From the NCBI RefSeq assembly GCF_000338295.1, contig NZ_ANMO01000120.1:124001-188000 (forward strand): a stretch of DNA of 64,000 nt, read 5' to 3'. Below, piece by piece: positions 1-64,000 of the stretch. The translations under genes were made by a program, and so were the position numbers. Within the stretch, counting starts at the first letter, position 1; each line of letters opens with the position of its first letter. The notes beneath the pieces were generated by a model. That model was not told where the DNA came from, made no database searches, and was given only the letters and a program-made list of their open reading frames with translations. This DNA comes from Rhodopirellula europaea 6C (GTDB taxonomy: Bacteria; Planctomycetota; Planctomycetia; Pirellulales; Pirellulaceae).

Positions 1-823
1 ACTGGCTGTGTTGCTCGCAAGACGAGTGGTGAGACGAGTAGGCGTGATGGGGCGAGAAGAAGTTGAGCGGCATGTAGCCCCAATAGTTGTTGTCTTCCGG
101 ATCGAATTGAAAGACCGGCATCAGTTCAACCGCGGTGACGCCAAGCTCCTTGAGGTACGGAATTTTTTCCACGACGCCAGCGAACGTGCCGCGGTTGCTC
201 GGATCAACATCTGAAGAGGGATCGCGTGTGAATCCACGCACGTGCATCTCGTAGATCACCAAATCCGAACCATGCCGAATCCTCGGCTCATCACCCCAGT
301 CAAACGGACAACGGCACACATCCAGCCGCCCCAGCGGAGAACGCCCCGCATTGGAACCGGGCGAGCGAGCTGCTTCGCGGTTGAAGCAATCCGGGAAGAA
401 AATGCTGCGTGAGTACGGGTCGAGCAAAACCTTTTCAGGGTCAAAGGCGTGCCAGGGCAGAGCGGAATCCTCGACGGGGCCATCGACTTGGTAAGCGTAG
501 TATTCCGCATCGCCCGCTTCAGAGATGGGGACACGGCAGTGCCAAATCGGCCCCGACTTGTTCTTCAGCGGATCAAGTTCGACGGAGTGCCATGGAACGC
601 GCAATTCGTCTTTGAGGTACATCAACAGCGTGACGCTGCGAGCATTGCCTGCATGGATGGCGAAGTTGTACGCTTGTTCCGGCTCCAGCCATGCAACGCC
701 TAGCGGCCGTGGCTTGCCATCGTCCTGCTCCCAACTTGGTCCCTGCAATGGGCGTCCGCGCGGTATTGACCTCACATCCGTACCACAGTGACGGCAATGC
801 GACTGGATTGTCTTCTGTATCAT
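1..823 (-). CDS. glgX: Glycogen debranching enzyme / isoamylase, GlgX type (partial, C-terminus outside window)
   Basis: Reading from an ATG at 823 towards base 1 gives an open frame of about 274 codons with no stop before the window edge. It starts with a CBM48-like domain (RPLGVAWLEPEQAYNFAIHA, then a beta-sandwich pattern around residues 35-110). It enters the GH13 barrel with LVIYEMHVRGFTRD (strand beta-1/2 region) and GVTAVELMPVFQFD, then NNYWGYMPLNFFSPHHAY, all standard in GlgX/isoamylase enzymes that hydrolyse alpha-1,6 branches of limit dextrin. The catalytic residues lie beyond the edge, so activity cannot be judged. It is last in a leftward cluster with glycogen phosphorylase and a CBM48 protein, which supports glycogen breakdown. 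The gap to the upstream gene is 14 bp. No strong ribosome site is visible. Confidence 0.85.
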   Translation of the reverse strand, partial: MIQKTIQSHCRHCGTDVRSIPRGRPLQGPSWEQDDGKPRPLGVAWLEPEQAYNFAIHAGNARSVTLLMYLKDELRVPWHSVELDPLKNKSGPIWHCRVPISEAGDAEYYAYQVDGPVEDSALPWHAFDPEKVLLDPYSRSIFFPDCFNREAARSPGSNAGRSPLGRLDVCRCPFDWGDEPRIRHGSDLVIYEMHVRGFTRDPSSDVDPSNRGTFAGVVEKIPYLKELGVTAVELMPVFQFDPEDNNYWGYMPLNFFSPHHAYSSHHSSCEQHSQ

Positions 824-837
824 TGGATTGCCAGTTT

Positions 838-1398
838 CTAGTGTCCCGACCGTGTGCGTTCAAACTCGACCTGCAAGCTCAGCAATTCAGATCGCAATCG
901 GTCGATCTGCCATTGCAAGTGCTGCATCGGATCGGCTGTGATTTCGGGCTGTTCAGCCCTTTCCAACGCCAGTCTCGCGAACTGGGCGTTGAGTTCCAAC
1001 CGCTTCAGTTCGTCTTCACGAAGATAGCCCGTTACCTTCTTTGCCCAAGCGAGTTGTTGCTCGGCGAGGACAACGTCATTTTTGACTGATTGCAAATGAC
1101 TCTTGTGCAGGTCGTGATCCGTCTGCTTTCCCGCCTGCTGAAGCAACTTCGTCGCGTAGGCCACCTGGTTCTCAAGCCTTAGCATCGACAGCTTTGAGTT
1201 CATATTGGGGATACGGCGGTTGGCTTTCAGCGCCGTATCCAGATCGTGTTTCGCCAGCTCCAGCTTCTTTTGAAAGTACCGCACATCAACGTCATCGGTT
1301 GCGGCATTCGGTTCCTGGGTCATCGCTATGGAGGTCAGTGGCAAACCAATGAGAACCGCGATCACGACGCGGACGAGTCGGTTTCGTTGGTAGTTCAT
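838..1398 (-). CDS. Secreted coiled-coil protein of unknown function
   Basis: This 186-aa protein starts with a short basic N-terminus and a hydrophobic segment (VVIAVLIGLPLTSIAMTQ, residues 11-28) that reads as a signal peptide or anchor. The remainder is almost entirely charged helix with heptad-like spacing (for example LAKHDLDTALKANRR and LRSELLSLQVEFER), so a periplasmic coiled coil is likely. There is no catalytic motif or Cys pair. It sits 33 bp after the CBM48 gene and 14 bp before glgX, so it is probably co-transcribed with glycogen genes. No family is recognised; a structural or scaffolding role is only a guess. Confidence 0.7.
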   Translation of the reverse strand: MNYQRNRLVRVVIAVLIGLPLTSIAMTQEPNAATDDVDVRYFQKKLELAKHDLDTALKANRRIPNMNSKLSMLRLENQVAYATKLLQQAGKQTDHDLHKSHLQSVKNDVVLAEQQLAWAKKVTGYLREDELKRLELNAQFARLALERAEQPEITADPMQHLQWQIDRLRSELLSLQVEFERTRSGH

Positions 1399-1431
1399 CG
1401 TATTCTCGATCGTAAATGTGGTGAGACTTGA

Positions 1432-1743
1432 TCAGGCGACTTCGCAAACGCGATTCATGGTTCCAAAGTCATTGGGTACACATTGCGGGCATTCTCCGCT
1501 CGCATGGCAGTTGGCTTCGCAGCACCAATCGCCATCGACGACAAACTTGAATTCGTAGTGTCCCGGCTCCAGTTTGAGCTTGGCCGTCCATTTCCCGTTG
1601 TTGGTCTTGTCCATCGGTGTCGCCTCGGGATTCCACTCATTGAAGGAACCAGCCAAAAAGACCTTTTGAGCCTCGGGGGCATGGCATTCAAATTCTGTCG
1701 CCCGCTCCGTGTCCGCTTTGGGTGGAGTCTTTTGTTCAGACAT
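1432..1743 (-). CDS. Stand-alone CBM48 / AMPK-beta-like glycogen-binding protein
   Basis: The 103-aa protein contains one carbohydrate-binding module of the AMPK-beta/CBM48 type. VFLAGSFNEWNPEATPM (about residues 29-45), then GKWTAKLKLEPGHYEFKFVVDG (50-71) and a short C-terminal strand match the family core, including the conserved Trp and the W-x2-K glucan contact region. There is no signal peptide, so it should act in the cytoplasm. An unusual feature is a Cys cluster at the end (CCEANCHASGECPQC), which could bind a metal or form disulphides; normal CBM48 modules lack this. It lies between usp and the coiled-coil gene and probably targets a partner to glycogen. Confidence 0.8.
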   Translation of the reverse strand: MSEQKTPPKADTERATEFECHAPEAQKVFLAGSFNEWNPEATPMDKTNNGKWTAKLKLEPGHYEFKFVVDGDWCCEANCHASGECPQCVPNDFGTMNRVCEVA

Positions 1744-1881
1744 TGGTTTTTCCGGGAGTTTGAGATTGGTTGTTGAACTACGAATTGGATGCTAAATCAC
1801 GTCCAGGTATTCAGCCGGTTTGGAATGTTTTGCGAATAAACCAGGTAAACACTGCGTTCACTATGGATGGAGATTTGGTTC

Positions 1882-2718
1882 TTACTCCCCATGCCATTCC
1901 ACGGGGACCGCAAGGATCGGGCATGATGCTTTCTGCACGACTTGGTCTGACGTGCTACCGCGAAGGGCATCGAGAAAGCCGTGGTGACCTTGTGTCGATA
2001 ACGCAATCAAATCGGCCCCGCGTTCATCGGCCGTTTTAAGAATCTGAGTTGCCGGATCGCCGTCTTCCTTGATAAGCTCCCATGTCCAACCGTCGATGTC
2101 TGGAATCGTCACGTTCCTAAGCGCGTTCTCGTTCTCGCCGACATGAACAAGAGTTGCCGAGACGGACTTGCATTCAAGCGAATTGGCTAGCGCCCAAGAC
2201 TGGGCAATGGCTTCGGCAGCGTCGGGCGTCGATGCGACTGGAACAACGATGTTTCGCAGTTCGACGTGGGCGTCATGACCGTTAACGAAACCGTCGGCAC
2301 CGTGTGGGACGAACAGACAACTCGTATGGGATGAGCGTGCGATCTTTTTTGACATGTCTTGGTGCAGCCATCGGTCAATTCCCTCACGATGATGCGTTGC
2401 GATGACAATCAAGTCTGGGCGATGAACATTCAAATGCTTCAGTATTTCGCTGACGGGATCATTGCCAGCCAACAACACCTTGTGAACGCCAATCCCCAAG
2501 CGGCCAACGTCTTCAGGTAGTGCCCAATCGGGCAACAGGCCCCACTGCGAAAGTGTTTCGCGCACTCGGGGAAAATCGTCCCATGTCACCTGTTCCGGAT
2601 GCCGATCCACATGCAGCACTTCGAGCAAAGCGTTGGCATTGACTGCCAGCTTCAACGCATGAACAAAAGCCGACTCTCCGCCGCAAGAAAAATCGGTTGG
2701 GTGAAAGATGCGTTGCAT
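1882..2718 (-). CDS. Universal stress protein with two tandem UspA domains
   Basis: The protein has 278 aa with two Usp folds. Domain 1 (MQRIFHPTDFS to about residue 145) has the usual start and the strand LIVIATHHREGIDRWL. Domain 2 (about 150-278) begins NIVVPVASTPDAAEA and carries LSTQGHHGFLDALRGSTSD, a form of the G-x2-G-x9-G-(S/T) nucleotide-binding motif. Domain 1 lacks a clean copy of that motif. The start at 2718 is chosen because AGGAG lies a few bases upstream and the fold begins there; an upstream in-frame extension to 2865 overlaps glgP and looks like noise. It follows glycogen phosphorylase by 44 bp. The role is cytoplasmic stress survival, with glycogen metabolism as likely context. 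Confidence 0.9.
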   Translation of the reverse strand: MQRIFHPTDFSCGGESAFVHALKLAVNANALLEVLHVDRHPEQVTWDDFPRVRETLSQWGLLPDWALPEDVGRLGIGVHKVLLAGNDPVSEILKHLNVHRPDLIVIATHHREGIDRWLHQDMSKKIARSSHTSCLFVPHGADGFVNGHDAHVELRNIVVPVASTPDAAEAIAQSWALANSLECKSVSATLVHVGENENALRNVTIPDIDGWTWELIKEDGDPATQILKTADERGADLIALSTQGHHGFLDALRGSTSDQVVQKASCPILAVPVEWHGE

Positions 2719-2762
2719 GATAAGTCTCCTTGGATGATTTTCTTCATGGTCGCTCGCGATCC

Positions 2763-4520
2763 TTACGACTTGTAATAAGCCTTCAGCACATACTGTTGGA
2801 CCATCCGCTGAGTGTTGAAATGTGAGCCGTTCAACGCGATCGCGTGCGACATGATTCGCACCCATCCATCGCGGTTGCGGTAATACATCGGGGCAACAAC
2901 TTCGTCGAGCTTTCCGTACAGGGCGGCAGCGTCATCGTGAAATCGCTGGGCATCGCCCGGTTTGGCTGGCGATGCATCGCCAAACGACCAACCAGTTACG
3001 CCATCGACGCACCCTTCGATCCACCAGCCATCCAGGATGCTCAGGCTGGGAACGCCGTTGATCGCCGCCTTCATTCCGCTCGTCCCAGACGCTTCCAGTG
3101 GAGGCTGGGGCGTGTTGAGCCAAACATCGACGCCAGCAACCAGCAGGCGAGCCAGCTCCCAGTCGTAGTTTTCGAGATAGACGATTTTGATTTCTGGAGT
3201 GAGGGTGTCTTTCATGCGTACGATTTGCTGTATCAATCGCTTGCCCTCTTCGTCGCGGGGATGCGCCTTGCCCGCAAAGACCAATTGCAGCGGTCCGTGT
3301 TCCTCCGCGATTTGGCGAAGCCTGCCGGGATCGCTCACCATTAAATTCGCCCGCTTGTACGCCGTTGCACGACGGGCAAACCCAATCGTTAGCGTTTCTG
3401 GATCAAACGCGATTGATTGGCGTGAGTTGATCTCGTCAATCAAATCAAGCTTGGCCGCCTGGTGGGCCTGCCATACTTCGTTCTCGGGAATGGCAACCGC
3501 TCCGCGAAGGCTTGCACTGTCCTCACGCCAACCCGGTAGCCACTGGTCAAACAGATTGGCAAACGATCGAGCTGCCCAAGTTCGCGCGTGAACTCCATTG
3601 GTGATGTGGTCGATCTGATAGTGATGATCAGCGTCCTTCGGCGTCAGCATTTGCCGCGAGACTTCGCCATGCTTTTTTGCAACACCGTTGACGTAGTGGC
3701 TGAGGTTGAGTGCGAGGTACGTCATGTTTAGCTCACCGCTGCAGCAAAACACTTCATGCATGTCGAATAGGTCGGTTCGACCGAGAACTCGCCCCACGAG
3801 ATTCAGGTCGAATCGGTCGTGACCGGCGGGCACAGGTGTATGAGTTGTGAAGACGCATTGGCGACGCACCGCCTTCACATCGTCGCTCGTGAAAACGTCC
3901 CTTTCAAAACTCTTGGCTCGCTCGTCCAACAGTTCAAGGCCAAGCAGCGCGGCGTGACCCTCGTTCATGTGATACTGGACAACCTGGTGATAGCCCAACG
4001 CACGCAGCATACGAATACCACCGATACCGAGCACAACTTCCTGGCACAGCCGATGACTCTCGTCGCCTCCGTAAAGACGGTGCGTAAGGGTTCGATCTTC
4101 CGCCGAGTTTTCGTCTAGGTCGGTATCTAGCAACAGGACTGGAATGACGTGCCCACCGCCGTCATGGACATCGTATTGCCATGCCCGCACATGGACGGTG
4201 CGGTCCTCGATCGCAACCTGAACACGCTCGGAATGTTCTGTGCAAAACTCCGTAGGCACCCACTCCACAGACGATTCGTGCTGCCAACCGTCACCGTCGA
4301 TGGATTGTGACAAATACCCGTGGCGATGCAGCAGCGAGACGGCGACCATCGGGACGCTCAGGTCCGCAGCGGCTCGCAACGTGTCACCCGCCAACACACC
4401 CAGTCCGCCGCTGTACGTCGGCATTGCCGGATCAATCGCGATTTCCATCGAGAAATAGGCAACGGTCGCCGATGTCGCCATTGATCCGTCGACTTCAATC
4501 TTCTCGCTTGTCATGCTCAT
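2763..4520 (-). CDS. glgP: Alpha-glucan (glycogen) phosphorylase, short GT35 type
   Basis: At 585 aa it matches the short bacterial/archaeal alpha-glucan phosphorylase branch rather than the 800-residue E. coli GlgP/MalP type. The N-terminus has VAYFSMEIAIDPAMPTYSGG, typical of this branch. VQYHMNEGHAALLGLELL holds the active-site His region, and FAGKAHPRDEEGKRLIQQI and EASGTSGMKAAINGVPSLS complete the active site; the Lys of SGMKAA is the pyridoxal-phosphate lysine. It catalyses phosphorolysis of alpha-1,4-glucan to glucose 1-phosphate in the cytoplasm. The start overlaps the BON gene end by 26 bp, indicating translational coupling. Together with glgX and the CBM48 protein it forms a glycogen degradation set. 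Confidence 0.92.
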   Translation of the reverse strand: MSMTSEKIEVDGSMATSATVAYFSMEIAIDPAMPTYSGGLGVLAGDTLRAAADLSVPMVAVSLLHRHGYLSQSIDGDGWQHESSVEWVPTEFCTEHSERVQVAIEDRTVHVRAWQYDVHDGGGHVIPVLLLDTDLDENSAEDRTLTHRLYGGDESHRLCQEVVLGIGGIRMLRALGYHQVVQYHMNEGHAALLGLELLDERAKSFERDVFTSDDVKAVRRQCVFTTHTPVPAGHDRFDLNLVGRVLGRTDLFDMHEVFCCSGELNMTYLALNLSHYVNGVAKKHGEVSRQMLTPKDADHHYQIDHITNGVHARTWAARSFANLFDQWLPGWREDSASLRGAVAIPENEVWQAHQAAKLDLIDEINSRQSIAFDPETLTIGFARRATAYKRANLMVSDPGRLRQIAEEHGPLQLVFAGKAHPRDEEGKRLIQQIVRMKDTLTPEIKIVYLENYDWELARLLVAGVDVWLNTPQPPLEASGTSGMKAAINGVPSLSILDGWWIEGCVDGVTGWSFGDASPAKPGDAQRFHDDAAALYGKLDEVVAPMYYRNRDGWVRIMSHAIALNGSHFNTQRMVQQYVLKAYYKS

Positions 4521-4920
4521 TCATACTTGTGTTGCAAAGGGGCGATACTTCTAGTTCGTTGACGATGTGCTTGACTCCATCAACGCAACGGGCCAATTCC
4601 TGAGCCATTTGCTTGTGGTAAAAGCTGGTCACTGTGCCGCGAATCAATAGGACGCCGTCCTCGCAGCGACACTCCACCCGCTTCAGAGCCGTGTAGCCGC
4701 TGGATGACCAACGGCTGCGAACCGCAGCGGCGATACAGCAGTTGCAGGGCTGCTCTGCCGATATGTCGGGTTTGAGAAGATCGACTTCACGGGGCAGTCC
4801 TGAATCGTCGGCCGTCTCGTGTGGCGACTCTTCGTTAGGAGCTTGGATCGCGCCGTGCTTTTGCGATCCTCGTCGTTTGCGCGAGCCTCGTCGAGTCGCG
4901 GTGATTGTGCCCGTGTTCAT
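4495..4920 (-). CDS. BON-domain protein
   Basis: The 141-aa protein has a basic, low-complexity N-terminus (residues 1-45; TRRGSRKRRGSQKHG), a Cys-bearing linker (EQPCNCCIAAAVRSR) and a single BON domain at about 75-132 (SGYTALKRVECRCEDGVLLIRGTVTSFYH and LARCVDGVKHIVNELEV). BON domains usually bind phospholipid or partner proteins and often accompany stress genes. No signal peptide is visible. It overlaps glgP by 26 bp and is the first gene of the leftward glycogen/stress run. Its function in that run is unknown. Confidence 0.8.
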   Translation of the reverse strand: MNTGTITATRRGSRKRRGSQKHGAIQAPNEESPHETADDSGLPREVDLLKPDISAEQPCNCCIAAAVRSRWSSSGYTALKRVECRCEDGVLLIRGTVTSFYHKQMAQELARCVDGVKHIVNELEVSPLCNTSMNEHDKRED

Positions 4921-5013
4921 TGGATGCTCCCCCGAACAAAAGGAACTGGAATACGACGATCGCCAGCAGTCTATCGACGACGCTGGCGATCTCTTCAGGT
5001 CACCCGATCACGC

Positions 5014-5262
5014 TCAATTGTCGTTTTCGACGACCGCTGAACTTCCGCAGCAACTTCGTTTGATAGTGCAGCAGTAAGCTCGTTTTGCACAGCAAGTGTT
5101 GCCAGCCAATTCGGTCGAGGAATCAACCGCTTCGACCTGTGACACCGCCGCCGGAGTCGCCGTTGGCGAGACATCCGCTGCCGGCAAACCAAGTGCGGCT
5201 GCACCAAAGAGACCAAGCGACAAAACACCAGCAGCTACCGATTTCAATAACATGACTTCCAC
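5014..5262 (-). CDS. Small exported Cys-rich protein
   Basis: This 82-aa protein (or 79 aa if the start is the ATG at 5253) has a clear signal peptide (LLKSVAAGVLSLGLFGAAALG, cut probably near residue 30). The short mature part contains repeated Cys pairs: TCCAKRAYCCTIKRSCCGSS. The Cys-Cys spacing suggests metal binding or a disulphide-rich knot outside the cytoplasm. No family is recognised. It lies 93 bp upstream of the BON gene on the same strand and near mer-type genes, so involvement in metal handling is plausible but unproven. Confidence 0.7.
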   Translation of the reverse strand: MEVMLLKSVAAGVLSLGLFGAAALGLPAADVSPTATPAAVSQVEAVDSSTELAGNTCCAKRAYCCTIKRSCCGSSAVVENDN

Positions 5263-5503
5263 CTCTAGTCGTCAGGGATTGGGGAAACAAACGGCTCAGG
5301 CAGACTTAACCGCCTTTGCTCGCTTTACTGGTAGTTGGATGCAACGAGTCGCTTGCTTCTTCACGGATTTTTCTCAGGCTTGTTCTCATTGCGATTGTTT
5401 TCTTGTTCACCGTTTTCCCGTGAAGAAGTGGCGGACGAACGGCATCAAAAACCATGGACCGACACTTGATCGGTCGAATTCGATTCTCCGATGGAGCAAT
5501 CAG

Positions 5504-6322
5504 ATGGATTGCCAACAAGTGGAGCAATTGCTCTCGCACTATTTCGATCATGAGTTACGACGCGACGAGCGGGCTGAAGTCGAATCCCACTTAGAAAACT
5601 GTCCGCCATGTTCGGACCAATTGGCCGACATTCGCATGCTTTCGGACGCGGCTCGAAGCCTCTCTTCTGATCGTCCGCCTCACGACCTTTGGGATCGGAT
5701 TGCGGCTCAATTGAAAGAGCCAAGGTTGCCTGAATCAGCCAACAATCACGAAACCGTCGACCTAGAATCGAATTCTAGGTTTGATCAGAGACGATTATGG
5801 AGCGTGTTTGCGGTGGCGGCCGTGTTGCTGATTGGCGTCGGAATGGCCTGGATGTTCCAACCGTCCAGCCATCCGCATGATCCGCTGGTGAGTTACGCTC
5901 AACTGTTAGATTCAAGCCCACTGGTGGCGCAGGAGCTTCTTGTCTCCCAATACTCGGGCCAGACCGTTTCGGTGGATGAAGCGGTACAACTTGTCGGATA
6001 TCGACCTCGCAATGTTGATCCGCCTCCCAGTGGATACTCGTGCGACAAGCTGGTGGTGTTGGACATGCCGTGTTGCAAATGTGTCCAGGCGGTTTGGCAG
6101 CGTGATGATCAAACGCAAGTCGCGATTTTTGAACACAAGTCCAAGATGGATGATTGGTTCGAGGGCGAGCCGAGCGTCAGCATCAAGTGCCAAGAAAAAG
6201 TCTGCCGGGTCACGCAACTCGACGGTCAACTCGCCGCAACCTGGCAAGTCGGCTCTCGGCTGGTCACCGCGATCGGAGTGAGGGATACCGATGAATTAGC
6301 GACGTTCGTAGCCGCGCTCTGA
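5504..6322 (+). CDS. zf-HC2 anti-sigma-factor-like membrane protein with Cys-rich periplasmic domain (paralogue A)
   Basis: The 272-aa product has a cytoplasmic zf-HC2 zinc finger at residues 1-45 (HLENCPPC gives H-x3-C-x2-C), a linker, one membrane segment (VFAVAAVLLIGVGMAWMF, about 101-118) and a periplasmic domain. That domain has a PCCKC motif followed by WQRDDQTQVAIFEH, and a later CQEKVC, so it may hold a metal. The start is the ATG at 5504, where the zf-HC2 domain begins; an in-frame extension back to 5096 runs through the opposite-strand Cys-rich gene and is rejected. It is clearly homologous to the protein at 30422-31324. No ECF sigma gene lies next to it, unlike most zf-HC2 proteins. 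Confidence 0.85.
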   Translation: MDCQQVEQLLSHYFDHELRRDERAEVESHLENCPPCSDQLADIRMLSDAARSLSSDRPPHDLWDRIAAQLKEPRLPESANNHETVDLESNSRFDQRRLWSVFAVAAVLLIGVGMAWMFQPSSHPHDPLVSYAQLLDSSPLVAQELLVSQYSGQTVSVDEAVQLVGYRPRNVDPPPSGYSCDKLVVLDMPCCKCVQAVWQRDDQTQVAIFEHKSKMDDWFEGEPSVSIKCQEKVCRVTQLDGQLAATWQVGSRLVTAIGVRDTDELATFVAAL

Positions 6323-6563
6323 TGACTGACGCAGGCTCCCGAGTTCGCAGAGGAGATTGATCAAATCTGCAAAAGAGGAAGTGCACCCCGAATTGCGTTG
6401 GTGCGCCGAGAACACCTCCATTAAATACTACCGGACGACTCTTTTGACGAGCAACAAACGACGAAGCCGTATCGCGTCGTCGGCGTAAAGGAGGGCTTGC
6501 GGCACAAATGAGAACTGCCCACATTGGATTTCTAGGTCGGAAATACTGCCTGCCCAACTCTTG

Positions 6564-6968
6564 CTATTTCGCTCTTAGTCCCGTAACGATTTGGCAACAA
6601 TCCGTTTGCTCTTGATCCCGACATTGAGACAGCGCCAACTTCAAAACCTTGCGAACATGCCGCAAATCTTTGAGTCGGTCCTCAACATCAGTCAATCGAG
6701 CTTCGATCAGTACTCGAACGTTGCCGCATGTTGGTGCGTTTCCTTCGCCATCGGCAAGCAGTGACTTGACGTCTTCGAGTGTGAAACCAATGGCTTGCGC
6801 GGCTCGAATGAACTTCAGTTTCTTGAGCGATTGATCGCTGTAGAGTCGGTAGTTCCCGCAACTGCGATCTTCCGGTTCAACGAGACGGATTCGCTCGTAG
6901 TAGCGCAGAGTCGTTACTGGGATGCCAGCGGCTTTCGCCAATTCGCTGATTGTCAGTCGCTTGCTCAT
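6564..6968 (-). CDS. MerR-family metal-responsive regulator with mercury-type Cys triad
   Basis: The protein has 134 aa. The N-terminal winged helix (LTISELAKAAGIPVTTLRYY, ERIRLVEPEDRSCGNYRLY) is the standard MerR DNA-binding domain, followed by the dimerisation helix (ARLTDVEDRLKDLRHVRKVL). Three Cys match the MerR(Hg) metal site: PTCGNV at the start of the dimer helix and C-x8-C in QCRDQEQTDCC, with the same nine-residue step seen between Cys117 and Cys126 of Tn501 MerR. The start at 6968 is where homology begins; the upstream extension to 7145 crosses the operator. It is divergent from the CopZ-MerT-HMA gene and surely controls it. Hg(II) is the best guess for the ligand. Confidence 0.88.
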   Translation of the reverse strand: MSKRLTISELAKAAGIPVTTLRYYERIRLVEPEDRSCGNYRLYSDQSLKKLKFIRAAQAIGFTLEDVKSLLADGEGNAPTCGNVRVLIEARLTDVEDRLKDLRHVRKVLKLALSQCRDQEQTDCCQIVTGLRAK

Positions 6969-7047
6969 TTCTATTCTCCACGGGCCGGTTCCGAACCGGC
7001 GAAACGCTGGCTTTCGCGAGGGAAGAGCAAGAAATCGCAAATCCCGC

Positions 7048-7079
7048 TTGACCTTGCACCTAGGTGCAACCCCGATAAT
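7048..7079 (+). promoter_or_regulatory. MerR-type promoter/operator for the CopZ-MerT-HMA gene
   Basis: The site has a -35 box TTGACC (7048-7053) and a -10 box GATAAT (7074-7079) separated by 20 bp. The over-long spacer is filled by a perfect 16-bp palindrome TTGCACCTAGGTGCAA (7054-7069). A 19-20 bp spacer carrying a dyad is the hallmark of promoters that MerR proteins open by DNA distortion. It lies 59 bp before the start codon at 7138 and 80 bp from the divergent merR start, so it may serve both genes. Confidence 0.85.
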
Positions 7080-7137
7080 ACAGGAAGACCACCCATGCGA
7101 CAAACGCGATTGAGAACCAACACGGAGCAACGATGTG

Positions 7138-8352
7138 ATGAGCAAGCAGAGAGAGACAACGAAAAGGGTTCAGTGTCCGTCCTGTGGATACAAGGCCAAA
7201 CGAGTGAGCGCATCAACTATCGGCGCTTTGCTCGATGACGACTTGGCCGAACAGTTCACAGCAGACAGTCGATCCTGTTGTGCTACGGAAGGCGAAGGCT
7301 GCGCATCCATCAAAGAAGACACCGGCTGGCGGTTTTGCCCATCGCAGGATTGCGACGTCGTGTACTTCACCGAGCAAGGAGACACCCGGTTCACAAAGTC
7401 ACAACTGAAAGTTCCGGTCGGTGTGAAGGAATCCAGCGGGGAGCGCCCACTGTGCTACTGCTTCGGCCATTCGGTTGGCAGCATCAAAGAAGAACTTGGC
7501 ACGAAGGGGCGCTCCGACGCTCTGGAAGACATTCGGACAAAGATGAAAGACCCCGGCTGTCACTGTGAGACCTCCAATCCGAGCGGTTCATGCTGTCTGG
7601 GGAGTGTGACGAACGGTATCCAAATCGCTCAAGAGGAAATGCAGATGAATGACTCGACGGTGACGCTTGCATCAACGGCGAAGTCCTCGACAGGCCGAGG
7701 TGAGACGATCGCAAAGATTGGCACACTCGTTTCCGCAATCATGGCCTCGGCGTGCTGCTGGCTGCCGCTGCTTCTGCTGGCAGTTGGTGTTTCAGGGGCC
7801 GGGATTGCCACCATGCTGGAAACGTATCGCCCGCTGTTCATGGTTGTCACGTTTGGATTTCTCGGAGCAGCTTTCTACTTCACCTACCGCCCGAAGAAGG
7901 CGGCTGCCAACGTGGGATACGACTGTTGTCCCACAGGAAGCGCGAAGGCGAAAGATTGCTGTGCTCCGGCGGGCATACACCGCTTTAGCGTGATGGCCTT
8001 GAACAAAGTCATGCTATGGGGTGTGACGGTGCTGGCGGTCGCCTTTCTCTTCTTCCCAAGCTATGTCGGCTTGTTTCTGGGAACGGCAGCCGATGCAACT
8101 CTGTCCGGGAATATGAATCAAGCCGTATTCAAAATCGAAGGCATGACGTGTGAAGGATGTGCCTCCATCCTCGCCGAATCGATCAAAACGGCTCCAAGAG
8201 TACTGGCCGTCCACGTCGACTATGAAGCTGGGGAAGCCGTGGTTGGGACTGAAATCTGCTGTCCTGTGCCTGAAGAAGAAGTCCTCCTAGCCATTGAGCA
8301 GGCTGGCTTCAAAGGTAAGCAGCTTTCTTCTGGATCGTCGAGCAACCAATAG
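7138..8352 (+). CDS. CopZ N-domain / MerT / HMA three-part fusion, metal chaperone-transporter
   Basis: This 404-aa protein joins three known parts. Residues about 1-165 resemble the N-terminal [2Fe-2S]/Zn domain of Archaeoglobus CopZ: CPSCG, then CPSQDCDVVYF, LCYCFGHS, CHCETSNPSGSCCLG. Residues about 185-330 are a MerT-like transporter with three membrane helices, the first with the vicinal Cys pair (ASACCWLPLLLLAVG), plus cytoplasmic CCPTGSAKAKDCC. Residues about 335-400 are an HMA domain with GMTCEGC. The ATG at 7138 is preceded by an in-frame GTG at 7135; GGAG at about 7124 fits either. MerT-MerP fusions are known, but here the two CopZ halves bracket MerT. Role inferred: import of toxic metal (Hg) and hand-over through its own chaperone domains. 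No merA is present in the window. Confidence 0.85.
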   Translation: MSKQRETTKRVQCPSCGYKAKRVSASTIGALLDDDLAEQFTADSRSCCATEGEGCASIKEDTGWRFCPSQDCDVVYFTEQGDTRFTKSQLKVPVGVKESSGERPLCYCFGHSVGSIKEELGTKGRSDALEDIRTKMKDPGCHCETSNPSGSCCLGSVTNGIQIAQEEMQMNDSTVTLASTAKSSTGRGETIAKIGTLVSAIMASACCWLPLLLLAVGVSGAGIATMLETYRPLFMVVTFGFLGAAFYFTYRPKKAAANVGYDCCPTGSAKAKDCCAPAGIHRFSVMALNKVMLWGVTVLAVAFLFFPSYVGLFLGTAADATLSGNMNQAVFKIEGMTCEGCASILAESIKTAPRVLAVHVDYEAGEAVVGTEICCPVPEEEVLLAIEQAGFKGKQLSSGSSSNQ

Positions 8353-8415
8353 CTTTCCTGGGTGCGAGCGATAGCAGGTTTACGCGCTCTCACAGATTTT
8401 GAGTCAGCAAGCCAA

Positions 8416-10206
8416 TTATACTTCGCTCTCGCGATCCGAAAGCATTAAACGGATGCTCGCCAGGAACTGTTGGTAGTCTGATGATTCCGTTTCGGCGTAG
8501 TTCAGGTTGCGGAAAGCATTAGTGATCCGAACAAAGAAATCGCGGGCCTCTTCTTTGTCGTCGAACAGAAATTCTCGTTCGGTGATGTCTCGAATCAACC
8601 GCAGCATCGACTGCTGTCGCTCCAAAGGTGTCGCGACATCCACCGGATCGAAGGCATCCTGCTGCAAGTAGACCGTGTCGAGAAACTGTGCTTTTTGGTA
8701 AATGACGAAGTCGGCCAGCGAAATCCCTTCCTCGCCCGTCACTTGCATCATCTGATAGATTGCATCAGCTTGCCGAAGTAGATCGAGCAATGATTCGACG
8801 GTTGCGGTCCAGCCGGGAGCCAATCGGCGATCGAAATGCTCCTGCAGTTGCTCGCGATAGCGTGACCACGAAAGCAGCGGGTCGATGGCTGGGTAGAATC
8901 GCTTGTAGGCGCGGTCATACGAAAGGCCGAGGAAGGTCTTTACTGTACTGAGCGTAGACTGTGTGACCGGCTCTTCAAAATTCCCGCCTGCAGGTGATAC
9001 GGTTCCGATCATCGTCAGACTGCCCGAGGAACCGTCGCAAGTCGCGAGCACTCCCGCTCGTTCGTAGACGCCTCTGATCGCCGAATCAAGGTACGCCGGG
9101 AAGGCTTCTTCGCCAGGAATTTCCTCCAGTCGGCCCGAGGTTTCTCGCATCGCTTGAGCCCATCGCGATGTGGAGTCGGCCAACAGCAAAACATCAAGTC
9201 CCATCTGCCGGTAATATTCGCCCAGCGTAATGCCCATATAGATCGACGCTTCTCGGGCGGCGACCGGCATCGACGATGTATTGCAGATAATGACGGTTCG
9301 ATCCATCAGCGAGCCGCCGCCTCGTGGGTCTTGTGCCTGTGAGAACTCGTTGATGGTATCGACGACTTCACCCGCTCGCTCGCCACAGGCCACCACAATC
9401 ACGACATCGACGGCAGAGTGGCGTGCAATCAAGGTCTGCAACACGGTCTTGCCCGCACCGAATGGGCCAGGGATGCACGCCGTTCCCCCACGAGCAATTG
9501 GAAAGAAGGTATCAATGGTCCGAATGGTGGTGACCAACGGTTCAGACGGATACTTTCGTTCGACCAAGTGTTGTTGCAGGAGGTCTGCTGGCAATGGAAC
9601 TCGGACGGGCCATTCCTGTCGCATCGTCAACGGACGCTCACCTTGACCATCACGAATGCGGGCGATCGGCTCGTCAATCATAAAGCTACCTCCCTGAATC
9701 CACGTCAGCTCAGCTTGGCCACTCAGGTCAAAGGGAACCATGATTTTGTGTTCGACGCCGCGTTCCTGAACCGTGCCCAGAACGTCGCCTGCACGAAGTC
9801 GCTCGCCAGTACGTCGTAGCGGCACGAACGACCATTTTTGCGTGCGGTCGAGCGAGTCGGCATAGTGCCCACGCTTGAGAAAGAACCCGTCGCGATTGGC
9901 GAGTGTTTCCAAAGGGTTTTGTAAGCCGTCGAACACGGTTCCCAGCAGGCCGGGACCAAGTGACGCGGATAGCATCTGATGCGTCAACTCAACACCATCA
10001 CCAACCTTCACGCCTTCCGTGTCCTCAAACACCTGCAAATCCGCTTCCGTCCCATAGATTCGCAGCACTTCGGACTTCAACCGCTTGTCACCGAGACAGA
10101 CATACGCGACTTCGTTCTTGACGATCTGTCCCTCGGGGACTTCAATCGAAACGATATTGCCGTTGACAGCCGTGACTTGAGCGCCGGTTGCTACCTGCGT
10201 GTTCAT
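8416..10206 (-). CDS. ntpA: V-type ATP synthase/ATPase catalytic subunit A
   Basis: The 596-aa protein has the Walker A loop GPFGAGKT at about residue 240. It also has the A-subunit-specific extra domain (residues about 110-200, KWSFVPLRRTGERLRAGD), VVIVVACGERAGEVVD, and LLLADSTSRWAQAMRE (Walker B and arginine region). Length matches bacterial NtpA. It is the last gene of the leftward operon and overlaps the DUF2764 gene by 4 bp (10203-10206). It hydrolyses or makes ATP in the V1 headpiece. Direction (synthesis or pumping) cannot be told from sequence. Confidence 0.95.
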   Translation of the reverse strand: MNTQVATGAQVTAVNGNIVSIEVPEGQIVKNEVAYVCLGDKRLKSEVLRIYGTEADLQVFEDTEGVKVGDGVELTHQMLSASLGPGLLGTVFDGLQNPLETLANRDGFFLKRGHYADSLDRTQKWSFVPLRRTGERLRAGDVLGTVQERGVEHKIMVPFDLSGQAELTWIQGGSFMIDEPIARIRDGQGERPLTMRQEWPVRVPLPADLLQQHLVERKYPSEPLVTTIRTIDTFFPIARGGTACIPGPFGAGKTVLQTLIARHSAVDVVIVVACGERAGEVVDTINEFSQAQDPRGGGSLMDRTVIICNTSSMPVAAREASIYMGITLGEYYRQMGLDVLLLADSTSRWAQAMRETSGRLEEIPGEEAFPAYLDSAIRGVYERAGVLATCDGSSGSLTMIGTVSPAGGNFEEPVTQSTLSTVKTFLGLSYDRAYKRFYPAIDPLLSWSRYREQLQEHFDRRLAPGWTATVESLLDLLRQADAIYQMMQVTGEEGISLADFVIYQKAQFLDTVYLQQDAFDPVDVATPLERQQSMLRLIRDITEREFLFDDKEEARDFFVRITNAFRNLNYAETESSDYQQFLASIRLMLSDRESEV

Positions 10207-10868
10207 ACGACGTTCTCCTCAAGGTTCAACGTTTGCGTCAAGAGTTCATCGAACTTCTTCCGCCCCGCCGTTTCATCGAGCCGTGTCCAGCGATCCACGA
10301 TCTCCCAACGAGCGAGATATAGCAGTACCGTCTCGAACGAGAAGTAGAACCGGTCAGCAAGTTGCACCCAACGATTCCAAGTGGCACTCAAGAGTTGCCG
10401 TTCAACCTGCAAAGGTTCGCCTGAGTCCAATGCCTCGCGGACATGTGGAATCCAAGGATGCTCTCGAACCAATCGGAAATCGGGATGTTGCCAGTTCTTG
10501 CGAATGTGGTCTGTGTGCTGGCCGACGGCGGTTGGCGGCTCAAGTCCAAGACGACGTCTCCGTAACGCGCAAGTTATCGTACGAATGTCCATCCGATGAT
10601 TGATGATGTCGCGAACGAGCGAGTTAGAAATCGACTTCATCAAGCGATCGTATTCCATTTCAACTTCGTCATCTGTGCGTTCTGGCAGTTGCCGATCCCA
10701 CAGCAAAAAACTCTGCACTTGCTCAACAATGTTCTTGTCGCGATCGCCGAGCAACTTGAGCCGCTGCTGAAGTTGAATTCGTGAGATCGGTACTCGTTCA
10801 ATTTCAAACGAGCGGGGCATATGCGGCAGGCTTGCGACGAGGGAGTAGTAATTGGTGGTAGCGGTCAC
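10203..10868 (-). CDS. DUF2764 V-ATPase-operon subunit (likely C-like stalk subunit)
   Basis: The 221-aa helical protein begins MTATTNYYSLVASLPHM, the N-terminal signature of DUF2764 proteins found only inside V-ATPase operons of Bacteroidetes, Chlamydiae and Planctomycetes. It then has long helices (RIQLQQRLKLLGDRDKNIVE; RWVQLADRFYFSFETVLLYL). It starts with GTG at 10868, which overlaps the TGA of subunit E in a GTGA arrangement. This fixes both the start here and the true stop of subunit E. It probably replaces subunit C, which is otherwise missing from this operon. Confidence 0.85.
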   Translation of the reverse strand: MTATTNYYSLVASLPHMPRSFEIERVPISRIQLQQRLKLLGDRDKNIVEQVQSFLLWDRQLPERTDDEVEMEYDRLMKSISNSLVRDIINHRMDIRTITCALRRRRLGLEPPTAVGQHTDHIRKNWQHPDFRLVREHPWIPHVREALDSGEPLQVERQLLSATWNRWVQLADRFYFSFETVLLYLARWEIVDRWTRLDETAGRKKFDELLTQTLNLEENVV

Positions 10869-11532
10869 TGGATGATTCCTTCCATAATGGCTCGAAATCG
10901 CGGTACCAAATGTCGTAGCAACAGCTCCGCAATGGCTTCGTCGGTTAATTCAATCTCGATATCCTCTTCGAGCAGTTGGATGCGGATGCCTGCCGAGGCG
11001 TCGTTTCGTGTTCCAATCTCCAGTCCGTCTCGCAGCATTTCCTTCGTGATTGAAGCAACGAAGTGGCTAAGATTGCCTTCTTTAACTTCCTCGGGGTGCT
11101 GCGCAGGTGCTCCAAGCCGACGGCATTCTCAGGCAGCAGAAGCTTGGCGGATTGAGCGGGAGAGGGAGCTGACCGGCCACCGACTTCAAGAATCAACTGC
11201 TTGAGGAAGTCGCCGTCATCCAATTCACGCCTTACCAGCCGTCGAACTCGGTCGGCGAACTGTTCCACCAAATTGGATTTGAGTCTCAGCATCGCATCAC
11301 GCACCGCTAATTGCACAGCTTCTTCACCTGCCCGCTTGGTTTGCTCGGCCTCCTCGCGTGCATTCCGCAGTAACGCATCGGCTTCCTGTCTCGCATCGTC
11401 AAGACGTTGCTCGGCTTTCCGTCGTGTTTGCTCCATGAGGGCATCCGCCTGCGCTCTGCCTTCCTCGACGCCCTGCTCGCGCAAGCGACCAATCAGTTCT
11501 TCAACGCCGGACGATTCCTTCGAGTTTTTCAT
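10865..11532 (-). CDS. ntpE: V-type ATPase subunit E, with apparent frameshift
   Basis: From the ATG at 11532 the first 145 or so codons give a typical E subunit: a long coiled-coil helix (GVEEGRAQADALMEQTRRKA) then a C-terminal domain (DFLKQLILEVGG, LLLPENAVGLEHL). After codon CTG near 11095-11105 that frame degrades into low-quality sequence ending at 10945. A one-base shift restores good homology: HPEEVKEGNLSHFVASITKE and IEIELTDEAIAELLLRHLVP, ending at the TGA 10865-10867, which overlaps the GTG of the next gene. The break lies beside a run of four C. Either the base is a sequencing error or the peripheral stalk subunit is broken; an error is more likely because all other subunits are intact. 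Confidence 0.8.
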
Positions 11533-11545
11533 AATGCCAATTTCC

Positions 11546-12004
11546 TTAGCCTGCCGTGCTGCCGGGAATGTTACCACCGACGATCATCGCGAAGATGAAA
11601 GCGAAGACTGCGAAACCCTCCACGATGGCTGCTGGTGCAATCGCCAGTCCAAAAACTTCGGGTTTGGACTTTGTTGTATTGATTGCCGATGCACAGCAAG
11701 AGCCTTGCACCATCGCACTGAACAGCAACGCCAGTCCGACCAACAGGCCGATGGAAAACAATCCCGGTGCGGAGTCTAACGAAACGGTTCGATTGAACTG
11801 CATGGTCACCACGATTCCGTAGATGGTTTGTGAGGAGGGCAACGCTGAGACGCCAACCAATCGTCCGTATCCACTGTCAACGTCCAACAACGCTCCCGAT
11901 GCTGCTTGCCCCGCGCGTCCGCAGCCGATGATACTGCCGATGGCTCCGAGTGCGGTGGGTAGGAAAACTCCTGCCCAGCCCAATAGAAGTATGTAACTAT
12001 CCAT
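11546..12004 (-). CDS. ntpK: V-type ATPase proteolipid subunit K (rotor c-ring)
   Basis: At 152 aa with four membrane helices it is the double-hairpin NtpK form. Helix 2 has ALPSSQTIYGIVV, helix 3 ends in VQGSCCASAI, and helix 4 carries the ion-binding Glu in AAIVEGFAVFAF. These positions correspond to Enterococcus hirae NtpK Leu61, Thr64 (Ser here), Gln65, Tyr68, Gln110 and Glu139, the Na+ site, so Na+ coupling is likely. It overlaps no neighbour: I ends 2 bp upstream and E starts 13 bp downstream. Confidence 0.92.
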   Translation of the reverse strand: MDSYILLLGWAGVFLPTALGAIGSIIGCGRAGQAASGALLDVDSGYGRLVGVSALPSSQTIYGIVVTMQFNRTVSLDSAPGLFSIGLLVGLALLFSAMVQGSCCASAINTTKSKPEVFGLAIAPAAIVEGFAVFAFIFAMIVGGNIPGSTAG

Positions 12005-12006
12005 TT

Positions 12007-13803
12007 CTAGGTTGCCTTCTTGTTGAATGGTTCAAATGCGTATCCTTCGTCTGGAAGACTCCAGCTAAAGAACTCGATGCAATTCAGCCGCAATCCATGC
12101 ACGACACCGCTCATGATTGCCAAGATGAAATTCAGGCCATGTCCGAAAACCACGGCCACTACCGCCAGCAGACTGCCAATCCCCACGCAGCAGCTAGCTT
12201 TGTAAGTCAGGTCGTTGAACGTCCCCGCCAGTTGAGCACTAGCAAGGCCGAGTGCGAACAGTCGCAAGTAACTCAACACGTCCCCAAATGCACGAGAGAC
12301 GCCAGTTAGCGAAACGACCCCGTCGATCAATCGCTTGCCGTGTTCTTTGAAGCTGAAAGTCGTCAGTGGTCGTTCGCTACTGAAAAGCAAAACAGAGGCA
12401 ATCCCGATTCCGAGCATCCAGCTTCCGAATTGAATCAGCGGTTGCTCCGGCTGCGTCCCGCTTTTGCCGAACCCCAGGGCCAAGCCACCAAATAGTGCCG
12501 CGACCCAACCGAAAGACGCCAGCATCATGGGCGACCAACGACGACTCCAAGCCAAAGCTAGATTCGCAATCGCAAGATGCACCACGCCGATCGCAATAGA
12601 AATCTGCATCATCAGCGTCGTATTGGTCGCGTCGATGACGTGCATTCTGGCTAGCACTGAACCGGCTGGCGGTGAAAATCCAAAGTAGCTGCCAACCGCG
12701 ATGCCATAGGCAACGGACGCGACGGCAATGGCGACGAACAATGTTCGCATTCGCCGTATATTTTCGGACCTTCCAAAACGTCGCCAGAACAGCAACAGGA
12801 AAAACGCCAGCAACATCGCGTAACCCGCATCCGCCATGATCATGGCAAAGAAAACGCTGAACGAAAAAAACACGATGCCTGACGGGTCATACGCTCGATA
12901 GGCGGGTGTCGTATAGAACGTGACAGCGTTTTCCCCACCTGCGGCCAGCCCGCGATTGGACAGCAAAGTCGGCGGCGAATCCTCCGCAGTCGGAATTTCG
13001 ATGGTCAGTCCTAAATCGTGGCTTCTCGCGAAGGAAGCGATTTGTTCACGTTGCGATTGAGGTGCCCAACCTCGAACAGCGAACATGCGCGGATCATCGA
13101 AGGTTCGTCCTGCTGCTCGCTCGCGTGCAACTAGGTCTTCTGCAAGTCCAAGCATTCGAGACAGTGGGTCGATCCAGCGAGTCAATCGGACTCGCTGCCA
13201 ATGCAACTCCTCCAACTCGGTTTCGACAGTTTCAAGCCGATCCTGCAATTCGCTCAGAGGACGCTCGTCCAATTGCGTTTGCGGAACAGGCATGTCCATC
13301 GGTTTGGTATCACTGATCACGACAACGTAAGCGAAGCGGTGTTCTCTGGCGACGACTTGCCAATCGTCCGTCAACGATTCCAGCGAGCTCAATTTGTAGT
13401 GAGGGACAGCGTAGAACCAGAAACGTAAGCCACCAAGTTCGTCTTTCGATGGAAGCTGGAAATCACCCCAAGGAAAGAGCGTTGCAATCGCTTGCTTCAA
13501 TTCGTCCAATTCGGCCTGCAATTGCTGTCGTTGCTGCTGGATGGACAACACTTGGCCAACTACGTCATCCGATTGAAACTCGGAATTGTCCTTGACGGCG
13601 CGGCGGTGAATCGGACAAGCTCGCAGGTACTTCAGTGCTTGTGCGGCATCGGGTGAGCACGGGCTGCTTTGCGATTGGTGGTCACGACTGTCGTTCAAGT
13701 CGAGAAGATGCAGGCAGCCCAGTTCCTGTAGGCCATCGAGCACGACGTGTTTCTGGTCGGCCGTACCATAGAGAGTCACTTTGGCGACGGGAACGATTGC
13801 CAT
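12007..13803 (-). CDS. ntpI: V-type ATPase membrane subunit I (a-subunit homologue)
   Basis: The protein has 598 aa, shorter than the 660-residue average. The N-terminal cytoplasmic half begins MAIVPVAKVTLYGTADQKHV and carries coiled-coil stalk segments (QQRQQLQAELDELKQAIATL; LQDRLETVETELEELH). The C-terminal half has seven to eight membrane helices, including FFSFSVFFAMIMADAGYAML and LSYLRLFALGLASAQLAGTF, with the essential Arg in SYLRLFALGLA facing the rotor Glu. It forms the ion half-channels of V0. It shares its last base with the start region of subunit D (overlap at 13803). Confidence 0.93.
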   Translation of the reverse strand: MAIVPVAKVTLYGTADQKHVVLDGLQELGCLHLLDLNDSRDHQSQSSPCSPDAAQALKYLRACPIHRRAVKDNSEFQSDDVVGQVLSIQQQRQQLQAELDELKQAIATLFPWGDFQLPSKDELGGLRFWFYAVPHYKLSSLESLTDDWQVVAREHRFAYVVVISDTKPMDMPVPQTQLDERPLSELQDRLETVETELEELHWQRVRLTRWIDPLSRMLGLAEDLVARERAAGRTFDDPRMFAVRGWAPQSQREQIASFARSHDLGLTIEIPTAEDSPPTLLSNRGLAAGGENAVTFYTTPAYRAYDPSGIVFFSFSVFFAMIMADAGYAMLLAFFLLLFWRRFGRSENIRRMRTLFVAIAVASVAYGIAVGSYFGFSPPAGSVLARMHVIDATNTTLMMQISIAIGVVHLAIANLALAWSRRWSPMMLASFGWVAALFGGLALGFGKSGTQPEQPLIQFGSWMLGIGIASVLLFSSERPLTTFSFKEHGKRLIDGVVSLTGVSRAFGDVLSYLRLFALGLASAQLAGTFNDLTYKASCCVGIGSLLAVVAVVFGHGLNFILAIMSGVVHGLRLNCIEFFSWSLPDEGYAFEPFNKKAT

Positions 13804-14417
13804 TACACCGTCCTCATTGTCAGTTCACCGCGATTTTGCTTTGCTTTGGCGATCTTGGAACGCACAACGGCGGCCCGTTCCGTGTCAGCCAAATGAATTT
13901 TGATACGGTGGATATCTTTTTCCGCTTGCGGAATCAGCACCTTGTCAAAAAGGTTGACTCGCTGCGTGATCCGGCGCACCGCATCATTCAGGCGACTCAC
14001 TCGCGTCCGCTCATTCTGTAAGCGTAGCTGCAACAAGGCCATCTTCTGCAACAGCTCGACCAAGAAATCGACCCAGAACGGCTTGGCCAGCATCGAGTAT
14101 TCCTTGACCCGAAAACGAACTTCGCCCAGCAGAGGTAACCGCACCCCAAGTACGTTTTCCTCGGTGACCGTCCGTTCCTCGATGGTTACTAAATCGCTCA
14201 AGTCCTGCTCGCTCGCACCCAGGAGCGAAAACAGTCCTCGCTGGGAATCCAGTAGCGTTTCAATCTCGTTCTCTGTTTCAGACTGGATGCGTTTGGATCG
14301 TTGCAAGTCGGCGATCAACTGTTGCCGTTTCAAGTCCAGCGATGGCAGGAATCGCTCAAACATCGCAAGTTGATCGCGGCGTTGCTTCAGTGACGTTTTG
14401 TTGAGTGCCAATGCCAT
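13803..14417 (-). CDS. ntpD: V-type ATPase central stalk subunit D
   Basis: The 204-aa protein begins LALNKTSLKQRRDQLAMFER and ends with long helices (LQNERTRVSRLNDAVRRITQ, RVNLFDKVLIPQAEKDI). This is the antiparallel coiled-coil pattern of NtpD/AtpD, including the conserved R-V-N-x-L/F motif and the C-terminal K-x-K-x-N. It forms the rotating central axle between the A3B3 head and the rotor ring. It starts 3 bp after subunit B. No NtpG/F-like subunit was found in the operon. Confidence 0.93.
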   Translation of the reverse strand: MALALNKTSLKQRRDQLAMFERFLPSLDLKRQQLIADLQRSKRIQSETENEIETLLDSQRGLFSLLGASEQDLSDLVTIEERTVTEENVLGVRLPLLGEVRFRVKEYSMLAKPFWVDFLVELLQKMALLQLRLQNERTRVSRLNDAVRRITQRVNLFDKVLIPQAEKDIHRIKIHLADTERAAVVRSKIAKAKQNRGELTMRTV

Positions 14418-14420
14418 TGC

Positions 14421-15743
14421 TCAACTCTCCGCTTGCTTGAAGTATTTCTCAACCAAAGCCTGTTTCATCAGCAATTCTTCCGCCTGGAAACACTCGGCCA
14501 GAGTCTGCCAACTCAGATCGAGCGCGTCGTTCAAAGGCATCGCAATCCGAATGTCCATGAAACGTTTCGCAAACAGATCACCAAACTTCAACAGCTTCTG
14601 GTCAAACGGCGAAAGATCGAACGCCATCGCTTGCTTTTTTTCGGCTTCCTTGGCTCCCGCGTAAAATCGAATCATCGTGTTCATGATCTGCGAATGGTCT
14701 TCCCGAGTGACCTTGCCGATGACTTGCTGCTTGAGCCGCGAAAGTGAACCGAACGGGTCAATAACGCCATTGTGTAAATACAATTGCCCTTCAGTGATGT
14801 AGCCCGTGTTGTCAGGAACCGGATGCGTTACATCATCACCTGGCATCGTCGTCACGGTCAGGATGGTGACGGAACCAGCGCCTTTGTAGTCGCAAGCTCG
14901 TTCGTAGCGTTGTGCAAGCTGCGTGTAGAGATCACCCATGTAGCCGCGATTCGATGGAACTCGCTCCATCGCGATGCCGATCTCTTTCAGGGCATCTGCA
15001 TAGGCCGTCATATCGGTCAAGAGCACAAGCACCCGTTTGCCTTCCTCGACCGCAAATCGCTCCGCGACCTTCAACGCCATGTCGGGAACCAGCAGTCGCT
15101 CCACGATCGGGTCCGACGCTTGATTCACGAACATCACCGTGCGACCAAGAATTCCTTCGCTTTCAAACGTCGAGCGGAAGAAGTGGTAGTCGTCAAAGAT
15201 CAGCCCCAGCCCGCCGAAAATGATGATGTCCGCATCGGCTTGAATCCCGATGCGAGCAAGCAACTGGTTGTACGGCTCACCTGCGACCGAAAAGATGGGA
15301 ATCTTTTGGCTCTCGACCAAGCAATTGAACACGTCAATCATCGGAACTTTGGTGTGAATCATGTTCTTGGGCACGATTCGCATCTTAGGATTGACTGATG
15401 GCCCGCCGATTGGAATCGAAGGTTCGTTGGACAAATCAGGCCCGCCATCCAAAGGAATCCCCGATCCACGAAAGACGCGCCCCAAAATGTTTGGCGAGTA
15501 GGTGACCTGTGTTGGATGCCCCAGAAACCGGACCTTCGCTTGCGTGGAAAGTCCTTTGCCACCGGAAAACACCTGCAATGAGACCACGCCGCGTTCCAAC
15601 TCGATAACCTGTCCCAGTGAACGACGCCGATCCCAATTCTCAACGACGGCCAAGTCACCGAATCCAACTCCGGTGGCACGCACCTTGAGGATATCACCGA
15701 CAATCGCGACCACGCTTGTGTGTCTGACAAGATCAGGGATCAT
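14421..15743 (-). CDS. ntpB: V-type ATPase regulatory subunit B
   Basis: The 440-aa protein has the B-subunit hallmarks: [32 protein letters not shown] (degenerate P-loop position), [19 protein letters not shown] and [20 protein letters not shown], plus [20 protein letters not shown]. It lacks a functional Walker A, as normal for B. The ATG at 15743 overlaps the TGA of the LOG-YHS gene in an ATGA arrangement, so the two are translationally coupled. It is the first V-ATPase gene in this operon, whereas in most relatives it follows A. Confidence 0.95.
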
Positions 15744-16495
15744 TCTGTGGTGGACTCCAGATAGCGACGTGGCCGCTCATCGAATTTCTCTGCACAGCGC
15801 AGAGAACAGAATACGTATTCAACCTCTTCCCGTTTACGTCTTGCCGCTGCCTGACCCGGCGGAACGGTCATGCCACAAACCGCGTCTCGTTTTCCCTCGG
15901 CACCGCTGAGCATTGGTTCGTGCTCGTTGCCACGACAAAACACCGACGGATGGCGAAAATGTTCGGTCCGATAGACTTCAAGCAAGTCGGTCACCAACTG
16001 CTGTGGATCGTCGCTGTAGAGGACACGCGCGCCGGTCGCTTTTTGACACGTCTCCAGAATGGTCTTGACCATATCGCTAATGCCGCCGGTTCCCGTCAGC
16101 ACGCCGATCAGTTTGCCCTCGTCGTAAGCGATCGCCAATTCACCGAGCGTGCCGCTGCTCCCGCCGACGATGATGACGATGTCGCTGCTGCGAATGTTGA
16201 CGACTTCTCGCCCCATCAACCCGCTACCAGTAAAGATCAGAACATCGTGGGCTAGTGTCGGCGAACCATAGTGATAGGCGTGTTCGTCCAAACTCAAGGC
16301 TGGAGAAATTCCAATGACCATGCCGCCTCGTTCGCTGGCACCACGGGCTGCCGCGAGAGGCAATCCAGGACACGCCCCAGTTACCAGGATGCAGTCCGCT
16401 TCGGCAATCCGTTCGCCCAGCAAAGCCGCAAGCCGAAGAAAGTTGTCTGGGACGTCATTTCCGGCACCACCCATCACGCCGATTTTGAGCTGCAT
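15740..16495 (-). CDS. LOG-family (SLOG) Rossmann protein fused to a C-terminal YHS metal-binding domain
   Basis: The product has 251 aa. Residues about 1-165 are a TIGR00725/LOG-type Rossmann fold: [59 protein letters not shown] (the GG-x-GT-x2-E nucleotide site). Residues about 205-248 form a YHS/TRASH domain: [17 protein letters not shown], then [20 protein letters not shown] (C-x-G-M and C-x3-C). The start at 16495 is supported by GGAGGAAAAG directly upstream. It is coupled to V-ATPase B. LOG enzymes cleave nucleotide-ribosides, while YHS domains bind Cu or other soft metals; the fused role is unknown but suggests a metal-linked nucleotide sensor. Confidence 0.82.
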
Positions 16496-16953
16496 CTTTT
16501 CCTCCAGTCTTGCTACGTGCATCACGAGTCAGATAGCCGTGACGCTCGTTTCGCAAACATGCTCAAACGACACACGAGCTATGTCTTGGATGCAATGGCC
16601 GCTGGATTTCTTCACGGAATAGACAATGTATTTTTGTAAGTTTCCTGCATCAGCGAGCCTTGATGTACCGGCTGACTTCACGATTGGGGACGGCATCCGA
16701 GGCTGGGCGTTTAGCGGGCAATGGACGACATTGCCAATTCAAGAGCTTGAATTAAGACGCAACAAACATCAAAGATGGCGGGCGGAGGATTTCTCCTTCG
16801 ATTCTGTCTTAGAAGGCATTCACAAACAGAATCGCCGACCGGCAAGTTTACCGATCGCCGCCCACCGTATTCATTGTCGATTTTCACTTCAAGAACTGAA
16901 AAACACGTGACGTTTGATGCGAGCACCATCAGTCGGCAATCTTCATTCGACAA
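16496..16953. other. Gene-free stretch upstream of the V-ATPase operon
   Basis: This stretch of 458 bp separates the LOG-YHS start from the end of the His-rich lipoprotein gene. Open frames here (16626-16910 plus, 16711-16953 minus) have no recognisable domain, ribosome site or coding character. The part next to 16495 must carry the V-ATPase operon promoter, but no convincing -35/-10 pair was picked out by eye. Confidence 0.5.
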
Positions 16954-17514
16954 TCACTCATGTCCGTGTGCTTCTTCTGAAAAATCGCCAGAGTAGGGTG
17001 TGCCGTCGATGACGCCGGTCATGGTGCCAGCGTATTCTTGGACCACACCCAACTTTTCGTGCGTACCAATGAAGCGTGACGACTTGCCTGGCGGGTCCGA
17101 CTCTTCGGGAACCGCTTCCAGCATGATAGACATCTGAGGATCGGTGATTGCCAAGTCGATCGTCTCCGCGTCGATTGGAGTCGCTGTCTTTTCGTCGGCT
17201 CCCAACACGTAAACAGTTGCTTGTGTCTTGTCGTGATCGACCGTGAACTCGACGTGGTACTTTCCGCCGCCCCAATCGGCGATCGTTCCGTCGTGTGGCC
17301 CAGCACCGTGGCCGTGACCGGCGACGGTGTGGTCGTCGCCCTCTTCGCCATCAGCGTGTTCGTGGCCGTGGTCGTCAGTTTCGACGGTTGGCGTTGGTGT
17401 TGTTGACGCGGTTTCTTGTTTGCAGCCGACGAAGCCAAAAAGGCAAGCGAGAACGACTGCAGATCGGAGGTTGTCGATTGCAGGTTTTTGAATTGCGGTT
17501 TTCAGGACCATCAT
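16954..17514 (-). CDS. His-rich lipoprotein at the end of the RND efflux operon
   Basis: The protein has 186 aa. The lipobox is LACLFGFVGC (Cys near residue 30), so it should be membrane-anchored in the periplasm. The next 45 residues are a His/Asp/Glu-rich metal sponge (DDHGHEHADGEEGDDHTVAG; GHGHGAGPHDG). The C-terminal 110 residues form a beta-rich domain (YHVEFTVDHDKTQATVYVLG) that ends EEAHGHE. The start is the ATG at 17514 (or 17511); the upstream extension is noise. It follows the CzcA-like pump by 85 bp. Role inferred: periplasmic buffer or donor of divalent metal to the pump. Confidence 0.78.
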   Translation of the reverse strand: MMVLKTAIQKPAIDNLRSAVVLACLFGFVGCKQETASTTPTPTVETDDHGHEHADGEEGDDHTVAGHGHGAGPHDGTIADWGGGKYHVEFTVDHDKTQATVYVLGADEKTATPIDAETIDLAITDPQMSIMLEAVPEESDPPGKSSRFIGTHEKLGVVQEYAGTMTGVIDGTPYSGDFSEEAHGHE

Positions 17515-17599
17515 TTTGTTTCTTTCGGAAGAGAGATATTGAGTGGGAGCTAGTTGGTTGCAGAGTTTCAATCTGCAATTTTCAATCGTCATTCTTCAT

Positions 17600-20500
17600 T
17601 TACATCAGTTCGTCCTCCTCATTTTCGAGTTTTGCAAGTCGGGCGGCGTCTTTACCGCTAAACTGCCAGAACAGCCCTGGGTGAATCAAAAACTCACAGA
17701 ACGTCGATGTGATCAGGCCACCAAGAATGACCGTCGCAACGGGGTAAAGAATTTCACGACCCGGTTCTTGTCCGCCCAGCACAAGTGGAATCAACCCGAT
17801 GCCAGCAGTCAGAGCCGTCATCAACACTGGTGCGAGTCGCTCCAGGCTGCCACGCAGTACCATCTCTTGAGTGAAGTCCTCGCCTTCCTCTTTCATCAGG
17901 TGGAAGTAGTGTGTGACCAACAAGATGCCGTTACGAACCGCTATTCCACCGAGCGAGATGAATCCGACAAGACTGGCAACGGTGAGACTTTGCTGCGTGA
18001 TGACCAGTGCCATCACGCCGCCGATAAACGCGGTCGGAAGCGCGTTGAGGATTTGCAGAGCGATGCGGATCGACGGAAACAACACCAACAAGACCACGAA
18101 CATTCCGATCACGGAAATTCCGGCCAGCACGATGATCAGTTGCGTCGCCCGCTGTTGACTCTCGAATTGTCCGCCATATTCAATGAAGTATCCAACTGGC
18201 ATTTCAACTTGATCGCCGATGCGCTGCTCGATGTCACCCACTGCTCCGGCCAAATCGCGTCCTTCGGTATTGCAGCGAATGACAATCCGGCGGCGGGCGT
18301 TCTCGCGGTTGATGGAGTTCGGTCCGGTGCCGACGCCCACGTCCGCGACCTCACGGAGTTCGATCTGCCCGCGGTCGGGTTGCCCCTCACGATCAGGCAG
18401 GTCGATGCGGAGTCGATCGAGGTTGGCATAGTCGGTGCGGCATTCCTCTTCGAGACGCACAAGCAAATCGAAACGTCGTTGACCTTCGAGAACTTGTGAA
18501 ACGACTTCACCCTGCAATGCCGTTTGCAATACATCAGCAACATATTCGCGAGTCAGTCCATGCAATGCCAAATCATCGGCTCGCAGTTCGATATGCAACT
18601 CCGCCGTCTCTTGAATCGGCTCGACCACAGGCGGTGTGATTCCAGGCACGTCTTGAATGGTTGCCTTCACCTGCTCGGCTACTCGCTGCAACGTGTCCAA
18701 TTCGTCGCCGTGAATCTTGATCGCGATTTGAGCGTAAACGCCCGAGATCATGTGGCTAATCAAATGCGCAAGCGGTTGCTCGACTTCGATATCTACGCCG
18801 GGAGCTTCATTGCTGATCCGTTCCCGTAATCGAGCCAAGATTTTCTCTCGTTCTGTCGGCGATTCCGGATTCATGCTCAGGATGTATTCGCCGAAATTGA
18901 CTGGCGAAGCGTGCTCGTCCATCTCCGCACGTCCCGTTCTGCGAACAAAATGCAAGATTTCGCCATCAGGGTTTTCGTCGTTCTTTCGCATCGACAGAAA
19001 CACGGAATCAATCGAACGAGAAACCTGGTTTGATGCGTCAAGCGACGAACCCGGCGGCAACGTCACGTTCACTTGAATACTGCCTTCGTCGAACGGAGGC
19101 AGGAAGTTACGTCCCAACATTGACATCTGCCATGCGGCGACGGCGACAGCAAGCCACGTCAAAATCAGTAGCGTGCGCGGCATCGCCATGCTCAGACGAA
19201 TCAAGTAGGTCACGAGCTTCTTCAATCCGTGCAGCAGAAACCCGTCGCCTTCGTGGTGAGTTGCTCGCGAGTTCGGAAGGAGGTAGTAGGACAGCACTGG
19301 CGTCACAGTCATGGATACGACGAACGACGAAAGTATCGACACGATGTACGCGAAACCGAGTGGCGTGAACAACCGACCTTCGACACCCGACAACGCAAAC
19401 AGCGGCATGAAGGACAGAATCACGACCGCCGTTCCGAATACGATCGAGCTGCGAATCTCCTTGCTCGCCTCAAAAGTGATGAGGATGGAGGGTTTCTGCT
19501 GTTCGATGGGCAACAGATTGTTCTGCTTCAAACGCCGAAAGATGTTTTCGACATCGACGATGGCGTCATCGACAAGCTCTCCCATGGCGACGGCAATCCC
19601 GCCCAGCGTCATCACGTTGATGGAAAGCTCGGTGCCGCTAAGCCATCCCATAATGCGAAACGTCAGCGTCGTAAGCACTAGTGAAAGCGGGATCGCAGTG
19701 AGTGTGATGAATGTCGTGCGAAAATTCAGTAGGAATAGAAACAGGACGATGATGACTAGCACCGCACCGATCACGAGTGCTTCAGCGACATTGAAGATGC
19801 CACGATCGATGAAGTTCCGCAGTCGAAACAATTCTGAATTGACAATGATGTCCGCTGGCAAGGATGCTTCGACTTCGACAAACGCCTCCGCGACCGCGTC
19901 GCTCAGATCGCGAGTGTCAACGTGAGGTTGTTTGACGGTCGTGAATACGATCCCCGGTTTGCCATTGACGCTGCCGTCGCCGCGTTTGAACTGTGGTCCT
20001 TCGGTCACGCGAGCGACTTGCTCCAGTAAAACGGCGCGTTTGGCGTGATTTCCAACGGGAACCTTTTTCAAATCCTCGATCACGACACGCGACTCTGGTC
20101 CCAACCGGCCAAGAACACGGATGGGTCGCTCCGTTTCCCCGGTCACAGCAAACCCGCCACTGGTATTGATGTTGCTTGCCCGCAGCGCTTGTTCAACGTC
20201 TTGAACGGTGACGCCGTATTCGAGTAGCGCCGTGGGGTCAATCAGAATTTGATATTGCTTGCGATCGCCGCCGAGCATGAAGACTTCCGCAACACCAGTC
20301 ACTTTCAACAGTCGTGGACGAATGATCCAGTCGGCGACCGTTCGTAGTTCGAGTTGCTGCTTTTCAACCGTAAAGAAGTTTGCGTCGTATGACTTACCGC
20401 CAATTTGAATTGTGGCGGTGCCGACAGAAATGCTCTGCAGATGCGAGTCAGAATCCGGGTCATCTTGCCACTGAGTTTTCTCTGGACTAATTTTCTCCCA

Positions 20501-21070
20501 CGTTGAAAAGTCATGCCGATCACCCGGCCGCCAAACACCAATTTGAAAGTTTCCGTTTGGCCCGACAACCATCTCGGCCATCATTTCCGTATTACCGACC
20601 TGGGCTAGTCGTCCTCCGCTGGGGCCGTTTTGGCGATAGATGCCTGCGACGATGATTTGACCCATGATCGACGATGGCGGCGTCATCTGCGGCCGAATCC
20701 CGTCGGGTAAAATTCCTTCGAGCGTCGACAGACGCTCTTGCACGGTTTGTCTCGCAGCCCGAATTTCTGTTGACCAATCGAATTCGATGTAAATGACGTT
20801 CAGCCCGGCGGTCGACTGACTACGAACGGCTTGAACTCCGTTGGCCCCCATCAGGGCAATTTCGATCGGCTGAGTCACCAGCGTCTCGACTTCTTCGGTC
20901 GCCAGCCCAGGAGCTTCGGTGATGATGACGACTCGAGGTCGGTCGAGGTCGGGAAAGACGTCGATCGACATCTGTGCGGCCAAGTACGAACCGTAGACCA
21001 GCACAAACAGGCTGACGACGACGACCAGCATTCGGTATCGAAGCGAGAACTTTATTATTGAATCGAGCAT
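17600..21070 (-). CDS. Heavy-metal RND efflux pump, CzcA/CusA family (pump 1)
   Basis: The 1156-aa inner-membrane pump has a full RND layout with 12 expected helices and two periplasmic loops. The N-terminal helix is followed by AQMSIDVFPDLDRPRVVI. Helix 4 has GGIAVAMGELVDDAIVDVEN (family charge relay), later LPPGSSLDASNQVSRSI and SLGGIAVRNGILLVTHY. An insertion of about 80 residues, rich in polar sequence (TEMMAEMVVGPNGNFQIGVW and following), sits in the first periplasmic loop near residues 135-215. The start at 21070 lies 10 bp after the adaptor stop. It works with the adaptor at 21081-22505. The metal cannot be named from sequence. Confidence 0.9.
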   Translation of the reverse strand: MLDSIIKFSLRYRMLVVVVSLFVLVYGSYLAAQMSIDVFPDLDRPRVVIITEAPGLATEEVETLVTQPIEIALMGANGVQAVRSQSTAGLNVIYIEFDWSTEIRAARQTVQERLSTLEGILPDGIRPQMTPPSSIMGQIIVAGIYRQNGPSGGRLAQVGNTEMMAEMVVGPNGNFQIGVWRPGDRHDFSTWEKISPEKTQWQDDPDSDSHLQSISVGTATIQIGGKSYDANFFTVEKQQLELRTVADWIIRPRLLKVTGVAEVFMLGGDRKQYQILIDPTALLEYGVTVQDVEQALRASNINTSGGFAVTGETERPIRVLGRLGPESRVVIEDLKKVPVGNHAKRAVLLEQVARVTEGPQFKRGDGSVNGKPGIVFTTVKQPHVDTRDLSDAVAEAFVEVEASLPADIIVNSELFRLRNFIDRGIFNVAEALVIGAVLVIIVLFLFLLNFRTTFITLTAIPLSLVLTTLTFRIMGWLSGTELSINVMTLGGIAVAMGELVDDAIVDVENIFRRLKQNNLLPIEQQKPSILITFEASKEIRSSIVFGTAVVILSFMPLFALSGVEGRLFTPLGFAYIVSILSSFVVSMTVTPVLSYYLLPNSRATHHEGDGFLLHGLKKLVTYLIRLSMAMPRTLLILTWLAVAVAAWQMSMLGRNFLPPFDEGSIQVNVTLPPGSSLDASNQVSRSIDSVFLSMRKNDENPDGEILHFVRRTGRAEMDEHASPVNFGEYILSMNPESPTEREKILARLRERISNEAPGVDIEVEQPLAHLISHMISGVYAQIAIKIHGDELDTLQRVAEQVKATIQDVPGITPPVVEPIQETAELHIELRADDLALHGLTREYVADVLQTALQGEVVSQVLEGQRRFDLLVRLEEECRTDYANLDRLRIDLPDREGQPDRGQIELREVADVGVGTGPNSINRENARRRIVIRCNTEGRDLAGAVGDIEQRIGDQVEMPVGYFIEYGGQFESQQRATQLIIVLAGISVIGMFVVLLVLFPSIRIALQILNALPTAFIGGVMALVITQQSLTVASLVGFISLGGIAVRNGILLVTHYFHLMKEEGEDFTQEMVLRGSLERLAPVLMTALTAGIGLIPLVLGGQEPGREILYPVATVILGGLITSTFCEFLIHPGLFWQFSGKDAARLAKLENEEDELM

Positions 21071-21080
21071 GTTGAGTCTT

Positions 21081-22505
21081 TTAGTGGGCCGCGTGAGTAG
21101 TGCCGTCGGCATGGACATGGACGCCTGGTTGCTTGCCGCTAGCCGATTGCGACTTCAAGACTCGATTGAGCGATGCCGCTGAACCTTGCGCCAAGAAGGC
21201 TCCCGCTGTGATGTTGCCGTCGTTTGCGATGACAACTGATCTTCGATCCTCGTGAAGCACGTGAACCGGAATCTGCTTGAACAAGTCGCCGTTTTGCCGA
21301 AACACGTAGGCTTCGGGGCCTTCCCGAACGACCGCTTCGGATGGCAATACAAACACATCATCAAACTTTTCAACCGGGACGTGGATGCGCGCACGTTGCC
21401 CTGGTCGGAAACGCCATACAAGGAAGGCACGCCCTTGCTCGCCATACAATCGCGACTGGTTGGTCAGCGGAACAAAGAAATCAAACGTACGGCTGTTCGT
21501 GTCGATGGAATTCGCCAGATGGCGAATGTTGAAAGTCTGATTCAGCTCCGGCCAACGACCTTCTTCGTCCTCGGCGAACTCGACCTCGATGGGACGCTTT
21601 TCCTGAGCTGCCTGCTCAAGATACGCGGCCTCTCGTTTGAAGGCGTGGCCGACAACGTACAGCATTTGATGATTCGACAGATTCGCGAGCAACTGCCCCG
21701 CTTGAACTTGTTGCCCAAGTTCCACCGACAGTTCTTGTACCTCATAAGCAAGACCTTGGTCCTGTCCCGCTTCGTTGATGTAGGTGACCTGCTGAACCTC
21801 CTGTGGCGGTGCCCGTCTCGAAACGGATGACAAATCGCGAACCGGCGGAGCGACGACATCGACAGTCGAAACGAACGTCCCCGATTCAATCTGCTGCACT
21901 TGATCAGGCATTAACCCGCGAGTGAGCAATTCCTGTCGCGCCGCTTGGATTAACGTGTTTTGACGGCTAACCTCACTCTGCAATTCGATCATCTTGGAAC
22001 GCGAAACCGCACCGGTGTTGACGGCACCTGAAAGTCGATCAATCTCCGCTTGTACGATCGCCGTTTCTTGCCGGGCCTTGAACAATGATGTTTGAGTCGC
22101 TTGCAGGTATTCACTGAAAAGCCGCAGCGTGAATAACGTTTCGCCGGGACGCATGGTGTCGCCGGGAAACGCATGAATTGCGGTAACAACACCGACGGCC
22201 GGTGATGTGACACCCCGGTCGGACAACCCTGGACGGTCGGCGACTTCACCGGGAATCACAACGGTTCGCCAATACGACTGTGGCCGAGCCGCCTTGGACG
22301 TGAGCGACAAGTTCTTACGAGCTTGCTCGCTGATCTCCAGTACTGTTTGCTTCTCGGCGGACTCCGCTGACGGTTTGTCGTCGGAAGCGGCAGCCGTCTC
22401 CTGTTGCGGAAACAACTGCTTGCGGAACGTCCAACCCGCAAACAACACGGCTACCAAGATCGCAGGACCAGCCAGCGACCTAGCAATCGAAACCAATCGG
22501 TTCAT
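21081..22505 (-). CDS. RND periplasmic adaptor (membrane fusion protein), CzcB/CusB type (adaptor 1)
   Basis: The 474-aa protein has an N-terminal anchor (SLAGPAILVAVLFAGWTF) and a HlyD-type lipoyl/barrel core (GVTSPAVGVVTAIHAFPGDT, RPGETLFTLRLFSEYLQATQ). A helical hairpin follows (FKARQETAIVQAEIDRLSGA), then the beta-barrel (RPGQRARIHVPVEKFDDVFV). The last residues are His-rich (GVHVHADGTTHAAH), likely a metal-binding tail. It links pump 1 to an outer-membrane channel. No CusC/CzcC gene is present in the window, so the channel must be encoded elsewhere. Confidence 0.9.
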   Translation of the reverse strand: MNRLVSIARSLAGPAILVAVLFAGWTFRKQLFPQQETAAASDDKPSAESAEKQTVLEISEQARKNLSLTSKAARPQSYWRTVVIPGEVADRPGLSDRGVTSPAVGVVTAIHAFPGDTMRPGETLFTLRLFSEYLQATQTSLFKARQETAIVQAEIDRLSGAVNTGAVSRSKMIELQSEVSRQNTLIQAARQELLTRGLMPDQVQQIESGTFVSTVDVVAPPVRDLSSVSRRAPPQEVQQVTYINEAGQDQGLAYEVQELSVELGQQVQAGQLLANLSNHQMLYVVGHAFKREAAYLEQAAQEKRPIEVEFAEDEEGRWPELNQTFNIRHLANSIDTNSRTFDFFVPLTNQSRLYGEQGRAFLVWRFRPGQRARIHVPVEKFDDVFVLPSEAVVREGPEAYVFRQNGDLFKQIPVHVLHEDRRSVVIANDGNITAGAFLAQGSAASLNRVLKSQSASGKQPGVHVHADGTTHAAH

Positions 22506-22612
22506 AGAAGTATCTCGTTAAAAATCCACAGAGCAGCACCGAGCGCAGCAACTTTCCGAGCGCGCACGCGCAAGCAAATAGGCTGTCGCAATCAAAAGAA
22601 AAAGATGGCTAA

Positions 22613-22659
22613 ATCACCGAGGAAGAAGTCTGGCGTACAAGACGCCGAGATTCGGTGAT
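22613..22659 (-). terminator. Possible hairpin terminator after the His-rich protein gene
   Basis: The arms ATCACCGA (22613-22620) and TCGGTGAT (22652-22659) pair, and inside them GGCGT/ACGCC (22632-22636, 22642-22646) make a second small stem. On the minus strand the hairpin is followed by a T-rich stretch with CTTTTTCTTTT. It could end the transcript of 22669-23115 or merely be an mRNA structure between genes of one operon. Confidence 0.35.
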
Positions 22660-22668
22660 GTGCGTCCG

Positions 22669-23115
22669 CTACAGCCGAAGCGAAGCGATAAGAAGATAGA
22701 TCGGAAGCTCCGCAGGTCGATCAGGCAACGGTTTCGCAAAACCGAATGCTGTCCGATTCGGACAATCACCACAAAACTCAACAAGACCGCAGGAGATGGG
22801 AGTGTCGATCTGCTTGGCCGCTGAAAGTCGGTTCAGCGAAGCATCCGCATGGGTCAGGTAGACCGCGTCCGAATCGTGATCGTCGGGTGTCGACAGAACG
22901 TCGCCCCCGTCCGAATCGACGTCACCTTCATGGTCATGACCGTGACACTCTTTATCGTGATCGCAGTGATCCGATGAGTGTCCGCCAAACAGATGCCAAT
23001 GCGGACGTGCCGCGTGATCGTCCGGCTCCGCCATGCCGCTACCCGCGTGCGAATGAGGCAACGCATGCCCCAGCACAAACAGCGGAATTAGCAGAATGGA
23101 AAGAAGTCGGTTCAA
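22669..23115 (-). CDS. Exported His/Asp-rich metal-binding protein
   Basis: The protein has 148 aa with a signal peptide (LLSILLIPLFVLGHALPHSHA, cut near residue 20). The mature protein starts with a long His/Asp/Glu stretch (residues 22-75: HWHLFGGHSSDHCDHDKECH, then GHDHEGDVDSDGGD). The C-terminal part contains CGLVEFCGDCP, a possible Cys metal site. No enzyme motif is present. It sits just upstream of adaptor 1 on the same strand. Periplasmic metal buffering is the likely role. Confidence 0.75.
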   Translation of the reverse strand: MNRLLSILLIPLFVLGHALPHSHAGSGMAEPDDHAARPHWHLFGGHSSDHCDHDKECHGHDHEGDVDSDGGDVLSTPDDHDSDAVYLTHADASLNRLSAAKQIDTPISCGLVEFCGDCPNRTAFGFAKPLPDRPAELPIYLLIASLRL

Positions 23116-23204
23116 ATGAATCGTCCTGTCACGTTGAAATACCCGGTGTAAGTATAGGTAGCCGGTCGAAATCCGCCTAGCCCAATCTCAGCCCGCTCGC
23201 CCTA

Positions 23205-23783
23205 TCAGTCCGCCGCTCGAAACCAATCGAAGACGTGATCGTGGCCTTCCATTCCCACGACGCGGTGGCGTGCCGGGAGGATACCGAACTCTTTGTGTTC
23301 AAAGCGGGCGAGGATCGTTTCGTTCTCCAATGGGTCGGGAGTTGCATCCGCGTCCCAACCCAGCATCATGTATCCGCCGGGAACCAGAGAGCGATGCACG
23401 ACTTCGACCATGCGTTTGATATCGTCGTCTGTGTCGATTCCGAAACCAAGCAGCCCGTTGATGTGAACAACATCAAACCGTATGCCGCTGAAGACACGAT
23501 CTATCTCGCGGATGTCGCAAGTTCGGTGAAGGTGCCCGTTTCCGAATCGGGCTGCCCGCGGATCAAAATCGAGTGTCCATACCGCAGTGGTTTGCTGATC
23601 AAAAAGCTTCGGGTAGCCGGTATTGTAGCGACGAGTCCCCGCCAGCATCACGTTGGACGGCTCCGCCTCTGCCATCGCAGGAAGCATGACCTCACGGAGG
23701 TACTTACGGTCGGCGAAGCCATGGACCCGCAAATTGAAGGCGACGGAATCAGCGAATCGTTTCGTTTTGGCGACGATATTCAT
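23205..23783 (-). CDS. Class I methyltransferase-like protein
   Basis: The 192-aa protein looks like a Rossmann methyltransferase: TTAVWTLDFDPRAARFG (strand 2 acidic loop), CDIREIDRVFSGIRFDVVHI (strand 4) and MVEVVHRSLVPGGYMMLGWD (post-motif III, the P-G-G turn). A canonical motif I (E/DxGxGxG) is replaced by MLAGTRRYNTGYP, so cofactor binding is uncertain. It lies between the two RND operons, 48 bp after pump 2, on the same strand. There is no obvious link to metal export; it may be a passenger. Confidence 0.65.
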   Translation of the reverse strand: MNIVAKTKRFADSVAFNLRVHGFADRKYLREVMLPAMAEAEPSNVMLAGTRRYNTGYPKLFDQQTTAVWTLDFDPRAARFGNGHLHRTCDIREIDRVFSGIRFDVVHINGLLGFGIDTDDDIKRMVEVVHRSLVPGGYMMLGWDADATPDPLENETILARFEHKEFGILPARHRVVGMEGHDHVFDWFRAAD

Positions 23784-23831
23784 TTGGTAGGATCAGGGTG
23801 CATGTCAAGTGATGAGATTGGAAGTAATGAT

Positions 23832-26800
23832 TTAAGCGTTCGCTGCAAATTTCTCGTCCTTGATTCCAAGTTTGAGTTTCCATTCCATGGCGGCGCAATA
23901 CAGCACCGGGACGACTAGCATCGTCATGATCTCGATTGTCATTCCACCGAAACTGGGGATCGCCATCGGAACCATGATGTCGCTGCCGCGTCCCGTGGAT
24001 GTCAGCACCGGAATGAGCGCCAACAGTGTGGTTGCCGTCGTCATCAAGCATGGGCGGCAACGTCGCATGCCCGCCGTCACGGTTGCTTCACGAGCATGTT
24101 TCGCATTCGTAATCTTGTCTTTGCGGAAACTCTCGTCTAGGTAAGACGCGATCACCACACCGTCGTCGCTGGCGATCCCAAAGAGCGCCAGAAAACCAAC
24201 CCAGACGGCAACACTAAGGTTGATCGTGTGGACCTGGAACAGCTCACGCATATTCGTCCCGAGCAAGTTGAAGTCCAGGAACCAATCGGTCCCGTAGAGC
24301 CACAGCATGATGAACCCACCCGACCATGCGATCATGATTCCACTGAACACGAGCGACGTGGTGATGACCGACTTGAATTGCATGTACAGAATCAGAAAGA
24401 TGATTCCTAGTGCTAAGGGCAAGACGACCATCAACGTCTTTTGTGAACGAATCTGATTTTCATAGTTGCCAGCGAAGGTATAGCTAACACCTGCCGGGAG
24501 CACGAATTCACCAGTGTCGATCTTCTCCTGCAAGAATGCTTGGGCATCTTCGACAACGTCGACTTCGGCGTTGCCAGCCTTCATATCAAACAGAACGTAG
24601 CCAAGCAAAAACGTATCTTCGCTCTTGATCACTTGCGGCCCGCGAACGTACTTGATCGTCGCAAGTTGGGTGAGGGGGATTTGTTGCCCCATCGCCGTCG
24701 GAACCAAGATCTTCTCCAGCGACTCAGCTTCGTCTCGAAGCTCCCGTGCATATCGCACACGCACCGGATATCGCTCGCGTCCCTCGACGGTCGTTGTGAT
24801 CTTTCGGCCGCCAATGGCGACTTCGATCACGTCCTGCACGGTTCGTATGTGCAAGCCGTATCGTTTGATGGCGTCGCGGTCGATGTCGATTTCGAGATAC
24901 GGCTTTCCGACAATTCGGTCCGCGATCACAGCAGACGCCTGAATGGTCGGCACCTGTTTCAAGAGACCTTCGATTTGCAACGCAACCCTTTCGATGGTTT
25001 CTAGGTCTGGGCCTTTCACCTTCATGCCCATCGGGGCACGCATCCCACTTTGCAGCATGACGATACGAGCGGCAATCGGCTGCAGCTTCGGTGCCGATGT
25101 TGTTCCGGGTATATCCGCGGCCTCGGTGATCTTCTCCCAGATGTCGTTGGGTGATTTGATTTCGTCACGCCACTGTCGAAACGGTTTGCCATGAGCCTCT
25201 TCGATCAAATCTCCATTCTCATCGCGGACAAAATCACCGGTTTCATCGTCATAGCGAAACTTCAGACGGTTACCGTTGGCGTCCGTTTTGTACTCAGATT
25301 TGTACGAAATGAAGGTTTCGATCATGGAAATGGGAGCCGGATCGAGGGGGCTTTCCGCACGCCCGATCTTCCCGACGACGGAGTCGACTTCAGGAATCGA
25401 AATCAAAAACTTGTTCTGCAGTTGCAGGACGTCCATCGCTTCGCCGATCGAAGCGTGAGGCATCGTTGTCGGCATGTACAGGAACGATCCTTCATCCAGC
25501 GGCGGCATGAACTCTTTGCCAAGGCCGGGCAGGGTGGCTGTCGCAGCAGCCCAGGGTTTCGATTCACGAACGGTTGATTCATCCACGCCAACGACAGAGG
25601 CTGTTCGAGGAATAAACGAAAAGACTTTGTCGAACCCGAGCCAAGCACACGCACCGAACAGCAGTAGTGTGACAGGCAGCGAAAGAAACATCAGCTTGTG
25701 GTTCAGGCACCACCTCAGCAGAGGCTCGTACAGAAAACGCTGAAAGATCGTAAAGAAGCCGAGCAGTCCGCCGATCAAAAGACCGACGAACGTCAAGTTG
25801 CGGATCATTCCCTTCTCCGGCCCAAGCGGAAGCCAATGCTCGGTCAATAAGAAGGCGACAACAAGCACGGCGATCGCACTGGCTGCGTAGGGTCCATGCT
25901 TTTGCCACTTCTCGGGAATTCGTGTCTCAACGAGCTTGTATGCTCCAAGACCGATCAAGATTGTCCCAACCCACCAGGAGATCATGAACATCGCGAGCAC
26001 GCCGGCGGCGATCAGCGATAGCATCGTGATTCGTCTCAACGAACCGGCTTTCATCCGACCACCCATCAACACGTGTGCAGCCGGTGGGATGATCGTGAGA
26101 GCCACGATCACTGAGGCGACCAATGCAAACGTTTTGGTGAACGCCAAAGGCCGAAACAACTTTCCTTCCGCAGCAATCATCGTGAACACGGGCAGAAAGC
26201 TGACGACCGTGGTCGATACTGCGGTGAGAACTGCACTCGCGACTTCGTGGGATGCACGAAATATCACATGCGCCCGATTCTCTGACGGATCAGCCTCGTC
26301 CAAATGTTTCAATATGTTTTCACAGAGGATGATCCCCATATCGACCATCGTCCCAATTGCGATCGCAATGCCCGACAACGCAACGATGTTTGCGTCAACG
26401 CCAAAGGTTTTCATGGCGATAAAACACATCAGTACTGCCAGCGGCAGCAATGCGCTAATGAGAAACGAACTTCTCAGGTGCAGCACCATGACGAGGATCA
26501 CGATGATCGTGACCAGAATTTCCTCGGAGAGCGCCGTGTTGAGCGTTCCGAGCGTTTCGTAAATCACGCCCGTTCGGTCGTAAAACGGCACAACTCGAAC
26601 TTGGCTAGTCGTGATCCATGTCGGCCATTGCTCGCGTGGTTTGCTTCGTAAATGCTGTACCCAAGGATCGAAGTCGGGCTTGGCACCGCTGATTTCGCCA
26701 AGGTCGTACCGATCAGCATAGGCGTCGACTTGTTCTTTAGTCGTCCGCGTGTAGTCGACCACGACCTTCGTCGGTAGCCCGGGAGAAATCTCGGTGATTT

Positions 26801-27860
26801 TCTGTTTGACGTTCTTGATGGACTCAAGAGGATTGAATCCGTATCGAACGGTAACCACTCCGCCCACTGCCTCAGCGCCAGCTTTGTCGAGTGCTCCACG
26901 TCTCAACGCGGGACCAAGCCGCACCTCGGCGACATCCTTGATCGTGATCGGGACGTTGTCGGAGACTTTGACGACTGTACTTTCGATGTCTTCGACTTGT
27001 TCGATGAATCCCAAGCCACGGATCACGTACTCAGCTTTATTCAGCTCGATCGTTCTCGCCCCAACATCAACATTGGTCATACGAACCGACTGAAACACGT
27101 CGGCCAACGACACATTCGCGGCCCGCATCGCGTCTGGGTCCACGTCGATCTGGTATTCCTGGACAAAACCACCAATGGACGCGACTTCACTGACGCCTTC
27201 TGCCGACGTCAACGCATAGCGAACGTACCAATCTTGAAGAGTCCTTAGTTCATCGAGGTCCCATCCGCCGGTCGGGTTGCCATCGGGATCATGACCTTCG
27301 AGTGTGTACCAGAGAATCTGCCCCAGCGCAGTTGCGTCTGGCCCCAATGCGGGCTGGACTCCTTCGGGCAGCGTTCCCGCAGGCAGACTGTTGAGTTTTT
27401 CCAACACCCGCGAACGTGACCAATAGAATTCGGCGTTCTCGTTGAAAATGATGTAAATGCTGGAGAAACCAAACATCGAGTAGCTGCGGATCGTCTTCAC
27501 TTCAGGGATGCCGAGCAGCGCAACCGTCAGAGGATATCCGATCTGGTCTTCAACATCTTCCGGACTGCGCCCCATCCACTCGGTAAAGACGATCTGCTGG
27601 TTTTCGCCAATGTCTGGAATCGCATCAACTGGAACCGGATTGCGCGGAAGGTCACCAACCTTCCAATCGAAAGGAGCAACCATGACACCCCAAGTCATGA
27701 TCGCCAACACAAGCAGGGTCACCACCAGCTTGTTGTGGATGCAGAACCAAATGATGCCACCGAGAAGCGTTCGACGGTTCGTGTCTACATCTGGAGCAAT
27801 CGCGTTGAGCGAATCGGATTCCGTCTCGGAGGCGACGGTATTATCAGGGGTTCGTGACAT
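23832..27860 (-). CDS. Heavy-metal RND efflux pump, CusA-like, with extra central membrane segments (pump 2)
   Basis: The 1342-aa pump is about 300 residues longer than CusA. The family core is plain: VDAIPDIGENQQIVFTEWMG, GRSPEDVEDQIGYPLTVALL, helix 4 GIAIAIGTMVDMGIILCEN (closest to the Cu/Ag CusA motif) and GREFMPPLDEGS-like KEFMPPLDEGSFLYMPTTMP. Between helices 6 and 7 an insertion holds at least three extra hydrophobic segments (ITMLSLIAAGVLAMFMISWW; GPYAASAIAVLVVAFLLTEH; NLTFVGLLIGGLLGFFTIFQ). Polar insertions also occur near residues 395-440 and 865-900. It partners adaptor 2 (120 bp upstream). Confidence 0.9.
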   Translation of the reverse strand: MSRTPDNTVASETESDSLNAIAPDVDTNRRTLLGGIIWFCIHNKLVVTLLVLAIMTWGVMVAPFDWKVGDLPRNPVPVDAIPDIGENQQIVFTEWMGRSPEDVEDQIGYPLTVALLGIPEVKTIRSYSMFGFSSIYIIFNENAEFYWSRSRVLEKLNSLPAGTLPEGVQPALGPDATALGQILWYTLEGHDPDGNPTGGWDLDELRTLQDWYVRYALTSAEGVSEVASIGGFVQEYQIDVDPDAMRAANVSLADVFQSVRMTNVDVGARTIELNKAEYVIRGLGFIEQVEDIESTVVKVSDNVPITIKDVAEVRLGPALRRGALDKAGAEAVGGVVTVRYGFNPLESIKNVKQKITEISPGLPTKVVVDYTRTTKEQVDAYADRYDLGEISGAKPDFDPWVQHLRSKPREQWPTWITTSQVRVVPFYDRTGVIYETLGTLNTALSEEILVTIIVILVMVLHLRSSFLISALLPLAVLMCFIAMKTFGVDANIVALSGIAIAIGTMVDMGIILCENILKHLDEADPSENRAHVIFRASHEVASAVLTAVSTTVVSFLPVFTMIAAEGKLFRPLAFTKTFALVASVIVALTIIPPAAHVLMGGRMKAGSLRRITMLSLIAAGVLAMFMISWWVGTILIGLGAYKLVETRIPEKWQKHGPYAASAIAVLVVAFLLTEHWLPLGPEKGMIRNLTFVGLLIGGLLGFFTIFQRFLYEPLLRWCLNHKLMFLSLPVTLLLFGACAWLGFDKVFSFIPRTASVVGVDESTVRESKPWAAATATLPGLGKEFMPPLDEGSFLYMPTTMPHASIGEAMDVLQLQNKFLISIPEVDSVVGKIGRAESPLDPAPISMIETFISYKSEYKTDANGNRLKFRYDDETGDFVRDENGDLIEEAHGKPFRQWRDEIKSPNDIWEKITEAADIPGTTSAPKLQPIAARIVMLQSGMRAPMGMKVKGPDLETIERVALQIEGLLKQVPTIQASAVIADRIVGKPYLEIDIDRDAIKRYGLHIRTVQDVIEVAIGGRKITTTVEGRERYPVRVRYARELRDEAESLEKILVPTAMGQQIPLTQLATIKYVRGPQVIKSEDTFLLGYVLFDMKAGNAEVDVVEDAQAFLQEKIDTGEFVLPAGVSYTFAGNYENQIRSQKTLMVVLPLALGIIFLILYMQFKSVITTSLVFSGIMIAWSGGFIMLWLYGTDWFLDFNLLGTNMRELFQVHTINLSVAVWVGFLALFGIASDDGVVIASYLDESFRKDKITNAKHAREATVTAGMRRCRPCLMTTATTLLALIPVLTSTGRGSDIMVPMAIPSFGGMTIEIMTMLVVPVLYCAAMEWKLKLGIKDEKFAANA

Positions 27861-27980
27861 TCGCTGTGCAGTGTCTTCTAGTTGACGTTTCTACCCCGAT
27901 ACCTCCATGCAAATTCGGTTGGCTCGGGCCGGGTTGCTGTTGCTTCGTTCATCATCAAGTTGAAAACTCGAAGACCGACA

Positions 27981-30350
27981 TTAGCCGTGGTTGTGTTTGT
28001 CGTGTTCGCCGCCACGGGGCGGTGGAGCAGTAATCAACGGCGCGACTTTGTCGGCGCATTTGAGCATCGACCCTCCGTAATAGGGATTACGAACAGTGTC
28101 ATTGCTCTGCAGCCAGGTCGCTCCGCGCCCATCAAACGCCATCGGGCAATGCAGCTCAAACAACTGACTGCCGCTATGGAATCCAAACATGCGTTGGATA
28201 GTGATCAACTCATCAGATAGCAGTGCAAACGCGGAACGCATTGCTTCCAAATCAGTCGCCTTTGCTAACCGAGCAGTGATGGACGAAAGGCTTCGCGTCT
28301 CCGATGCCCATCGCTTTGCGACCACGTCATCAAGACCGCTTGTGTCGATCGAATTGAGGCTCTGATGCAGTTGATCGACACCACTGGCAGCCGTAGCGAC
28401 TTTGTCCGATGCCAACCCATCGCCGATCGCCAAATACGCGGGCAACAAACGGTCTAGCTGTTGTCGAAAAGCCATCGGCACATCCAGAGTCTCTTCGGGC
28501 ATCTCATGCCCAGCATGTGAAATCCCGAACATTTTCTGTAGCCGCATCGCATGCTCCTTGGTCACCAAAGTGACGCGATCCGCATCTTGCAAGCTCTGAA
28601 TGTCTTGCCCCTCGACCGAGTCGTTTCTCAGCAACATGGCAAACTCTCGCCATTGGGCTCCCATATCACCCGATAACGCGTTTCCGTCCACGGCTGCAAC
28701 TCGCTGCCCCACCATTGCAAAGGCGTCACGGATCTTGCTCAGCTCTGCCTCCTCGATGGCGGCTTCGACTGACTTAACGGATTCAAGAACTGCCAGCATC
28801 TGTTGGCTCACCTTGGGCGGCAGCGACATTTGCGAGTGGTCGGTCATTGCGTCGCCATCACCCTTCGGCATCGCGTCGCCGCCATGGTTGTGACCGCCGC
28901 CACCTCCACCGCCTGAGGGCGTCATCATGGATGGTTTGGCGGAGATTTGCAGAGCGCTGTCGAGCTTGAAGTTGCCATTGGTCACGACCAATTCACCTTC
29001 CTTCAAACCGGATTTGACAAGGTAGTAATCTCCGGCGCGAGGGCCTAAAACGATCTCGCGCCCTTCGTAGGTTGGTTCTTCCGCGTCAGGAACCTGGACG
29101 TAAACAATCGCACGAGTCCCGGTCAAAAGGGCGGCCGACACGGGAATCACAAGCGGCTTCGCCGTATCGCTTGGTTCTGCAGTCACGTATCCAAGCGATT
29201 CTGCACGCACCAACGGCATCCCGCAAATATCGCAATCTCCCGGTTCGTCTTTGACAATTTCCGGGTGCATTGGGCTGATCCACTTGCCAGCCAACGATGC
29301 ATCCAACACGCGGCCACCGGCTGCAATTTTGGATCGAACAATCGCCCGCACGAACATTTCTGGCTTCAGTCTTCCATCCTCGTTCGACACGTTCACGCGA
29401 ACCTTAACGGTTCGGGTGTCCTTGTTCAAAACTGGATCGATAAACGCGATCTGTCCCTTAAAGACTTCACCCGGGTAAGCCTCTGTCGTGAATTCAACTT
29501 CCTGCCCATATCGAAGCCAAGCGAGGTCTGACTCGTACGCATCCATTTGCACCCACAGATGACTTAAATCTGCAACGGTATAGATGCGATCGCCCGTACG
29601 AACGCGGTCACCTTCCTGGCGAAGTTTCTCTACGACGATTCCGCTAGCTGGTGAGTAGATCGTTAGGTGCTCAGTTGGCTTGCCACGTTGTTCGATTCCC
29701 TGGATTTGCCCTTCGGTAATTCCAAGCAGCCGCAGTTTCTCGCGCGCGGATTCTGCTAGGTCGATCGGTTTGACGAAACGAGACGACGAACGGCCCGCGT
29801 TCGACTCTAGCGCCGCGATCAATTCCTGTTGGGCCGTGTACAACTCTTCGCTGTAGATGTACGCCATGTGATCACCCTTGTTGACTTCAACCCCCGTAAA
29901 GTCGACATAGAGACGATCCAATCGTCCGGAAACCCATGCAGTGATGTGCGCCAATCGCGTTTCGTCATATTCAATCTTTCCGACCATCCGCACATCAGCA
30001 GTCACATACCGACGTCCTACCGGAACCGTCTGAATGTTCATCAGCTTCTTAACGTCCGCGTTGATCGAAACAGTACGAACGCCGCTCGCCGACTTCTTCA
30101 CAGGCACCAAATCCATGCCGCAAATGGGACAGCTACCGGGGCCGTCGCGTCGAATTTGAGGATGCATCGAGCAAGTCCAGATTGCCGGCGCATTCGAGGC
30201 GTGCTCAGCCACAACGCCTTGGGAACCCGCTGACGAGTCCGACGCCGATGGTCCTCGCAGCCACCAAGCAAACGCAAAGCCGATCGCAAGAAATGCGATC
30301 GCTTGCAGGAACCAGGCCTGTGAGAACAGTCGTTTTAGATGTTGTTTCAT
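27981..30350 (-). CDS. CusB-type RND adaptor with two heavy-metal-binding domains and duplicated DUF3347 tail (adaptor 2)
   Basis: The 789-aa protein has an N-terminal anchor (residues 13-33), then a first heavy-metal-binding domain (WTCSMHPQIRRDGPGSCPIC, GMDLVP; about 58-84). A CusB lipoyl/hairpin/barrel core follows (LYTAQQELIAALESNAGRSS; LTIYSPASGIVVEKLRQEGD). A second heavy-metal-binding domain (WISPMHPEIVKDEPGDCDIC) is inserted near residue 360. After the last barrel comes a Gly/His linker (GGGGGGGHNHGGDAMPKGDG) and two helical repeats of DUF3347 type; the second ends with FELHCPMAFDGRGATWLQ and NPYYGGSMLKCAD, the metal ligands. It is far larger than CusB (about 400 aa). Confidence 0.9.
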   Translation of the reverse strand: MKQHLKRLFSQAWFLQAIAFLAIGFAFAWWLRGPSASDSSAGSQGVVAEHASNAPAIWTCSMHPQIRRDGPGSCPICGMDLVPVKKSASGVRTVSINADVKKLMNIQTVPVGRRYVTADVRMVGKIEYDETRLAHITAWVSGRLDRLYVDFTGVEVNKGDHMAYIYSEELYTAQQELIAALESNAGRSSSRFVKPIDLAESAREKLRLLGITEGQIQGIEQRGKPTEHLTIYSPASGIVVEKLRQEGDRVRTGDRIYTVADLSHLWVQMDAYESDLAWLRYGQEVEFTTEAYPGEVFKGQIAFIDPVLNKDTRTVKVRVNVSNEDGRLKPEMFVRAIVRSKIAAGGRVLDASLAGKWISPMHPEIVKDEPGDCDICGMPLVRAESLGYVTAEPSDTAKPLVIPVSAALLTGTRAIVYVQVPDAEEPTYEGREIVLGPRAGDYYLVKSGLKEGELVVTNGNFKLDSALQISAKPSMMTPSGGGGGGGHNHGGDAMPKGDGDAMTDHSQMSLPPKVSQQMLAVLESVKSVEAAIEEAELSKIRDAFAMVGQRVAAVDGNALSGDMGAQWREFAMLLRNDSVEGQDIQSLQDADRVTLVTKEHAMRLQKMFGISHAGHEMPEETLDVPMAFRQQLDRLLPAYLAIGDGLASDKVATAASGVDQLHQSLNSIDTSGLDDVVAKRWASETRSLSSITARLAKATDLEAMRSAFALLSDELITIQRMFGFHSGSQLFELHCPMAFDGRGATWLQSNDTVRNPYYGGSMLKCADKVAPLITAPPPRGGEHDKHNHG

Positions 30351-30421
30351 TGTTTTCTTTGTGAGTCTTATTCTGGGTCTGGGAGACGGGAGTTGAAGCA
30401 GTCAACCTCCTTCACTCCCCA

Positions 30422-31324
30422 TCAGCTCCTCTTAAACCAATCGACCAGTGCCGTGACTTCTTCTTGGTCCCTTACACCGACAGCCGTCACACTCCGCGAG
30501 CCCTCTCGCCATGTCGCTGCGATGCTTGAATCGAGATCGACTAGACAGCACTCCTTATCGCCGCACATCGCCATGCTGGAGGCTCGGTCCCCAAACCAGT
30601 CAACCTCTTCGTCGTCGTGTTCAAACAGTACCAACGTCGAACCATCCTGACGTTTGCACACCGCCTTCACACAAGTGCAGCACGGCATCTTCAAAACACT
30701 TGTCGATGCGAGGGAATAGCCCTGTGGCAAGCCGTCAGCAACGGCCGGCCGATAACCGACCAGGTGGACAGCCTCTTCCGGAGCGACCACTTTGCCGTCG
30801 TATTTGTCCAGCAAGAATTGTTCCGCTTCATCAGGGTTGTCCGGAAGCGCCCGCAGGTAGTGATCCATCGTCGCGACGAATTCTTTACTGTGCCCATGAT
30901 CAATTTCGGATATCGAATCGTGACGCGATATCCAAACGCTTAAGCCGAGCACCAGGAGCATCGAAGCGGCGATCGCGAGACGCTGATACGTCGCCCGACC
31001 CCAACGTCGATTCGGCGAGCGATTTGCATTTGCACCGGAGGCCAACTCATCAGCAGGGGCAACAATTGACAAGGGCTTTACCTTGCCAACGCTCTCTGTC
31101 GCGTTGTCCGCGTCGAGCTCTCGAACAATTTGCCCCCAAACGTTCGGCGGAACCAGTGGGGCGGCGGCACCTGAGAAAGCACCACTAAGCTGCTCGTACT
31201 CGGTCAAAGCCCTCGCGCATGACTGACAGCCCTGCAAATGTTCCGCAACAGCAGCGCGCACATCAACCGACAGCTCGTCGTCGTAAAACGCCGAGAGCAA
31301 ATCTTGAGTTTCGTTACAGTTCAT
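30422..31324 (-). CDS. zf-HC2 anti-sigma-factor-like membrane protein with Cys-rich periplasmic domain (paralogue B)
   Basis: The 300-aa product has the same plan as the protein at 5504-6322. It has a zf-HC2 finger (HLQGCQSC, H-x3-C-x2-C), a linker, a membrane helix (LAIAASMLLVLGLSVWIS) and a periplasmic domain. That domain has VAPEEAVHLVGYRP, MPCCTCVKAVCKRQDGSTLV, MCGDKECC and SRSVTAVGVRDQEEV. The Cys motifs align with those of paralogue A. It lies 71 bp upstream of adaptor 2 and is first in the efflux run, so it may sense periplasmic metal and release a sigma factor that drives it. No sigma gene is adjacent. The region 31325-31586 to its right is the divergent promoter zone. Confidence 0.85.
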   Translation of the reverse strand: MNCNETQDLLSAFYDDELSVDVRAAVAEHLQGCQSCARALTEYEQLSGAFSGAAAPLVPPNVWGQIVRELDADNATESVGKVKPLSIVAPADELASGANANRSPNRRWGRATYQRLAIAASMLLVLGLSVWISRHDSISEIDHGHSKEFVATMDHYLRALPDNPDEAEQFLLDKYDGKVVAPEEAVHLVGYRPAVADGLPQGYSLASTSVLKMPCCTCVKAVCKRQDGSTLVLFEHDDEEVDWFGDRASSMAMCGDKECCLVDLDSSIAATWREGSRSVTAVGVRDQEEVTALVDWFKRS

Positions 31325-31586
31325 AAACCATGCCTGCGACCTTTCGTGGTCCGTGCGTGAAAACGAGTTCCGCGCGGTCTGCCGTGTTGCATCGAGAACT
31401 CGTCAAGTGTTGGATACCTCTAAACTGCGGTTCCTTCACGATTTTCAGCGATTTCGCACGAAACGTCGATGCTGGCCCCATCTTTTTCAGAATTCCGCTG
31501 GAAATCGTGAAGAATGGCACGACGCAAAGCATCTGAATCGGCATAAGCATCTTTCCGACGCCTTTTTCGACGAGGAACCCAGAGTC

Positions 31587-32072
31587 ATGACTTTTCTGAA
31601 GTGGATGTTACCCATCGCAGCAGTCGCCATGCTCACAATCGGATTCGCAGGCTGTGATTCGTCGCAGGTTCAACCAGCCGACGATGCCGCACCCGCAATC
31701 GAGATGGAGGGCGGAATGGACCACGATTCCTTGGACCATGACGCGATGGACCACGACGTGATGGACCACGACGAGCACGCGATGCACGACCACACATCCC
31801 ACGCGGGGGGAGACGCAACTGAAGAGATTCCGGCTCCCGAGGCGAAGTCCGACATGGACAAGATGTTGGAAACGCTGGCCAGTTTCTCGGAAGAGGACAA
31901 AGCTTCGGCGATGAAGCAGCACTTCTGCCCCGTGAGCGGAGAAATGCTTGGCGTGATGGGCAAGCCTGAAAAGATGGAAGTCGAAGGCCAAACCGTCTGG
32001 ATCTGCTGCGATGGCTGCAAAGACAAACTCCTCGCCGACCCCGAAAAATACATCGCCAAAATCAGCAAGTAG
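31587..32072 (+). CDS. TRASH/YHS-like lipoprotein with DHxMDHD repeats
   Basis: The protein has 161 aa. The lipobox is MLTIGFAGC (Cys near 21). A repeat tract follows at about residues 38-72 (MDHDSLDHDAMDHDVMDHDE), rich in Met, Asp and His, suited to Cu(I)/Ag(I) or divalent metal. The C-terminal domain (residues about 108-160) is a YHS/TRASH relative: CPVSGEMLGVMGKPEKMEVE then WICCDGCKDKLLADPEKYI. The ATG at 31587 is used because the signal peptide starts there; the frame extends upstream to 31353 without support. It is divergent from paralogue B and probably shares regulation with the efflux genes. Confidence 0.85.
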   Translation: MTFLKWMLPIAAVAMLTIGFAGCDSSQVQPADDAAPAIEMEGGMDHDSLDHDAMDHDVMDHDEHAMHDHTSHAGGDATEEIPAPEAKSDMDKMLETLASFSEEDKASAMKQHFCPVSGEMLGVMGKPEKMEVEGQTVWICCDGCKDKLLADPEKYIAKISK

Positions 32073-32110
32073 ATTCACGCACTCGAAGACCTTCTTTAGG
32101 AGTCTCCGTT

Positions 32111-32449
32111 TTGGACTTAAAGAACACTGGTTATGACGTCGCATACGACCATATTGGAATTCCAACTATCCATCCCAGCGAAGGCGAGGTTTATCAAGCC
32201 GACATTTCTGCGCATGTCTACCGAGTCGGAACGGATGGGTTGCGGATCGAAAAGATTCGATTCGATACCGACGCACCGTTTCCCCAGGACGTCAAGACAC
32301 GCCCCCACATTGCTTTCAAGGTAGACGATTTAGCTGAAGCAATTTTCGGAAAGCAAATCGTAATGCCGCCAACGGAATTCAAGCCCGGAATCCAGTTTGC
32401 TTTTGTCGATATCGAGGGAACACTGATCGAGTTTTTCAAGATCGGCTAG
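32111..32449 (+). CDS. VOC/glyoxalase-fold small protein
   Basis: The 112-aa protein has DVAYDHIGIPTIHP near its start and FVDIEGTLIEFFKIG at its end, typical for single-domain VOC (glyoxalase/bleomycin) proteins. FKVDDLAEAIFGKQIVMPPT lies in between. The His of YDHIGIP and the Glu of TLIEFF are in the usual metal-ligand places. The start is a TTG at 32111 with AGGAG eight bases upstream; no ATG precedes the conserved motif. It is 38 bp after the TRASH lipoprotein and may be its operon partner. The substrate is unknown. Confidence 0.75.
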   Translation: MDLKNTGYDVAYDHIGIPTIHPSEGEVYQADISAHVYRVGTDGLRIEKIRFDTDAPFPQDVKTRPHIAFKVDDLAEAIFGKQIVMPPTEFKPGIQFAFVDIEGTLIEFFKIG

Positions 32450-32532
32450 CAAACGAACGTATGTCCGTGCACGTTGCTTCAAATCACTTCGTTTGTTTTC
32501 TCCAGATCAGTTGGCTCGCAGCCGTGAGCCCT

Positions 32533-32600
32533 CAAGGGCGATGTGGAGCATCGGAAACGACTGAACTTCGTGGTCAATTCTAAGTTCCACATCGCCCTTG
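32533..32600. repeat. 15-bp perfect inverted repeat, 38-bp loop
   Basis: CAAGGGCGATGTGGA (32533-32547) is repeated in reverse complement as TCCACATCGCCCTTG (32586-32600). The pair lies just before the small BON gene. It is followed by no T-run, so it is not a classical terminator. It might be a short mobile-element end pair, a protein-binding site or an mRNA hairpin. Confidence 0.7.
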
Positions 32601-32620
32601 TCGCTTGCGAAGCCGTTTCC

Positions 32621-32833
32621 ATGGAACCATTTCCAATATCAATCGAAAAACGCATAAGCCGCGGACTGCAGCGTTTGAATTTCCACGGCATCTACGCGAC
32701 GCATCTCGGTGCCGGCAAGATTACGCTAGTTTGCACCAACAAGGATGCAAACGAACGTGCTCTAGCGGTTGCTGCGGCGAAGACAGTTCCAGGTGTCACC
32801 GAAGTAAGTATGCAGAACGGGAAGCCTTCCTGA
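32621..32833 (+). CDS. Small BON-like protein
   Basis: The 70-aa product (start ATG 32621) has a BON-like alpha-beta pattern: ISIEKRISRGLQRLNFHGIY (helix), AGKITLVCTNKDANERALAV (strand then helix) and KTVPGVTEVSMQNGKP. An alternative GTG at 32543 falls inside the inverted repeat and is less likely. It has no signal peptide. It could be a stand-alone BON protein or the remnant of a longer one. Neighbouring VOC and TRASH genes are on the same strand. Confidence 0.5.
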   Translation: MEPFPISIEKRISRGLQRLNFHGIYATHLGAGKITLVCTNKDANERALAVAAAKTVPGVTEVSMQNGKPS

Positions 32834-32846
32834 CGAGCAAGATACT

Positions 32847-33023
32847 GTGCCTGAATGCGACACAGCAGAACTTTTTGTTCGAGTCCCTTTCGATGCCGAT
32901 CAAGAAACTCATCCATTTTTTGTAGAAAAACTTCCGAGACTTCGGGTCAAATGCGGCACAAGAATCGAGGCTGGTGAGCGATCGAATCGTGTTCTGAAAC
33001 TTTCGTCGTGGATTGACGCCTAG
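32847..33023 (+). CDS. Possible small hypothetical protein
   Basis: A GTG-started frame of 58 codons follows the BON gene by 13 bp. It encodes an acidic, protein-like sequence (ELFVRVPFDADQETHPFFVE; RLRVKCGTRIEAGERSNRVL). Amino-acid composition looks coding, but there is no family match, no clear ribosome site and no ATG. It may also be a decayed gene end. Apart from this frame, nothing was seen in 32834-33204. Confidence 0.25.
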   Translation: MPECDTAELFVRVPFDADQETHPFFVEKLPRLRVKCGTRIEAGERSNRVLKLSSWIDA

Positions 33024-33204
33024 CAGCAAATACTTACAGTGCAACTCTGGATGATGGTTGAGCGCGACGTTCAAGATGCATTCCATGCAACCTTGCGACT
33101 GTTCATTGACGACGTGCGTGCTGAGCCCTGGACGCCACCATACGACGTTCGAGGGTGCTGTTTCAACATTAACGGACAATACGACATCGCGATTGAGTCG
33201 GCTT

Positions 33205-34266
33205 CTACACAGAGATTCGTTCCACGATGTTGCGGGTGACTTTACGATTCCGTCTGTCGTAAAGCCTCGTGGTCCGTGGATCGGCGTGACCTGCAAGGTT
33301 TTGAACGTCTTCAAGGGGGACGCCCTGACTGAGTAAATCGGTAATGGTTGCAACTCTGAATGAGTGCGGGGACAGGCGTGCCGGTAGGCAAGCGTCTCGC
33401 ATTCGTCGTTTTACCATTCGTGTTATGTCGCCCGCGGTCATCCCATTATGCGTGAGCTTTTTGGTCTTTCCGATCGTCGTACGAAACAGCGGATTAGATT
33501 TGTTGGCGTATTCCATCTCGCCTGCGGAGAGATAGGCTCGGACGAACTGCTGCAGGTCGTGGCGAACGGGGATTTCTCGCGACTTGCCGCCTTTCTCGGC
33601 GAATCGCAGGCAATACTGATCGCCGACATCGTAAAGGTCACCGCGCCGAAGTGAGGCAACTGCTCCAACCCTAGCCGCCGTGTAAATCATGATGGCGATA
33701 ATGGCACGATCTCGTAGGCCGACAGCGTGGCTTGAATCGAGCGATTGCATCAGCCTACGAGCCTGCGGAATGGTTATTTCTGGAGTCTTTCCTTCCATGA
33801 CTTGCAGTCGATCACCGCGAACTGAGTGGGCTGGGTTCAGCATCGTGACGTGTCGCGTCACAAGCGTGTCGAAGAAGTGACGGATGGCAGAAAGATGTAG
33901 CTTCTTCGTCGCCGGTGCATAGTCTAACCCATCAAGGTAGGTTCCCACGTCGCGGGGCGAAATAGACGGAAGCGGCGTGCTTAGGCCTTGACAGTGATCA
34001 AGGAATCGCCGAATTGCTCTTTCATAGGCCGCTCGCGTGTGTGGATTGCGAATCTTTCCGTAGATGAACTCTTCCCATGCAAACTGGGCCGCTGATCCGG
34101 CTCTCTCGACGAGAACGGGCAGTGTGCTTTCCCGTTTTGTTGCAGTTTTCGGGGCCGATATTCGTGCAGGTAGATACTCGGTGCTAAAAGCATCTGCTTT
34201 GTCAACTATTTTCTTCAATGTCTTTTCATGCCGATGGTCGCTATATCTAACAACCCGTTGGCTCAT
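33205..34266 (-). CDS. Tyrosine recombinase / integrase
   Basis: The protein has 353 aa. The N-terminal SAM-like core-binding domain covers about residues 70-165 (NPHTRAAYERAIRRFLDHCQ). The catalytic domain holds the full set: Arg in TAARVGAVASLRRGDL, Lys in FAEKGGKSREIPV, H-x2-R in SPHSFRVATITDLL, His in LAGHADPRTTRLY and the Tyr nucleophile in LYDRRNRK. An upstream TTG at 34326 would add 20 residues; the ATG at 34266 is preferred. It may have moved the accessory region up to the tRNA fragment at 49955-50006. It could equally be a small cassette integrase serving only its neighbours. Confidence 0.9.
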   Translation of the reverse strand: MSQRVVRYSDHRHEKTLKKIVDKADAFSTEYLPARISAPKTATKRESTLPVLVERAGSAAQFAWEEFIYGKIRNPHTRAAYERAIRRFLDHCQGLSTPLPSISPRDVGTYLDGLDYAPATKKLHLSAIRHFFDTLVTRHVTMLNPAHSVRGDRLQVMEGKTPEITIPQARRLMQSLDSSHAVGLRDRAIIAIMIYTAARVGAVASLRRGDLYDVGDQYCLRFAEKGGKSREIPVRHDLQQFVRAYLSAGEMEYANKSNPLFRTTIGKTKKLTHNGMTAGDITRMVKRRMRDACLPARLSPHSFRVATITDLLSQGVPLEDVQNLAGHADPRTTRLYDRRNRKVTRNIVERISV

Positions 34267-34380
34267 GATTCTCGTCAGTAGTTCAGTCGTTGGTGAGTAG
34301 TCACCGGCTTCCAACTTAGCGCACAATAACGTCCTTTGTCACGCACTAAACGTTGTCGGCATATCAGCGAAGGAAGTGGG

Positions 34381-35595
34381 CTAGGCAACACACTGAAAGG
34401 CTTGCTCCATCACATTCGTCGCGTGATTGGACGCGAGCGATTTCGGTGTCGATATTCGGATGACTCCTTGGGGGTAGCTGCTGAACGCAACGCCGTGCTT
34501 CCGGAACCGATCTCCGAGCGATTGACCATCCGATTCTCGGTGCAGCGGGTTTTGCGACTGGAGCAACAGAATCCCGCTGCGCAGTGATTCATCAATGTCC
34601 AGCACGTTCCAAGGCGTGCCGTCGACGCATTGCTCTAAGGTATTGAGGTTCTTTTGTTGACGCTCGAGTTGTTCTTGCAGATGCTTGCTTTTCGTTCGCT
34701 GTTCTTGGATTGCCGCATTCACATTGAAGAGTGGAGTGATATTCACGGTCTCCAAGTACCGACTCACGGAGTTTCCGCCGATCTGTTGGCTGAATCTAAG
34801 CAAGGGATCTTCGAGTTCAGGAAAATGCCCTGATTCAAGAATTCGGCGAAGCTGCTCAGCCACGATAGGACGTCCGCAGATCGCTACGCCAAGTGGATTC
34901 CCGCCTCCGAGCCACTTATGGCATCCCGTAATCGTCACATCAACGTGTTTCGTTGGTGATGGTTCAGGGAGCTGGCAAAAGCTTTGAGCTGCATCAACGA
35001 GAACGAAACGAAGTCGACCGCTCGGTTGTAATCGTGAAAGAAGCTCCGAAATTGGCAGGCGAATTCCTAGATTGGTCACTGCCGGCAGAAAGATACCGTC
35101 GCAGTCTCGATCAAGAAATTCGACGGCGAGCGTTTCTACTAGTGATTCAGCCGTAAGCCCTTTATCGAAAACCGCCGAATGGACTTCCGCGACAGACACT
35201 CTCTGCCCACTCCGGGCAGCTTCGTCGGCGACGACATGTTGCCAGTGAGGCCAATTCATGTCGCAGGTCAGCACGTTACGGCACGCTCGAAACATGATGC
35301 GAGAAGCAATCCTTACGAGCTGAACTGATCGGCTCGCAAGAAAGACGTTCTCCGGGTCGGAGATCGAAAAGTGTTTGGCGAATTCACGCTGAAGCGACTG
35401 GATCCCATGCCAATGCTGAAACGAGGGATACTGCGTAAGGCGTTCCTCCGGCCAGGCATCAGCGCCATTTCTGAAGAGATTCTCGCAGTACAGCGACGGA
35501 TCGTCGACCAGAAGCCGATTTACGTCGAGCTGAGCCTGAGATGCGGCCGCACACGTCCTGCCCAGCCTCGCGGTGTCTAAGTAAAGAACTGACAC
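34381..35595 (-). CDS. Class V aminotransferase / cysteine desulfurase-like PLP protein
   Basis: The 404-aa protein has the class V fold. LRFVLVDAAQSFCQLP holds the Asp and Gln that contact the PLP ring. VTITGCHKWLGGGNPLGVAI holds the PLP lysine in CHKWLGG. RVSVAEVHSAVFDKGLTAES lies in the large domain. The Cys loop of true cysteine desulfurases is not evident, so sulfur transfer cannot be assumed. It starts 32 bp after a membrane protein gene and is followed (114 bp) by the integrase, making a three-gene leftward set. Its substrate is unknown. Confidence 0.78.
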   Translation of the reverse strand: MSVLYLDTARLGRTCAAASQAQLDVNRLLVDDPSLYCENLFRNGADAWPEERLTQYPSFQHWHGIQSLQREFAKHFSISDPENVFLASRSVQLVRIASRIMFRACRNVLTCDMNWPHWQHVVADEAARSGQRVSVAEVHSAVFDKGLTAESLVETLAVEFLDRDCDGIFLPAVTNLGIRLPISELLSRLQPSGRLRFVLVDAAQSFCQLPEPSPTKHVDVTITGCHKWLGGGNPLGVAICGRPIVAEQLRRILESGHFPELEDPLLRFSQQIGGNSVSRYLETVNITPLFNVNAAIQEQRTKSKHLQEQLERQQKNLNTLEQCVDGTPWNVLDIDESLRSGILLLQSQNPLHRESDGQSLGDRFRKHGVAFSSYPQGVIRISTPKSLASNHATNVMEQAFQCVA

Positions 35596-35627
35596 AGAGA
35601 GTACCTTTGAGTTGCGGTCTTTAGATC

Positions 35628-36524
35628 CTACTCTCCCAGGCTGAATCGATCCAGTATTTCCGCGTAAGGGGTCGCGTAGACGTTTAACCTGTTCCAGTTC
35701 GACTCCGCAGCGCGAACAGAATCAAAATCGAAGTCGAGCGTGAACTTGCTTGTTCGACGATCGGAATCGTCGAATTCCTGGGTTCCTGTGGCCGTGAAAC
35801 CATAGATACCGATGTCGCGCAGTAACTCCGGCTCGTCTAGCAAATCAGACTTGCGCACCAATCGAATATAGACTCCGTTGACCGATTGCTCGTGAATCCA
35901 TTGCCTGAGCATTTCCGTAGGCAGATCATCATCAGGTGGCCAAAGCTCATTCGTCACGATGACTGTTCGCTCGATCGTGACAACGGAACGAGCAATGAGG
36001 TCGAAGTTCAGTTGCATGCTCTGCAATCCAGCTCCGTCTTGCCAGTACGACGTATTCTTTACCAGAGCAACCGACCGATAGACGAGCACGCTCGGATCAC
36101 GCAGCAATTGCTCGTAAACAAGCCGCCACGCCTCAGTACCCTGGAAAACGATTTTACCGTCTCCTATCTCAGTGAGTTTTTCCACAGCGACATCCAATTC
36201 TCGCAGCGCCGACTTTCGGTAGTTGGGCTCGACCCGTCCGCTGACACGAAGCATCTGACGCGATATCGCCCGATAACGCTTAAACACTTCTGCGTCATGC
36301 GCAAGGAAAAACGGAGTCTCAAGCAGTGTGGGATCACGAGATCTGTTCTCTCGCCACCGCATCAGCAGCAGGCCCAAACAGAGACTTGCAATTGTTCCGA
36401 AAAATGTCAGCGTTAGCACCCGTGAGTTCAGCCATGCAACGCCCACCGACACCAGGCAGCCTGCAATGGCCACACTGGCGGGCAACCACCATTGAGAAGG
36501 GCTGATTTGAGCGGGTTTTTCCAT
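35628..36524 (-). CDS. Membrane-anchored protein of unknown function, partner of the PLP enzyme
   Basis: The protein has 298 aa. Two membrane helices lie near the N-terminus (WWLPASVAIAGCLVSVGVAW; LTLTFFGTIASLCLGLLLM, residues about 12-60) and place the large C-terminal domain in the cytoplasm. That domain (about 85-298) is alpha-beta: GKIVFQGTEAWRLVYEQLLR, ARSVVTIERTVIVTNELWPP, SVNGVYIRLVRKSDLLDEPE. The pattern faintly recalls PLD-like domains that lack the HKD motifs. The ATG at 36524 is chosen over a TTG at 36560. No confident family. Confidence 0.65.
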   Translation of the reverse strand: MEKPAQISPSQWWLPASVAIAGCLVSVGVAWLNSRVLTLTFFGTIASLCLGLLLMRWRENRSRDPTLLETPFFLAHDAEVFKRYRAISRQMLRVSGRVEPNYRKSALRELDVAVEKLTEIGDGKIVFQGTEAWRLVYEQLLRDPSVLVYRSVALVKNTSYWQDGAGLQSMQLNFDLIARSVVTIERTVIVTNELWPPDDDLPTEMLRQWIHEQSVNGVYIRLVRKSDLLDEPELLRDIGIYGFTATGTQEFDDSDRRTSKFTLDFDFDSVRAAESNWNRLNVYATPYAEILDRFSLGE

Positions 36525-36597
36525 GTGGCCAACCGTACGACAGTTTGGCACCGATGACAAGCGTCGAAAGTAGCTGTGATCAGGTGCCGACCTATGA

Positions 36598-36849
36598 TCA
36601 TCGTTGCCTGAACCAGTCCATCACCAACTGATTACATTTCTTGACGTGAATTTGATCTTGTTCACGATCAGGCTGTCGTTGCTCCCATTCGCCTGGCGTT
36701 TTGGTGCTACGCACCCAGCGGAAGTAGCTTGTTCTGGTCCAGCGAAAACCGATTTCGGGGCCGTGTACGGTTGCGCGAACCGGGCCGCTCTTACATTGAA
36801 AAAGTAGAATTGGTTTTCCTGAACTTGTATTTGCCACGAGATCCTTCAC
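36598..36849 (-). CDS. Small hypothetical protein
   Basis: This 83-aa GTG-started frame has strands then a C-terminal helix (SGPVRATVHGPEIGFRWTRT; CNQLVMDWFRQR). The pattern loosely recalls the protein at 39941-40240, which has three strands and a final helix, but identity is too low to claim homology. No ribosome site is seen. It may be a small accessory protein or noise. Confidence 0.35.
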   Translation of the reverse strand: MKDLVANTSSGKPILLFQCKSGPVRATVHGPEIGFRWTRTSYFRWVRSTKTPGEWEQRQPDREQDQIHVKKCNQLVMDWFRQR

Positions 36850-36894
36850 AGGCGATTGATTTGCAAGTCAAACAGAGTGTCACAGTTCCACATA

Positions 36895-37095
36895 GACCGG
36901 AAGCGATGCGATATGACAAACCTTGGCTGATGATGCCGGAGTGCAGGGTGATCGCGACCGGACAACCAGTCTGAAACCGTTCGATTCTATTCAGCAGTCG
37001 AATAGCCTCAAACTGCCAGGAGTGTCTGTAGACACACTATTCTCCGATGACCGTCTCGTCCGCCGAACTTTTAAACCAGACCAGCACGGACCATC
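36895..37095. repeat. Diverged 200-bp direct repeat, copy A (left of the WD40 gene)
   Basis: This copy shares long identical words with 39488-39690: GACCGGAAGCGATGCG, CCTTGGCTGATGATGCCGG, GTGATCGCGACCGGACAA, then TGTCTGTAG...CACTATTC and GTCCGCCG...AAACCAGA-like ends. Both are in the same orientation and flank the WD40 gene. A short frame on the plus strand (from a TTG at 36923) is open in both copies. It could be a miniature element, a gene fragment or a regulatory element. Apart from this copy no gene was found in 36850-37203. Confidence 0.75.
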
Positions 37096-37203
37096 TTTGA
37101 GAGCATCTGTTTGGCAGCACAGATTCTGATCGGCAAAGCATGAAACCGATTGTTGATTACGTTATCGACTCTCCGTATGGAACAGCGAGGGCGTCCCAAT
37201 ATG

Positions 37204-39189
37204 CTACTTGCGAACTTTACGCAAATCCCAAAGCATCGTTTTGCCGTCACGACTGGCCGAGGCGAGAATTGATGCCTTGGGGTAAAAGTCCAGCGACTCG
37301 ACAGAACCTTGGTGACCTTTCAGGTTGACTAGTAGCCGGTGGTTGTTGGCGTCCCAGACTCGAATGATCCCGTCTCTGCAACCAGCAGCAAGCAAAGATC
37401 CATCTTTGCTCAATCCGAGACTCGCTACCGGGCTCTCCGTGCGCAATTCGGATAGTTCAAGGGTTTGCAGATCCCAACGTTGGATGCGAGTGCGCAAATA
37501 TCTCGCCGAAAATGCACATTGGCCATTGCCAACAAAGCAATCCGGGATCGTATCTGGCCCCTGAACTAAGAGCTTCAATGGGTTAGCATTCCAAATCGAG
37601 AAACCCGAAAGCACTTCACTCTTGCTAAGAACCGTTAATGCTGCGCCAAAGTCTCCTTTCACAACGCCGGTGCGCATCCCGGTCTGCGCATCATACAAAT
37701 GGCAGCGCCTTTTGGCCGATAGAACGAGGGTCTTTCCACTCTTGGAAAAAGCGAAATCGGATGGATATGGCCAGTCGGGCTGCGTTTCATCCGAGATGGT
37801 GACAAGTCGCTTTTCTTTGTCATCCCAGAGTGCGAATATGTTCTCGCCCTTGATTAGGATCCCCAGCTTGCTTCCGTCACCATTGAAAAGCAGTTTGTCG
37901 GCGTGATCATCGCGAAGTGCTGGCAAAGCCTCGACTGAAATTGTTTGGGTTCTCTTTGCGGTCTTAGGGTCAATCATCACAACCCGATACTCGTAGCGAA
38001 CGTACTTTTGGGTTCGCTGGTCACTGCGGTTGACAGTGCCGACAACACTGTCTCTCGTGCTGCCTGTAATTCCCATCGCAAGAGAATTTCCCTGAGCGGT
38101 CGCCTCCGAAGTTATCGGTTGTCGGAAAGCCATTGCCAATTGGGAACCGTCAGGCTTCCAGACGAGGTGTAGATGTCGCTTAGTTTCCGAAGACTCTTTG
38201 TCGTCGTACTCCGGATGCGTCGTATGCTCAGTCCGTGGACCGAGAAACCTGGTAGTCGCCGCCCCGTCCCAGATCTTCGGGCCTCCCTTGTAATGAGTCG
38301 TGCCAATCAAACCTCCACCAATGTCAAAAACCTTGTGGGCATAGATTTTAGGAACGACAACATGGAAATCAAAAGTTGCTGGATCAACGAACTGGATGTC
38401 CTCACCTAACAACACCAAATGGCCACCATCCGTTGACCAGAAGACGTGTTTCGCATAGTCGCGTGCGAACATCTTTCGCTGGATTGGCAGCAACGTATCC
38501 GCATTGAAGACCCCAACTCCTTCACGTCCAAGCACGCTTCCTACGATCGCCAAGCGTTCTTCATCGGGCGAGAACGCTGCGCTCTCTACATGTGATACGT
38601 GTGCTCCCGATCTGGCGACACGCTTTCCCGTCGCAACGCTCCATGTCTCAACATTGCCATTTCGGATAAAAGCAACGAAGTTGCCCTGAGGTGAAAAGAC
38701 GACTTCGTTTGCTCGTTTATCAACGACAATTCGCGACTTCAGTAACGCTGTCATCTTCGGATACTGAAAGATTTGGTACCCACCGTCAGCGTGTTCGCAA
38801 AGGAGTCGCTTTCCGTTAGTTGAAAACTGGATTGGTTTCCAACTGAATGCAATTTCAGTTTGCTTTAGTGTCTGACTTCCGATATCGAACCGTTCTAGTA
38901 CGTTGAGACCGTTTCGGTTGTTGTTCCTAAGAAGTATGTGGGCATCAGCGGTGTTAATCGCCAAGTTATCAGCTGAATAATCGAGGCGTTCCGCTACTTC
39001 TCCGGTTGAGGTATCCCAAACGTAGATCTCGTCGTATCTAGCGCCGACAATCCACTTACCGTCGGATGTCGCGGCCAACGTCCGAAGCTCATCTTCTTCA
39101 TCCTCAATGCGAAGCTTGTGGTGCAATTGAGCCTGAACCAGATTAACTGCAAAGACAACAATCAAGAAAACGCGTAACCAAACTGCCAT
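37204..39189 (-). CDS. Exported WD40-repeat protein
   Basis: The 661-aa protein has a signal peptide (VWLRVFLIVVFAVNLVQAQ, cut near residue 20). The remainder is WD40-like blades: LRTLAATSDGKWIVGARYDE, IYVWDTSTGEVAERLDY, FSPDEERLAIVGSVLG, SLGLSKDGSLLAAGCRDGII, RVWDANNHRLLVNLKGHQGS and SASRDGKTMLWDL at the end. The start at 39189 is set by the signal peptide; the frame runs upstream to 39264 without support. Secreted WD40 propellers are common in planctomycetes and mediate binding. It stands alone between two repeat copies, so it may have been duplicated or moved as a unit. Confidence 0.85.
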   Translation of the reverse strand: MAVWLRVFLIVVFAVNLVQAQLHHKLRIEDEEDELRTLAATSDGKWIVGARYDEIYVWDTSTGEVAERLDYSADNLAINTADAHILLRNNNRNGLNVLERFDIGSQTLKQTEIAFSWKPIQFSTNGKRLLCEHADGGYQIFQYPKMTALLKSRIVVDKRANEVVFSPQGNFVAFIRNGNVETWSVATGKRVARSGAHVSHVESAAFSPDEERLAIVGSVLGREGVGVFNADTLLPIQRKMFARDYAKHVFWSTDGGHLVLLGEDIQFVDPATFDFHVVVPKIYAHKVFDIGGGLIGTTHYKGGPKIWDGAATTRFLGPRTEHTTHPEYDDKESSETKRHLHLVWKPDGSQLAMAFRQPITSEATAQGNSLAMGITGSTRDSVVGTVNRSDQRTQKYVRYEYRVVMIDPKTAKRTQTISVEALPALRDDHADKLLFNGDGSKLGILIKGENIFALWDDKEKRLVTISDETQPDWPYPSDFAFSKSGKTLVLSAKRRCHLYDAQTGMRTGVVKGDFGAALTVLSKSEVLSGFSIWNANPLKLLVQGPDTIPDCFVGNGQCAFSARYLRTRIQRWDLQTLELSELRTESPVASLGLSKDGSLLAAGCRDGIIRVWDANNHRLLVNLKGHQGSVESLDFYPKASILASASRDGKTMLWDLRKVRK

Positions 39190-39487
39190 TAGTGTTTCCC
39201 TCAGTGAGTAGTCTATCGATGAAGATAAGCTTGAGCGGTCGCATCGTGCAAACAGAGCCAGCATAGATTGCGAAAGAATAACAGATGGTAACGGTGAAGG
39301 CTCTTTCTGTGAGGTTGGAACTCTGGTGAATTGGCAATCATCGACAATCGGCGGAAGCGGGGCTAAACGTTTGTTACGGAAAAAGCCGCACGGTTCGCAT
39401 CAAGATTGCGTTTGTCCAGCGAAGTCGCGGGGATTTCATTTCATTCCGTTGTATTTGCTTGACTCACTTGGGGAGTCATGGGGTTGA

Positions 39488-39690
39488 CCGGAAGCGATGC
39501 GGTATGACGAACCTTGGCTGATGATGCCGGGTTGCAAGGTGATCGCGACCGGACAACATGTTTCAACCCGTTCGTTAGATTTCAGTGGGTGAATCGGCTC
39601 ACACTGTCAAGAATGTCTGTAGGCCCACTATTCCCCGTCGGCCGTACGGGCCGTCTTGTCCGCCGCTCTCTAAAGCCAAAGCAGGACAGT
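39488..39690. repeat. Diverged 200-bp direct repeat, copy B (right of the WD40 gene)
   Basis: This is the partner of the copy at 36895-37095, with about three-quarters identity by eye and mostly short differences. One length difference is 9 bp, a multiple of three, within the shared plus-strand frame (TTG at 39514). The rest of 39190-39940 shows no gene: open frames on both strands lack domains and ribosome sites. Confidence 0.75.
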
Positions 39691-39940
39691 CAGGTTCGCA
39701 CGGCGAAGCAGGATGGTAACTCGATAAAACCTTTTTCGATCGCATCGCTTCCGTGTGGCATAGAAAGCCAAACGAAACCGTCGATGGTTCGTAACTCTCG
39801 CAAATAGGAAGGATCATCGTTGTGAAATTGTGGTGGCCGGCGGTCTTGAACCTGAGTAAGAACCGTGGTCACCATCCGTTCTGTTCAGCGAGAGCTGTTG
39901 GAACGCGGTTTTCATTCACCTTTGAGTGCAAACGAATTTT

Positions 39941-40240
39941 CTAGAAGGACGCTTTATCGTTGCTTCCTTCATCGGACTCAGTGTTGCCGCTCTCGGAAAA
40001 GATCCAAGTGTGGCACTGGTCAAGGACCTTGGCGACAAGCGGTAGGTCGTCTCGTCCAAACGAACTGGAGTCCTTCCAATTCTCACCGTCCTTGTACAAG
40101 CGACTGACGGTCACGTTGAATCGTGTTCCATTAGCCGTTTCGTTTTCCCAGATGGCGGATCGAATTCGTCCCAGACGAATCTCGTGGACCGGACGTACGG
40201 GCGACTTCTTCGACTGATTTCGTTGTGTGGCAGTAGCCAT
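39941..40240 (-). CDS. Small conserved hypothetical protein of planctomycete accessory regions
   Basis: The 99-aa protein begins MATATQRNQSKKSPVRP, then has a compact strand-strand-strand-helix domain: EIRLGRIRSAIWENETANG, TRFNVTVSRLYKDGENWKDS and DDLPLVAKVLDQCHTWIF. A pattern like this recurs in small genes next to DUF932 genes in planctomycete elements (from memory, not searched). The ATG at 40240 is where the conserved start lies; the frame upstream to 40405 overlaps the next gene and is rejected. Function unknown; a nucleic-acid-binding role is possible. Confidence 0.65.
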   Translation of the reverse strand: MATATQRNQSKKSPVRPVHEIRLGRIRSAIWENETANGTRFNVTVSRLYKDGENWKDSSSFGRDDLPLVAKVLDQCHTWIFSESGNTESDEGSNDKASF

Positions 40241-40298
40241 AACAAACTTCTCCAAACAGGAACAAAAGAAACTTTGCTGACGAACATCGTCAGGCAGG

Positions 40299-40706
40299 TC
40301 ACGAATCCAAATCTCTCTTGCGACAGACTGGACAGTAACCAAGAAAATTTTCAGACATCCCCGCGGGAACATATTGAAAATGAGACCAGCCCTCTTCGAG
40401 AGCATCGCAGACAGTTAACGGTCCTTCGTTGTTGCAATTCGCGCAAGTGAGCGTGAACGGGACCGAATCGGGAATACCGGCCGGGTTGTCCAGGACCTCG
40501 TTGGCTCGTTTGAGTGCAAACTTCGCAGCAGCAAGGCCAATCATTTGATTCCAGTCGGCTCCGAGTCGAAGTGTTCCCATCGTTTCCGGCGGGAATCCGT
40601 CGTTCGACAGCCACTCAAGCAGTGCCTCGGCAAGCTCGAAAACATCAAGCCAGTTGCCATCAGACCACTCTCGTATCAAAGCGTTCCAGGTCACTTGCGG
40701 GTCCAT
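40299..40706 (-). CDS. Hypothetical protein with C-terminal zinc-ribbon-like Cys pairs
   Basis: The protein has 135 aa. The N-terminal half is helical (NWLDVFELAEALLEWLSNDG; MIGLAAAKFALKRANEVLDN). The C-terminal half carries two CxxC pairs, LTCANCNNEG and GYCPVCRKRDLDS, that would form a zinc ribbon. The ATG at 40706 is preferred because the upstream part overlaps the YkgJ-type gene. It lies between YkgJ and the 39941 gene in the same leftward block. Function unknown. Confidence 0.6.
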   Translation of the reverse strand: MDPQVTWNALIREWSDGNWLDVFELAEALLEWLSNDGFPPETMGTLRLGADWNQMIGLAAAKFALKRANEVLDNPAGIPDSVPFTLTCANCNNEGPLTVCDALEEGWSHFQYVPAGMSENFLGYCPVCRKRDLDS

Positions 40707-40764
40707 GATCGAGCCATCGCTCTTTCCTTTTGTTAGTGCGTGAAAATAGCGCCGAGTACAACGC

Positions 40765-41100
40765 TCACGAGAGCGAAATTGCACTTGGCTCAAGAAGGGG
40801 AATGCCAGCATCAAGTCGGCATTGTTGACAATCGTCGCTACCCGCTTCGTAGACCACGCAAGCCGAAGGACGCGTCGTGTAGATACCGCACCGATTATCG
40901 TCGCGAAGAAAAACGCACCCGCCATTGCTCACGCAATTCAGGTAGCCGACTTCGCCATCGAAACCTGGTTCACGCAGCGGATTCATTTGCTCCGCAATGC
41001 GAGGGTTCCTAAGTGTGTCGACCTCGTAGATGTCGACCAGCTTGCTGCGACAACACGCACCGCAGCCATCGCACTCATACACTTCAGTTAATGTCGCCAT
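40765..41100 (-). CDS. YkgJ-family CxxCxxCC zinc/iron-chelating protein
   Basis: The 111-aa protein starts with VYECDGCGACCRSKLV (C-x2-C-x2-CC), then NGGCVFLRDDNRCGIYTTRP, ACVVYEAGSDDCQQCR. This is the YkgJ (UPF0153) Cys pattern thought to bind Zn or an Fe-S cluster. Length is normal. It begins 3 bp after the DUF932 gene ends, so they form one operon. Precise function of the family is unknown. Confidence 0.85.
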   Translation of the reverse strand: MATLTEVYECDGCGACCRSKLVDIYEVDTLRNPRIAEQMNPLREPGFDGEVGYLNCVSNGGCVFLRDDNRCGIYTTRPSACVVYEAGSDDCQQCRLDAGIPLLEPSAISLS

Positions 41101-41103
41101 CGT

Positions 41104-42126
41104 TCAAGCCGCCAGTGCGAGAAGTTGACCGATCTTGGAATCCAGCTCCACACGGTCGCCCGCATAGTTGACTCGTTGGCTCACCTTCGTGAGTGCATCG
41201 ACCAAAGCAAAGATTGTGAAGGCACCGCGTTTGCTGGCGATCTCCATCGCTTCGCCAATCAGGCCGCGGGGGATGTTTTCCGCCGAAAGCACTTTGGAAA
41301 CTTCATCTGCGTCATTCCCAAGTCGCTCGCTCATTGCCTTCTTCATCACGGTTGCGAACGAATCTCGACGCTCATCACGACGAGCGACCAACCGTTCCAG
41401 AATCGACCGAATCTCGTTGAGACCTTCACGAACATTCGCCGTGTGCTTGCGGCTGAAATCTACGACTTCGGTTGCATCCCACACAATGTGGTTCTGGCAA
41501 ATTCGCTGAAACCAGAACGTCTGAATTCCGAGTGAACGTTTGCCGACTTCGCTATTCCAGACGAAGAATCCAGGCGCGAACGCCTCTCCATCAATTTCCG
41601 CCCATCCAGTCGGATCGATGAGGAACGCGAACATGTCCTGCTCTCCGCAATACAGTCCGCTCCCGGCACCGTCCATCGCCGTCTGCGGTGGAGTGAAATC
41701 CGAAGCGAATTCGTTGACTACGTCAAGCAGTTCCGAATTCCAAAGTCGCGTGTATGCCGCACCGTGAATGGAGCGTACCATCTCACCCGTTTTGAGGAAC
41801 TGAAGTGGCTTGCCGGATGAAGGAAGAGTCTCTTCCAACGCTCGGCTCGCTGTTTTGCGACTCAGTCGGTTAATCGTGTCTTTACTCACACTTGCCATGC
41901 GACAAAGCTGCGAGAAGGACCAATCAACCATGGAAAGTTCACCGCCGTCATCGCCCTTCAGGATCGTCAAATCATGAGACAGCGAAAATTCACCGGGTCT
42001 TTTCCAAAGCTCGGTTGATTGCTGTCGCTGCTGGTTGCAGTGAGCGTAGAGTTCTTCATAAGTCGCAAAGACTTCGTCTGGACCTCGCCGGAACAGTTCA
42101 TTGTGGGCCGTGTTAAGTGTGGCCAT
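41104..42126 (-). CDS. DUF932-like plasmid/phage-associated protein
   Basis: The 340-aa protein resembles DUF932 proteins: VDWSFSQLCRMASVSKDTIN, MVRSIHGAAYTRLWNSELLD, GWAEIDGEAFAPGFFVWNSE, WFQRICQNHIVWDATEV. The C-terminal helical part (RSILERLVARRDERRDSFAT) is typical too. DUF932 genes sit on conjugative plasmids and phages; the function is unknown. The ATG at 42126 begins the conserved MATLNTAHNELFRRG; the frame upstream to 42195 is ignored. It leads a four-gene leftward block, with a palindrome 88 bp upstream. Confidence 0.8.
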   Translation of the reverse strand: MATLNTAHNELFRRGPDEVFATYEELYAHCNQQRQQSTELWKRPGEFSLSHDLTILKGDDGGELSMVDWSFSQLCRMASVSKDTINRLSRKTASRALEETLPSSGKPLQFLKTGEMVRSIHGAAYTRLWNSELLDVVNEFASDFTPPQTAMDGAGSGLYCGEQDMFAFLIDPTGWAEIDGEAFAPGFFVWNSEVGKRSLGIQTFWFQRICQNHIVWDATEVVDFSRKHTANVREGLNEIRSILERLVARRDERRDSFATVMKKAMSERLGNDADEVSKVLSAENIPRGLIGEAMEIASKRGAFTIFALVDALTKVSQRVNYAGDRVELDSKIGQLLALAA

Positions 42127-42213
42127 TGCTAAGCACCTCTGACGTGAGAGAAAATATCGCCGGGCTACAGTGGCCCAGCATTGGGAACGCCCCATCGAGC
42201 GATCGCTGGACCG

Positions 42214-42229
42214 GTAACCACGCGGTTAC
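42214..42229. promoter_or_regulatory. Palindrome upstream of the DUF932 block
   Basis: GTAACC-ACGC-GGTTAC is a perfect 6-bp inverted repeat with a 4-bp centre. It is located 88 bp before the DUF932 start codon. It could be an operator for a regulator of this accessory block. No -10/-35 boxes were assigned. Confidence 0.4.
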
Positions 42230-42355
42230 TCAGCAGAATTTCAAAAACCTTTTTGACCACCGACCTCTCTTAACGAACGGATTGCATGAACAACCTTCGT
42301 CAAGTGAGAAGCGGTAACGCACACCCCGTGCAGTTGAGTTGAGAGAACAGCTAGA

Positions 42356-42673
42356 TCAACTATTCGATTCAATATCACGTTCGTCAGGAATTGTCACGTA
42401 CTCGTAGATCCAATCTGGATGGCAAACTTCAGGGTGCGAGATTCGTCCAAGATCGGAAGCCAGCCGGTCGAGCCAAGCAAGTGCTTCAACTTGGTCGCCT
42501 TCGCGAAGCTTTTGCTGAATGAAGCGTGCATGGTGTGGGGCAAGAACCGCCCAGAAACAAAGGGCATTTTCGCGACCAGCTCGTCGATGCATGAAAGGCA
42601 GTGCATGCTTTTCCTCTAGCACGAGTGCCTTCAATCCTGATAAATTTGCAAGTGCGATCCATGAATCATTCAT
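42356..42673 (-). CDS. Hypothetical protein
   Basis: The 105-aa acidic/helical protein has no signal peptide and no known motif. Readable parts are NLSGLKALVLEEKHALPFMH, CFWAVLAPHHARFIQQKLRE and GDQVEALAWLDRLASDLGRI. Composition is protein-like and the frame is clean. It sits alone between the DUF932 block and the large four-gene operon, and has the same orientation as both. Confidence 0.5.
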   Translation of the reverse strand: MNDSWIALANLSGLKALVLEEKHALPFMHRRAGRENALCFWAVLAPHHARFIQQKLREGDQVEALAWLDRLASDLGRISHPEVCHPDWIYEYVTIPDERDIESNS

Positions 42674-42962
42674 TCAAGAGTCGTACCACGATTCGACTAC
42701 GCGATGCAAAAAAAGTTTCTGCACAAACTGCGAGTTGAGATGATGGCTTGTTTCGACAAGCAGAAAAACTACGTTTCGTGCTGTCAATTTGAGGCTGCTT
42801 TCCTCGGAGCCGGTCATCGTTGGGTTCACCCGCTCCGCGCCCGACGATGACGGGCGCAGAGGACAGCAGCTATCGCGCCGAGTAATCCGGAACTCGATCA
42901 AGGTTCGTTGCTTTCCTTGGTGAGCGTTGGAAGCTTGGGTTTGGCACCTATTGGGGAAGAGT

Positions 42963-45875
42963 CTATTTGGCAGCGAGAGCGAAGCCGCACAGGACTGCGA
43001 TTCTGATGACGGGTGATTCATGCGACTCCGCCCAAGATTGTAGTTGCTCGTGGGACGAGCTCGCTTTTCGTCGGGCACGGGCAACGGCCTCCCATGCATC
43101 GGCACGATAGATGGGAAATTTCACTGGAATCTGCTGGGCTTGCTTCATCGCTTGTTCCCACTGTCCATCGTTCGCTAAGGCTCTGGCAAGCTCAGTTCGG
43201 GGCCGGCTCGCATCACCAAACCATTGCACGCTTCCCGTAGCTAGGCTTGACTCTGCGAGTGCCAACTCTCCGGCTTTGGCGTCCGCAAGTGCGAGCATCA
43301 GCTTAATTGCGTTGGGCGCTCTGCCCGAATTGATCTCACTAACCGCCGTTCGCCGAGCAGTTCGATAATCGTCGATGCTTGCTCGTTCCGCGTACAGGAT
43401 CGCCAGCTCACCGTAGGCGCGAGCGATATGCCATGATTGAGTGCGATCAACTATCCTTCCTCTTTCGCCGAGCTTGATGATCTCCGCTTTCAATCCTGGA
43501 ATATCGTCACTCCATGCGGCAATGACAGAGCGAGCGAATGCTTTTGGCGCGTCATGAGACGGCTTGAACGAATCTGCTCCAACCCCCGTGCGGTCGCGAA
43601 GTCGATTGGCAGTCGCCTCGAGGTGAAGGAAATTCAAGTTTAGATAGGTGGAATTGCCGCCGCTAAATCCTGCTGCGTTCGCAAGGTAGAGCGACGTATC
43701 CATTGCTCCCGTTGCGTCACCAAGGTCCGCTTGCAATTCTGACAAATGACGTAGGCAGGCAACAATCCTCCCAACGAGATAGGTTTCTTGCTTTCGGTGG
43801 TTGCTAGAGGACGAATAGTAGTACGTTCCGTCGTATGACCGTTTTGCAGCGGGCCTAGCGTCCCAAATCCTAGTCCAGGTTTGAAAGCAGCGGTTGTGAA
43901 TCTGCTTCACCGCGTTGCGATAGTTCGCTGTCTGACCAAGATAGTGCGATGTGCGAGCTATTTGAAGCCACGCAAATGCCGCCTCCGCTGAGTCTTCGAT
44001 TCGCGAAGCGACTTTCTCCGCAGCCTGTACAAGTTCATCAGATGATTCCAGATTTGGTCGTTCCGTTTTGAGTTGATCTCCCTCGTCCTTAACAACGTTC
44101 GTTGGAGCGACTAACGCGCGAGCAATCCCTGCCATTGCCGAGGCACGCTGAGACGCATGAGGCAACTCGTGAATCCAATTCAATAAATCCAACAGACTTT
44201 CACCCAAACGCAATTGATGTTCGACGTAGCCAGCAACCGCTGTGACGCCATAACGAACTTGACCACCAGCGGCCAATACTGACCGTACGTTTGCCGCGGG
44301 CACATCTTGTGGCGAATTTGAAAGCACGCGAAAGAGGATTGGTGCCCGGATTTTAGGATCAGGGATATTGTTTCCCACGATTAACGCCGCGCGGTATCGT
44401 CGTCGAAGAATGTTGGCGGTCGCGAGGTGTCCGGTGTAACGATAATTGGGTGAGCTTTGGTGATCGACGGACGCAAGAATCGTTTCCGCTTCAAACATGG
44501 CGTTGAGAAATGCGCGTTCGTCGGCGTGTCTCGCGGCAGCCATTGCGGCGTGCATGTAGCCCAAACAAATCGTGAGTTTGTTGTTTCGATTGTATCCAAT
44601 TCGTTCCATTTGTTCGCACATCGCGATGATCTGAGCAGGTGGAGCTGTCCAGGCTGCTGCACGACACCGCTGAACCAATATGTATCGCTCGCGGTCTTTG
44701 GAGTTGTCGTTAACAATCAGGGAAGTGGACTGGTCAATCAAGGTCGACGCCAGCGATTCACTTCCCAGCTGTCTGGCAAGCCCCGACAGATTCGCGAGGT
44801 ACGAACTACGTGACCAAGGGTGGGAGACTTGACCGCAAAGCTGTTGGGCTTCAGTGATTAGCCGCTGAGAATCATCAGAAGCAAAGCTCTCATGCTGGCA
44901 AACGTCAATCGTTGACTCGATCGCTCGTTCGACCGTTGTCATTCGAGCAATCGAGTCCTTGGCCTGGCGAATCGCTTCTCGTGCCTCGGCATCGTTGCCT
45001 GTGAGTTGCCATGCTCCGGCAATTGGTAGCCAGCCTTCGGTGAAACCCGATTCATCTGGCGATGCAGACCTCATTTTCTCAGCAGCTAGGTTAAGCCATT
45101 TCTCTTGTGGAAGCTTCCGGAGCGATTCTTCCAACTTCGATAATTCCGTATGATCGGGATTCTTCCGACGGAAAGCGATAAGCGAATCCAATTGATCGCT
45201 CAGGCTTCGACCTTTCGCAGTTTGCCGGAACTTCTGATACCGAATATCGGGTATCTGCTTTTGCAAGAGCGACTCGGCTTCGCTGGTCGTTGCAATAATG
45301 GCTTGCGGGTCATCTGTGGCACGTGCGGACTCAAGAAGCGATTGAAATTCTGTCCACTGCGGACTGCTGTATCCCGCTGGGAAATCGGTTTCCACTAACA
45401 CTTTGAGTTTGCGTTCCAGAGACTCCAACACCCTCTTTGCTTGTAACGATACTTCGGCGGATGGTTCCTCAATCTCTTCCGGGAGTGGAGCGGGTGTGCC
45501 TTTTGGCATCGCCGGAGCCATCCCCATGATGGCTTTGACTTGCTCGCGAACTTCGGTGTACTCGCCGCCTGACGCGACGTCTTCTTCCTCGACTTCGACG
45601 ACGTCTTCGAGAAGTTTTTCATTCGCCGCGTTAGATGAGTCATTCTTGACTCCCGGCTCGAGCTTCTGCACTGGACGTTCCGTTTCGGAAGAGTCCGAGT
45701 GCGAATCGTCAGCAGTCGCGTGAAGATCGATTGGTGGGGGCGCATCGTCACGCTTCAACATTCCATAGGTATGGAAAATGAACCAAGCAATCGCGATGCA
45801 AGTTACCGCTTTTGCAATTGTACGTTTGCGCCGGTTCTTCGTCTGTTTTTCAACCCAGTCCCAAGAGTCCGACAT
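42963..45875 (-). CDS. Large membrane-anchored helical-repeat (TPR-like) protein, fourth gene of an unknown operon
   Basis: The 970-aa protein has a short cytoplasmic N-terminus, one membrane helix (AKAVTCIAIAWFIFHTYGML, residues 22-41) and an acidic linker (residues 50-120, DVVEVEEEDVASGG). A long alpha-solenoid follows (for example SRSSYLANLSGLARQLGSES, EAAFAWLQIARTSHYLGQTA, GELAILYAERASIDDYRTAR). The solenoid should be outside the inner membrane. The repeats look TPR/SEL1-like, which suggests protein binding. It lies 54 bp after the 356-aa gene. No family recognised. Confidence 0.75.
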   Translation of the reverse strand: MSDSWDWVEKQTKNRRKRTIAKAVTCIAIAWFIFHTYGMLKRDDAPPPIDLHATADDSHSDSSETERPVQKLEPGVKNDSSNAANEKLLEDVVEVEEEDVASGGEYTEVREQVKAIMGMAPAMPKGTPAPLPEEIEEPSAEVSLQAKRVLESLERKLKVLVETDFPAGYSSPQWTEFQSLLESARATDDPQAIIATTSEAESLLQKQIPDIRYQKFRQTAKGRSLSDQLDSLIAFRRKNPDHTELSKLEESLRKLPQEKWLNLAAEKMRSASPDESGFTEGWLPIAGAWQLTGNDAEAREAIRQAKDSIARMTTVERAIESTIDVCQHESFASDDSQRLITEAQQLCGQVSHPWSRSSYLANLSGLARQLGSESLASTLIDQSTSLIVNDNSKDRERYILVQRCRAAAWTAPPAQIIAMCEQMERIGYNRNNKLTICLGYMHAAMAAARHADERAFLNAMFEAETILASVDHQSSPNYRYTGHLATANILRRRYRAALIVGNNIPDPKIRAPILFRVLSNSPQDVPAANVRSVLAAGGQVRYGVTAVAGYVEHQLRLGESLLDLLNWIHELPHASQRASAMAGIARALVAPTNVVKDEGDQLKTERPNLESSDELVQAAEKVASRIEDSAEAAFAWLQIARTSHYLGQTANYRNAVKQIHNRCFQTWTRIWDARPAAKRSYDGTYYYSSSSNHRKQETYLVGRIVACLRHLSELQADLGDATGAMDTSLYLANAAGFSGGNSTYLNLNFLHLEATANRLRDRTGVGADSFKPSHDAPKAFARSVIAAWSDDIPGLKAEIIKLGERGRIVDRTQSWHIARAYGELAILYAERASIDDYRTARRTAVSEINSGRAPNAIKLMLALADAKAGELALAESSLATGSVQWFGDASRPRTELARALANDGQWEQAMKQAQQIPVKFPIYRADAWEAVARARRKASSSHEQLQSWAESHESPVIRIAVLCGFALAAK

Positions 45876-45929
45876 TGTTGAAAGCCGCCGATAACGTGAA
45901 GAGTGATATTGAGCCGCATGTGGTTTCGG

Positions 45930-47000
45930 CTATGGGCTGAGCAACTTGGCTTCGACAAGTGCTTCGCCATGGTCGCGAATGAGCGATTGGGCACGCTTGA
46001 CCGTATTGAGAACGTCCGGCGTCGCCAGCGCGTTCCAGTTTTTGTATGCAGGGAATGAACCAAGGGGTCGCCTGTTCGCATGAACGGGGCCTCTGCCACC
46101 ACCAAAAACAAGCAAACACTTTAAGCCTTCCATGGTCCGTTCCAATGCACCAAGCTTTCGTAGCGCGTCAAGCGAGACAGGTTTTGCATCGACTGTTCGC
46201 TCGATGTTGTGCGAAATGGAGTTGCCGGCAGGTTGCACATAACCAGGTGTCGTGAATGGTGTCAGGTAGCGCTGAACATCATTCATGTGCGGCTTCAATG
46301 CAGCGGCACGTTCCTCCTTTTGCCTTATCTGTTCCTGCTCACTCTGAAGTGTTGCGATGCGTTTTCGGAGCATGGTTACTTCGTCCTGCCGCTGTCGCAA
46401 CGCGAGCTTAACGGGACGCATCATTCGCTCGGATATTTGACGTTTTTCGTCAAGTGCGGATTTCACGGCAAGTGCGATCGTAGTTGACTCAAAACTCGTT
46501 AACTTGGTGGCCTCATCGGAAATTCGTCGAAAGGACTCTGCTTGGCTGGACACGACTTTAGGAATCTCCGGTGACGCAAGTTCCTCAGCTTGCAGGTTGA
46601 GATCGTGCAAAAGATCAGAAAAAGTTGGCGCGAAGTGTGAATCAACTGCGAGCTTAGGCTCTAATTCGGCTAGCTCGCTTGCAGCCTGGTCAAATTGCGC
46701 ATCGATATCAGGAACAAATGCAAACCGCCGATTCTGAATTGTGCGCTTTATCGAATTGAGTTGCGGGACGAGTTTTGCGATGTGCGATGTAGCTGTTTCG
46801 GCTGACCTATTGGATGTGGTGGCCGATTCATAATCAGTCGTCTTCTTGTTGTCATCAACCTCGTTGCTGCGCGTCGAGCCACCGAATAGCCAAATCGCAC
46901 TACCAACGAATGCTGCCATAACCAAAACCATGGCTATGTTCGCAATTCGGTGATTGCCGCGTTCTTTCAGGGAGCGTTGAGCTGGTGAGATTCTGGTCAT
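45930..47000 (-). CDS. Membrane-anchored coiled-coil protein, paralogue 2 of a pair
   Basis: The 356-aa protein has one membrane helix (IANIAMVLVMAAFVGSAIWL, residues 20-39), then a long coiled coil (LRQRQDEVTMLRKRIATLQS; EQEQIRQKEERAAAL) and a C-terminal domain. That domain (LTPFTTPGYVQPAGNSISHN, NRRPLGSFPAYKNWNALATP, GEALVEAKLLSP) is clearly homologous to the C-terminus of the next upstream protein. The genes are 9 bp apart. The shared domain (TPGY-x-QP, RPLG-x-FP, LL-x-P end) is not one I recognise. Confidence 0.75.
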   Translation of the reverse strand: MTRISPAQRSLKERGNHRIANIAMVLVMAAFVGSAIWLFGGSTRSNEVDDNKKTTDYESATTSNRSAETATSHIAKLVPQLNSIKRTIQNRRFAFVPDIDAQFDQAASELAELEPKLAVDSHFAPTFSDLLHDLNLQAEELASPEIPKVVSSQAESFRRISDEATKLTSFESTTIALAVKSALDEKRQISERMMRPVKLALRQRQDEVTMLRKRIATLQSEQEQIRQKEERAAALKPHMNDVQRYLTPFTTPGYVQPAGNSISHNIERTVDAKPVSLDALRKLGALERTMEGLKCLLVFGGGRGPVHANRRPLGSFPAYKNWNALATPDVLNTVKRAQSLIRDHGEALVEAKLLSP

Positions 47001-47009
47001 GTGCGATTC

Positions 47010-48317
47010 CTAAGGGGCAAGTAATCCATTATCTACCAATCTTTGTCCATGAATCTGAAGCAGAAGCTGGGCTTCGGAGACGCGGGCGGAAATATCTTCA
47101 GAGTTACTCAATTCGGTAATTGCGTTCATCCTTGGGAAACCTCCAAGCGGTCGATCATTGTTCTGCGTTGCCGACTTCGACCCTCCGATGAAAAACAGGG
47201 TTATCAATCCTTGCGGCTCCGCGGCGAGGGCACCAGACCGCGTTAAGGCTGAATGTGACATTGGTGTCTTGTTGATTGCGTAGGCGAATTCATCAGCGGA
47301 CTTGGGCTGCATGTAGCCAGGCGTAATGAAGGGCTGAAGAAGCGAGCGAATTTTTGGGAGATCTCGCTGATACTCTTCGAGCGATGCCTGATGTGGAGCA
47401 TCTGACTGGGCGGGTGAATTCGTCGGTTGCCCACCACTTTCCAGGCTGCGAATCTGCTGCCTTAGACGGGCGACCGCCTTGTCCTGATTTTTCAACTCGT
47501 CTTCCACCAATGTGCGATCTTCGCTCAAACGCTGACTCTCAGCGTTCAACGCCTCCTGAATTTGCCGATTCTTTTTTTCGACGAGACTTTGTGAGCGGGA
47601 TTGGAGGGCCTCTGCAAGAGTGATCGAGGCCGGAGCGTTTGATATGGATCGTCGGATCAGTTCATCCAGCGTTTGACGACGCTTGACGTATTCGACGGTC
47701 CAATGGTGTGCCTGCTCGCATGCATTCGCCAATTCGATAATTATAGAATTGACAACCATTTGATCGCTCTCTGTGCGGTTGTCGGCGACAGCCTGACGGA
47801 GCACCGATTGGAGTTCCTCGGGCGTTACTCCCTTGTCCAGTAATTGCAGGACATAAAACTGCGCAAGGTGCTGTTCATTCGCAGCAATTCTCCGGCCTGA
47901 TTCATCCTTCAGTGTCGAGGATCGTAAGTCGCGAAGAGCGTCAAACGAAGCCTTCAACTCAGGGATTTTCGTTTCCAGCGTTGCGGCTTCGAGCGAGACC
48001 GAGACCTTGGCCAGGCTTAGCACAGCGCGCTGAATTTCGGCCGTGGGAACCGGTCCCAGCTCGTCATCGATCGGCGGGAGGACAATGGGAGGTGTCGGGA
48101 GTGGCTTGGGCGGTGGCTTCGGTTGATGCAAGTAGAGCGAAAGGAGCAGGCCACCGAAAAAGATCAACGCAAACAATGAGAGAACGAACATATTGGACCA
48201 AAGCCATGCTCTCTTAGCGGCTTTTGCTCGTTGCTCGGCGGAAAATTCTGGTGCAGTTTCACCATCTCGAATTGAGCCCAAATCAGTCGACACGGTTTCC
48301 GCCAAGCTCCTTGTCAC
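47010..48317 (-). CDS. Membrane-anchored coiled-coil protein, paralogue 1 of a pair
   Basis: The 435-aa protein has a membrane helix (NMFVLSLFALIFFGGLLLSL, residues 42-61), a Pro-rich periplasmic linker (LHQPKPPPKPLPTPPIVLPP) and a helical domain. A coiled coil follows (VEDELKNQDKAVARLRQQIR), then the C-terminal domain shared with its neighbour (LLQPFITPGYMQPKSADEFA, NDRPLGGFPRMNAITELSNS, GQRLVDNGLLAP). The start overlaps the end of the 467-aa gene by 35 bp, indicating coupling. It looks like a structural partner in an envelope complex. Family unknown. Confidence 0.75.
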   Translation of the reverse strand: MTRSLAETVSTDLGSIRDGETAPEFSAEQRAKAAKRAWLWSNMFVLSLFALIFFGGLLLSLYLHQPKPPPKPLPTPPIVLPPIDDELGPVPTAEIQRAVLSLAKVSVSLEAATLETKIPELKASFDALRDLRSSTLKDESGRRIAANEQHLAQFYVLQLLDKGVTPEELQSVLRQAVADNRTESDQMVVNSIIIELANACEQAHHWTVEYVKRRQTLDELIRRSISNAPASITLAEALQSRSQSLVEKKNRQIQEALNAESQRLSEDRTLVEDELKNQDKAVARLRQQIRSLESGGQPTNSPAQSDAPHQASLEEYQRDLPKIRSLLQPFITPGYMQPKSADEFAYAINKTPMSHSALTRSGALAAEPQGLITLFFIGGSKSATQNNDRPLGGFPRMNAITELSNSEDISARVSEAQLLLQIHGQRLVDNGLLAP

Positions 48318-49686
48318 TACTCTTCATCGAAAACGCAAGCCAAACGACAACCGCGCAGAAAGCGGCAACAATTAGAGCCGGTATCGACCAGCGTACGGCT
48401 GCAAAAACGATGGCTTGAGTTGCGAATACAATTCCCCCGATCAGCGTGCTGTGCATGAGAACTCGCTGAGTCGTCAAAAGTCCGCTGGCAAAATACTCGT
48501 TCTTGGCTGCGAGCGAAGCGAGGTACATCGCGCTCAGTCCCAGTGCGATCGCAACCAACGTCAACAATGCGGGAGACCAGGCTACAGAGCCAATCATTGC
48601 AATCGAAAGCACTGCAAGTGCCATTGAGCCGGCATGAAATCTTTTTGCAACCGAAGAAGCGATTGCTTTAGACCGTTCAATGTCGCCGTCTCGTGCGCGG
48701 CTTTCCTCTCCGACGATCACATCTTCGCCCCATCCAGCCAACACGAAATCGCCGAACACGATTGCCGGATCGCGCTGCCAGCGAATCGACACCGTTTCTT
48801 CCTGCGGACGAATCTCCACCATCGTGTCCCACTCCACGCATTCCTCGCGAAATAGCTCACCTTCCAGCACGCGAATAGACGGACTTAGCCAGTCGGGAAG
48901 ACTGCTAACAAATCGCTGATACTTTTCGGGAAGCGGGTGTACGTTGTCGCCGAGTTCGCTAAGCATGGGCCCACGAACATGGTGGACGTGCATTGCATTG
49001 CGGTGCTGGATGTTTGTCGAGAAATGATCGTAGGTTTCGATCTTGTCACCGATGTTGCGCTGTGATCTTTGCCGTGCGGTTTCTTCTATGATTGCTACGC
49101 GACGAAAGAACGTGAATCGGCACGTGTCATCGCCACTTTCAATGCCGCCAACAAGGTGATGCTGTTGCATCCGGCCCAGTAAGGCGAAGAATTCATTTGC
49201 GAAATCAAGACAGTGTTGTTCAAGTTGACGTTCCGCCTTGTCCATGGCGATCGCTGGGTCAAGGTCGGCAAACTTGTAATCGACGAATGATCGTGGCGGC
49301 ATCGAGAACAGATTCCCTTTGCTCACTCGTTCGACGATTTCGTCGCGCAGCTGCGTTTGAAATGCCTGGTCCTCTTGCTTGTCGCCGCGAATTTCGATCG
49401 CAGCTAGACAGACGGCTTCGACAAACTCTCGCAATTCCCGATGCCAGGAAACTATTTGGGCGTGGCTGGCGGAGGCGGCGCTGACAATGTGCTCGATACC
49501 GTTGTGCCCAGACTCGTCAGCCAGCCGTGAAAAGATTAGACGCGACCAGAGTTCGCTGGCCACCCCATTGGCGAGTTCTTGATTGGAATTCGCGTCTTCC
49601 AGCCGAATCGGCACTGGACGCTCGTATCGGGGTGAGGTCTTTTTCCGTCGACCAGACGATACAGATGGCCTAGCAAGTTCAACCAT
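48283..49686 (-). CDS. Polytopic membrane protein with large cytoplasmic domain, first gene of an unknown operon
   Basis: The 467-aa protein has a soluble N-terminal region (residues 1-345; ANGVASELWSRLIFSRLADE, SWHRELREFVEAVCLAAIEI, FANEFFALLGRMQQHHLVGG). The C-terminal 115 residues form four hydrophobic segments (AGSMALAVLSIAMIGSVAWS; TLIGGIVFATQAIVFAAV; IPALIVAAFCAVVVWLAFSM). No enzyme motif is apparent. It leads the set 49686-42963, four genes in tight series, all membrane-attached. The tRNA-fragment attachment site lies 270 bp upstream, so the operon is at the edge of an element. Confidence 0.75.
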   Translation of the reverse strand: MVELARPSVSSGRRKKTSPRYERPVPIRLEDANSNQELANGVASELWSRLIFSRLADESGHNGIEHIVSAASASHAQIVSWHRELREFVEAVCLAAIEIRGDKQEDQAFQTQLRDEIVERVSKGNLFSMPPRSFVDYKFADLDPAIAMDKAERQLEQHCLDFANEFFALLGRMQQHHLVGGIESGDDTCRFTFFRRVAIIEETARQRSQRNIGDKIETYDHFSTNIQHRNAMHVHHVRGPMLSELGDNVHPLPEKYQRFVSSLPDWLSPSIRVLEGELFREECVEWDTMVEIRPQEETVSIRWQRDPAIVFGDFVLAGWGEDVIVGEESRARDGDIERSKAIASSVAKRFHAGSMALAVLSIAMIGSVAWSPALLTLVAIALGLSAMYLASLAAKNEYFASGLLTTQRVLMHSTLIGGIVFATQAIVFAAVRWSIPALIVAAFCAVVVWLAFSMKSSDKELGGNRVD

Positions 49687-49954
49687 GGATTAGACCTCTG
49701 AGAGTAGCGGAACGGTGCCTATTGCAGTAAATCATACTGTTTGCCAGTGACCGATACCAACAACCGGTCGCTGACTGTGAGCTGGGCGCGACGATAAGGG
49801 AATCCGCGAGCGACTCGACTCGCTTACCCCTTTGCAAATGCAAGACACGCAAAACCATGATAAACCCCGACAAAGGACGACAAGGGTTGCCGAGGCACAA
49901 AAGGGTAAGTACATTGCAAAAAGCAACGGTTTTGGGTGGTTTTTGCAGTGTTTT

Positions 49955-50006
49955 CGAGGTTGCCTCATAACCTCGAGGTCGTCGGTTCGAATCCGGCTCC
50001 CGCAAC
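49955..50006 (+). other. tRNA-Met 3' half with dyad core: probable attachment site of a tyrosine recombinase
   Basis: Bases 49964-50006 read as the 3' half of a tRNA with anticodon CAT: loop CTCATAA, a T-arm GTCGG-TTCGAAT-CCGGC and acceptor strand TCCCGCA. No D-arm or 5' half lies upstream. CGAGGTT (49955-49961) and AACCTCG (49969-49975) are perfect inverted arms around a 7-bp centre GCCTCAT, the layout of a tyrosine-recombinase core in an anticodon loop. In such sites the element lies on the side that lost the 5' half, here the left. A terminator follows at 50052. Nothing else of note lies in 49687-50250. Confidence 0.75.
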
Positions 50007-50051
50007 TTTTTGGTGTTCGCCTGTTCAGTGCGACCGCCGAGTACAGAGATT

Positions 50052-50090
50052 GGCCGGCGTTGATCATCATGATCGACGCCGGCCTTTTTT
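50052..50090 (+). terminator. Strong Rho-independent terminator after the tRNA fragment
   Basis: A 16-bp nearly perfect stem, GGCCGGCGTTGATCAT against ATGATCGACGCCGGCC with a one-base loop (50052-50084) and one G-T pair, is followed by TTTTTT (50085-50090). It is probably the original terminator of the tRNA gene, which supports the view that the right side of the attachment site is host chromosome. Confidence 0.85.
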
Positions 50091-50250
50091 CGTTTTAGAC
50101 GGCGTTTTTTGCCTTCTCAAACGAATTTGCCGGACAGCTGCAAGTCTCTTTGGCTCTCGAGTTAGAGTGTCTCCGTTTTCGGTTGACGGCCTCGGCGGAC
50201 GACACCGCGACCGAAACTCTCGGCACTCTCTTGTCTCTGTGACCTCTGGC

Positions 50251-50954
50251 TTATTTGAATTTCCCGGTTTTAGAGACTCTCTGATTTCGCCCGCTTTCAC
50301 GAACCACAATTGATTGAGCGGGATCCAATACCAGCTGTTTCATTGCTGGTTCGATGCGATAGCCAAACGGAACCCGCCCGGCGACACGTTTGCCGCGACG
50401 TTTGTACGCCGCCCGCATGTCAGCCATCCGCTCCCGAGTCAGATCCTGCTGAAACTCGCTGGCGGCGGCGACGATGTTGGTCATCAATCGGTCGGCCGCG
50501 GTATCGCTATAGTGCGGGTCGTTCACCACAACCAATTCAACGGCGTGCCGTTCAAACAGTGCGAGTATCTTCGCAAAGTCACAAGCCGCCGTGACAACCG
50601 ATCCATGCTGTATACGATCAAGCGACGAATTTGGCCTGCCTCCACCGCGGCAATCAATCGCGAAAGTTGGGGGCGATCGAGCGTTTCACTGGATTGACCT
50701 TCATCCGAGAAAACGTCGCCAACGATCCAGTCTCTTTTCAATGCAAGATCCCGGCACAAATCGATCTGGGGATCGCAAGAACTGTATTCCAGTCTACGTG
50801 TCCGTGACTGACAGGCATAAATAGCCGTCGAATGGTGAGACGCCTCGCCAGAATCGTTCCTTGGGATATCGCCAATTTCCAAAGAATCCGGAGCACTCAC
50901 AAAACATTGCCCTGTATATCGTTGTGCAGTACAATTGGGTGGATGAAATTCCAC
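50251..50954 (-). pseudogene. Serine recombinase (resolvase/invertase), frameshifted, truncated, catalytic Arg lost
   Basis: The N-terminal part (50523-50954 frame) reads TAIYACQSRTRRLEYSSCDP then DEGQSSETLDRPQLSRLIAA and RRLIVYSMDRLSRRL, a resolvase catalytic domain. The active-site motif YARVS is YACQS, so the Ser is kept but the Arg is lost. Near 50600-50612 a frameshift moves homology to the second frame (DFAKILALFERHAVELVVVN; ASEFQQDLTRERMADMRAAY), which ends early at 50251 before the full recombinase domain. A dead remnant of an old element. Confidence 0.85.
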
Positions 50955-50955
50955 C
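50907..50955 (+). promoter_or_regulatory. Promoter and operator of the TacAT-type toxin-antitoxin pair
   Basis: TTGCCC (50907-50912) and TACAAT (50930-50935) are separated by 17 bp. Directly downstream is an inverted repeat GGTGGA-TGAAAT-TCCACC (50938-50955), where the ribbon-helix-helix antitoxin could bind to self-repress. The antitoxin start codon lies 25 bp beyond it, at 50980. Confidence 0.7.
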
Positions 50956-50979
50956 GCTAACGCAAGAGTTCAACACGTC

Positions 50980-51249
50980 ATGCAAAAGAATAGTTCATTG
51001 ATGGTCCGACTCGATGAAGAGTCCAAGGCGTTGTTGAGTGCCGCCGCGGAGATGAGGCGGGTAAGCGTTAGTGACTACGTCCGCAGCGTCGTTGTTGGAC
51101 AAGCCGAACGAGAAGTCGCCGCTGCTAAATCTCAAACGATCGCCATGACGGCTGATGAGCAACTGCAGTTTTGGACTGCGCTCGCCAAACCACCCAAGCT
51201 GACCAAGTCGCAAAGAGCTTTGGGAGCGATGATGCGAGGCGAAGCGTGA
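50980..51249 (+). CDS. TacA-type (DUF1778) antitoxin
   Basis: The 89-aa protein has an N-terminal ribbon-helix-helix (SLMVRLDEESKALLSAAAEM, RRVSVSDYVRSVVVG). A helical C-terminal part binds the toxin (MTADEQLQFWTALAKPPKLT). This is the DUF1778/TacA plan. The ATG is at 50980; the TGA overlaps the GTG start of the toxin (GTGA). It blocks the toxin and, with it, represses the promoter. Confidence 0.88.
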   Translation: MQKNSSLMVRLDEESKALLSAAAEMRRVSVSDYVRSVVVGQAEREVAAAKSQTIAMTADEQLQFWTALAKPPKLTKSQRALGAMMRGEA

Positions 51250-51782
51250 GCGGTGTCCGCTATCCCGACGGATGGCGAATCGAGCTGTTGACCAAATCGC
51301 ACAACCGAAGGGCGTTTCAATCCGGCCAAGAACAAGTCGACGGCTGGCTCAAGCGATCCGCGTTGCAAAGCCAAAAGAAGCACCTCAGTTCGACGAAAGT
51401 ATTGCTCGACGAGGATGGCCAAATCATCGGCTACTACACATTGGCGTCGTCGCAGGTCGATTTTTCTGACTTACCAACTGAGGTAGCCAAGTCACTCCCA
51501 CAACGACAATTGCCCGTCGCCGTGCTGGCGTGGCTCGGCGTCGACAGCAGTGTTCAAGGAAGAGGCATTGGCTCACGGCTGCTTGCAACGGCGCTGCGAG
51601 ATTGTCACGAAGCCTCGAAGACTTTCGCGTTCATCGCCGTCATCCTCGACTGCGTCGACGAATCCTCCAAAGCTTTCTATGGGCGCTACGATTTCGCCGA
51701 GCTCCCCGGCTACCCCATGCGGCTCTACCTACCCTTCAAGCTCCTCGAAAAGCTTGCGAGCAACGGCCGCGGAACGAAATAA
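51246..51782 (+). CDS. TacT-type GNAT acetyltransferase toxin
   Basis: The 178-aa GNAT protein starts with GTG at 51246, coupled to the antitoxin. It has the acetyl-CoA loop VDSSVQGRGIGSRLLATALR (Q/R-x2-G-x-G/A) and the catalytic-region strand FIAVILDCVDESSKAFYGRY with the late Tyr of AFYGRYDF. It follows FNSGQ-like AFQSGQEQVDGWLKRSA, typical of TacT/AtaT toxins, which acetylate charged tRNA to stop translation. The upstream frame to 51171 is an artefact. The pair stabilises the locus or guards against phage. Confidence 0.88.
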   Translation: MSGVRYPDGWRIELLTKSHNRRAFQSGQEQVDGWLKRSALQSQKKHLSSTKVLLDEDGQIIGYYTLASSQVDFSDLPTEVAKSLPQRQLPVAVLAWLGVDSSVQGRGIGSRLLATALRDCHEASKTFAFIAVILDCVDESSKAFYGRYDFAELPGYPMRLYLPFKLLEKLASNGRGTK

Positions 51783-51896
51783 CCCCACGGTCGAAATCGT
51801 CTCAATTTGACCGTCAAGCCAAACTCAACGGATTACGAAAACGGCCGATTTAGCCAGTTCCCATCACCTCTCAGTCGCTCATGAGTCAGCCCAAAT

Positions 51897-52394
51897 TTAC
51901 GCCGAATTCGCCGGCGGGTGATACGGATTGTCCGACGTGGGGAGATCCGGTGTGACTTTGGCTTCGAGTTCTAGCGCGGTCTCCGCGGGTGGTTTGACGG
52001 GCCGTTTGCGGACGGCGAGTCGGAGGACGAACAGGACTGCTGCGACGCCGACGAAAATCAGGCCGGCTTGGACGCCGTAGATCAGTGGGCCGAGAGCTCG
52101 GTTGGCTCCGTCAACGGTCAGAGCTTCGTAGCCTTGCTCGGTCATCTCGGCCGGATGCGTGTCTGCCCACTCGGCTCGGATCCGCCACTTCTCTTCGATC
52201 TCCGATGACGACCACTGCGTCGCTGTCATCGCCAAGCCACCGATCGCGACGAGTTTTAAAATCCGGCGAAGCACATCGTGCCGGATCAGCGACAACAGGA
52301 CGAGCACGCCAACGCCAGCCCACACGACGGCTGGGTATCCCCACGAGTAATCGTTGGTCCGCGACGATTCCCAGATTTGCTCAAACGCGTCCAC
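51897..52394 (-). CDS. Small integral membrane protein
   Basis: The protein has 165 aa. Three hydrophobic segments (AVVWAGVGVLVLLSLI; LKLVAIGGLAMTATQW; GLIFVGVAAVLFVLRLAVR) are split by a charged loop. The C-terminus ends PTSDNPYHPPANSA, a NPY-x-PP motif common in planctomycete membrane proteins. Function unknown. It is convergent with the TA pair. Confidence 0.7.
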   Translation of the reverse strand: MDAFEQIWESSRTNDYSWGYPAVVWAGVGVLVLLSLIRHDVLRRILKLVAIGGLAMTATQWSSSEIEEKWRIRAEWADTHPAEMTEQGYEALTVDGANRALGPLIYGVQAGLIFVGVAAVLFVLRLAVRKRPVKPPAETALELEAKVTPDLPTSDNPYHPPANSA

Positions 52395-52427
52395 TGTTAG
52401 CTTTGGTCTCCGAAACTTTTTTGACCT

Positions 52428-52476
52428 GAGTTTCTATTATCCACAATTTTTCTCGCGCCGTTTGCATAAGTAACCC
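52428..52476 (+). promoter_or_regulatory. Promoter-like module, copy 1 (upstream of the 401-aa gene)
   Basis: GAGTTTCT (52428-52435), TCCACAATT (52440-52448) and TTTGCATAAGTAACCC (52461-52476) occur in this order. The same three words occur at 61672-61724, and the 12-bp gap between the last two is the same. It ends 96 bp before the gene at 52573. It may be a promoter read by the element-borne sigma factor (61003-61659). Confidence 0.6.
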
Positions 52477-52572
52477 TGATCTATTCCGGCAATATCATCC
52501 GCCACACGCGTCCCGTGGGCGTCGACGCGATTCATCAATGGATGATTCACCACGGCATCCGAGTGCGAAACC

Positions 52573-53778
52573 ATGCCCCCAACGCAACCGCAACGCTTGC
52601 GACTCTGGCAAGCCATCTGTCGAGTCCCAAGTCTGCGAGCGCCACGCCAGTTGTGGCAAGGCGAGTTAGCTGACCATTGGGAGCCGTGCCACCCGTTCCT
52701 CCGCGCGACGTCGACGCTGGCAACATGGACGTTCGCCAGTATCGGTGCGTCGACTTGCGAAGTGGTTGAGCATGACGACGGCACGTTGGTCGCAGTCGAT
52801 CGACTTCGCGGCGAAACGTTCGAGGTTGATCGCAATGATTTGGTGGTCTACCGACTCGACGTCAACGCATTGTTCACGCACCTGATGAATCTGATCGGCG
52901 GACGAACGCGATTCGATGCCGCAATGCAAAACGATTCGGTGCGACGTATTGGGCAACTGCCCGCACGGCTCGGTGCCAAGACGCTTCACTTCAGCGTCCG
53001 CATTGACGATGCATCGTTGCTGGCCGCTGCTACCGAACTGTCTGGCAAACAAACCATCGTGTTGATGGTGCCAACGCTGCGCGGATGCAACTGTGACATC
53101 GACGCGATCGCCGACCGCTTCCAAGTCATCATCACCGCCGCAGACGAGTTGTTCGTCGCCACGTCCAACGGCATCACGTTCGACACCGCAGAGATCAGCT
53201 CGCTACGTTTCCGTCTGGGCCTAGGCGAAGATTCCCAAGTCAACTACTTCCGCGTGGTCGGACAAACCCGCGAGATCCAGTTCAACGGCAAACGCATCTC
53301 ATTGCCCGATTCGATTGGACTTTGGTACCTCGCCGAGTTCCTGTCGCGTCCGCACAAGACGCTCGACCCAGTCGAACTCGAACAAGCGCGCACCGGCATC
53401 ACCGCCCGCTCATCCAACAGCGGCACCGGGGAACGACTCGACGACGAAACGAAGCGTGACTACGAAGCTGAACTGATCGAACTTCGCGAAGACATCGCCG
53501 AAGCCGAACGTTTCAACGACCCCGGCCGCCTCGAGCAACTTCAAACCGAATTCCAAAAGATCGCCGACGAGCTGACCAAGTCCAAAGGCAGGGATGGTCA
53601 ATCGCGAATCACCACCGACGCCGGCAAGTCCCGCCGCAACGTCCGCCAACAAATGCAACGCGACATCAACAAGAAGATCGCCCCACAACACCCGGAGCTA
53701 GCCAACCATCTTCTCAAGGCGTTCAAACGCAGTTGGATGTGCTACCAACCCGATGAAGATGCGGGTTGGGAATCCTGA
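52573..53778 (+). CDS. Planctomycete accessory protein with regulator-type C-terminal helical domain
   Basis: The protein has 401 aa. The N-terminal 190 residues are not recognised (a possible alpha-beta domain near DLVVYRLDVNALFTHLMNLI). The C-terminal 150 residues follow the pattern of the tail domain seen in some AAA/TPR and LuxR-type regulators: LPDSIGLWYLAEFLSRPHKT, GERLDDETKRDYEAELIELR, EDIAEAERFNDPGRLEQLQT, KSRRNVRQQMQRDINKKIAP, HHPxL-like QHPELANHLLKAF, then the end WMCYQPDE. No ATPase domain is attached, so the tail is used alone. Preceded by promoter module 1. Confidence 0.65.
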   Translation: MPPTQPQRLRLWQAICRVPSLRAPRQLWQGELADHWEPCHPFLRATSTLATWTFASIGASTCEVVEHDDGTLVAVDRLRGETFEVDRNDLVVYRLDVNALFTHLMNLIGGRTRFDAAMQNDSVRRIGQLPARLGAKTLHFSVRIDDASLLAAATELSGKQTIVLMVPTLRGCNCDIDAIADRFQVIITAADELFVATSNGITFDTAEISSLRFRLGLGEDSQVNYFRVVGQTREIQFNGKRISLPDSIGLWYLAEFLSRPHKTLDPVELEQARTGITARSSNSGTGERLDDETKRDYEAELIELREDIAEAERFNDPGRLEQLQTEFQKIADELTKSKGRDGQSRITTDAGKSRRNVRQQMQRDINKKIAPQHPELANHLLKAFKRSWMCYQPDEDAGWES

Positions 53779-53828
53779 CTAGAAATGATGCGTTGCGAAC
53801 TGATCTTGTGCCGTTTCCGATTACGGGC

Positions 53829-53841
53829 GTAAACTGTTTAC
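53829..53841 (+). promoter_or_regulatory. Probable BlaI operator/promoter
   Basis: GTAAACTGTTTAC is a perfect palindrome 26 bp before the blaI start. The sequence TTGTGC, 18 bp, TAAACT could be its -35/-10 pair, with the -10 inside the palindrome, so a BlaI dimer here would block transcription of its own operon. Confidence 0.6.
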
Positions 53842-53867
53842 ATCTGTCATCGGGAAAGGAGAAACTC

Positions 53868-54269
53868 ATGCAGCTTTCAGACGCGGAATGGATCGTCATG
53901 AATCTCATTTGGGATTCGGGTCCAACGGAAGCAAGCGACGTCATCGCGGCCCTCGGAGCTGACAACGGTTGGTCCGACGCGACGGTCAAAACCATGCTTC
54001 ACCGATTGGTGAAGAAGGGTGCATTGACGACCGAACAGATCGGCAAGAAATACCGCTACACCGTCGCGGTGCGTCGCAGTGCCTGTGTTCGTAAAGCAAG
54101 TCGCTCGTTCTTAGACGTTGTCTTCGGTGGCGATGCCGCGCCGGCACTGCTGCACCTCGTGAAGACTTCGAAGTTGAGCGAAGACGATCTGGATCAGCTT
54201 CGCGAACTACTCGACTCCAAATCCGGAGCCAAAACCAAGAACTCGAAGAACAAGGGATCAAAGGAATGA
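53868..54269 (+). CDS. BlaI/MecI-type repressor
   Basis: The 133-aa protein has the BlaI winged helix: QLSDAEWIVMNLIWDSGPTE, ASDVIAALGADNGWSDATVK and TMLHRLVKKGALTTEQIGKK. A C-terminal dimer helix follows (LSEDDLDQLRELLDSKS). AAAGGAG lies before the ATG at 53868. The TGA overlaps the ATG of the M56 peptidase gene (ATGA), the normal BlaI-BlaR1 order. It represses the operon until cleaved by the membrane peptidase. Confidence 0.92.
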   Translation: MQLSDAEWIVMNLIWDSGPTEASDVIAALGADNGWSDATVKTMLHRLVKKGALTTEQIGKKYRYTVAVRRSACVRKASRSFLDVVFGGDAAPALLHLVKTSKLSEDDLDQLRELLDSKSGAKTKNSKNKGSKE

Positions 54270-56641
54270 TTGACCAAATTGGTGAGCAATGCGCTCAGTG
54301 CAATTATTTCGCGATGCTGGCCAGTTGGCGAGCGTTGCCCGTGTTTGCCATTGTTGCCGTTCTGGCGATCGTGCTTCGCAAACGAGTGCCAGCTCGATAC
54401 CTGTGTTGGCTTTGGCTGATCGTGGTCGCGAGATTGTTGTTGCCGTTCTCGATCGAATCCAGTGTCGCGATCAGTTCGGTCGCTGATAAGCCCGCAATCT
54501 CTCTGGTTTCGGGCGAGGAAGAACCACAAACTGAATCGAGCGATTTTGATACTTTCACGTATGAAAACGAAGAGGGGGAATCCGTGACGGCCGCACTCTT
54601 GCCACCGGGCGCAACCCCAGAAGAACAGGCGGCAGCGGACGCGATCGTTGCGGAAATCGCGGAGGCCGAGATTGCGGCTAAAGCAGCGTCTGCCGCCCTC
54701 CCGCAGTTCAATCAGGTCGATAGTGCTGAGTCGTTTATCGACAAGATCGAACCCGCTCTTGAGGTACTAGCGTATGCCGTCGCCTTCGGCATTCCCGCCG
54801 TTACCATTTTCATGCTGTTGCGCGGTCTCCTTGCCCATTTACGCTTTGCTCGCAAACTATCGGCTTCTCCGTCGATCACGGACCAAGCTACGGTTGATCG
54901 GTTGCTTCGCATCTGTGACGACCTTCAAGTTGGTCGAAGACCGCAAGTTAAGGAAGTGCCAGCGCTTCATGCACCGGCAATGTTTGGTTTGCTTCGACCC
55001 GTCATCTGCCTGCCCCAGCGATGGCAAGAAGAACTGACGGCTGACCAGCTTGACTGGGTGCTGCGTCATGAGGTCGCTCACGTCAAGGGACGCGATGGCT
55101 TGCTTCTTTCGATAGCGACGTTGGCCCGATCGTGTCAGTGGTTCAATCCTTTGTCATGGGTCGCTGTTTCAAAGTTGAAGCAAAACATGGAGCGAGCCGC
55201 TGATGAACTTGCCACTCGTCACTTGGATGAGATGCAGGTACGTGAATATGGCAAGCTTCTGCTCAGATTTGCTGCGGGACAACCGTCAAAGCGTCCGCGG
55301 CCGACGATCGGATTGTTGGCGATGGCTGCACCGAAGGGGTTGCAGCAACGAATCGAGTCGTTGGGTATGCCGGTCAAAAGACGTGGATGGTTACGCGGCC
55401 TGATGGCCTTGATCGTGGTCGGTATGGTTGGCGTTTGTGGATTGACGGATGCTCGGCCTATCACGCAAGACGCGGAACCGCCTCAACCCGTTCCAAACTT
55501 CGAGGTTGCAGTGGCGGAGTGGAAGCAACAAAGGGCAACAAATGCGAAGCCGGCACGCTCGGTCGAGTTGTTTTCAGCGAGCGTCGACGAAGCTGAGCCC
55601 ACGCACAGTGTTTCAATCGACGTGAGCGATGTCCTTTCCAAAGCACGCGAGCTGCAGCCAGGAATTGATGGGGAAAAGTTTGCCTCAATGTACTTCACCT
55701 CTTACCCGTTCGCTGTTGCGGAACGGGGCGCGAGCAAGATCGAGAAGGGTGTCCTCACCGTTGAAGTGACGAAGCGTCAGGAGCAGAGCTTGAGGCAAAG
55801 GCTATCGGCGTTTGAAGATTTCGGCCCGTGGCAAATTGCTGTTGAACTTCGGGTCATTGATACAGATGTTCGACTTCTTGACCAATTCGATTGGTCGACA
55901 TCAGCGTCGGACACACGGTTCGCGCGGGTCGCACGATCGCCGGTTTCGGCAGGACTTGACGCTTGGGACGATGCAAGGCTCTCGCTCGCCTCGTCAGATG
56001 CAATGGCGGCAGACTCGGAGCCGTTTTCCATTGAACAATCCGTGTCCGTTCCGATTCGGGCCGCCAAAATTGGACATTTGCAAACCACGAGATTCATTCA
56101 CCAAGTGCAACGTGACAATCGGTCAAACATTATGCAAGCTCCAAAGGTGACCATGTTCAATGGTCAATCCGCATTGATCACCGATGTTGTTCAGCGTCCG
56201 TTCGTGACAGATGTGGTCGAGATCACTGGCGAGAAGGCAACGGCATTCCAGCCGAAAATCTCTGTTTTCGAGGACGGCTGGAGATTCTTTTTCAAACCAG
56301 AGGTAGCCGGAGACGACCGGGTCCATCTGCAAATGGTCTTCTCAAAATCGAGCATCGACGATGTCAAGCGTGCAAGCCTGCCCTACCGACCTGACCCAAC
56401 GTCAGAAGACCGAGTGACGATCGAGGTACCAACCGTCATTTCTAATTCGATTGCAGTTGAAAGCTATCTGCGAACATCAGAATCTTTACTCGTGTTTTCG
56501 CCAACACTGTTCTCAAATCGATCGGTCGATGATTCCGAAAGGAGCAATCATCGCATCGGTCAAGTCTTTCTGATTCGCACTCAACTCATCCCAGACAATG
56601 AGTTCCTGGAAAGTTTCGTTCCCAAACAAGATGACGAATGA
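54266..56641 (+). CDS. BlaR1-like M56 membrane metallopeptidase fused to a secretin-like domain
   Basis: The 791-aa protein has helices at the N-terminus (ALPVFAIVAVLAIVLRKRV; YLCWLWLIVVARLLLPF) and an acidic loop. Further on are YAVAFGIPAVTIFMLLRGLL, the zinc site RHEVAHVKGRDGLL (HExxH form) and ERAADELATRHL (third ligand region). A final helix (RGLMALIVVGMVGVCGLTDA) leads to a 370-residue extracytoplasmic part. Instead of a penicillin-binding sensor it has a secretin-like stretch (ELRVIDTDVRLLDQFDW; IMQAPKVTMFNGQSALITDV). It should cleave BlaI when the exported domain is triggered. The stimulus is unknown. Confidence 0.85.
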   Translation: MIDQIGEQCAQCNYFAMLASWRALPVFAIVAVLAIVLRKRVPARYLCWLWLIVVARLLLPFSIESSVAISSVADKPAISLVSGEEEPQTESSDFDTFTYENEEGESVTAALLPPGATPEEQAAADAIVAEIAEAEIAAKAASAALPQFNQVDSAESFIDKIEPALEVLAYAVAFGIPAVTIFMLLRGLLAHLRFARKLSASPSITDQATVDRLLRICDDLQVGRRPQVKEVPALHAPAMFGLLRPVICLPQRWQEELTADQLDWVLRHEVAHVKGRDGLLLSIATLARSCQWFNPLSWVAVSKLKQNMERAADELATRHLDEMQVREYGKLLLRFAAGQPSKRPRPTIGLLAMAAPKGLQQRIESLGMPVKRRGWLRGLMALIVVGMVGVCGLTDARPITQDAEPPQPVPNFEVAVAEWKQQRATNAKPARSVELFSASVDEAEPTHSVSIDVSDVLSKARELQPGIDGEKFASMYFTSYPFAVAERGASKIEKGVLTVEVTKRQEQSLRQRLSAFEDFGPWQIAVELRVIDTDVRLLDQFDWSTSASDTRFARVARSPVSAGLDAWDDARLSLASSDAMAADSEPFSIEQSVSVPIRAAKIGHLQTTRFIHQVQRDNRSNIMQAPKVTMFNGQSALITDVVQRPFVTDVVEITGEKATAFQPKISVFEDGWRFFFKPEVAGDDRVHLQMVFSKSSIDDVKRASLPYRPDPTSEDRVTIEVPTVISNSIAVESYLRTSESLLVFSPTLFSNRSVDDSERSNHRIGQVFLIRTQLIPDNEFLESFVPKQDDE

Positions 56642-56666
56642 CGCGTTGAATATCACTTCCTGCATC

Positions 56667-57041
56667 TCAGAAGATGCAGAGCTGATAGAACGCCAGCGAT
56701 CCGATGGCGGCTGTCAGCATTGCGAGCAGCGAGAACGCGATCGTGCGTTTCGGGCCGAGGCGGATCAGCCAGATGCCGACGGCCAGCTCGGCCGTGGTCA
56801 GCAACATCGCGATCCATCCTGAGTCATGAAACGGTTGCCCGAACCATCCGCCGACGATGGCTGCTGGGTAGAACGTCGGCATGCCTGGGAACATCGAAAT
56901 CAACGCCGGCAGGATTCGATCGAGCTCTTCGTGTCGCACGACCCACGCGTACGGCAGGATCATGCATGCCAACAACGCGGTGGCCGGCAATCGCGCGTTT
57001 GCGGGTTTCACCGCAAACCGAATGAAGCTTGCAAACGCCAA
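56667..57041 (-). CDS. Small membrane protein
   Basis: The 124-aa protein has four hydrophobic segments (LPATALLACMILPYAWVV; FYPAAIVGGWFG; WIAMLLTTAELAVGIWLI; SLLAMLTAAIGSLAFYQL). It is last in a leftward run of five or six genes, 6 bp after the 118-aa gene. No family. It converges on the M56 gene. Confidence 0.6.
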   Translation of the reverse strand: MAFASFIRFAVKPANARLPATALLACMILPYAWVVRHEELDRILPALISMFPGMPTFYPAAIVGGWFGQPFHDSGWIAMLLTTAELAVGIWLIRLGPKRTIAFSLLAMLTAAIGSLAFYQLCIF

Positions 57042-57047
57042 GCAACT

Positions 57048-57404
57048 TCAGCGAGAAAAAATCGCGTACAAGAAGACGATGGCCAGCAACATCGCCGCCA
57101 CCATCCCGACGACGAATAGGGATTTTCCGAGTCGGCTGCCGAGTGCGAGGCCAATACCGCCGAATACGACCATCACGGCCGTTGCGCAAGCGATGATAAC
57201 AATGCTTTGAAACCCGTGACCAATCTCCTCGACATATTGTTCAACACCATCAAGCCTCAGGCCTGAGCCGGGGCCAGGTCTGGCGACAAAGTAGAACGCA
57301 AACAACAACGTCAGCCCAAACCCAAGGACAGAGATCGCAAACCCGATGTCACGTTTGACACTAAACTGTGGTCGGGCCTCGTTCGATTCAAAGGATGACT
57401 TCAA
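57048..57404 (-). CDS. Small membrane protein
   Basis: The 118-aa protein has three hydrophobic segments (IGFAISVLGFGLTLLFAFYF; FQSIVIIACATAVMVVFGGI; SLFVVGMVAAMLLAIVFLYA). Its start overlaps the end of the upstream gene by 17 bp, so the genes are coupled. No known motif. Confidence 0.6.
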   Translation of the reverse strand: MKSSFESNEARPQFSVKRDIGFAISVLGFGLTLLFAFYFVARPGPGSGLRLDGVEQYVEEIGHGFQSIVIIACATAVMVVFGGIGLALGSRLGKSLFVVGMVAAMLLAIVFLYAIFSR

Positions 57405-57780
57405 GAGTTATTTCCACAAGTGACCAAGCTGCCAGGATGCAAGGCAACGTTGCGATCAAGACCAACGCAAATTGAACGACGCGACGGATGCCGGAACCCG
57501 AAGAGAGCATTGATTTTCGGTGCAGAACCACTGCCAGCACAAGCGACGTCACAGCCATCGTAAAGCATGCTGAAAACGCGGCCATCTCGGCGGCTGGCTT
57601 TGCGGTGTTGTAGATGCGTTCTAATGCAAACCAGACCCAGACTCCGCCGGTGGCCAGAACTCCGATCGCGAGTGTAGCGAACACGTAAAGCGGCCAGCCC
57701 GGTTCGATGCTTTTCGGTGTTCTCCCCGGTTCTGTCGCGGATTTCGTGCTCGTCGTTGGCGGCGAGTAGGGGTTGGTCAT
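57388..57780 (-). CDS. Membrane protein with MTNPYSPP N-terminus
   Basis: The 130-aa protein begins MTNPYSPPTTSTKSATEPG, a lead sequence typical for planctomycete membrane proteins. Three helices follow (LYVFATLAIGVLATGGVWVW; FSACFTMAVTSLVLAVVL; VVQFALVLIATLPCILAAWS). The ATG at 57780 is chosen for that motif; the frame upstream crosses the next gene. Function unknown. Confidence 0.7.
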   Translation of the reverse strand: MTNPYSPPTTSTKSATEPGRTPKSIEPGWPLYVFATLAIGVLATGGVWVWFALERIYNTAKPAAEMAAFSACFTMAVTSLVLAVVLHRKSMLSSGSGIRRVVQFALVLIATLPCILAAWSLVEITLEVIL

Positions 57781-57785
57781 TAGCG

Positions 57786-58109
57786 TTATCCGGGTCCAGG
57801 GTTCTGAATGCCCGATAGATTGAAGAGCCAGTGCATGAACGCGACAACAGCCATCAGAAAGGCGTACGTAGCGACCGAGACACCGCAAGCGATGCGAGCG
57901 AAAACGAAACGTTTGGTAATCTTCATGGACACCACCGAGCAGACAAATCCAACCGGAAGCAGAGCGAGCCAGCCAACGATCGTGTCGTCTTGACCCGAAG
58001 CTTGCGTTCTCCGTGGATCCAGTAGGAAGTGCAGACCAAGAAGAGGAACCCACGATGCCACCGCAATTAGCCACGCAAAGCGACGAGACTTCGTTGGTGG
58101 AAGCATCAT
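57786..58109 (-). CDS. Small membrane protein
   Basis: The 107-aa protein has three helices (FAWLIAVASWVPLLGLHFLL; IVGWLALLPVGFVCSVVSM; CGVSVATYAFLMAVVAFMHW). The ATG at 58109 overlaps the stop of the FGE-like gene (ATGA), and it ends 5 bp before the MTNPYSPP gene. Part of the same operon. Function unknown. Confidence 0.65.
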   Translation of the reverse strand: MMLPPTKSRRFAWLIAVASWVPLLGLHFLLDPRRTQASGQDDTIVGWLALLPVGFVCSVVSMKITKRFVFARIACGVSVATYAFLMAVVAFMHWLFNLSGIQNPGPG

Positions 58110-58855
58110 CTATCGGTTGATCGAGGGATCATGATGATCAATCGCACCGACATTGCGAGGCTGATCGATTCGTCATGGGCCTCCGTTAACCAGTCGCATC
58201 GGCAGTCAGGAGGAACGGCGGCGGCGTAGCGTCGTTGGTCCTTGTACCCGAGGTAACAGTCCGGCTGATCGCTGCATTCCGCGTCGTTGTTGTTAAGGCC
58301 GAAAATGCCAAACTTGTTTGTGCAAACACCGTCGGTGGTCGCTGGTCCCCAGTCCTTGTCGAACTCAGGGCACTGTTGGTCATAGCCATCCTTGCAGGCG
58401 AACCTCCATTCTTTGACGTTTGGCAGGCGGTAGTCGTAATCGGAATCGAATTCAGAAAGTGCGTGGGTGTATTGATCGGCGATTTGCCAACTCGATGACG
58501 GGAGCCCACTGTTAAATCCCCAGTCGATCCCTCCGTCAAACCCCGAAGCAAGGGCAGCATCCCGAAACCGATGGTGATCTTCGTACTGGATCTCAGTCTG
58601 CTGCAAGTAGAACGATTTGGATGGATAAGACGAATCGTGGTCAGATCTGGAGGGGTCAACCGGAACCAAGCAAAAGGTCATGCCGAATTGATTGGTGATA
58701 CGAGGTGGTAAGTCGTCTGCGACGATTGCGGTAGGCTCCACGTCCGCGGCAATCGTTGGTTCGGTCTGCACGATCGCTTCGTCCGTCCGGCTCTGGCAAC
58801 CATTGAGGAAGATGAGAGAAATTAAAACGAGGAACCAACCGCTCAACCTATTCAC
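58106..58855 (-). CDS. FGE/SUMF1-like lipoprotein
   Basis: The protein has 249 aa. The lipobox is LISLIFLNGC (Cys near residue 20). The mature part has the formylglycine-generating-enzyme-like outline: ITNQFGMTFCLVPVDPSRSD, FYLQQTEIQYEDHHRFRDAA, YRLPNVKEWRFACKDGYDQQ, FGIFGLNNNDAECSDQ, DESISLAMSVRLIIM. Active-site Cys residues of true FGE are not certain, so a non-enzymatic binding role is possible. The GTG at 58855 with GGGAG upstream is preferred to ATG 58894. It overlaps the 622-aa gene. Confidence 0.75.
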   Translation of the reverse strand: MNRLSGWFLVLISLIFLNGCQSRTDEAIVQTEPTIAADVEPTAIVADDLPPRITNQFGMTFCLVPVDPSRSDHDSSYPSKSFYLQQTEIQYEDHHRFRDAALASGFDGGIDWGFNSGLPSSSWQIADQYTHALSEFDSDYDYRLPNVKEWRFACKDGYDQQCPEFDKDWGPATTDGVCTNKFGIFGLNNNDAECSDQPDCYLGYKDQRRYAAAVPPDCRCDWLTEAHDESISLAMSVRLIIMIPRSTDR

Positions 58856-60716
58856 GATGTTCAGCTCCCTCGATTCGCAATTCGATGTTGTCATTCGTCA
58901 GGTCGAGCCAAATTGCCGACTTGCTATTCTCGACCTTCTCCCCGTTCGCCCAAATCTCGGCGTCACCGAAATCGTAGTCGGGATGAATAACCACCAACTT
59001 CTGACGGCCAATTGGCCATTGGCTGAGTGTCGCGTAGCCGTCTTCGTCAGTGACAGCGACGTTGCCATGATCCGTCACGGCCAAGTAGCCGTGTTCATCG
59101 TCGTGGATGTTGCATTGGATGGGCATCAACGCGGGTTCATCGCGAGACACCTTTCTCTGATAGATCAATGGCAGATCTAATCGCGATCTAAAACCTCGAA
59201 CCTCGTTTCTAAACCATTCCACATTGATGTTGTGATCGACAACCGGTCGCGATCCGGCAGCTTCGATCTCGAGCGTATCCCCCGCTCGTAGCACGGTAAT
59301 TCTCGGTTCAAAACCGTTATCGCCAAGCTTCGTCCGCACGGTGCGAGGCTTCGTTGGTCGCGGTGGCCCTTGGATTGGCGGACTACCACGCTTCTTCCAT
59401 AGCAGGACGAGGTCGCTGAGCGGTACGGGTTCAACCTCGTCGTCAAGAACGATGGTGGCGTGAATCCTTGATCGTACACGATGCAGCCCCCAGCCTTCCG
59501 AGATCATGTAGAACGGATGGATGTGCGGGTGATCATGGACACGTAATGGTTCGTTCATTCGGGAAAACACCTTCCCATCGGCGAGCCGAATTCGATCTTT
59601 GTTGACTTCAACAACTCGACTGCTAGGAAGCTTTGGTTCGTAAACAAATGACCATTCGGGGTATTTTCCGAAGCGATAGTCAATTTGCGAGATTGATCCA
59701 AGGCGCAGATAGCCACGGTGAACGTGCCATCTTCCTGCACCAAAGCACACGCCGCCAAAGCTCTCCAACCTTGGATCGCTCGCACCCGGTTTCAGCTCGA
59801 TTCGATAGAGACACGTTAGTCGATGGTAAAACGTGATCGTCAGAATCCTGTCATCGGACTCGCTTCTCCAAGTCCCGATCAATTCGGACTTGTTGTCCAA
59901 CGGGTTTCCTCGACGCACGAAATCGCCTGTGGCCCCATCAAACATGAAATTGAAGTGGTAAGTGTCGGGTAGGGTCTCAAGAGAGAGCTCCTTGTACGCC
60001 GATCCGAGGGGGACATCAAGCGGCACCAGTAGCGGAGTGACCACCGTGTCGTGATCTTCGCCGAACTCGTTCTTTTCATCCCAAAGCATGATGTTGGTAT
60101 CGAGCAACTTCCCACCAAACCAAGCGGCAAGCGGGATGTGCTGCGTTCTTTTGGCATACAGTTGATCAGTGAGATCCGGGATGCAATCCACCGGCAACGG
60201 CTTGGCCAATCGAATCCGCTCCTTGACTCGCTCGATGATGACCTGAGGGTCACGCAAAACGCGAGCGTTCCCTTTCCCAAAGCCAGAAATCGCAGCACCA
60301 CCCCAAGACGCGGTTGGATGCGTCAAATTAATTACATCCGCCACTCGTGCTTGGTCGCCGTTTCCACGAACAAAAAGCAACCATCTCGTCCCCAACTTTT
60401 CATCTCGCGGTCGGTACCGAAGGGCGCGACCGAGGATGCAGTGGTGGACCGATTCATGAGGGAACGTACTTAGTTCGCGGCCAGCCTTCAGCGTTTCGAG
60501 CGGCTCGAACCGAAGGCCGTACCTGCTTTTACCGTCTTCAACGATCTCGGCGAGGTAAATCTCGTCCGCTGCGTCGACCTTCCATTCCAGTGAAGCCGCA
60601 CCCTCGGCGTAAAGGTCAGCACGTCCATCTGAAGGCAACGCGAGAATTAGGCCAATCGCCGCGAGAAAGCAAACGGTCAATCGCAAACGTTTCATTGTTT
60701 CGTTTGCCTGCGGCAT
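58848..60716 (-). CDS. Exported protein with C-terminal cupredoxin-like domain
   Basis: The protein has 622 aa (615 if it starts at ATG 60695). A signal peptide ends at SDGRADLY (about residue 33). The long middle region is not recognised. The last 160 residues resemble planctomycete cupredoxin-like domains: FEPRITVLRAGDTLEIEAAG, VVDHNINVEWF, then PIQCNIHDDEHGYLAVTDHG and VAVTDEDGYATLSQWPIGRQ. The His, Cys and His of a blue-copper site can be found in these strings, though the third ligand position (normally C-x-I-H-x-W) is altered. It leads the leftward operon. Confidence 0.7.
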   Translation of the reverse strand: MPQANETMKRLRLTVCFLAAIGLILALPSDGRADLYAEGAASLEWKVDAADEIYLAEIVEDGKSRYGLRFEPLETLKAGRELSTFPHESVHHCILGRALRYRPRDEKLGTRWLLFVRGNGDQARVADVINLTHPTASWGGAAISGFGKGNARVLRDPQVIIERVKERIRLAKPLPVDCIPDLTDQLYAKRTQHIPLAAWFGGKLLDTNIMLWDEKNEFGEDHDTVVTPLLVPLDVPLGSAYKELSLETLPDTYHFNFMFDGATGDFVRRGNPLDNKSELIGTWRSESDDRILTITFYHRLTCLYRIELKPGASDPRLESFGGVCFGAGRWHVHRGYLRLGSISQIDYRFGKYPEWSFVYEPKLPSSRVVEVNKDRIRLADGKVFSRMNEPLRVHDHPHIHPFYMISEGWGLHRVRSRIHATIVLDDEVEPVPLSDLVLLWKKRGSPPIQGPPRPTKPRTVRTKLGDNGFEPRITVLRAGDTLEIEAAGSRPVVDHNINVEWFRNEVRGFRSRLDLPLIYQRKVSRDEPALMPIQCNIHDDEHGYLAVTDHGNVAVTDEDGYATLSQWPIGRQKLVVIHPDYDFGDAEIWANGEKVENSKSAIWLDLTNDNIELRIEGAEHRE

Positions 60717-60826
60717 TTTCCTTCACCAAATGTCACTACGGATGTCACGCATTGAGATGCTTGGGGCTCTCGATCGGTTCCATTCTACGGGTACCAAATC
60801 GTCGTTTCATCACAAAATTCCCAAAC

Positions 60827-60843
60827 GACTCACCCAATGAGTC
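60827..60843. repeat. Short palindrome in the gap between the 622-aa gene and the sigma gene
   Basis: GACTCA-CCCAA-TGAGTC is a perfect 6-bp inverted repeat; a second GACTCAC...TTTTGAG pair follows at 60847-60861. It lies upstream of the leftward operon and the rightward sigma gene and could be an operator. Nothing else stood out in 60717-61002. Confidence 0.35.
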
Positions 60844-61002
60844 GACGACTCACGTTTTGAGCCGCCGTGTTTCCAGCTGACGGATTCGACCTCGAGTCCG
60901 ATCGGGCTGGCCCGCGTTTTTCCGCGAACGATTGGTGTTCGCGGCGTGGTTCTGTCGCCCGGTCGCGCGCTCGGGACAGTTCGACAGCCGGAGGATACCG
61001 GT

Positions 61003-61659
61003 TTGACGACTCAGGATGGCAATGGCCTCAAGGATCACGATGGTGGGGAAAAGGATCGCGGCAAGCAGGCGGCCGTGGACTGGGACGCGATCAACGCGTC
61101 AATCCGCGTCAAAGCTTGGCGCGGCTACAAAGCGGGGCTGTACCCGCAGCAGGACTTGCGTGACATCGAGCAGGACTTGGCGGTCTGGGTGCTCGAACGA
61201 CTCGACGGCTTCGACCCCGAACGCGGAACGCTGGCGACGTTCTTGAAGCACGCGTTGCGAAGCGGCTTGAGTCTGATCGTTCGGCGAGCGAACGCGGCGC
61301 GTCGATCGCTGCCCGAGGACGCCGAAATGGATTCGCTCGGCGAGATGATCGACAGCAGCGAAGGACCGCCGGTCGCGTTGTCCGAAACGCTGACCAAATA
61401 CGATTTGCACCGACGCATCGGAACATCCCCGCGCGGTGCGATCGAACAGTTCGAGTTCGTTCATGACATCGACACGTTGATCGCGTTGCTGCCCGAAAGC
61501 AAAGCAGCGGTCGCGCGGGCATTGATGACCGACGGGCCGACGAAGGCTCAGTCGGAATCGGGACTGACGGTCGCTCATTTCGAGGCGACCGTCGCGGACA
61601 TCGCTCGGCATTTTGCGGCCAACGACTACGACCTGTTCGACATCGTGGCGGACATCTGA
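61003..61659 (+). CDS. Sigma-70-family (ECF-like) factor of an accessory element
   Basis: The 218-aa protein has a sigma region-2-like core: AINASIRVKAWRGYKAGLYP, QQDLRDIEQDLAVWVLERLD, GFDPERGTLATFLKHALRSG and LIVRRANAARRSLPED. Its C-terminal part carries a region-4-like helix set (LLPESKAAVARALMTDGPTK, SGLTVAHFEATVADIARHFA). A TTG at 61003 is selected because GGAGG (60990-60994) lies eight bases upstream; a GTG at 60946 lacks such a site. It is followed within 60 bp by the second promoter module, suggesting that it drives the element genes. Phage/plasmid-type rather than chromosomal ECF. Confidence 0.78.
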   Translation: MTTQDGNGLKDHDGGEKDRGKQAAVDWDAINASIRVKAWRGYKAGLYPQQDLRDIEQDLAVWVLERLDGFDPERGTLATFLKHALRSGLSLIVRRANAARRSLPEDAEMDSLGEMIDSSEGPPVALSETLTKYDLHRRIGTSPRGAIEQFEFVHDIDTLIALLPESKAAVARALMTDGPTKAQSESGLTVAHFEATVADIARHFAANDYDLFDIVADI

Positions 61660-61671
61660 AGAACGATTTTT

Positions 61672-61724
61672 GAGTTTCTGTTCATTTTCCACAATTCGAG
61701 CGACTCGCTTTGCATAAGTAACCC
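61672..61724 (+). promoter_or_regulatory. Promoter-like module, copy 2 (after the sigma gene)
   Basis: GAGTTTCT (61672-61679), TCCACAATT (61688-61696), a 12-bp gap and TTTGCATAAGTAACCC (61709-61724). These words and the gap match copy 1 at 52428-52476. A start codon follows 52 bp later at 61777, for the small interrupted gene and the ATPase behind it. Confidence 0.6.
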
Positions 61725-61776
61725 AGGAGGGAGCGTCGCATTTGACGACTTCGTTCCAACCACCCAGCGAGGCCAC

Positions 61777-62010
61777 ATGAACGGACTGGACATTGAAAAG
61801 CGAGTGGGACTCTCACTCGCTGTCGGTCGCTATCTGCGATCAGCCGAACGTTTCAACGAAGCGTGACGGGAATTCACTGGAGCGTGCCGATCGCTCCGCA
61901 AACAACTCGGCAGCAAGCAACGTTTCGTCGTCCAGGTCGACTGGAAGCATTACCTCGTGACATCCGATCGCGACGGCAATTTCGACATTGAACCGATCGC
62001 GTCTCTCTAA
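61777..62010 (+). pseudogene. Small hypothetical gene interrupted by an in-frame TGA
   Basis: From ATG 61777 to TAA 62008-62010 the frame encodes 77 codons with one internal TGA at 61864-61866 (codon 30). Both sides look coding: NGLDIEKRVGLSLAVGRYLR, then FVVQVDWKHYLVTSDRDGNF. A CGA-to-TGA change, sequencing error or true decay would explain it; no selenocysteine-type structure was sought or seen. It lies between the sigma and ATPase genes and was probably a small element protein. Confidence 0.55.
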
Positions 62011-62046
62011 ACCAACCACTTACTCAATCAAGGAATCATCGAACCA

Positions 62047-62634
62047 ATGACCAACCTACTTGAAACGATCCAATCCGGCCGGCAATCGAAGCCGCCCCGT
62101 GTCTTGCTCTACGGGGTTGAAGGCATCGGCAAGTCGACCTTCGGCAGTGAAGCTCCCAACCCGATCTTCATTCAAACCGAAGACGGGCTGGATGAGATCA
62201 ACTGTGATCGCTTTCCGCTAGCGACGACGTTTGATGATGTCGTTGCGGCGTTGAAGACGCTCGCTAATGAAAAGCATGATTACGAATCTGTCGTGATTGA
62301 TTCGCTTGATTGGCTCGAGCGTCTTATCTGGGACAAGCTCTGTCAGCAGTATGCCGTTGAGTCGATTGAAAAGGTCGACGGCGGATACGCACGCGGTTAC
62401 ATGCACGCCCTCTCTTTGTGGCGTGACGTGCTGGACCTGCTCGGGACGCTTCGATCTCGCGGAATGGTGATCGTGCTGATCGCTCATTCCAAGGTCGAGC
62501 GTTTCGAGGATCCGGAGTCTTCGCCCTACGACCGCTACTCGTCAGGAACTGTACGACGAAGTCTGGTCAATGGCCGGTTCCAAGCTGGCTCCAAAGTACA
62601 ACCTCTCAGATGTCGGATTCGCAAAGTTTTGTAA
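62047..62634 (+). pseudogene. AAA ATPase of a phage/element (Sak4/RecA-like), C-terminus lost
   Basis: The reading frame of 195 aa starts MTNLLETIQSGRQSKPP and has Walker A (YGVEGIGKSTFGS), PIFIQTEDGLDEI, Walker B (YESVVIDSLDWLERLI) and GMVIVLIAHSKVERFEDPES. Homology to phage nucleotide-binding ATPases stops at SSPYDRYSS; the last 25 residues are out-of-frame junction sequence. The region after 62537 belongs to another gene fragment. It is in line with the sigma and small gene, so it was part of the same element. Confidence 0.8.
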
Positions 62635-62770
62635 ACGATGTGACATCCCACGACCGCCTCGCGGGTATTGGGCGAAACTTGAGGCGGGAAAAAAGGTCAA
62701 GAAAACGCCGCTTCCCGAGCATGACGAGGAAGACGAGATTCGCGTTTATGTGCCGGAGCCCGGGGAAGTC
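62537..62770 (+). pseudogene. N-terminal fragment of a hypothetical element protein (RPPRGYWAKL family)
   Basis: In the frame read from about 62537, RQELYDEVWSMAGSKLAPKY, NLSDVGFAKFCKRCDIPRPP and RGYWAKLEAGKKVKKTPLP match the N-terminal helix-turn-helix-like part of a protein family I recall from many bacterial genomes. Homology ends near 62770, where the sequence joins the end of an opposite-strand gene. The frame runs on to 62899 without sense. The start of this gene is also cut by the ATPase junction. Confidence 0.7.
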
Positions 62771-63159
62771 GCCTGTTGGATCAATTCCTCGGCAGGTGTT
62801 CCTAGCACAATCCAAGGATTCTCGGTTTCTCCGTTCCCGGCCCGCAACACAATCATGTTTGACTTCAAGATATTGCTCTCGCCCTCGGGCCGAGACTGAT
62901 AAATTGGGTCAAACGGATTGTTCGTTTCGATCAAACGCGCTTCTCGCGGACCGGCTCCTTCGCGAGAGAAGACGAACGCGGTGCCGCTGTTACCGAAATC
63001 GACGATCAGGCTTCCGATCTCGTTTCGAGCCTTCAAGTGCTCTTCGACAAACACATCCGCCAAATGATAGTTCGTGCCGAATGCCTTTCCGAGTTTGGGC
63101 ACGCCCGTCTGCAGTGAGATTGGAACTTTGTTAAGCGCCATTGCCCCGGCACCGCTCAT
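62746..63159 (-). pseudogene. Actin/Hsp70-fold (SrfB-like) protein, C-terminus truncated
   Basis: The frame from about 63159 (or TTG 63174) has the actin-fold phosphate-1 loop GSLIVDFGNSGTAFVFS, preceded by VPKLGKAFGTNYHLADVFVE. It then has ETNNPFDPIYQSRPEGESNI and WIVLGTPAEELIQQ. After that it runs into the RPPRGYWAKL fragment. Full-length relatives would be several hundred residues, so only the N-terminus is kept. It follows the 63171-63470 gene with overlapping or adjacent ends. Confidence 0.65.
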
Positions 63160-63170
63160 GGTGTCGACAA

Positions 63171-63470
63171 TCAAGTCGAGTTGGGTTTCGTTTCCAACCT
63201 GTGTGAGACGAAAAAAATGTAATCTTGCACATCAACGGCAACCCATCGCGTGTGCGTGATACTGCGGTCGCATGCGGCATGTTCTTCAACCAAGCCGACG
63301 ATTTCATGTTCTGACTGTGCCTTGGCTAGTTTCTCTACGGACTGGCTAAGTTGAGCATATTGCCCCTGCATTGCGGGAGGCAATGAGAAGCTTCGGCAAA
63401 CCTGTGTTCCGGTCTTTGGAAGCACGATAAACTGATAAACATTACTAGCTGAAGTTTGGTTAGTGCTCAT
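63171..63470 (-). CDS. Small hypothetical protein, partner of the truncated actin-fold gene
   Basis: The 99-aa protein begins MSTNQTSASNVYQFIVLPKT, then GQYAQLSQSVEKLAKAQSEH (helix) and RWVAVDVQDYIFFVSHRLE. No family is recognised. It seems complete (ATG 63470, stop 63171) and overlaps the alternative TTG start of the downstream gene by 4 bp, so the two were an operon. Upstream lies the AbiEi remnant on the other strand. Confidence 0.6.
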   Translation of the reverse strand: MSTNQTSASNVYQFIVLPKTGTQVCRSFSLPPAMQGQYAQLSQSVEKLAKAQSEHEIVGLVEEHAACDRSITHTRWVAVDVQDYIFFVSHRLETKPNST

Positions 63471-63492
63471 AGACTCACTCCATGGGAAGCGC

Positions 63493-63648
63493 ATAGCGAA
63501 GCCTTTGCAAACGACATCACCACTGCAAACCTATCTCGACTTGATGGCGATGGGCGGACGTGGTGAGGAAGCTGCGAATTCCATCTACGACAAGTATTTT
63601 CGATCCTTGTTCGACCAAGCCGAAGGCGATGCAAAGGCATTTACATGA
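63493..63648 (+). pseudogene. C-terminal remnant of an AbiEi-like antitoxin
   Basis: The open frame has KPLQTTSPLQTYLDLMAMGG, RGEEAANSIYDKYF at its end, a pattern seen at the C-terminus of type IV AbiEi-like antitoxins (SP-x-Q-x-YLDL ... RGEEAA). The N-terminal winged helix is absent; the opposite-strand gene starts where it should be. Its TGA overlaps the next ATG (63645) in the usual ATGA coupling to an AbiEii-type gene. Confidence 0.6.
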
Positions 63649-63962
63649 AACAAGAGGAAGCAGCTTATCGTGTGATGTTAGAAGCCACAGCGTTGTTGAA
63701 CGAATGCGGTGAGCTTGTCGTGGTTGGCGGCTGGGTTCCAGAAATTCATTTCCCGAAGCAAAGCCATATTGGTTCCATCGACGTGGATGTCGTTCTTGAT
63801 CCGTCGACGTTCGATAAAAAACGTTCTTTGCATGATCACTTGGTTGCTGCGGGCTACCGATTGGATTCATTGCAGCATATAAACCGCATTGCTGATCTAG
63901 AGAATCGTCGCTGGCCAACGGTCATTAAAAAACCTATTCGTAATGTACGACCAACGTATTGA
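63645..63962 (+). CDS. AbiEii-like nucleotidyltransferase, probably truncated
   Basis: The 105-aa frame starts MKQEEAAYRVMLEATALLNE, with the nucleotidyltransferase core CGELVVVGGWVPEIHFP (GG-W) and GSIDVDVVLDPSTF (D-x-D). Full AbiEii-like proteins are about 250-300 aa, and after HDHLVAAGYRLDSLQ the sequence loses sense, ending at TGA 63960-63962. A frameshift or junction near 63880 is likely. With its antitoxin reduced to a tail, this system is probably dead. Confidence 0.6.
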   Translation: MKQEEAAYRVMLEATALLNECGELVVVGGWVPEIHFPKQSHIGSIDVDVVLDPSTFDKKRSLHDHLVAAGYRLDSLQHINRIADLENRRWPTVIKKPIRNVRPTY

Positions 63963-64000
63963 TGGAGAAGACTCTCTGACGATTCGCCCTGTTCCAATTT

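Follow-up and report, generated by a model that had tools for sequence, protein, structure and literature searches.

The window analysed here, a 64-kb stretch of the genome of Rhodopirellula europaea 6C, carries a gene in which a CopZ-type cysteine domain, a MerT-type membrane core and an HMA domain are joined in one reading frame (CopZN-MerT-HMA), divergent from a MerR-family regulator. The features of the locus are as follows.

6564-6971, minus strand: divergent MerR-family regulator, 135 aa counted from MSKRLT (Pfam MerR_1 and MerR-DNA-bind)
7048-7079, plus strand: MerR-type promoter/operator, TTGACC, 20-bp spacer, GATAAT
7138-8352, plus strand: CopZN-MerT-HMA fusion gene, 404 aa (reading frame, Pfam and NCBIfam matches)
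7159-7617, plus strand: CopZ N-terminal domain, aa 8-160 (zf_CopZ, CopZ_Nterm_CC, 2hu9 in sequence and fold, cysteine conservation)
7699-8091, plus strand: MerT-type three-helix membrane domain, aa 188-318 (PF02411, hydropathy, model helices)
7753-7758, plus strand: TM1 pair Cys206-Cys207, conserved in 71 of 71 fusions
7924-7962, plus strand: TM2-TM3 loop cysteines C263, C264, C274 and C275 (DCCP...DCCA), predicted cytoplasmic (alignment columns, loop charge)
8122-8316, plus strand: HMA (MerP-like) domain, aa 329-393, predicted periplasmic (PF00403; GMTCEGC at 8140-8160)

The fusion frame is free of stops, starts at either 7135 (GTG) or 7138 (ATG) and ends at 8352, its 404 aa being counted from the ATG. 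A first-pass annotation had proposed that one frame combines a CopZ-type cysteine domain, a MerT and an HMA domain, and had named five motifs; all are present, namely CPSCG (C13/C16), CYCFGHS (C106/C108), SGSCCLG (C152/C153), ASACCW (C206/C207) and GMTCEGC (C338/C341), and the domain composition is borne out by three Pfam matches that each exceed the gathering cut-off (zf_CopZ, 54.4 bits against 28.4; MerT PF02411, 42.5 against 32.9; HMA PF00403, 35.4 against 24.8). Within NCBIfam, CopZ_Nterm_CC (NF047645) scores 109.1 bits against a cut-off of 100, and MerTP_fusion (NF033556) matches residues 196-392 as one stretch at 91.7 bits, under its cut-off of 180. Among PDB sequences the best match (phmmer, E 2.8e-12) is to the CopZ N-terminal domain from A. 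fulgidus (2hu9), which also ranks first in a Foldseek search (TM-score 0.79 over the target), followed by HMA domains including that of MerP. The query for this search was an AlphaFold2 model built with 55 family members (mean pLDDT 80.0, pTM 0.52), in which residues 176-186 and 255-282 have a pLDDT below 50. A chance ORF or an artefactual joining of frames was ruled out by full-length relatives of up to 77% identity, and a search for repeats around the fusion gene yielded nothing notable. Elsewhere in the window, a short ORF at 5014-5262 (minus strand) starts with a signal-like segment and contains three CC pairs (CCAKRAYCCTIKRSCC), with a sub-threshold Pfam match only, while a frame at 5096-6322 (plus strand), whose true start is probably near 5500, contains a zf-HC2 anti-sigma domain.

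Alignment of 71 fusions, including that of the window, places cysteine in all members at C106, C108, C143, C152 and C153, as well as at C206/C207 of TM1 and C338/C341 of the HMA domain; the aligned loci were selected by a CYCF or SCCWLPL motif, so that the conservation of C106/C108 and C206/C207 is partly built in. Positions C13, C16, C67 and C72 are cysteine in 69, 66, 70 and 70 of the 71, respectively, and in the loop C264 and C274 are widely kept (66/71 and 69/71), with C263 and C275 in 37/71 and 38/71. By analogy with the A. fulgidus structure, C106, C108, C143 and C153 (C152 lying beside C153) are the predicted [2Fe-2S] ligands, and C13, C16, C67 and C72 the predicted ligands of zinc. Cysteine conservation in the CopZ domain of homologues, on which the first-pass annotation had staked its reading beforehand, therefore holds, with the predicted Fe-S columns at 71/71. 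Among members of a survey set gathered by whole-protein search, CPVAG or CPVTG sometimes replaces CPxCG, so that, judged from sequence, the cysteines of the first zinc pair are kept less strictly than those of the Fe-S set.

Hydropathy peaks near residues 209, 241 and 305, together with helices at 187-215, 231-250 and 281-305 of the AlphaFold2 model, outline the membrane domain. Loop 2, between TM2 and TM3, holds six lysine or arginine residues, against none in loop 1 and none in the stretch after TM3, and by the positive-inside rule the CopZ-N domain and this loop are thus predicted to be cytoplasmic and the HMA domain periplasmic. The cytoplasmic placement of CopZ-N is independently supported by a planctomycetote relative, L068, in which the CopZ-N domain sits within the MerT TM2-TM3 loop. 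The HMA domain is the MerP-like part of the protein, since it is predicted to be periplasmic and the MerTP_fusion model spans MerT and HMA in one stretch. The earlier view of the protein as two CopZ halves bracketing a MerT is contradicted by loop charge, which predicts the HMA domain and CopZ-N on opposite sides of the membrane, and a joint action of both halves on the same side was set aside on the predicted topology. What survives of the single-chain importer originally envisaged is one chain with a MerT core and, on the predicted cytoplasmic side, a CopZ-type domain, but with an HMA domain that is predicted to be periplasmic and MerP-like.

Several loci depart from the standard arrangement. 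The L068 gene (genome G305, 7515-8696, minus strand), with its CopZ-N inserted in the TM2-TM3 loop, has an in-frame TGA at the expected first HMA cysteine (GMT-TGA-PQSC), a possible selenocysteine; a search for SelB found none over the cut-off in G305, a 64%-complete genome, but G161, which belongs to the same family, has one. At L051 (7046-8995, minus strand) the order CopZN-MerT-HMA-HMA is followed by a C-terminal thioredoxin domain, periplasmic by the same predicted topology, and at L129 (1855-3109, plus strand) CopZ-N and MerT-HMA occupy separate adjacent ORFs, so that the gene is either truly split or broken by a frameshift in the MAG.

The fusion shares with the MerTP fusion (NF033556) and with MerT/MerP of mer operons a MerT core with a TM1 cysteine pair and loop cysteines, a C-terminal HMA domain, MerR control and, at some loci, an adjoining merA or merB. 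It differs from them in having some 160 additional aa at the N-terminus that form a CopZ-type domain, in its MerTP_fusion score of 91.7 bits against the cut-off of 180, and in that MerA over the family cut-off is mostly missing from the genome. Similarly, A. fulgidus CopZ (2hu9) and stand-alone CopZ_Nterm_CC proteins (NF047645) have the same N-terminal fold and the same cysteines, but here CopZ-N is tethered to a membrane transporter, with the HMA domain three helices away and predicted on the opposite side of the membrane. The model NF045683 (MerT/CopZ fusion-like heavy metal transport selenoprotein) likewise places MerT before HMA; the fusion, however, scores 50 bits against its cut-off of 375, and the match covers residues 192-372 only, leaving the N-terminal CopZ domain outside. 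Our literature search, whose coverage left out most subscription papers and preprints, found no published description of CopZN-MerT-HMA. In the accessible portions of the papers concerned, a table gives Planctomycetes a single entry, taken as MerA, without mention of the fusion (PMC8261052), MerT- and CopZ-type selenoproteins are listed (PMC9312934), and four further papers contain nothing on the fusion (PMC7558416, PMC5552934, PMC9948709, PMC3737084).

Across 392 planctomycetote genomes, 75 match the fusion protein at E<=0.001, many through the HMA domain alone. Examination of 40 stretches from these 75 revealed 31 ORFs in 26 genomes with the order CopZN-MerT-HMA(-HMA), and with the source genome the three-domain fusion is therefore present in at least 27 of the 392, a hand tally and lower bound. 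A separate scan of named genomes, comprising 76 loci that are the best-kept part of 205 relatives, placed the full order in one ORF at 70 of the 76, mostly in Planctomycetota with some in Verrucomicrobiota; the exceptions (L110, L114, L129, L131, L142 and L150) are cut by a contig end, split or missing a part. The first-pass annotation had asked whether the architecture is already described and common: it is fairly common in Planctomycetota, but no description was found. In the other two phyla sampled, as given by the phylum of their centre genomes, the fusion is nearly absent, with one clear case (the centre genome itself) and one possible partial case among 288 genomes of the verrucomicrobial sample, and the full fusion among 398 genomes of the pseudomonadotal sample only in the centre, the Porticoccaceae MAG G394. 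A broad presence in Pseudomonadota was therefore rejected; L100 does not differ from the planctomycetote L099 and appears to be a binning error. A presence in Bacteroidota was likewise rejected, as the sample drawn around the "Bacteroidales" MAG L086 returned the genomes and coordinates of the planctomycetote survey.

No match to the fusion came from the eight remaining sampled genomes of the source genome's own family or from three of its order, whereas copies of 74-77% identity occur in another family of the same class, a patchy distribution that makes mobility of the gene probable. L159, one of the copies, resides on the mobilizable plasmid pK2D_1 (CP036351.1, 8001-9236, plus strand), with czcCBA downstream; it is annotated as merA/Mercuric reductase, a label that appears to be wrong, as the encoded protein of 411 aa aligns with the fusion along its length. 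A quick tree built without bootstraps groups the source fusion with L083, L084 and L085 (99*), its three closest named relatives (76-77% identical, L083 at 77%).

With regard to regulation, the divergent regulator scores 100.8 bits with the Zn model PRK09514, 99.4 with Hg-MerR TIGR02051 (cut-off 150.85) and 86.5 with CueR TIGR02044, all below the respective cut-offs, and its best PDB matches are CadR, in first place, and Hg-MerR. It has cysteine at all three metal-ligand columns, a divalent-metal (+2) signature. According to two papers, the C79-type residue sets the choice between +1 and +2 ions in the MerR family (PMC9909328), and the metal site of Hg-MerR consists of Cys82/117/126 (PMC5027573). 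A MerR gene lies within 600 bp of the fusion at 49 of the 76 loci, and the position held by serine in CueR is cysteine in 47 of these neighbours and serine in none; of the remaining two, L153 has R there and L118 an X from unclear letters. TIGR02051 is the best model for seven of ten neighbour MerRs scanned and the second best for the regulator of the window, no scanned regulator reaches the Hg-MerR cut-off, and on these sequences profile scores fail to separate Hg from Zn regulators.

The spacer of the promoter ahead of the fusion holds a perfect 8+8 dyad, TTGCACCTAGGTGCAA, at 7054-7069, and with its 20 bp fits the MerR-type promoter spacing rule of 19-20 bp given in PMC9909328. The same operator pattern occurs at 25 of 26 divergent merR-fusion loci (18/19 in a first test of 18 divergent loci plus the source locus, and 7/7 in seven further divergent loci), whereas shuffled sequences showed it in 1.8% of cases in the first test and 3.7% in the second; the sole miss, L096, has AATAAT instead of GATAAT. 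The site at 7048-7079 is the only one in the 64-kb window, with none in 100 shuffles. In each of seven genomes searched, the source genome included, the full site (<=3 mismatches) occurs exactly once, before the fusion, and the backwards pattern never; since the pattern was derived from these same loci, the finding is the once-per-genome count rather than the match itself. Six of the seven genomes have no MerA over the cut-off, and with a single operator per genome, placed before the fusion, the fusion looks in these six like the sole target of its MerR sensor. The operator with its 20-bp spacer is common to loci with merA (L084, L085, L120 and L121) and loci lacking it.

Where merA is present it encodes a GGTCVN active site and a KLSCC tail and lies on the same strand 0.5-1.3 kb downstream of the fusion, often with one ORF between. 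This arrangement was identified at six of the 70 named triple-fusion loci, L084 (as two overlapping frames), L085, L117, L120, L121 and L141, and additionally at G238/L035. The curated cut-off for MerA (TIGR02053, 454.45) is passed at L085, in G220 (the contig of L141) and in G238; it can miss true MerA, as L117 scores 413.7, and L120 and L121 were called from cluster, motif and tail, with no TIGR02053 score. Throughout the phylum, where four candidates per genome were scored (up to 33 in each of the 27 fusion genomes), MerA over the cut-off occurs in 4 of 392 genomes, each time adjoining a MerT-type gene, which is the triple fusion in G238 and G220 and a MerTP-type gene in G084 and G206; this corresponds to 2/27 fusion genomes versus 2/365 others (Fisher p 0.025). 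Genes for the organomercury lyase MerB were also seen, with merB following the fusion of G020 (L052/L173) at 0.6 kb and a gene for a MerR-MerB fusion protein preceding the L095 triple fusion by 0.2 kb. This MerR-MerB gene is a single ORF (L095:7073-8146, plus strand) that unites a MerR regulator with MerB directly upstream of the CopZN-MerT-HMA gene. MerB exceeds its cut-off in two of 29 genomes tested, G020 and G016, that of G016 lying on a different contig from its two fusions and containing an internal stop; the source genome yielded no MerB match.

Most copies of the fusion have no such partner. No MerA was found in the flanking DNA examined at 64 of the 70 named triple-fusion loci, many of them on short contigs; one of the three closest named relatives, L083 (77%), and G024 (74%) lack it as well. 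MerA over the cut-off is missing from 25 of the 27 planctomycetote fusion genomes, and among the matches listed at E<=1e-100 in the 27 no further one reaches the end of the MerA model. These counts, together with regulators that all fall short of the Hg-MerR cut-off, would argue against mercury as the substrate. RND-efflux genes (CzcA/AcrB type, by reading of the cluster) flank 18 of the 76 loci and P-type ATPase genes 14 (three confirmed as heavy-metal type), neighbours that at several loci would fit other divalent metals. The fusion might then handle Zn, Cd, Pb or Cu(I), with MerT as a general soft-metal conduit, CopZ-N as a Cu/Zn acceptor and the MerA neighbours as a side branch. The occurrence of CopZ-N in a copper chaperone (2hu9), a regulator scoring as high with the Zn as with the Hg model and its best PDB match to CadR are all in keeping with this idea, but the regulator has cysteine in place of the CueR serine at the +1/+2 position, several branches of the tree include loci with a merA or merB neighbour, and the model that spans the fusion core is MerTP_fusion. 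On balance we consider a substrate other than mercury unlikely.

The first-pass annotation had also raised the possibility that transport is coupled to a redox step without MerA, and the source genome indeed has none over the family cut-off; its best match (G000:C120:253940-255280) scores 388.6 bits against 454.45 and ends before the C-terminal cysteine pair of the model. A plain replacement of MerA by CopZ-N was not upheld, because L084 and L085, two of the three closest named relatives, carry merA downstream. The MerA proteins examined begin without an HMA domain, for which the tethered CopZ-N may therefore stand in. As a variant of mercury handling that differs in its end point, the system could be an ordinary mer system in split form, with Hg(II) reduced by an unlinked MerA-like flavoprotein of the GGDCLN family, which has no C-terminal cysteine pair. 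TIGR02053 matches of 380-415 bits, under the cut-off, are present in 18 of 36 genomes, the source included, and such a gene is adjacent and convergent to the fusion in G146 (L042), with another 17 bp upstream in L156. The lack of the cysteine pair in the MerA-like proteins examined, the position of the source-genome gene outside operator control and the occurrence of equally strong matches (E<=1e-100) in 7 of 14 control genomes make this division of labour doubtful.

It is also conceivable that the locus is the relic of a mer operon after loss of merA, with the fusion left over or serving only to sensitise the cell. Two of the three nearest named relatives retain merA, the L084 copy reads as two overlapping frames, and the merA label requires five changes on the tree (at least four forced by starred branches), although the tree gives no direction to these changes. 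The cysteines kept in 71/71 fusions and the operator kept at 25/26 divergent loci, most without merA in the flanking DNA examined, render a relic very improbable.

The domain order, the cysteine conservation, the single operator in each of seven searched genomes and the recurring merR, merA and merB neighbours are observed; the topology, the metal, the direction in which it flows and the content of a cluster are our inferences. We propose, with a probability of roughly 0.6, that the fusion is a MerR-induced, membrane-anchored Hg(II)-handling protein. Mercury is favoured by the merA and merB neighbours, the +2-type cysteines of the MerR regulators and the operator common to MerA-bearing and MerA-less loci. 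The protein would work like MerTP with a built-in cytoplasmic acceptor: Hg(II) would first be captured by the periplasmic HMA domain, then pass to the TM1 cysteine pair of the MerT core and on to its loop cysteines between TM2 and TM3 on the cytoplasmic side, the tethered CopZ-N domain being its first acceptor inside the cell. Where merA adjoins, CopZ-N could hand Hg(II) on to MerA for reduction, and in hosts without MerA, such as the source genome, the end point would have to lie either with CopZ-N itself or with a MerA-like oxidoreductase encoded elsewhere.

Textbook mercury resistance couples import to MerA, and a cell that only imports should suffer from it; MerT-type import in the absence of MerA should make cells more sensitive to Hg, a point for which a 1979 work by Nakahara, cited in PMC4570782, reportedly stands. 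The fusion should consequently have its own means of mercury disposal, a MerA-like partner or another metal. A bolder version of mercury handling is a one-protein defence: as the sole target of its Hg sensor, the fusion would bring Hg(II) into the cell and dispose of it at the tethered CopZ-N domain, which would either trap the metal tightly or transfer electrons to it from a [2Fe-2S] cluster, with no need for MerA; we offer this tentatively and with the odds against it. One sensor controlling one importer-type protein in genomes without MerA over the cut-off would imply that Hg(II) has a so far unrecognised end point inside the cell or that a MerT-type protein serves another metal, and in both cases the reading of merT-like genes in genomes and metagenomes would change.
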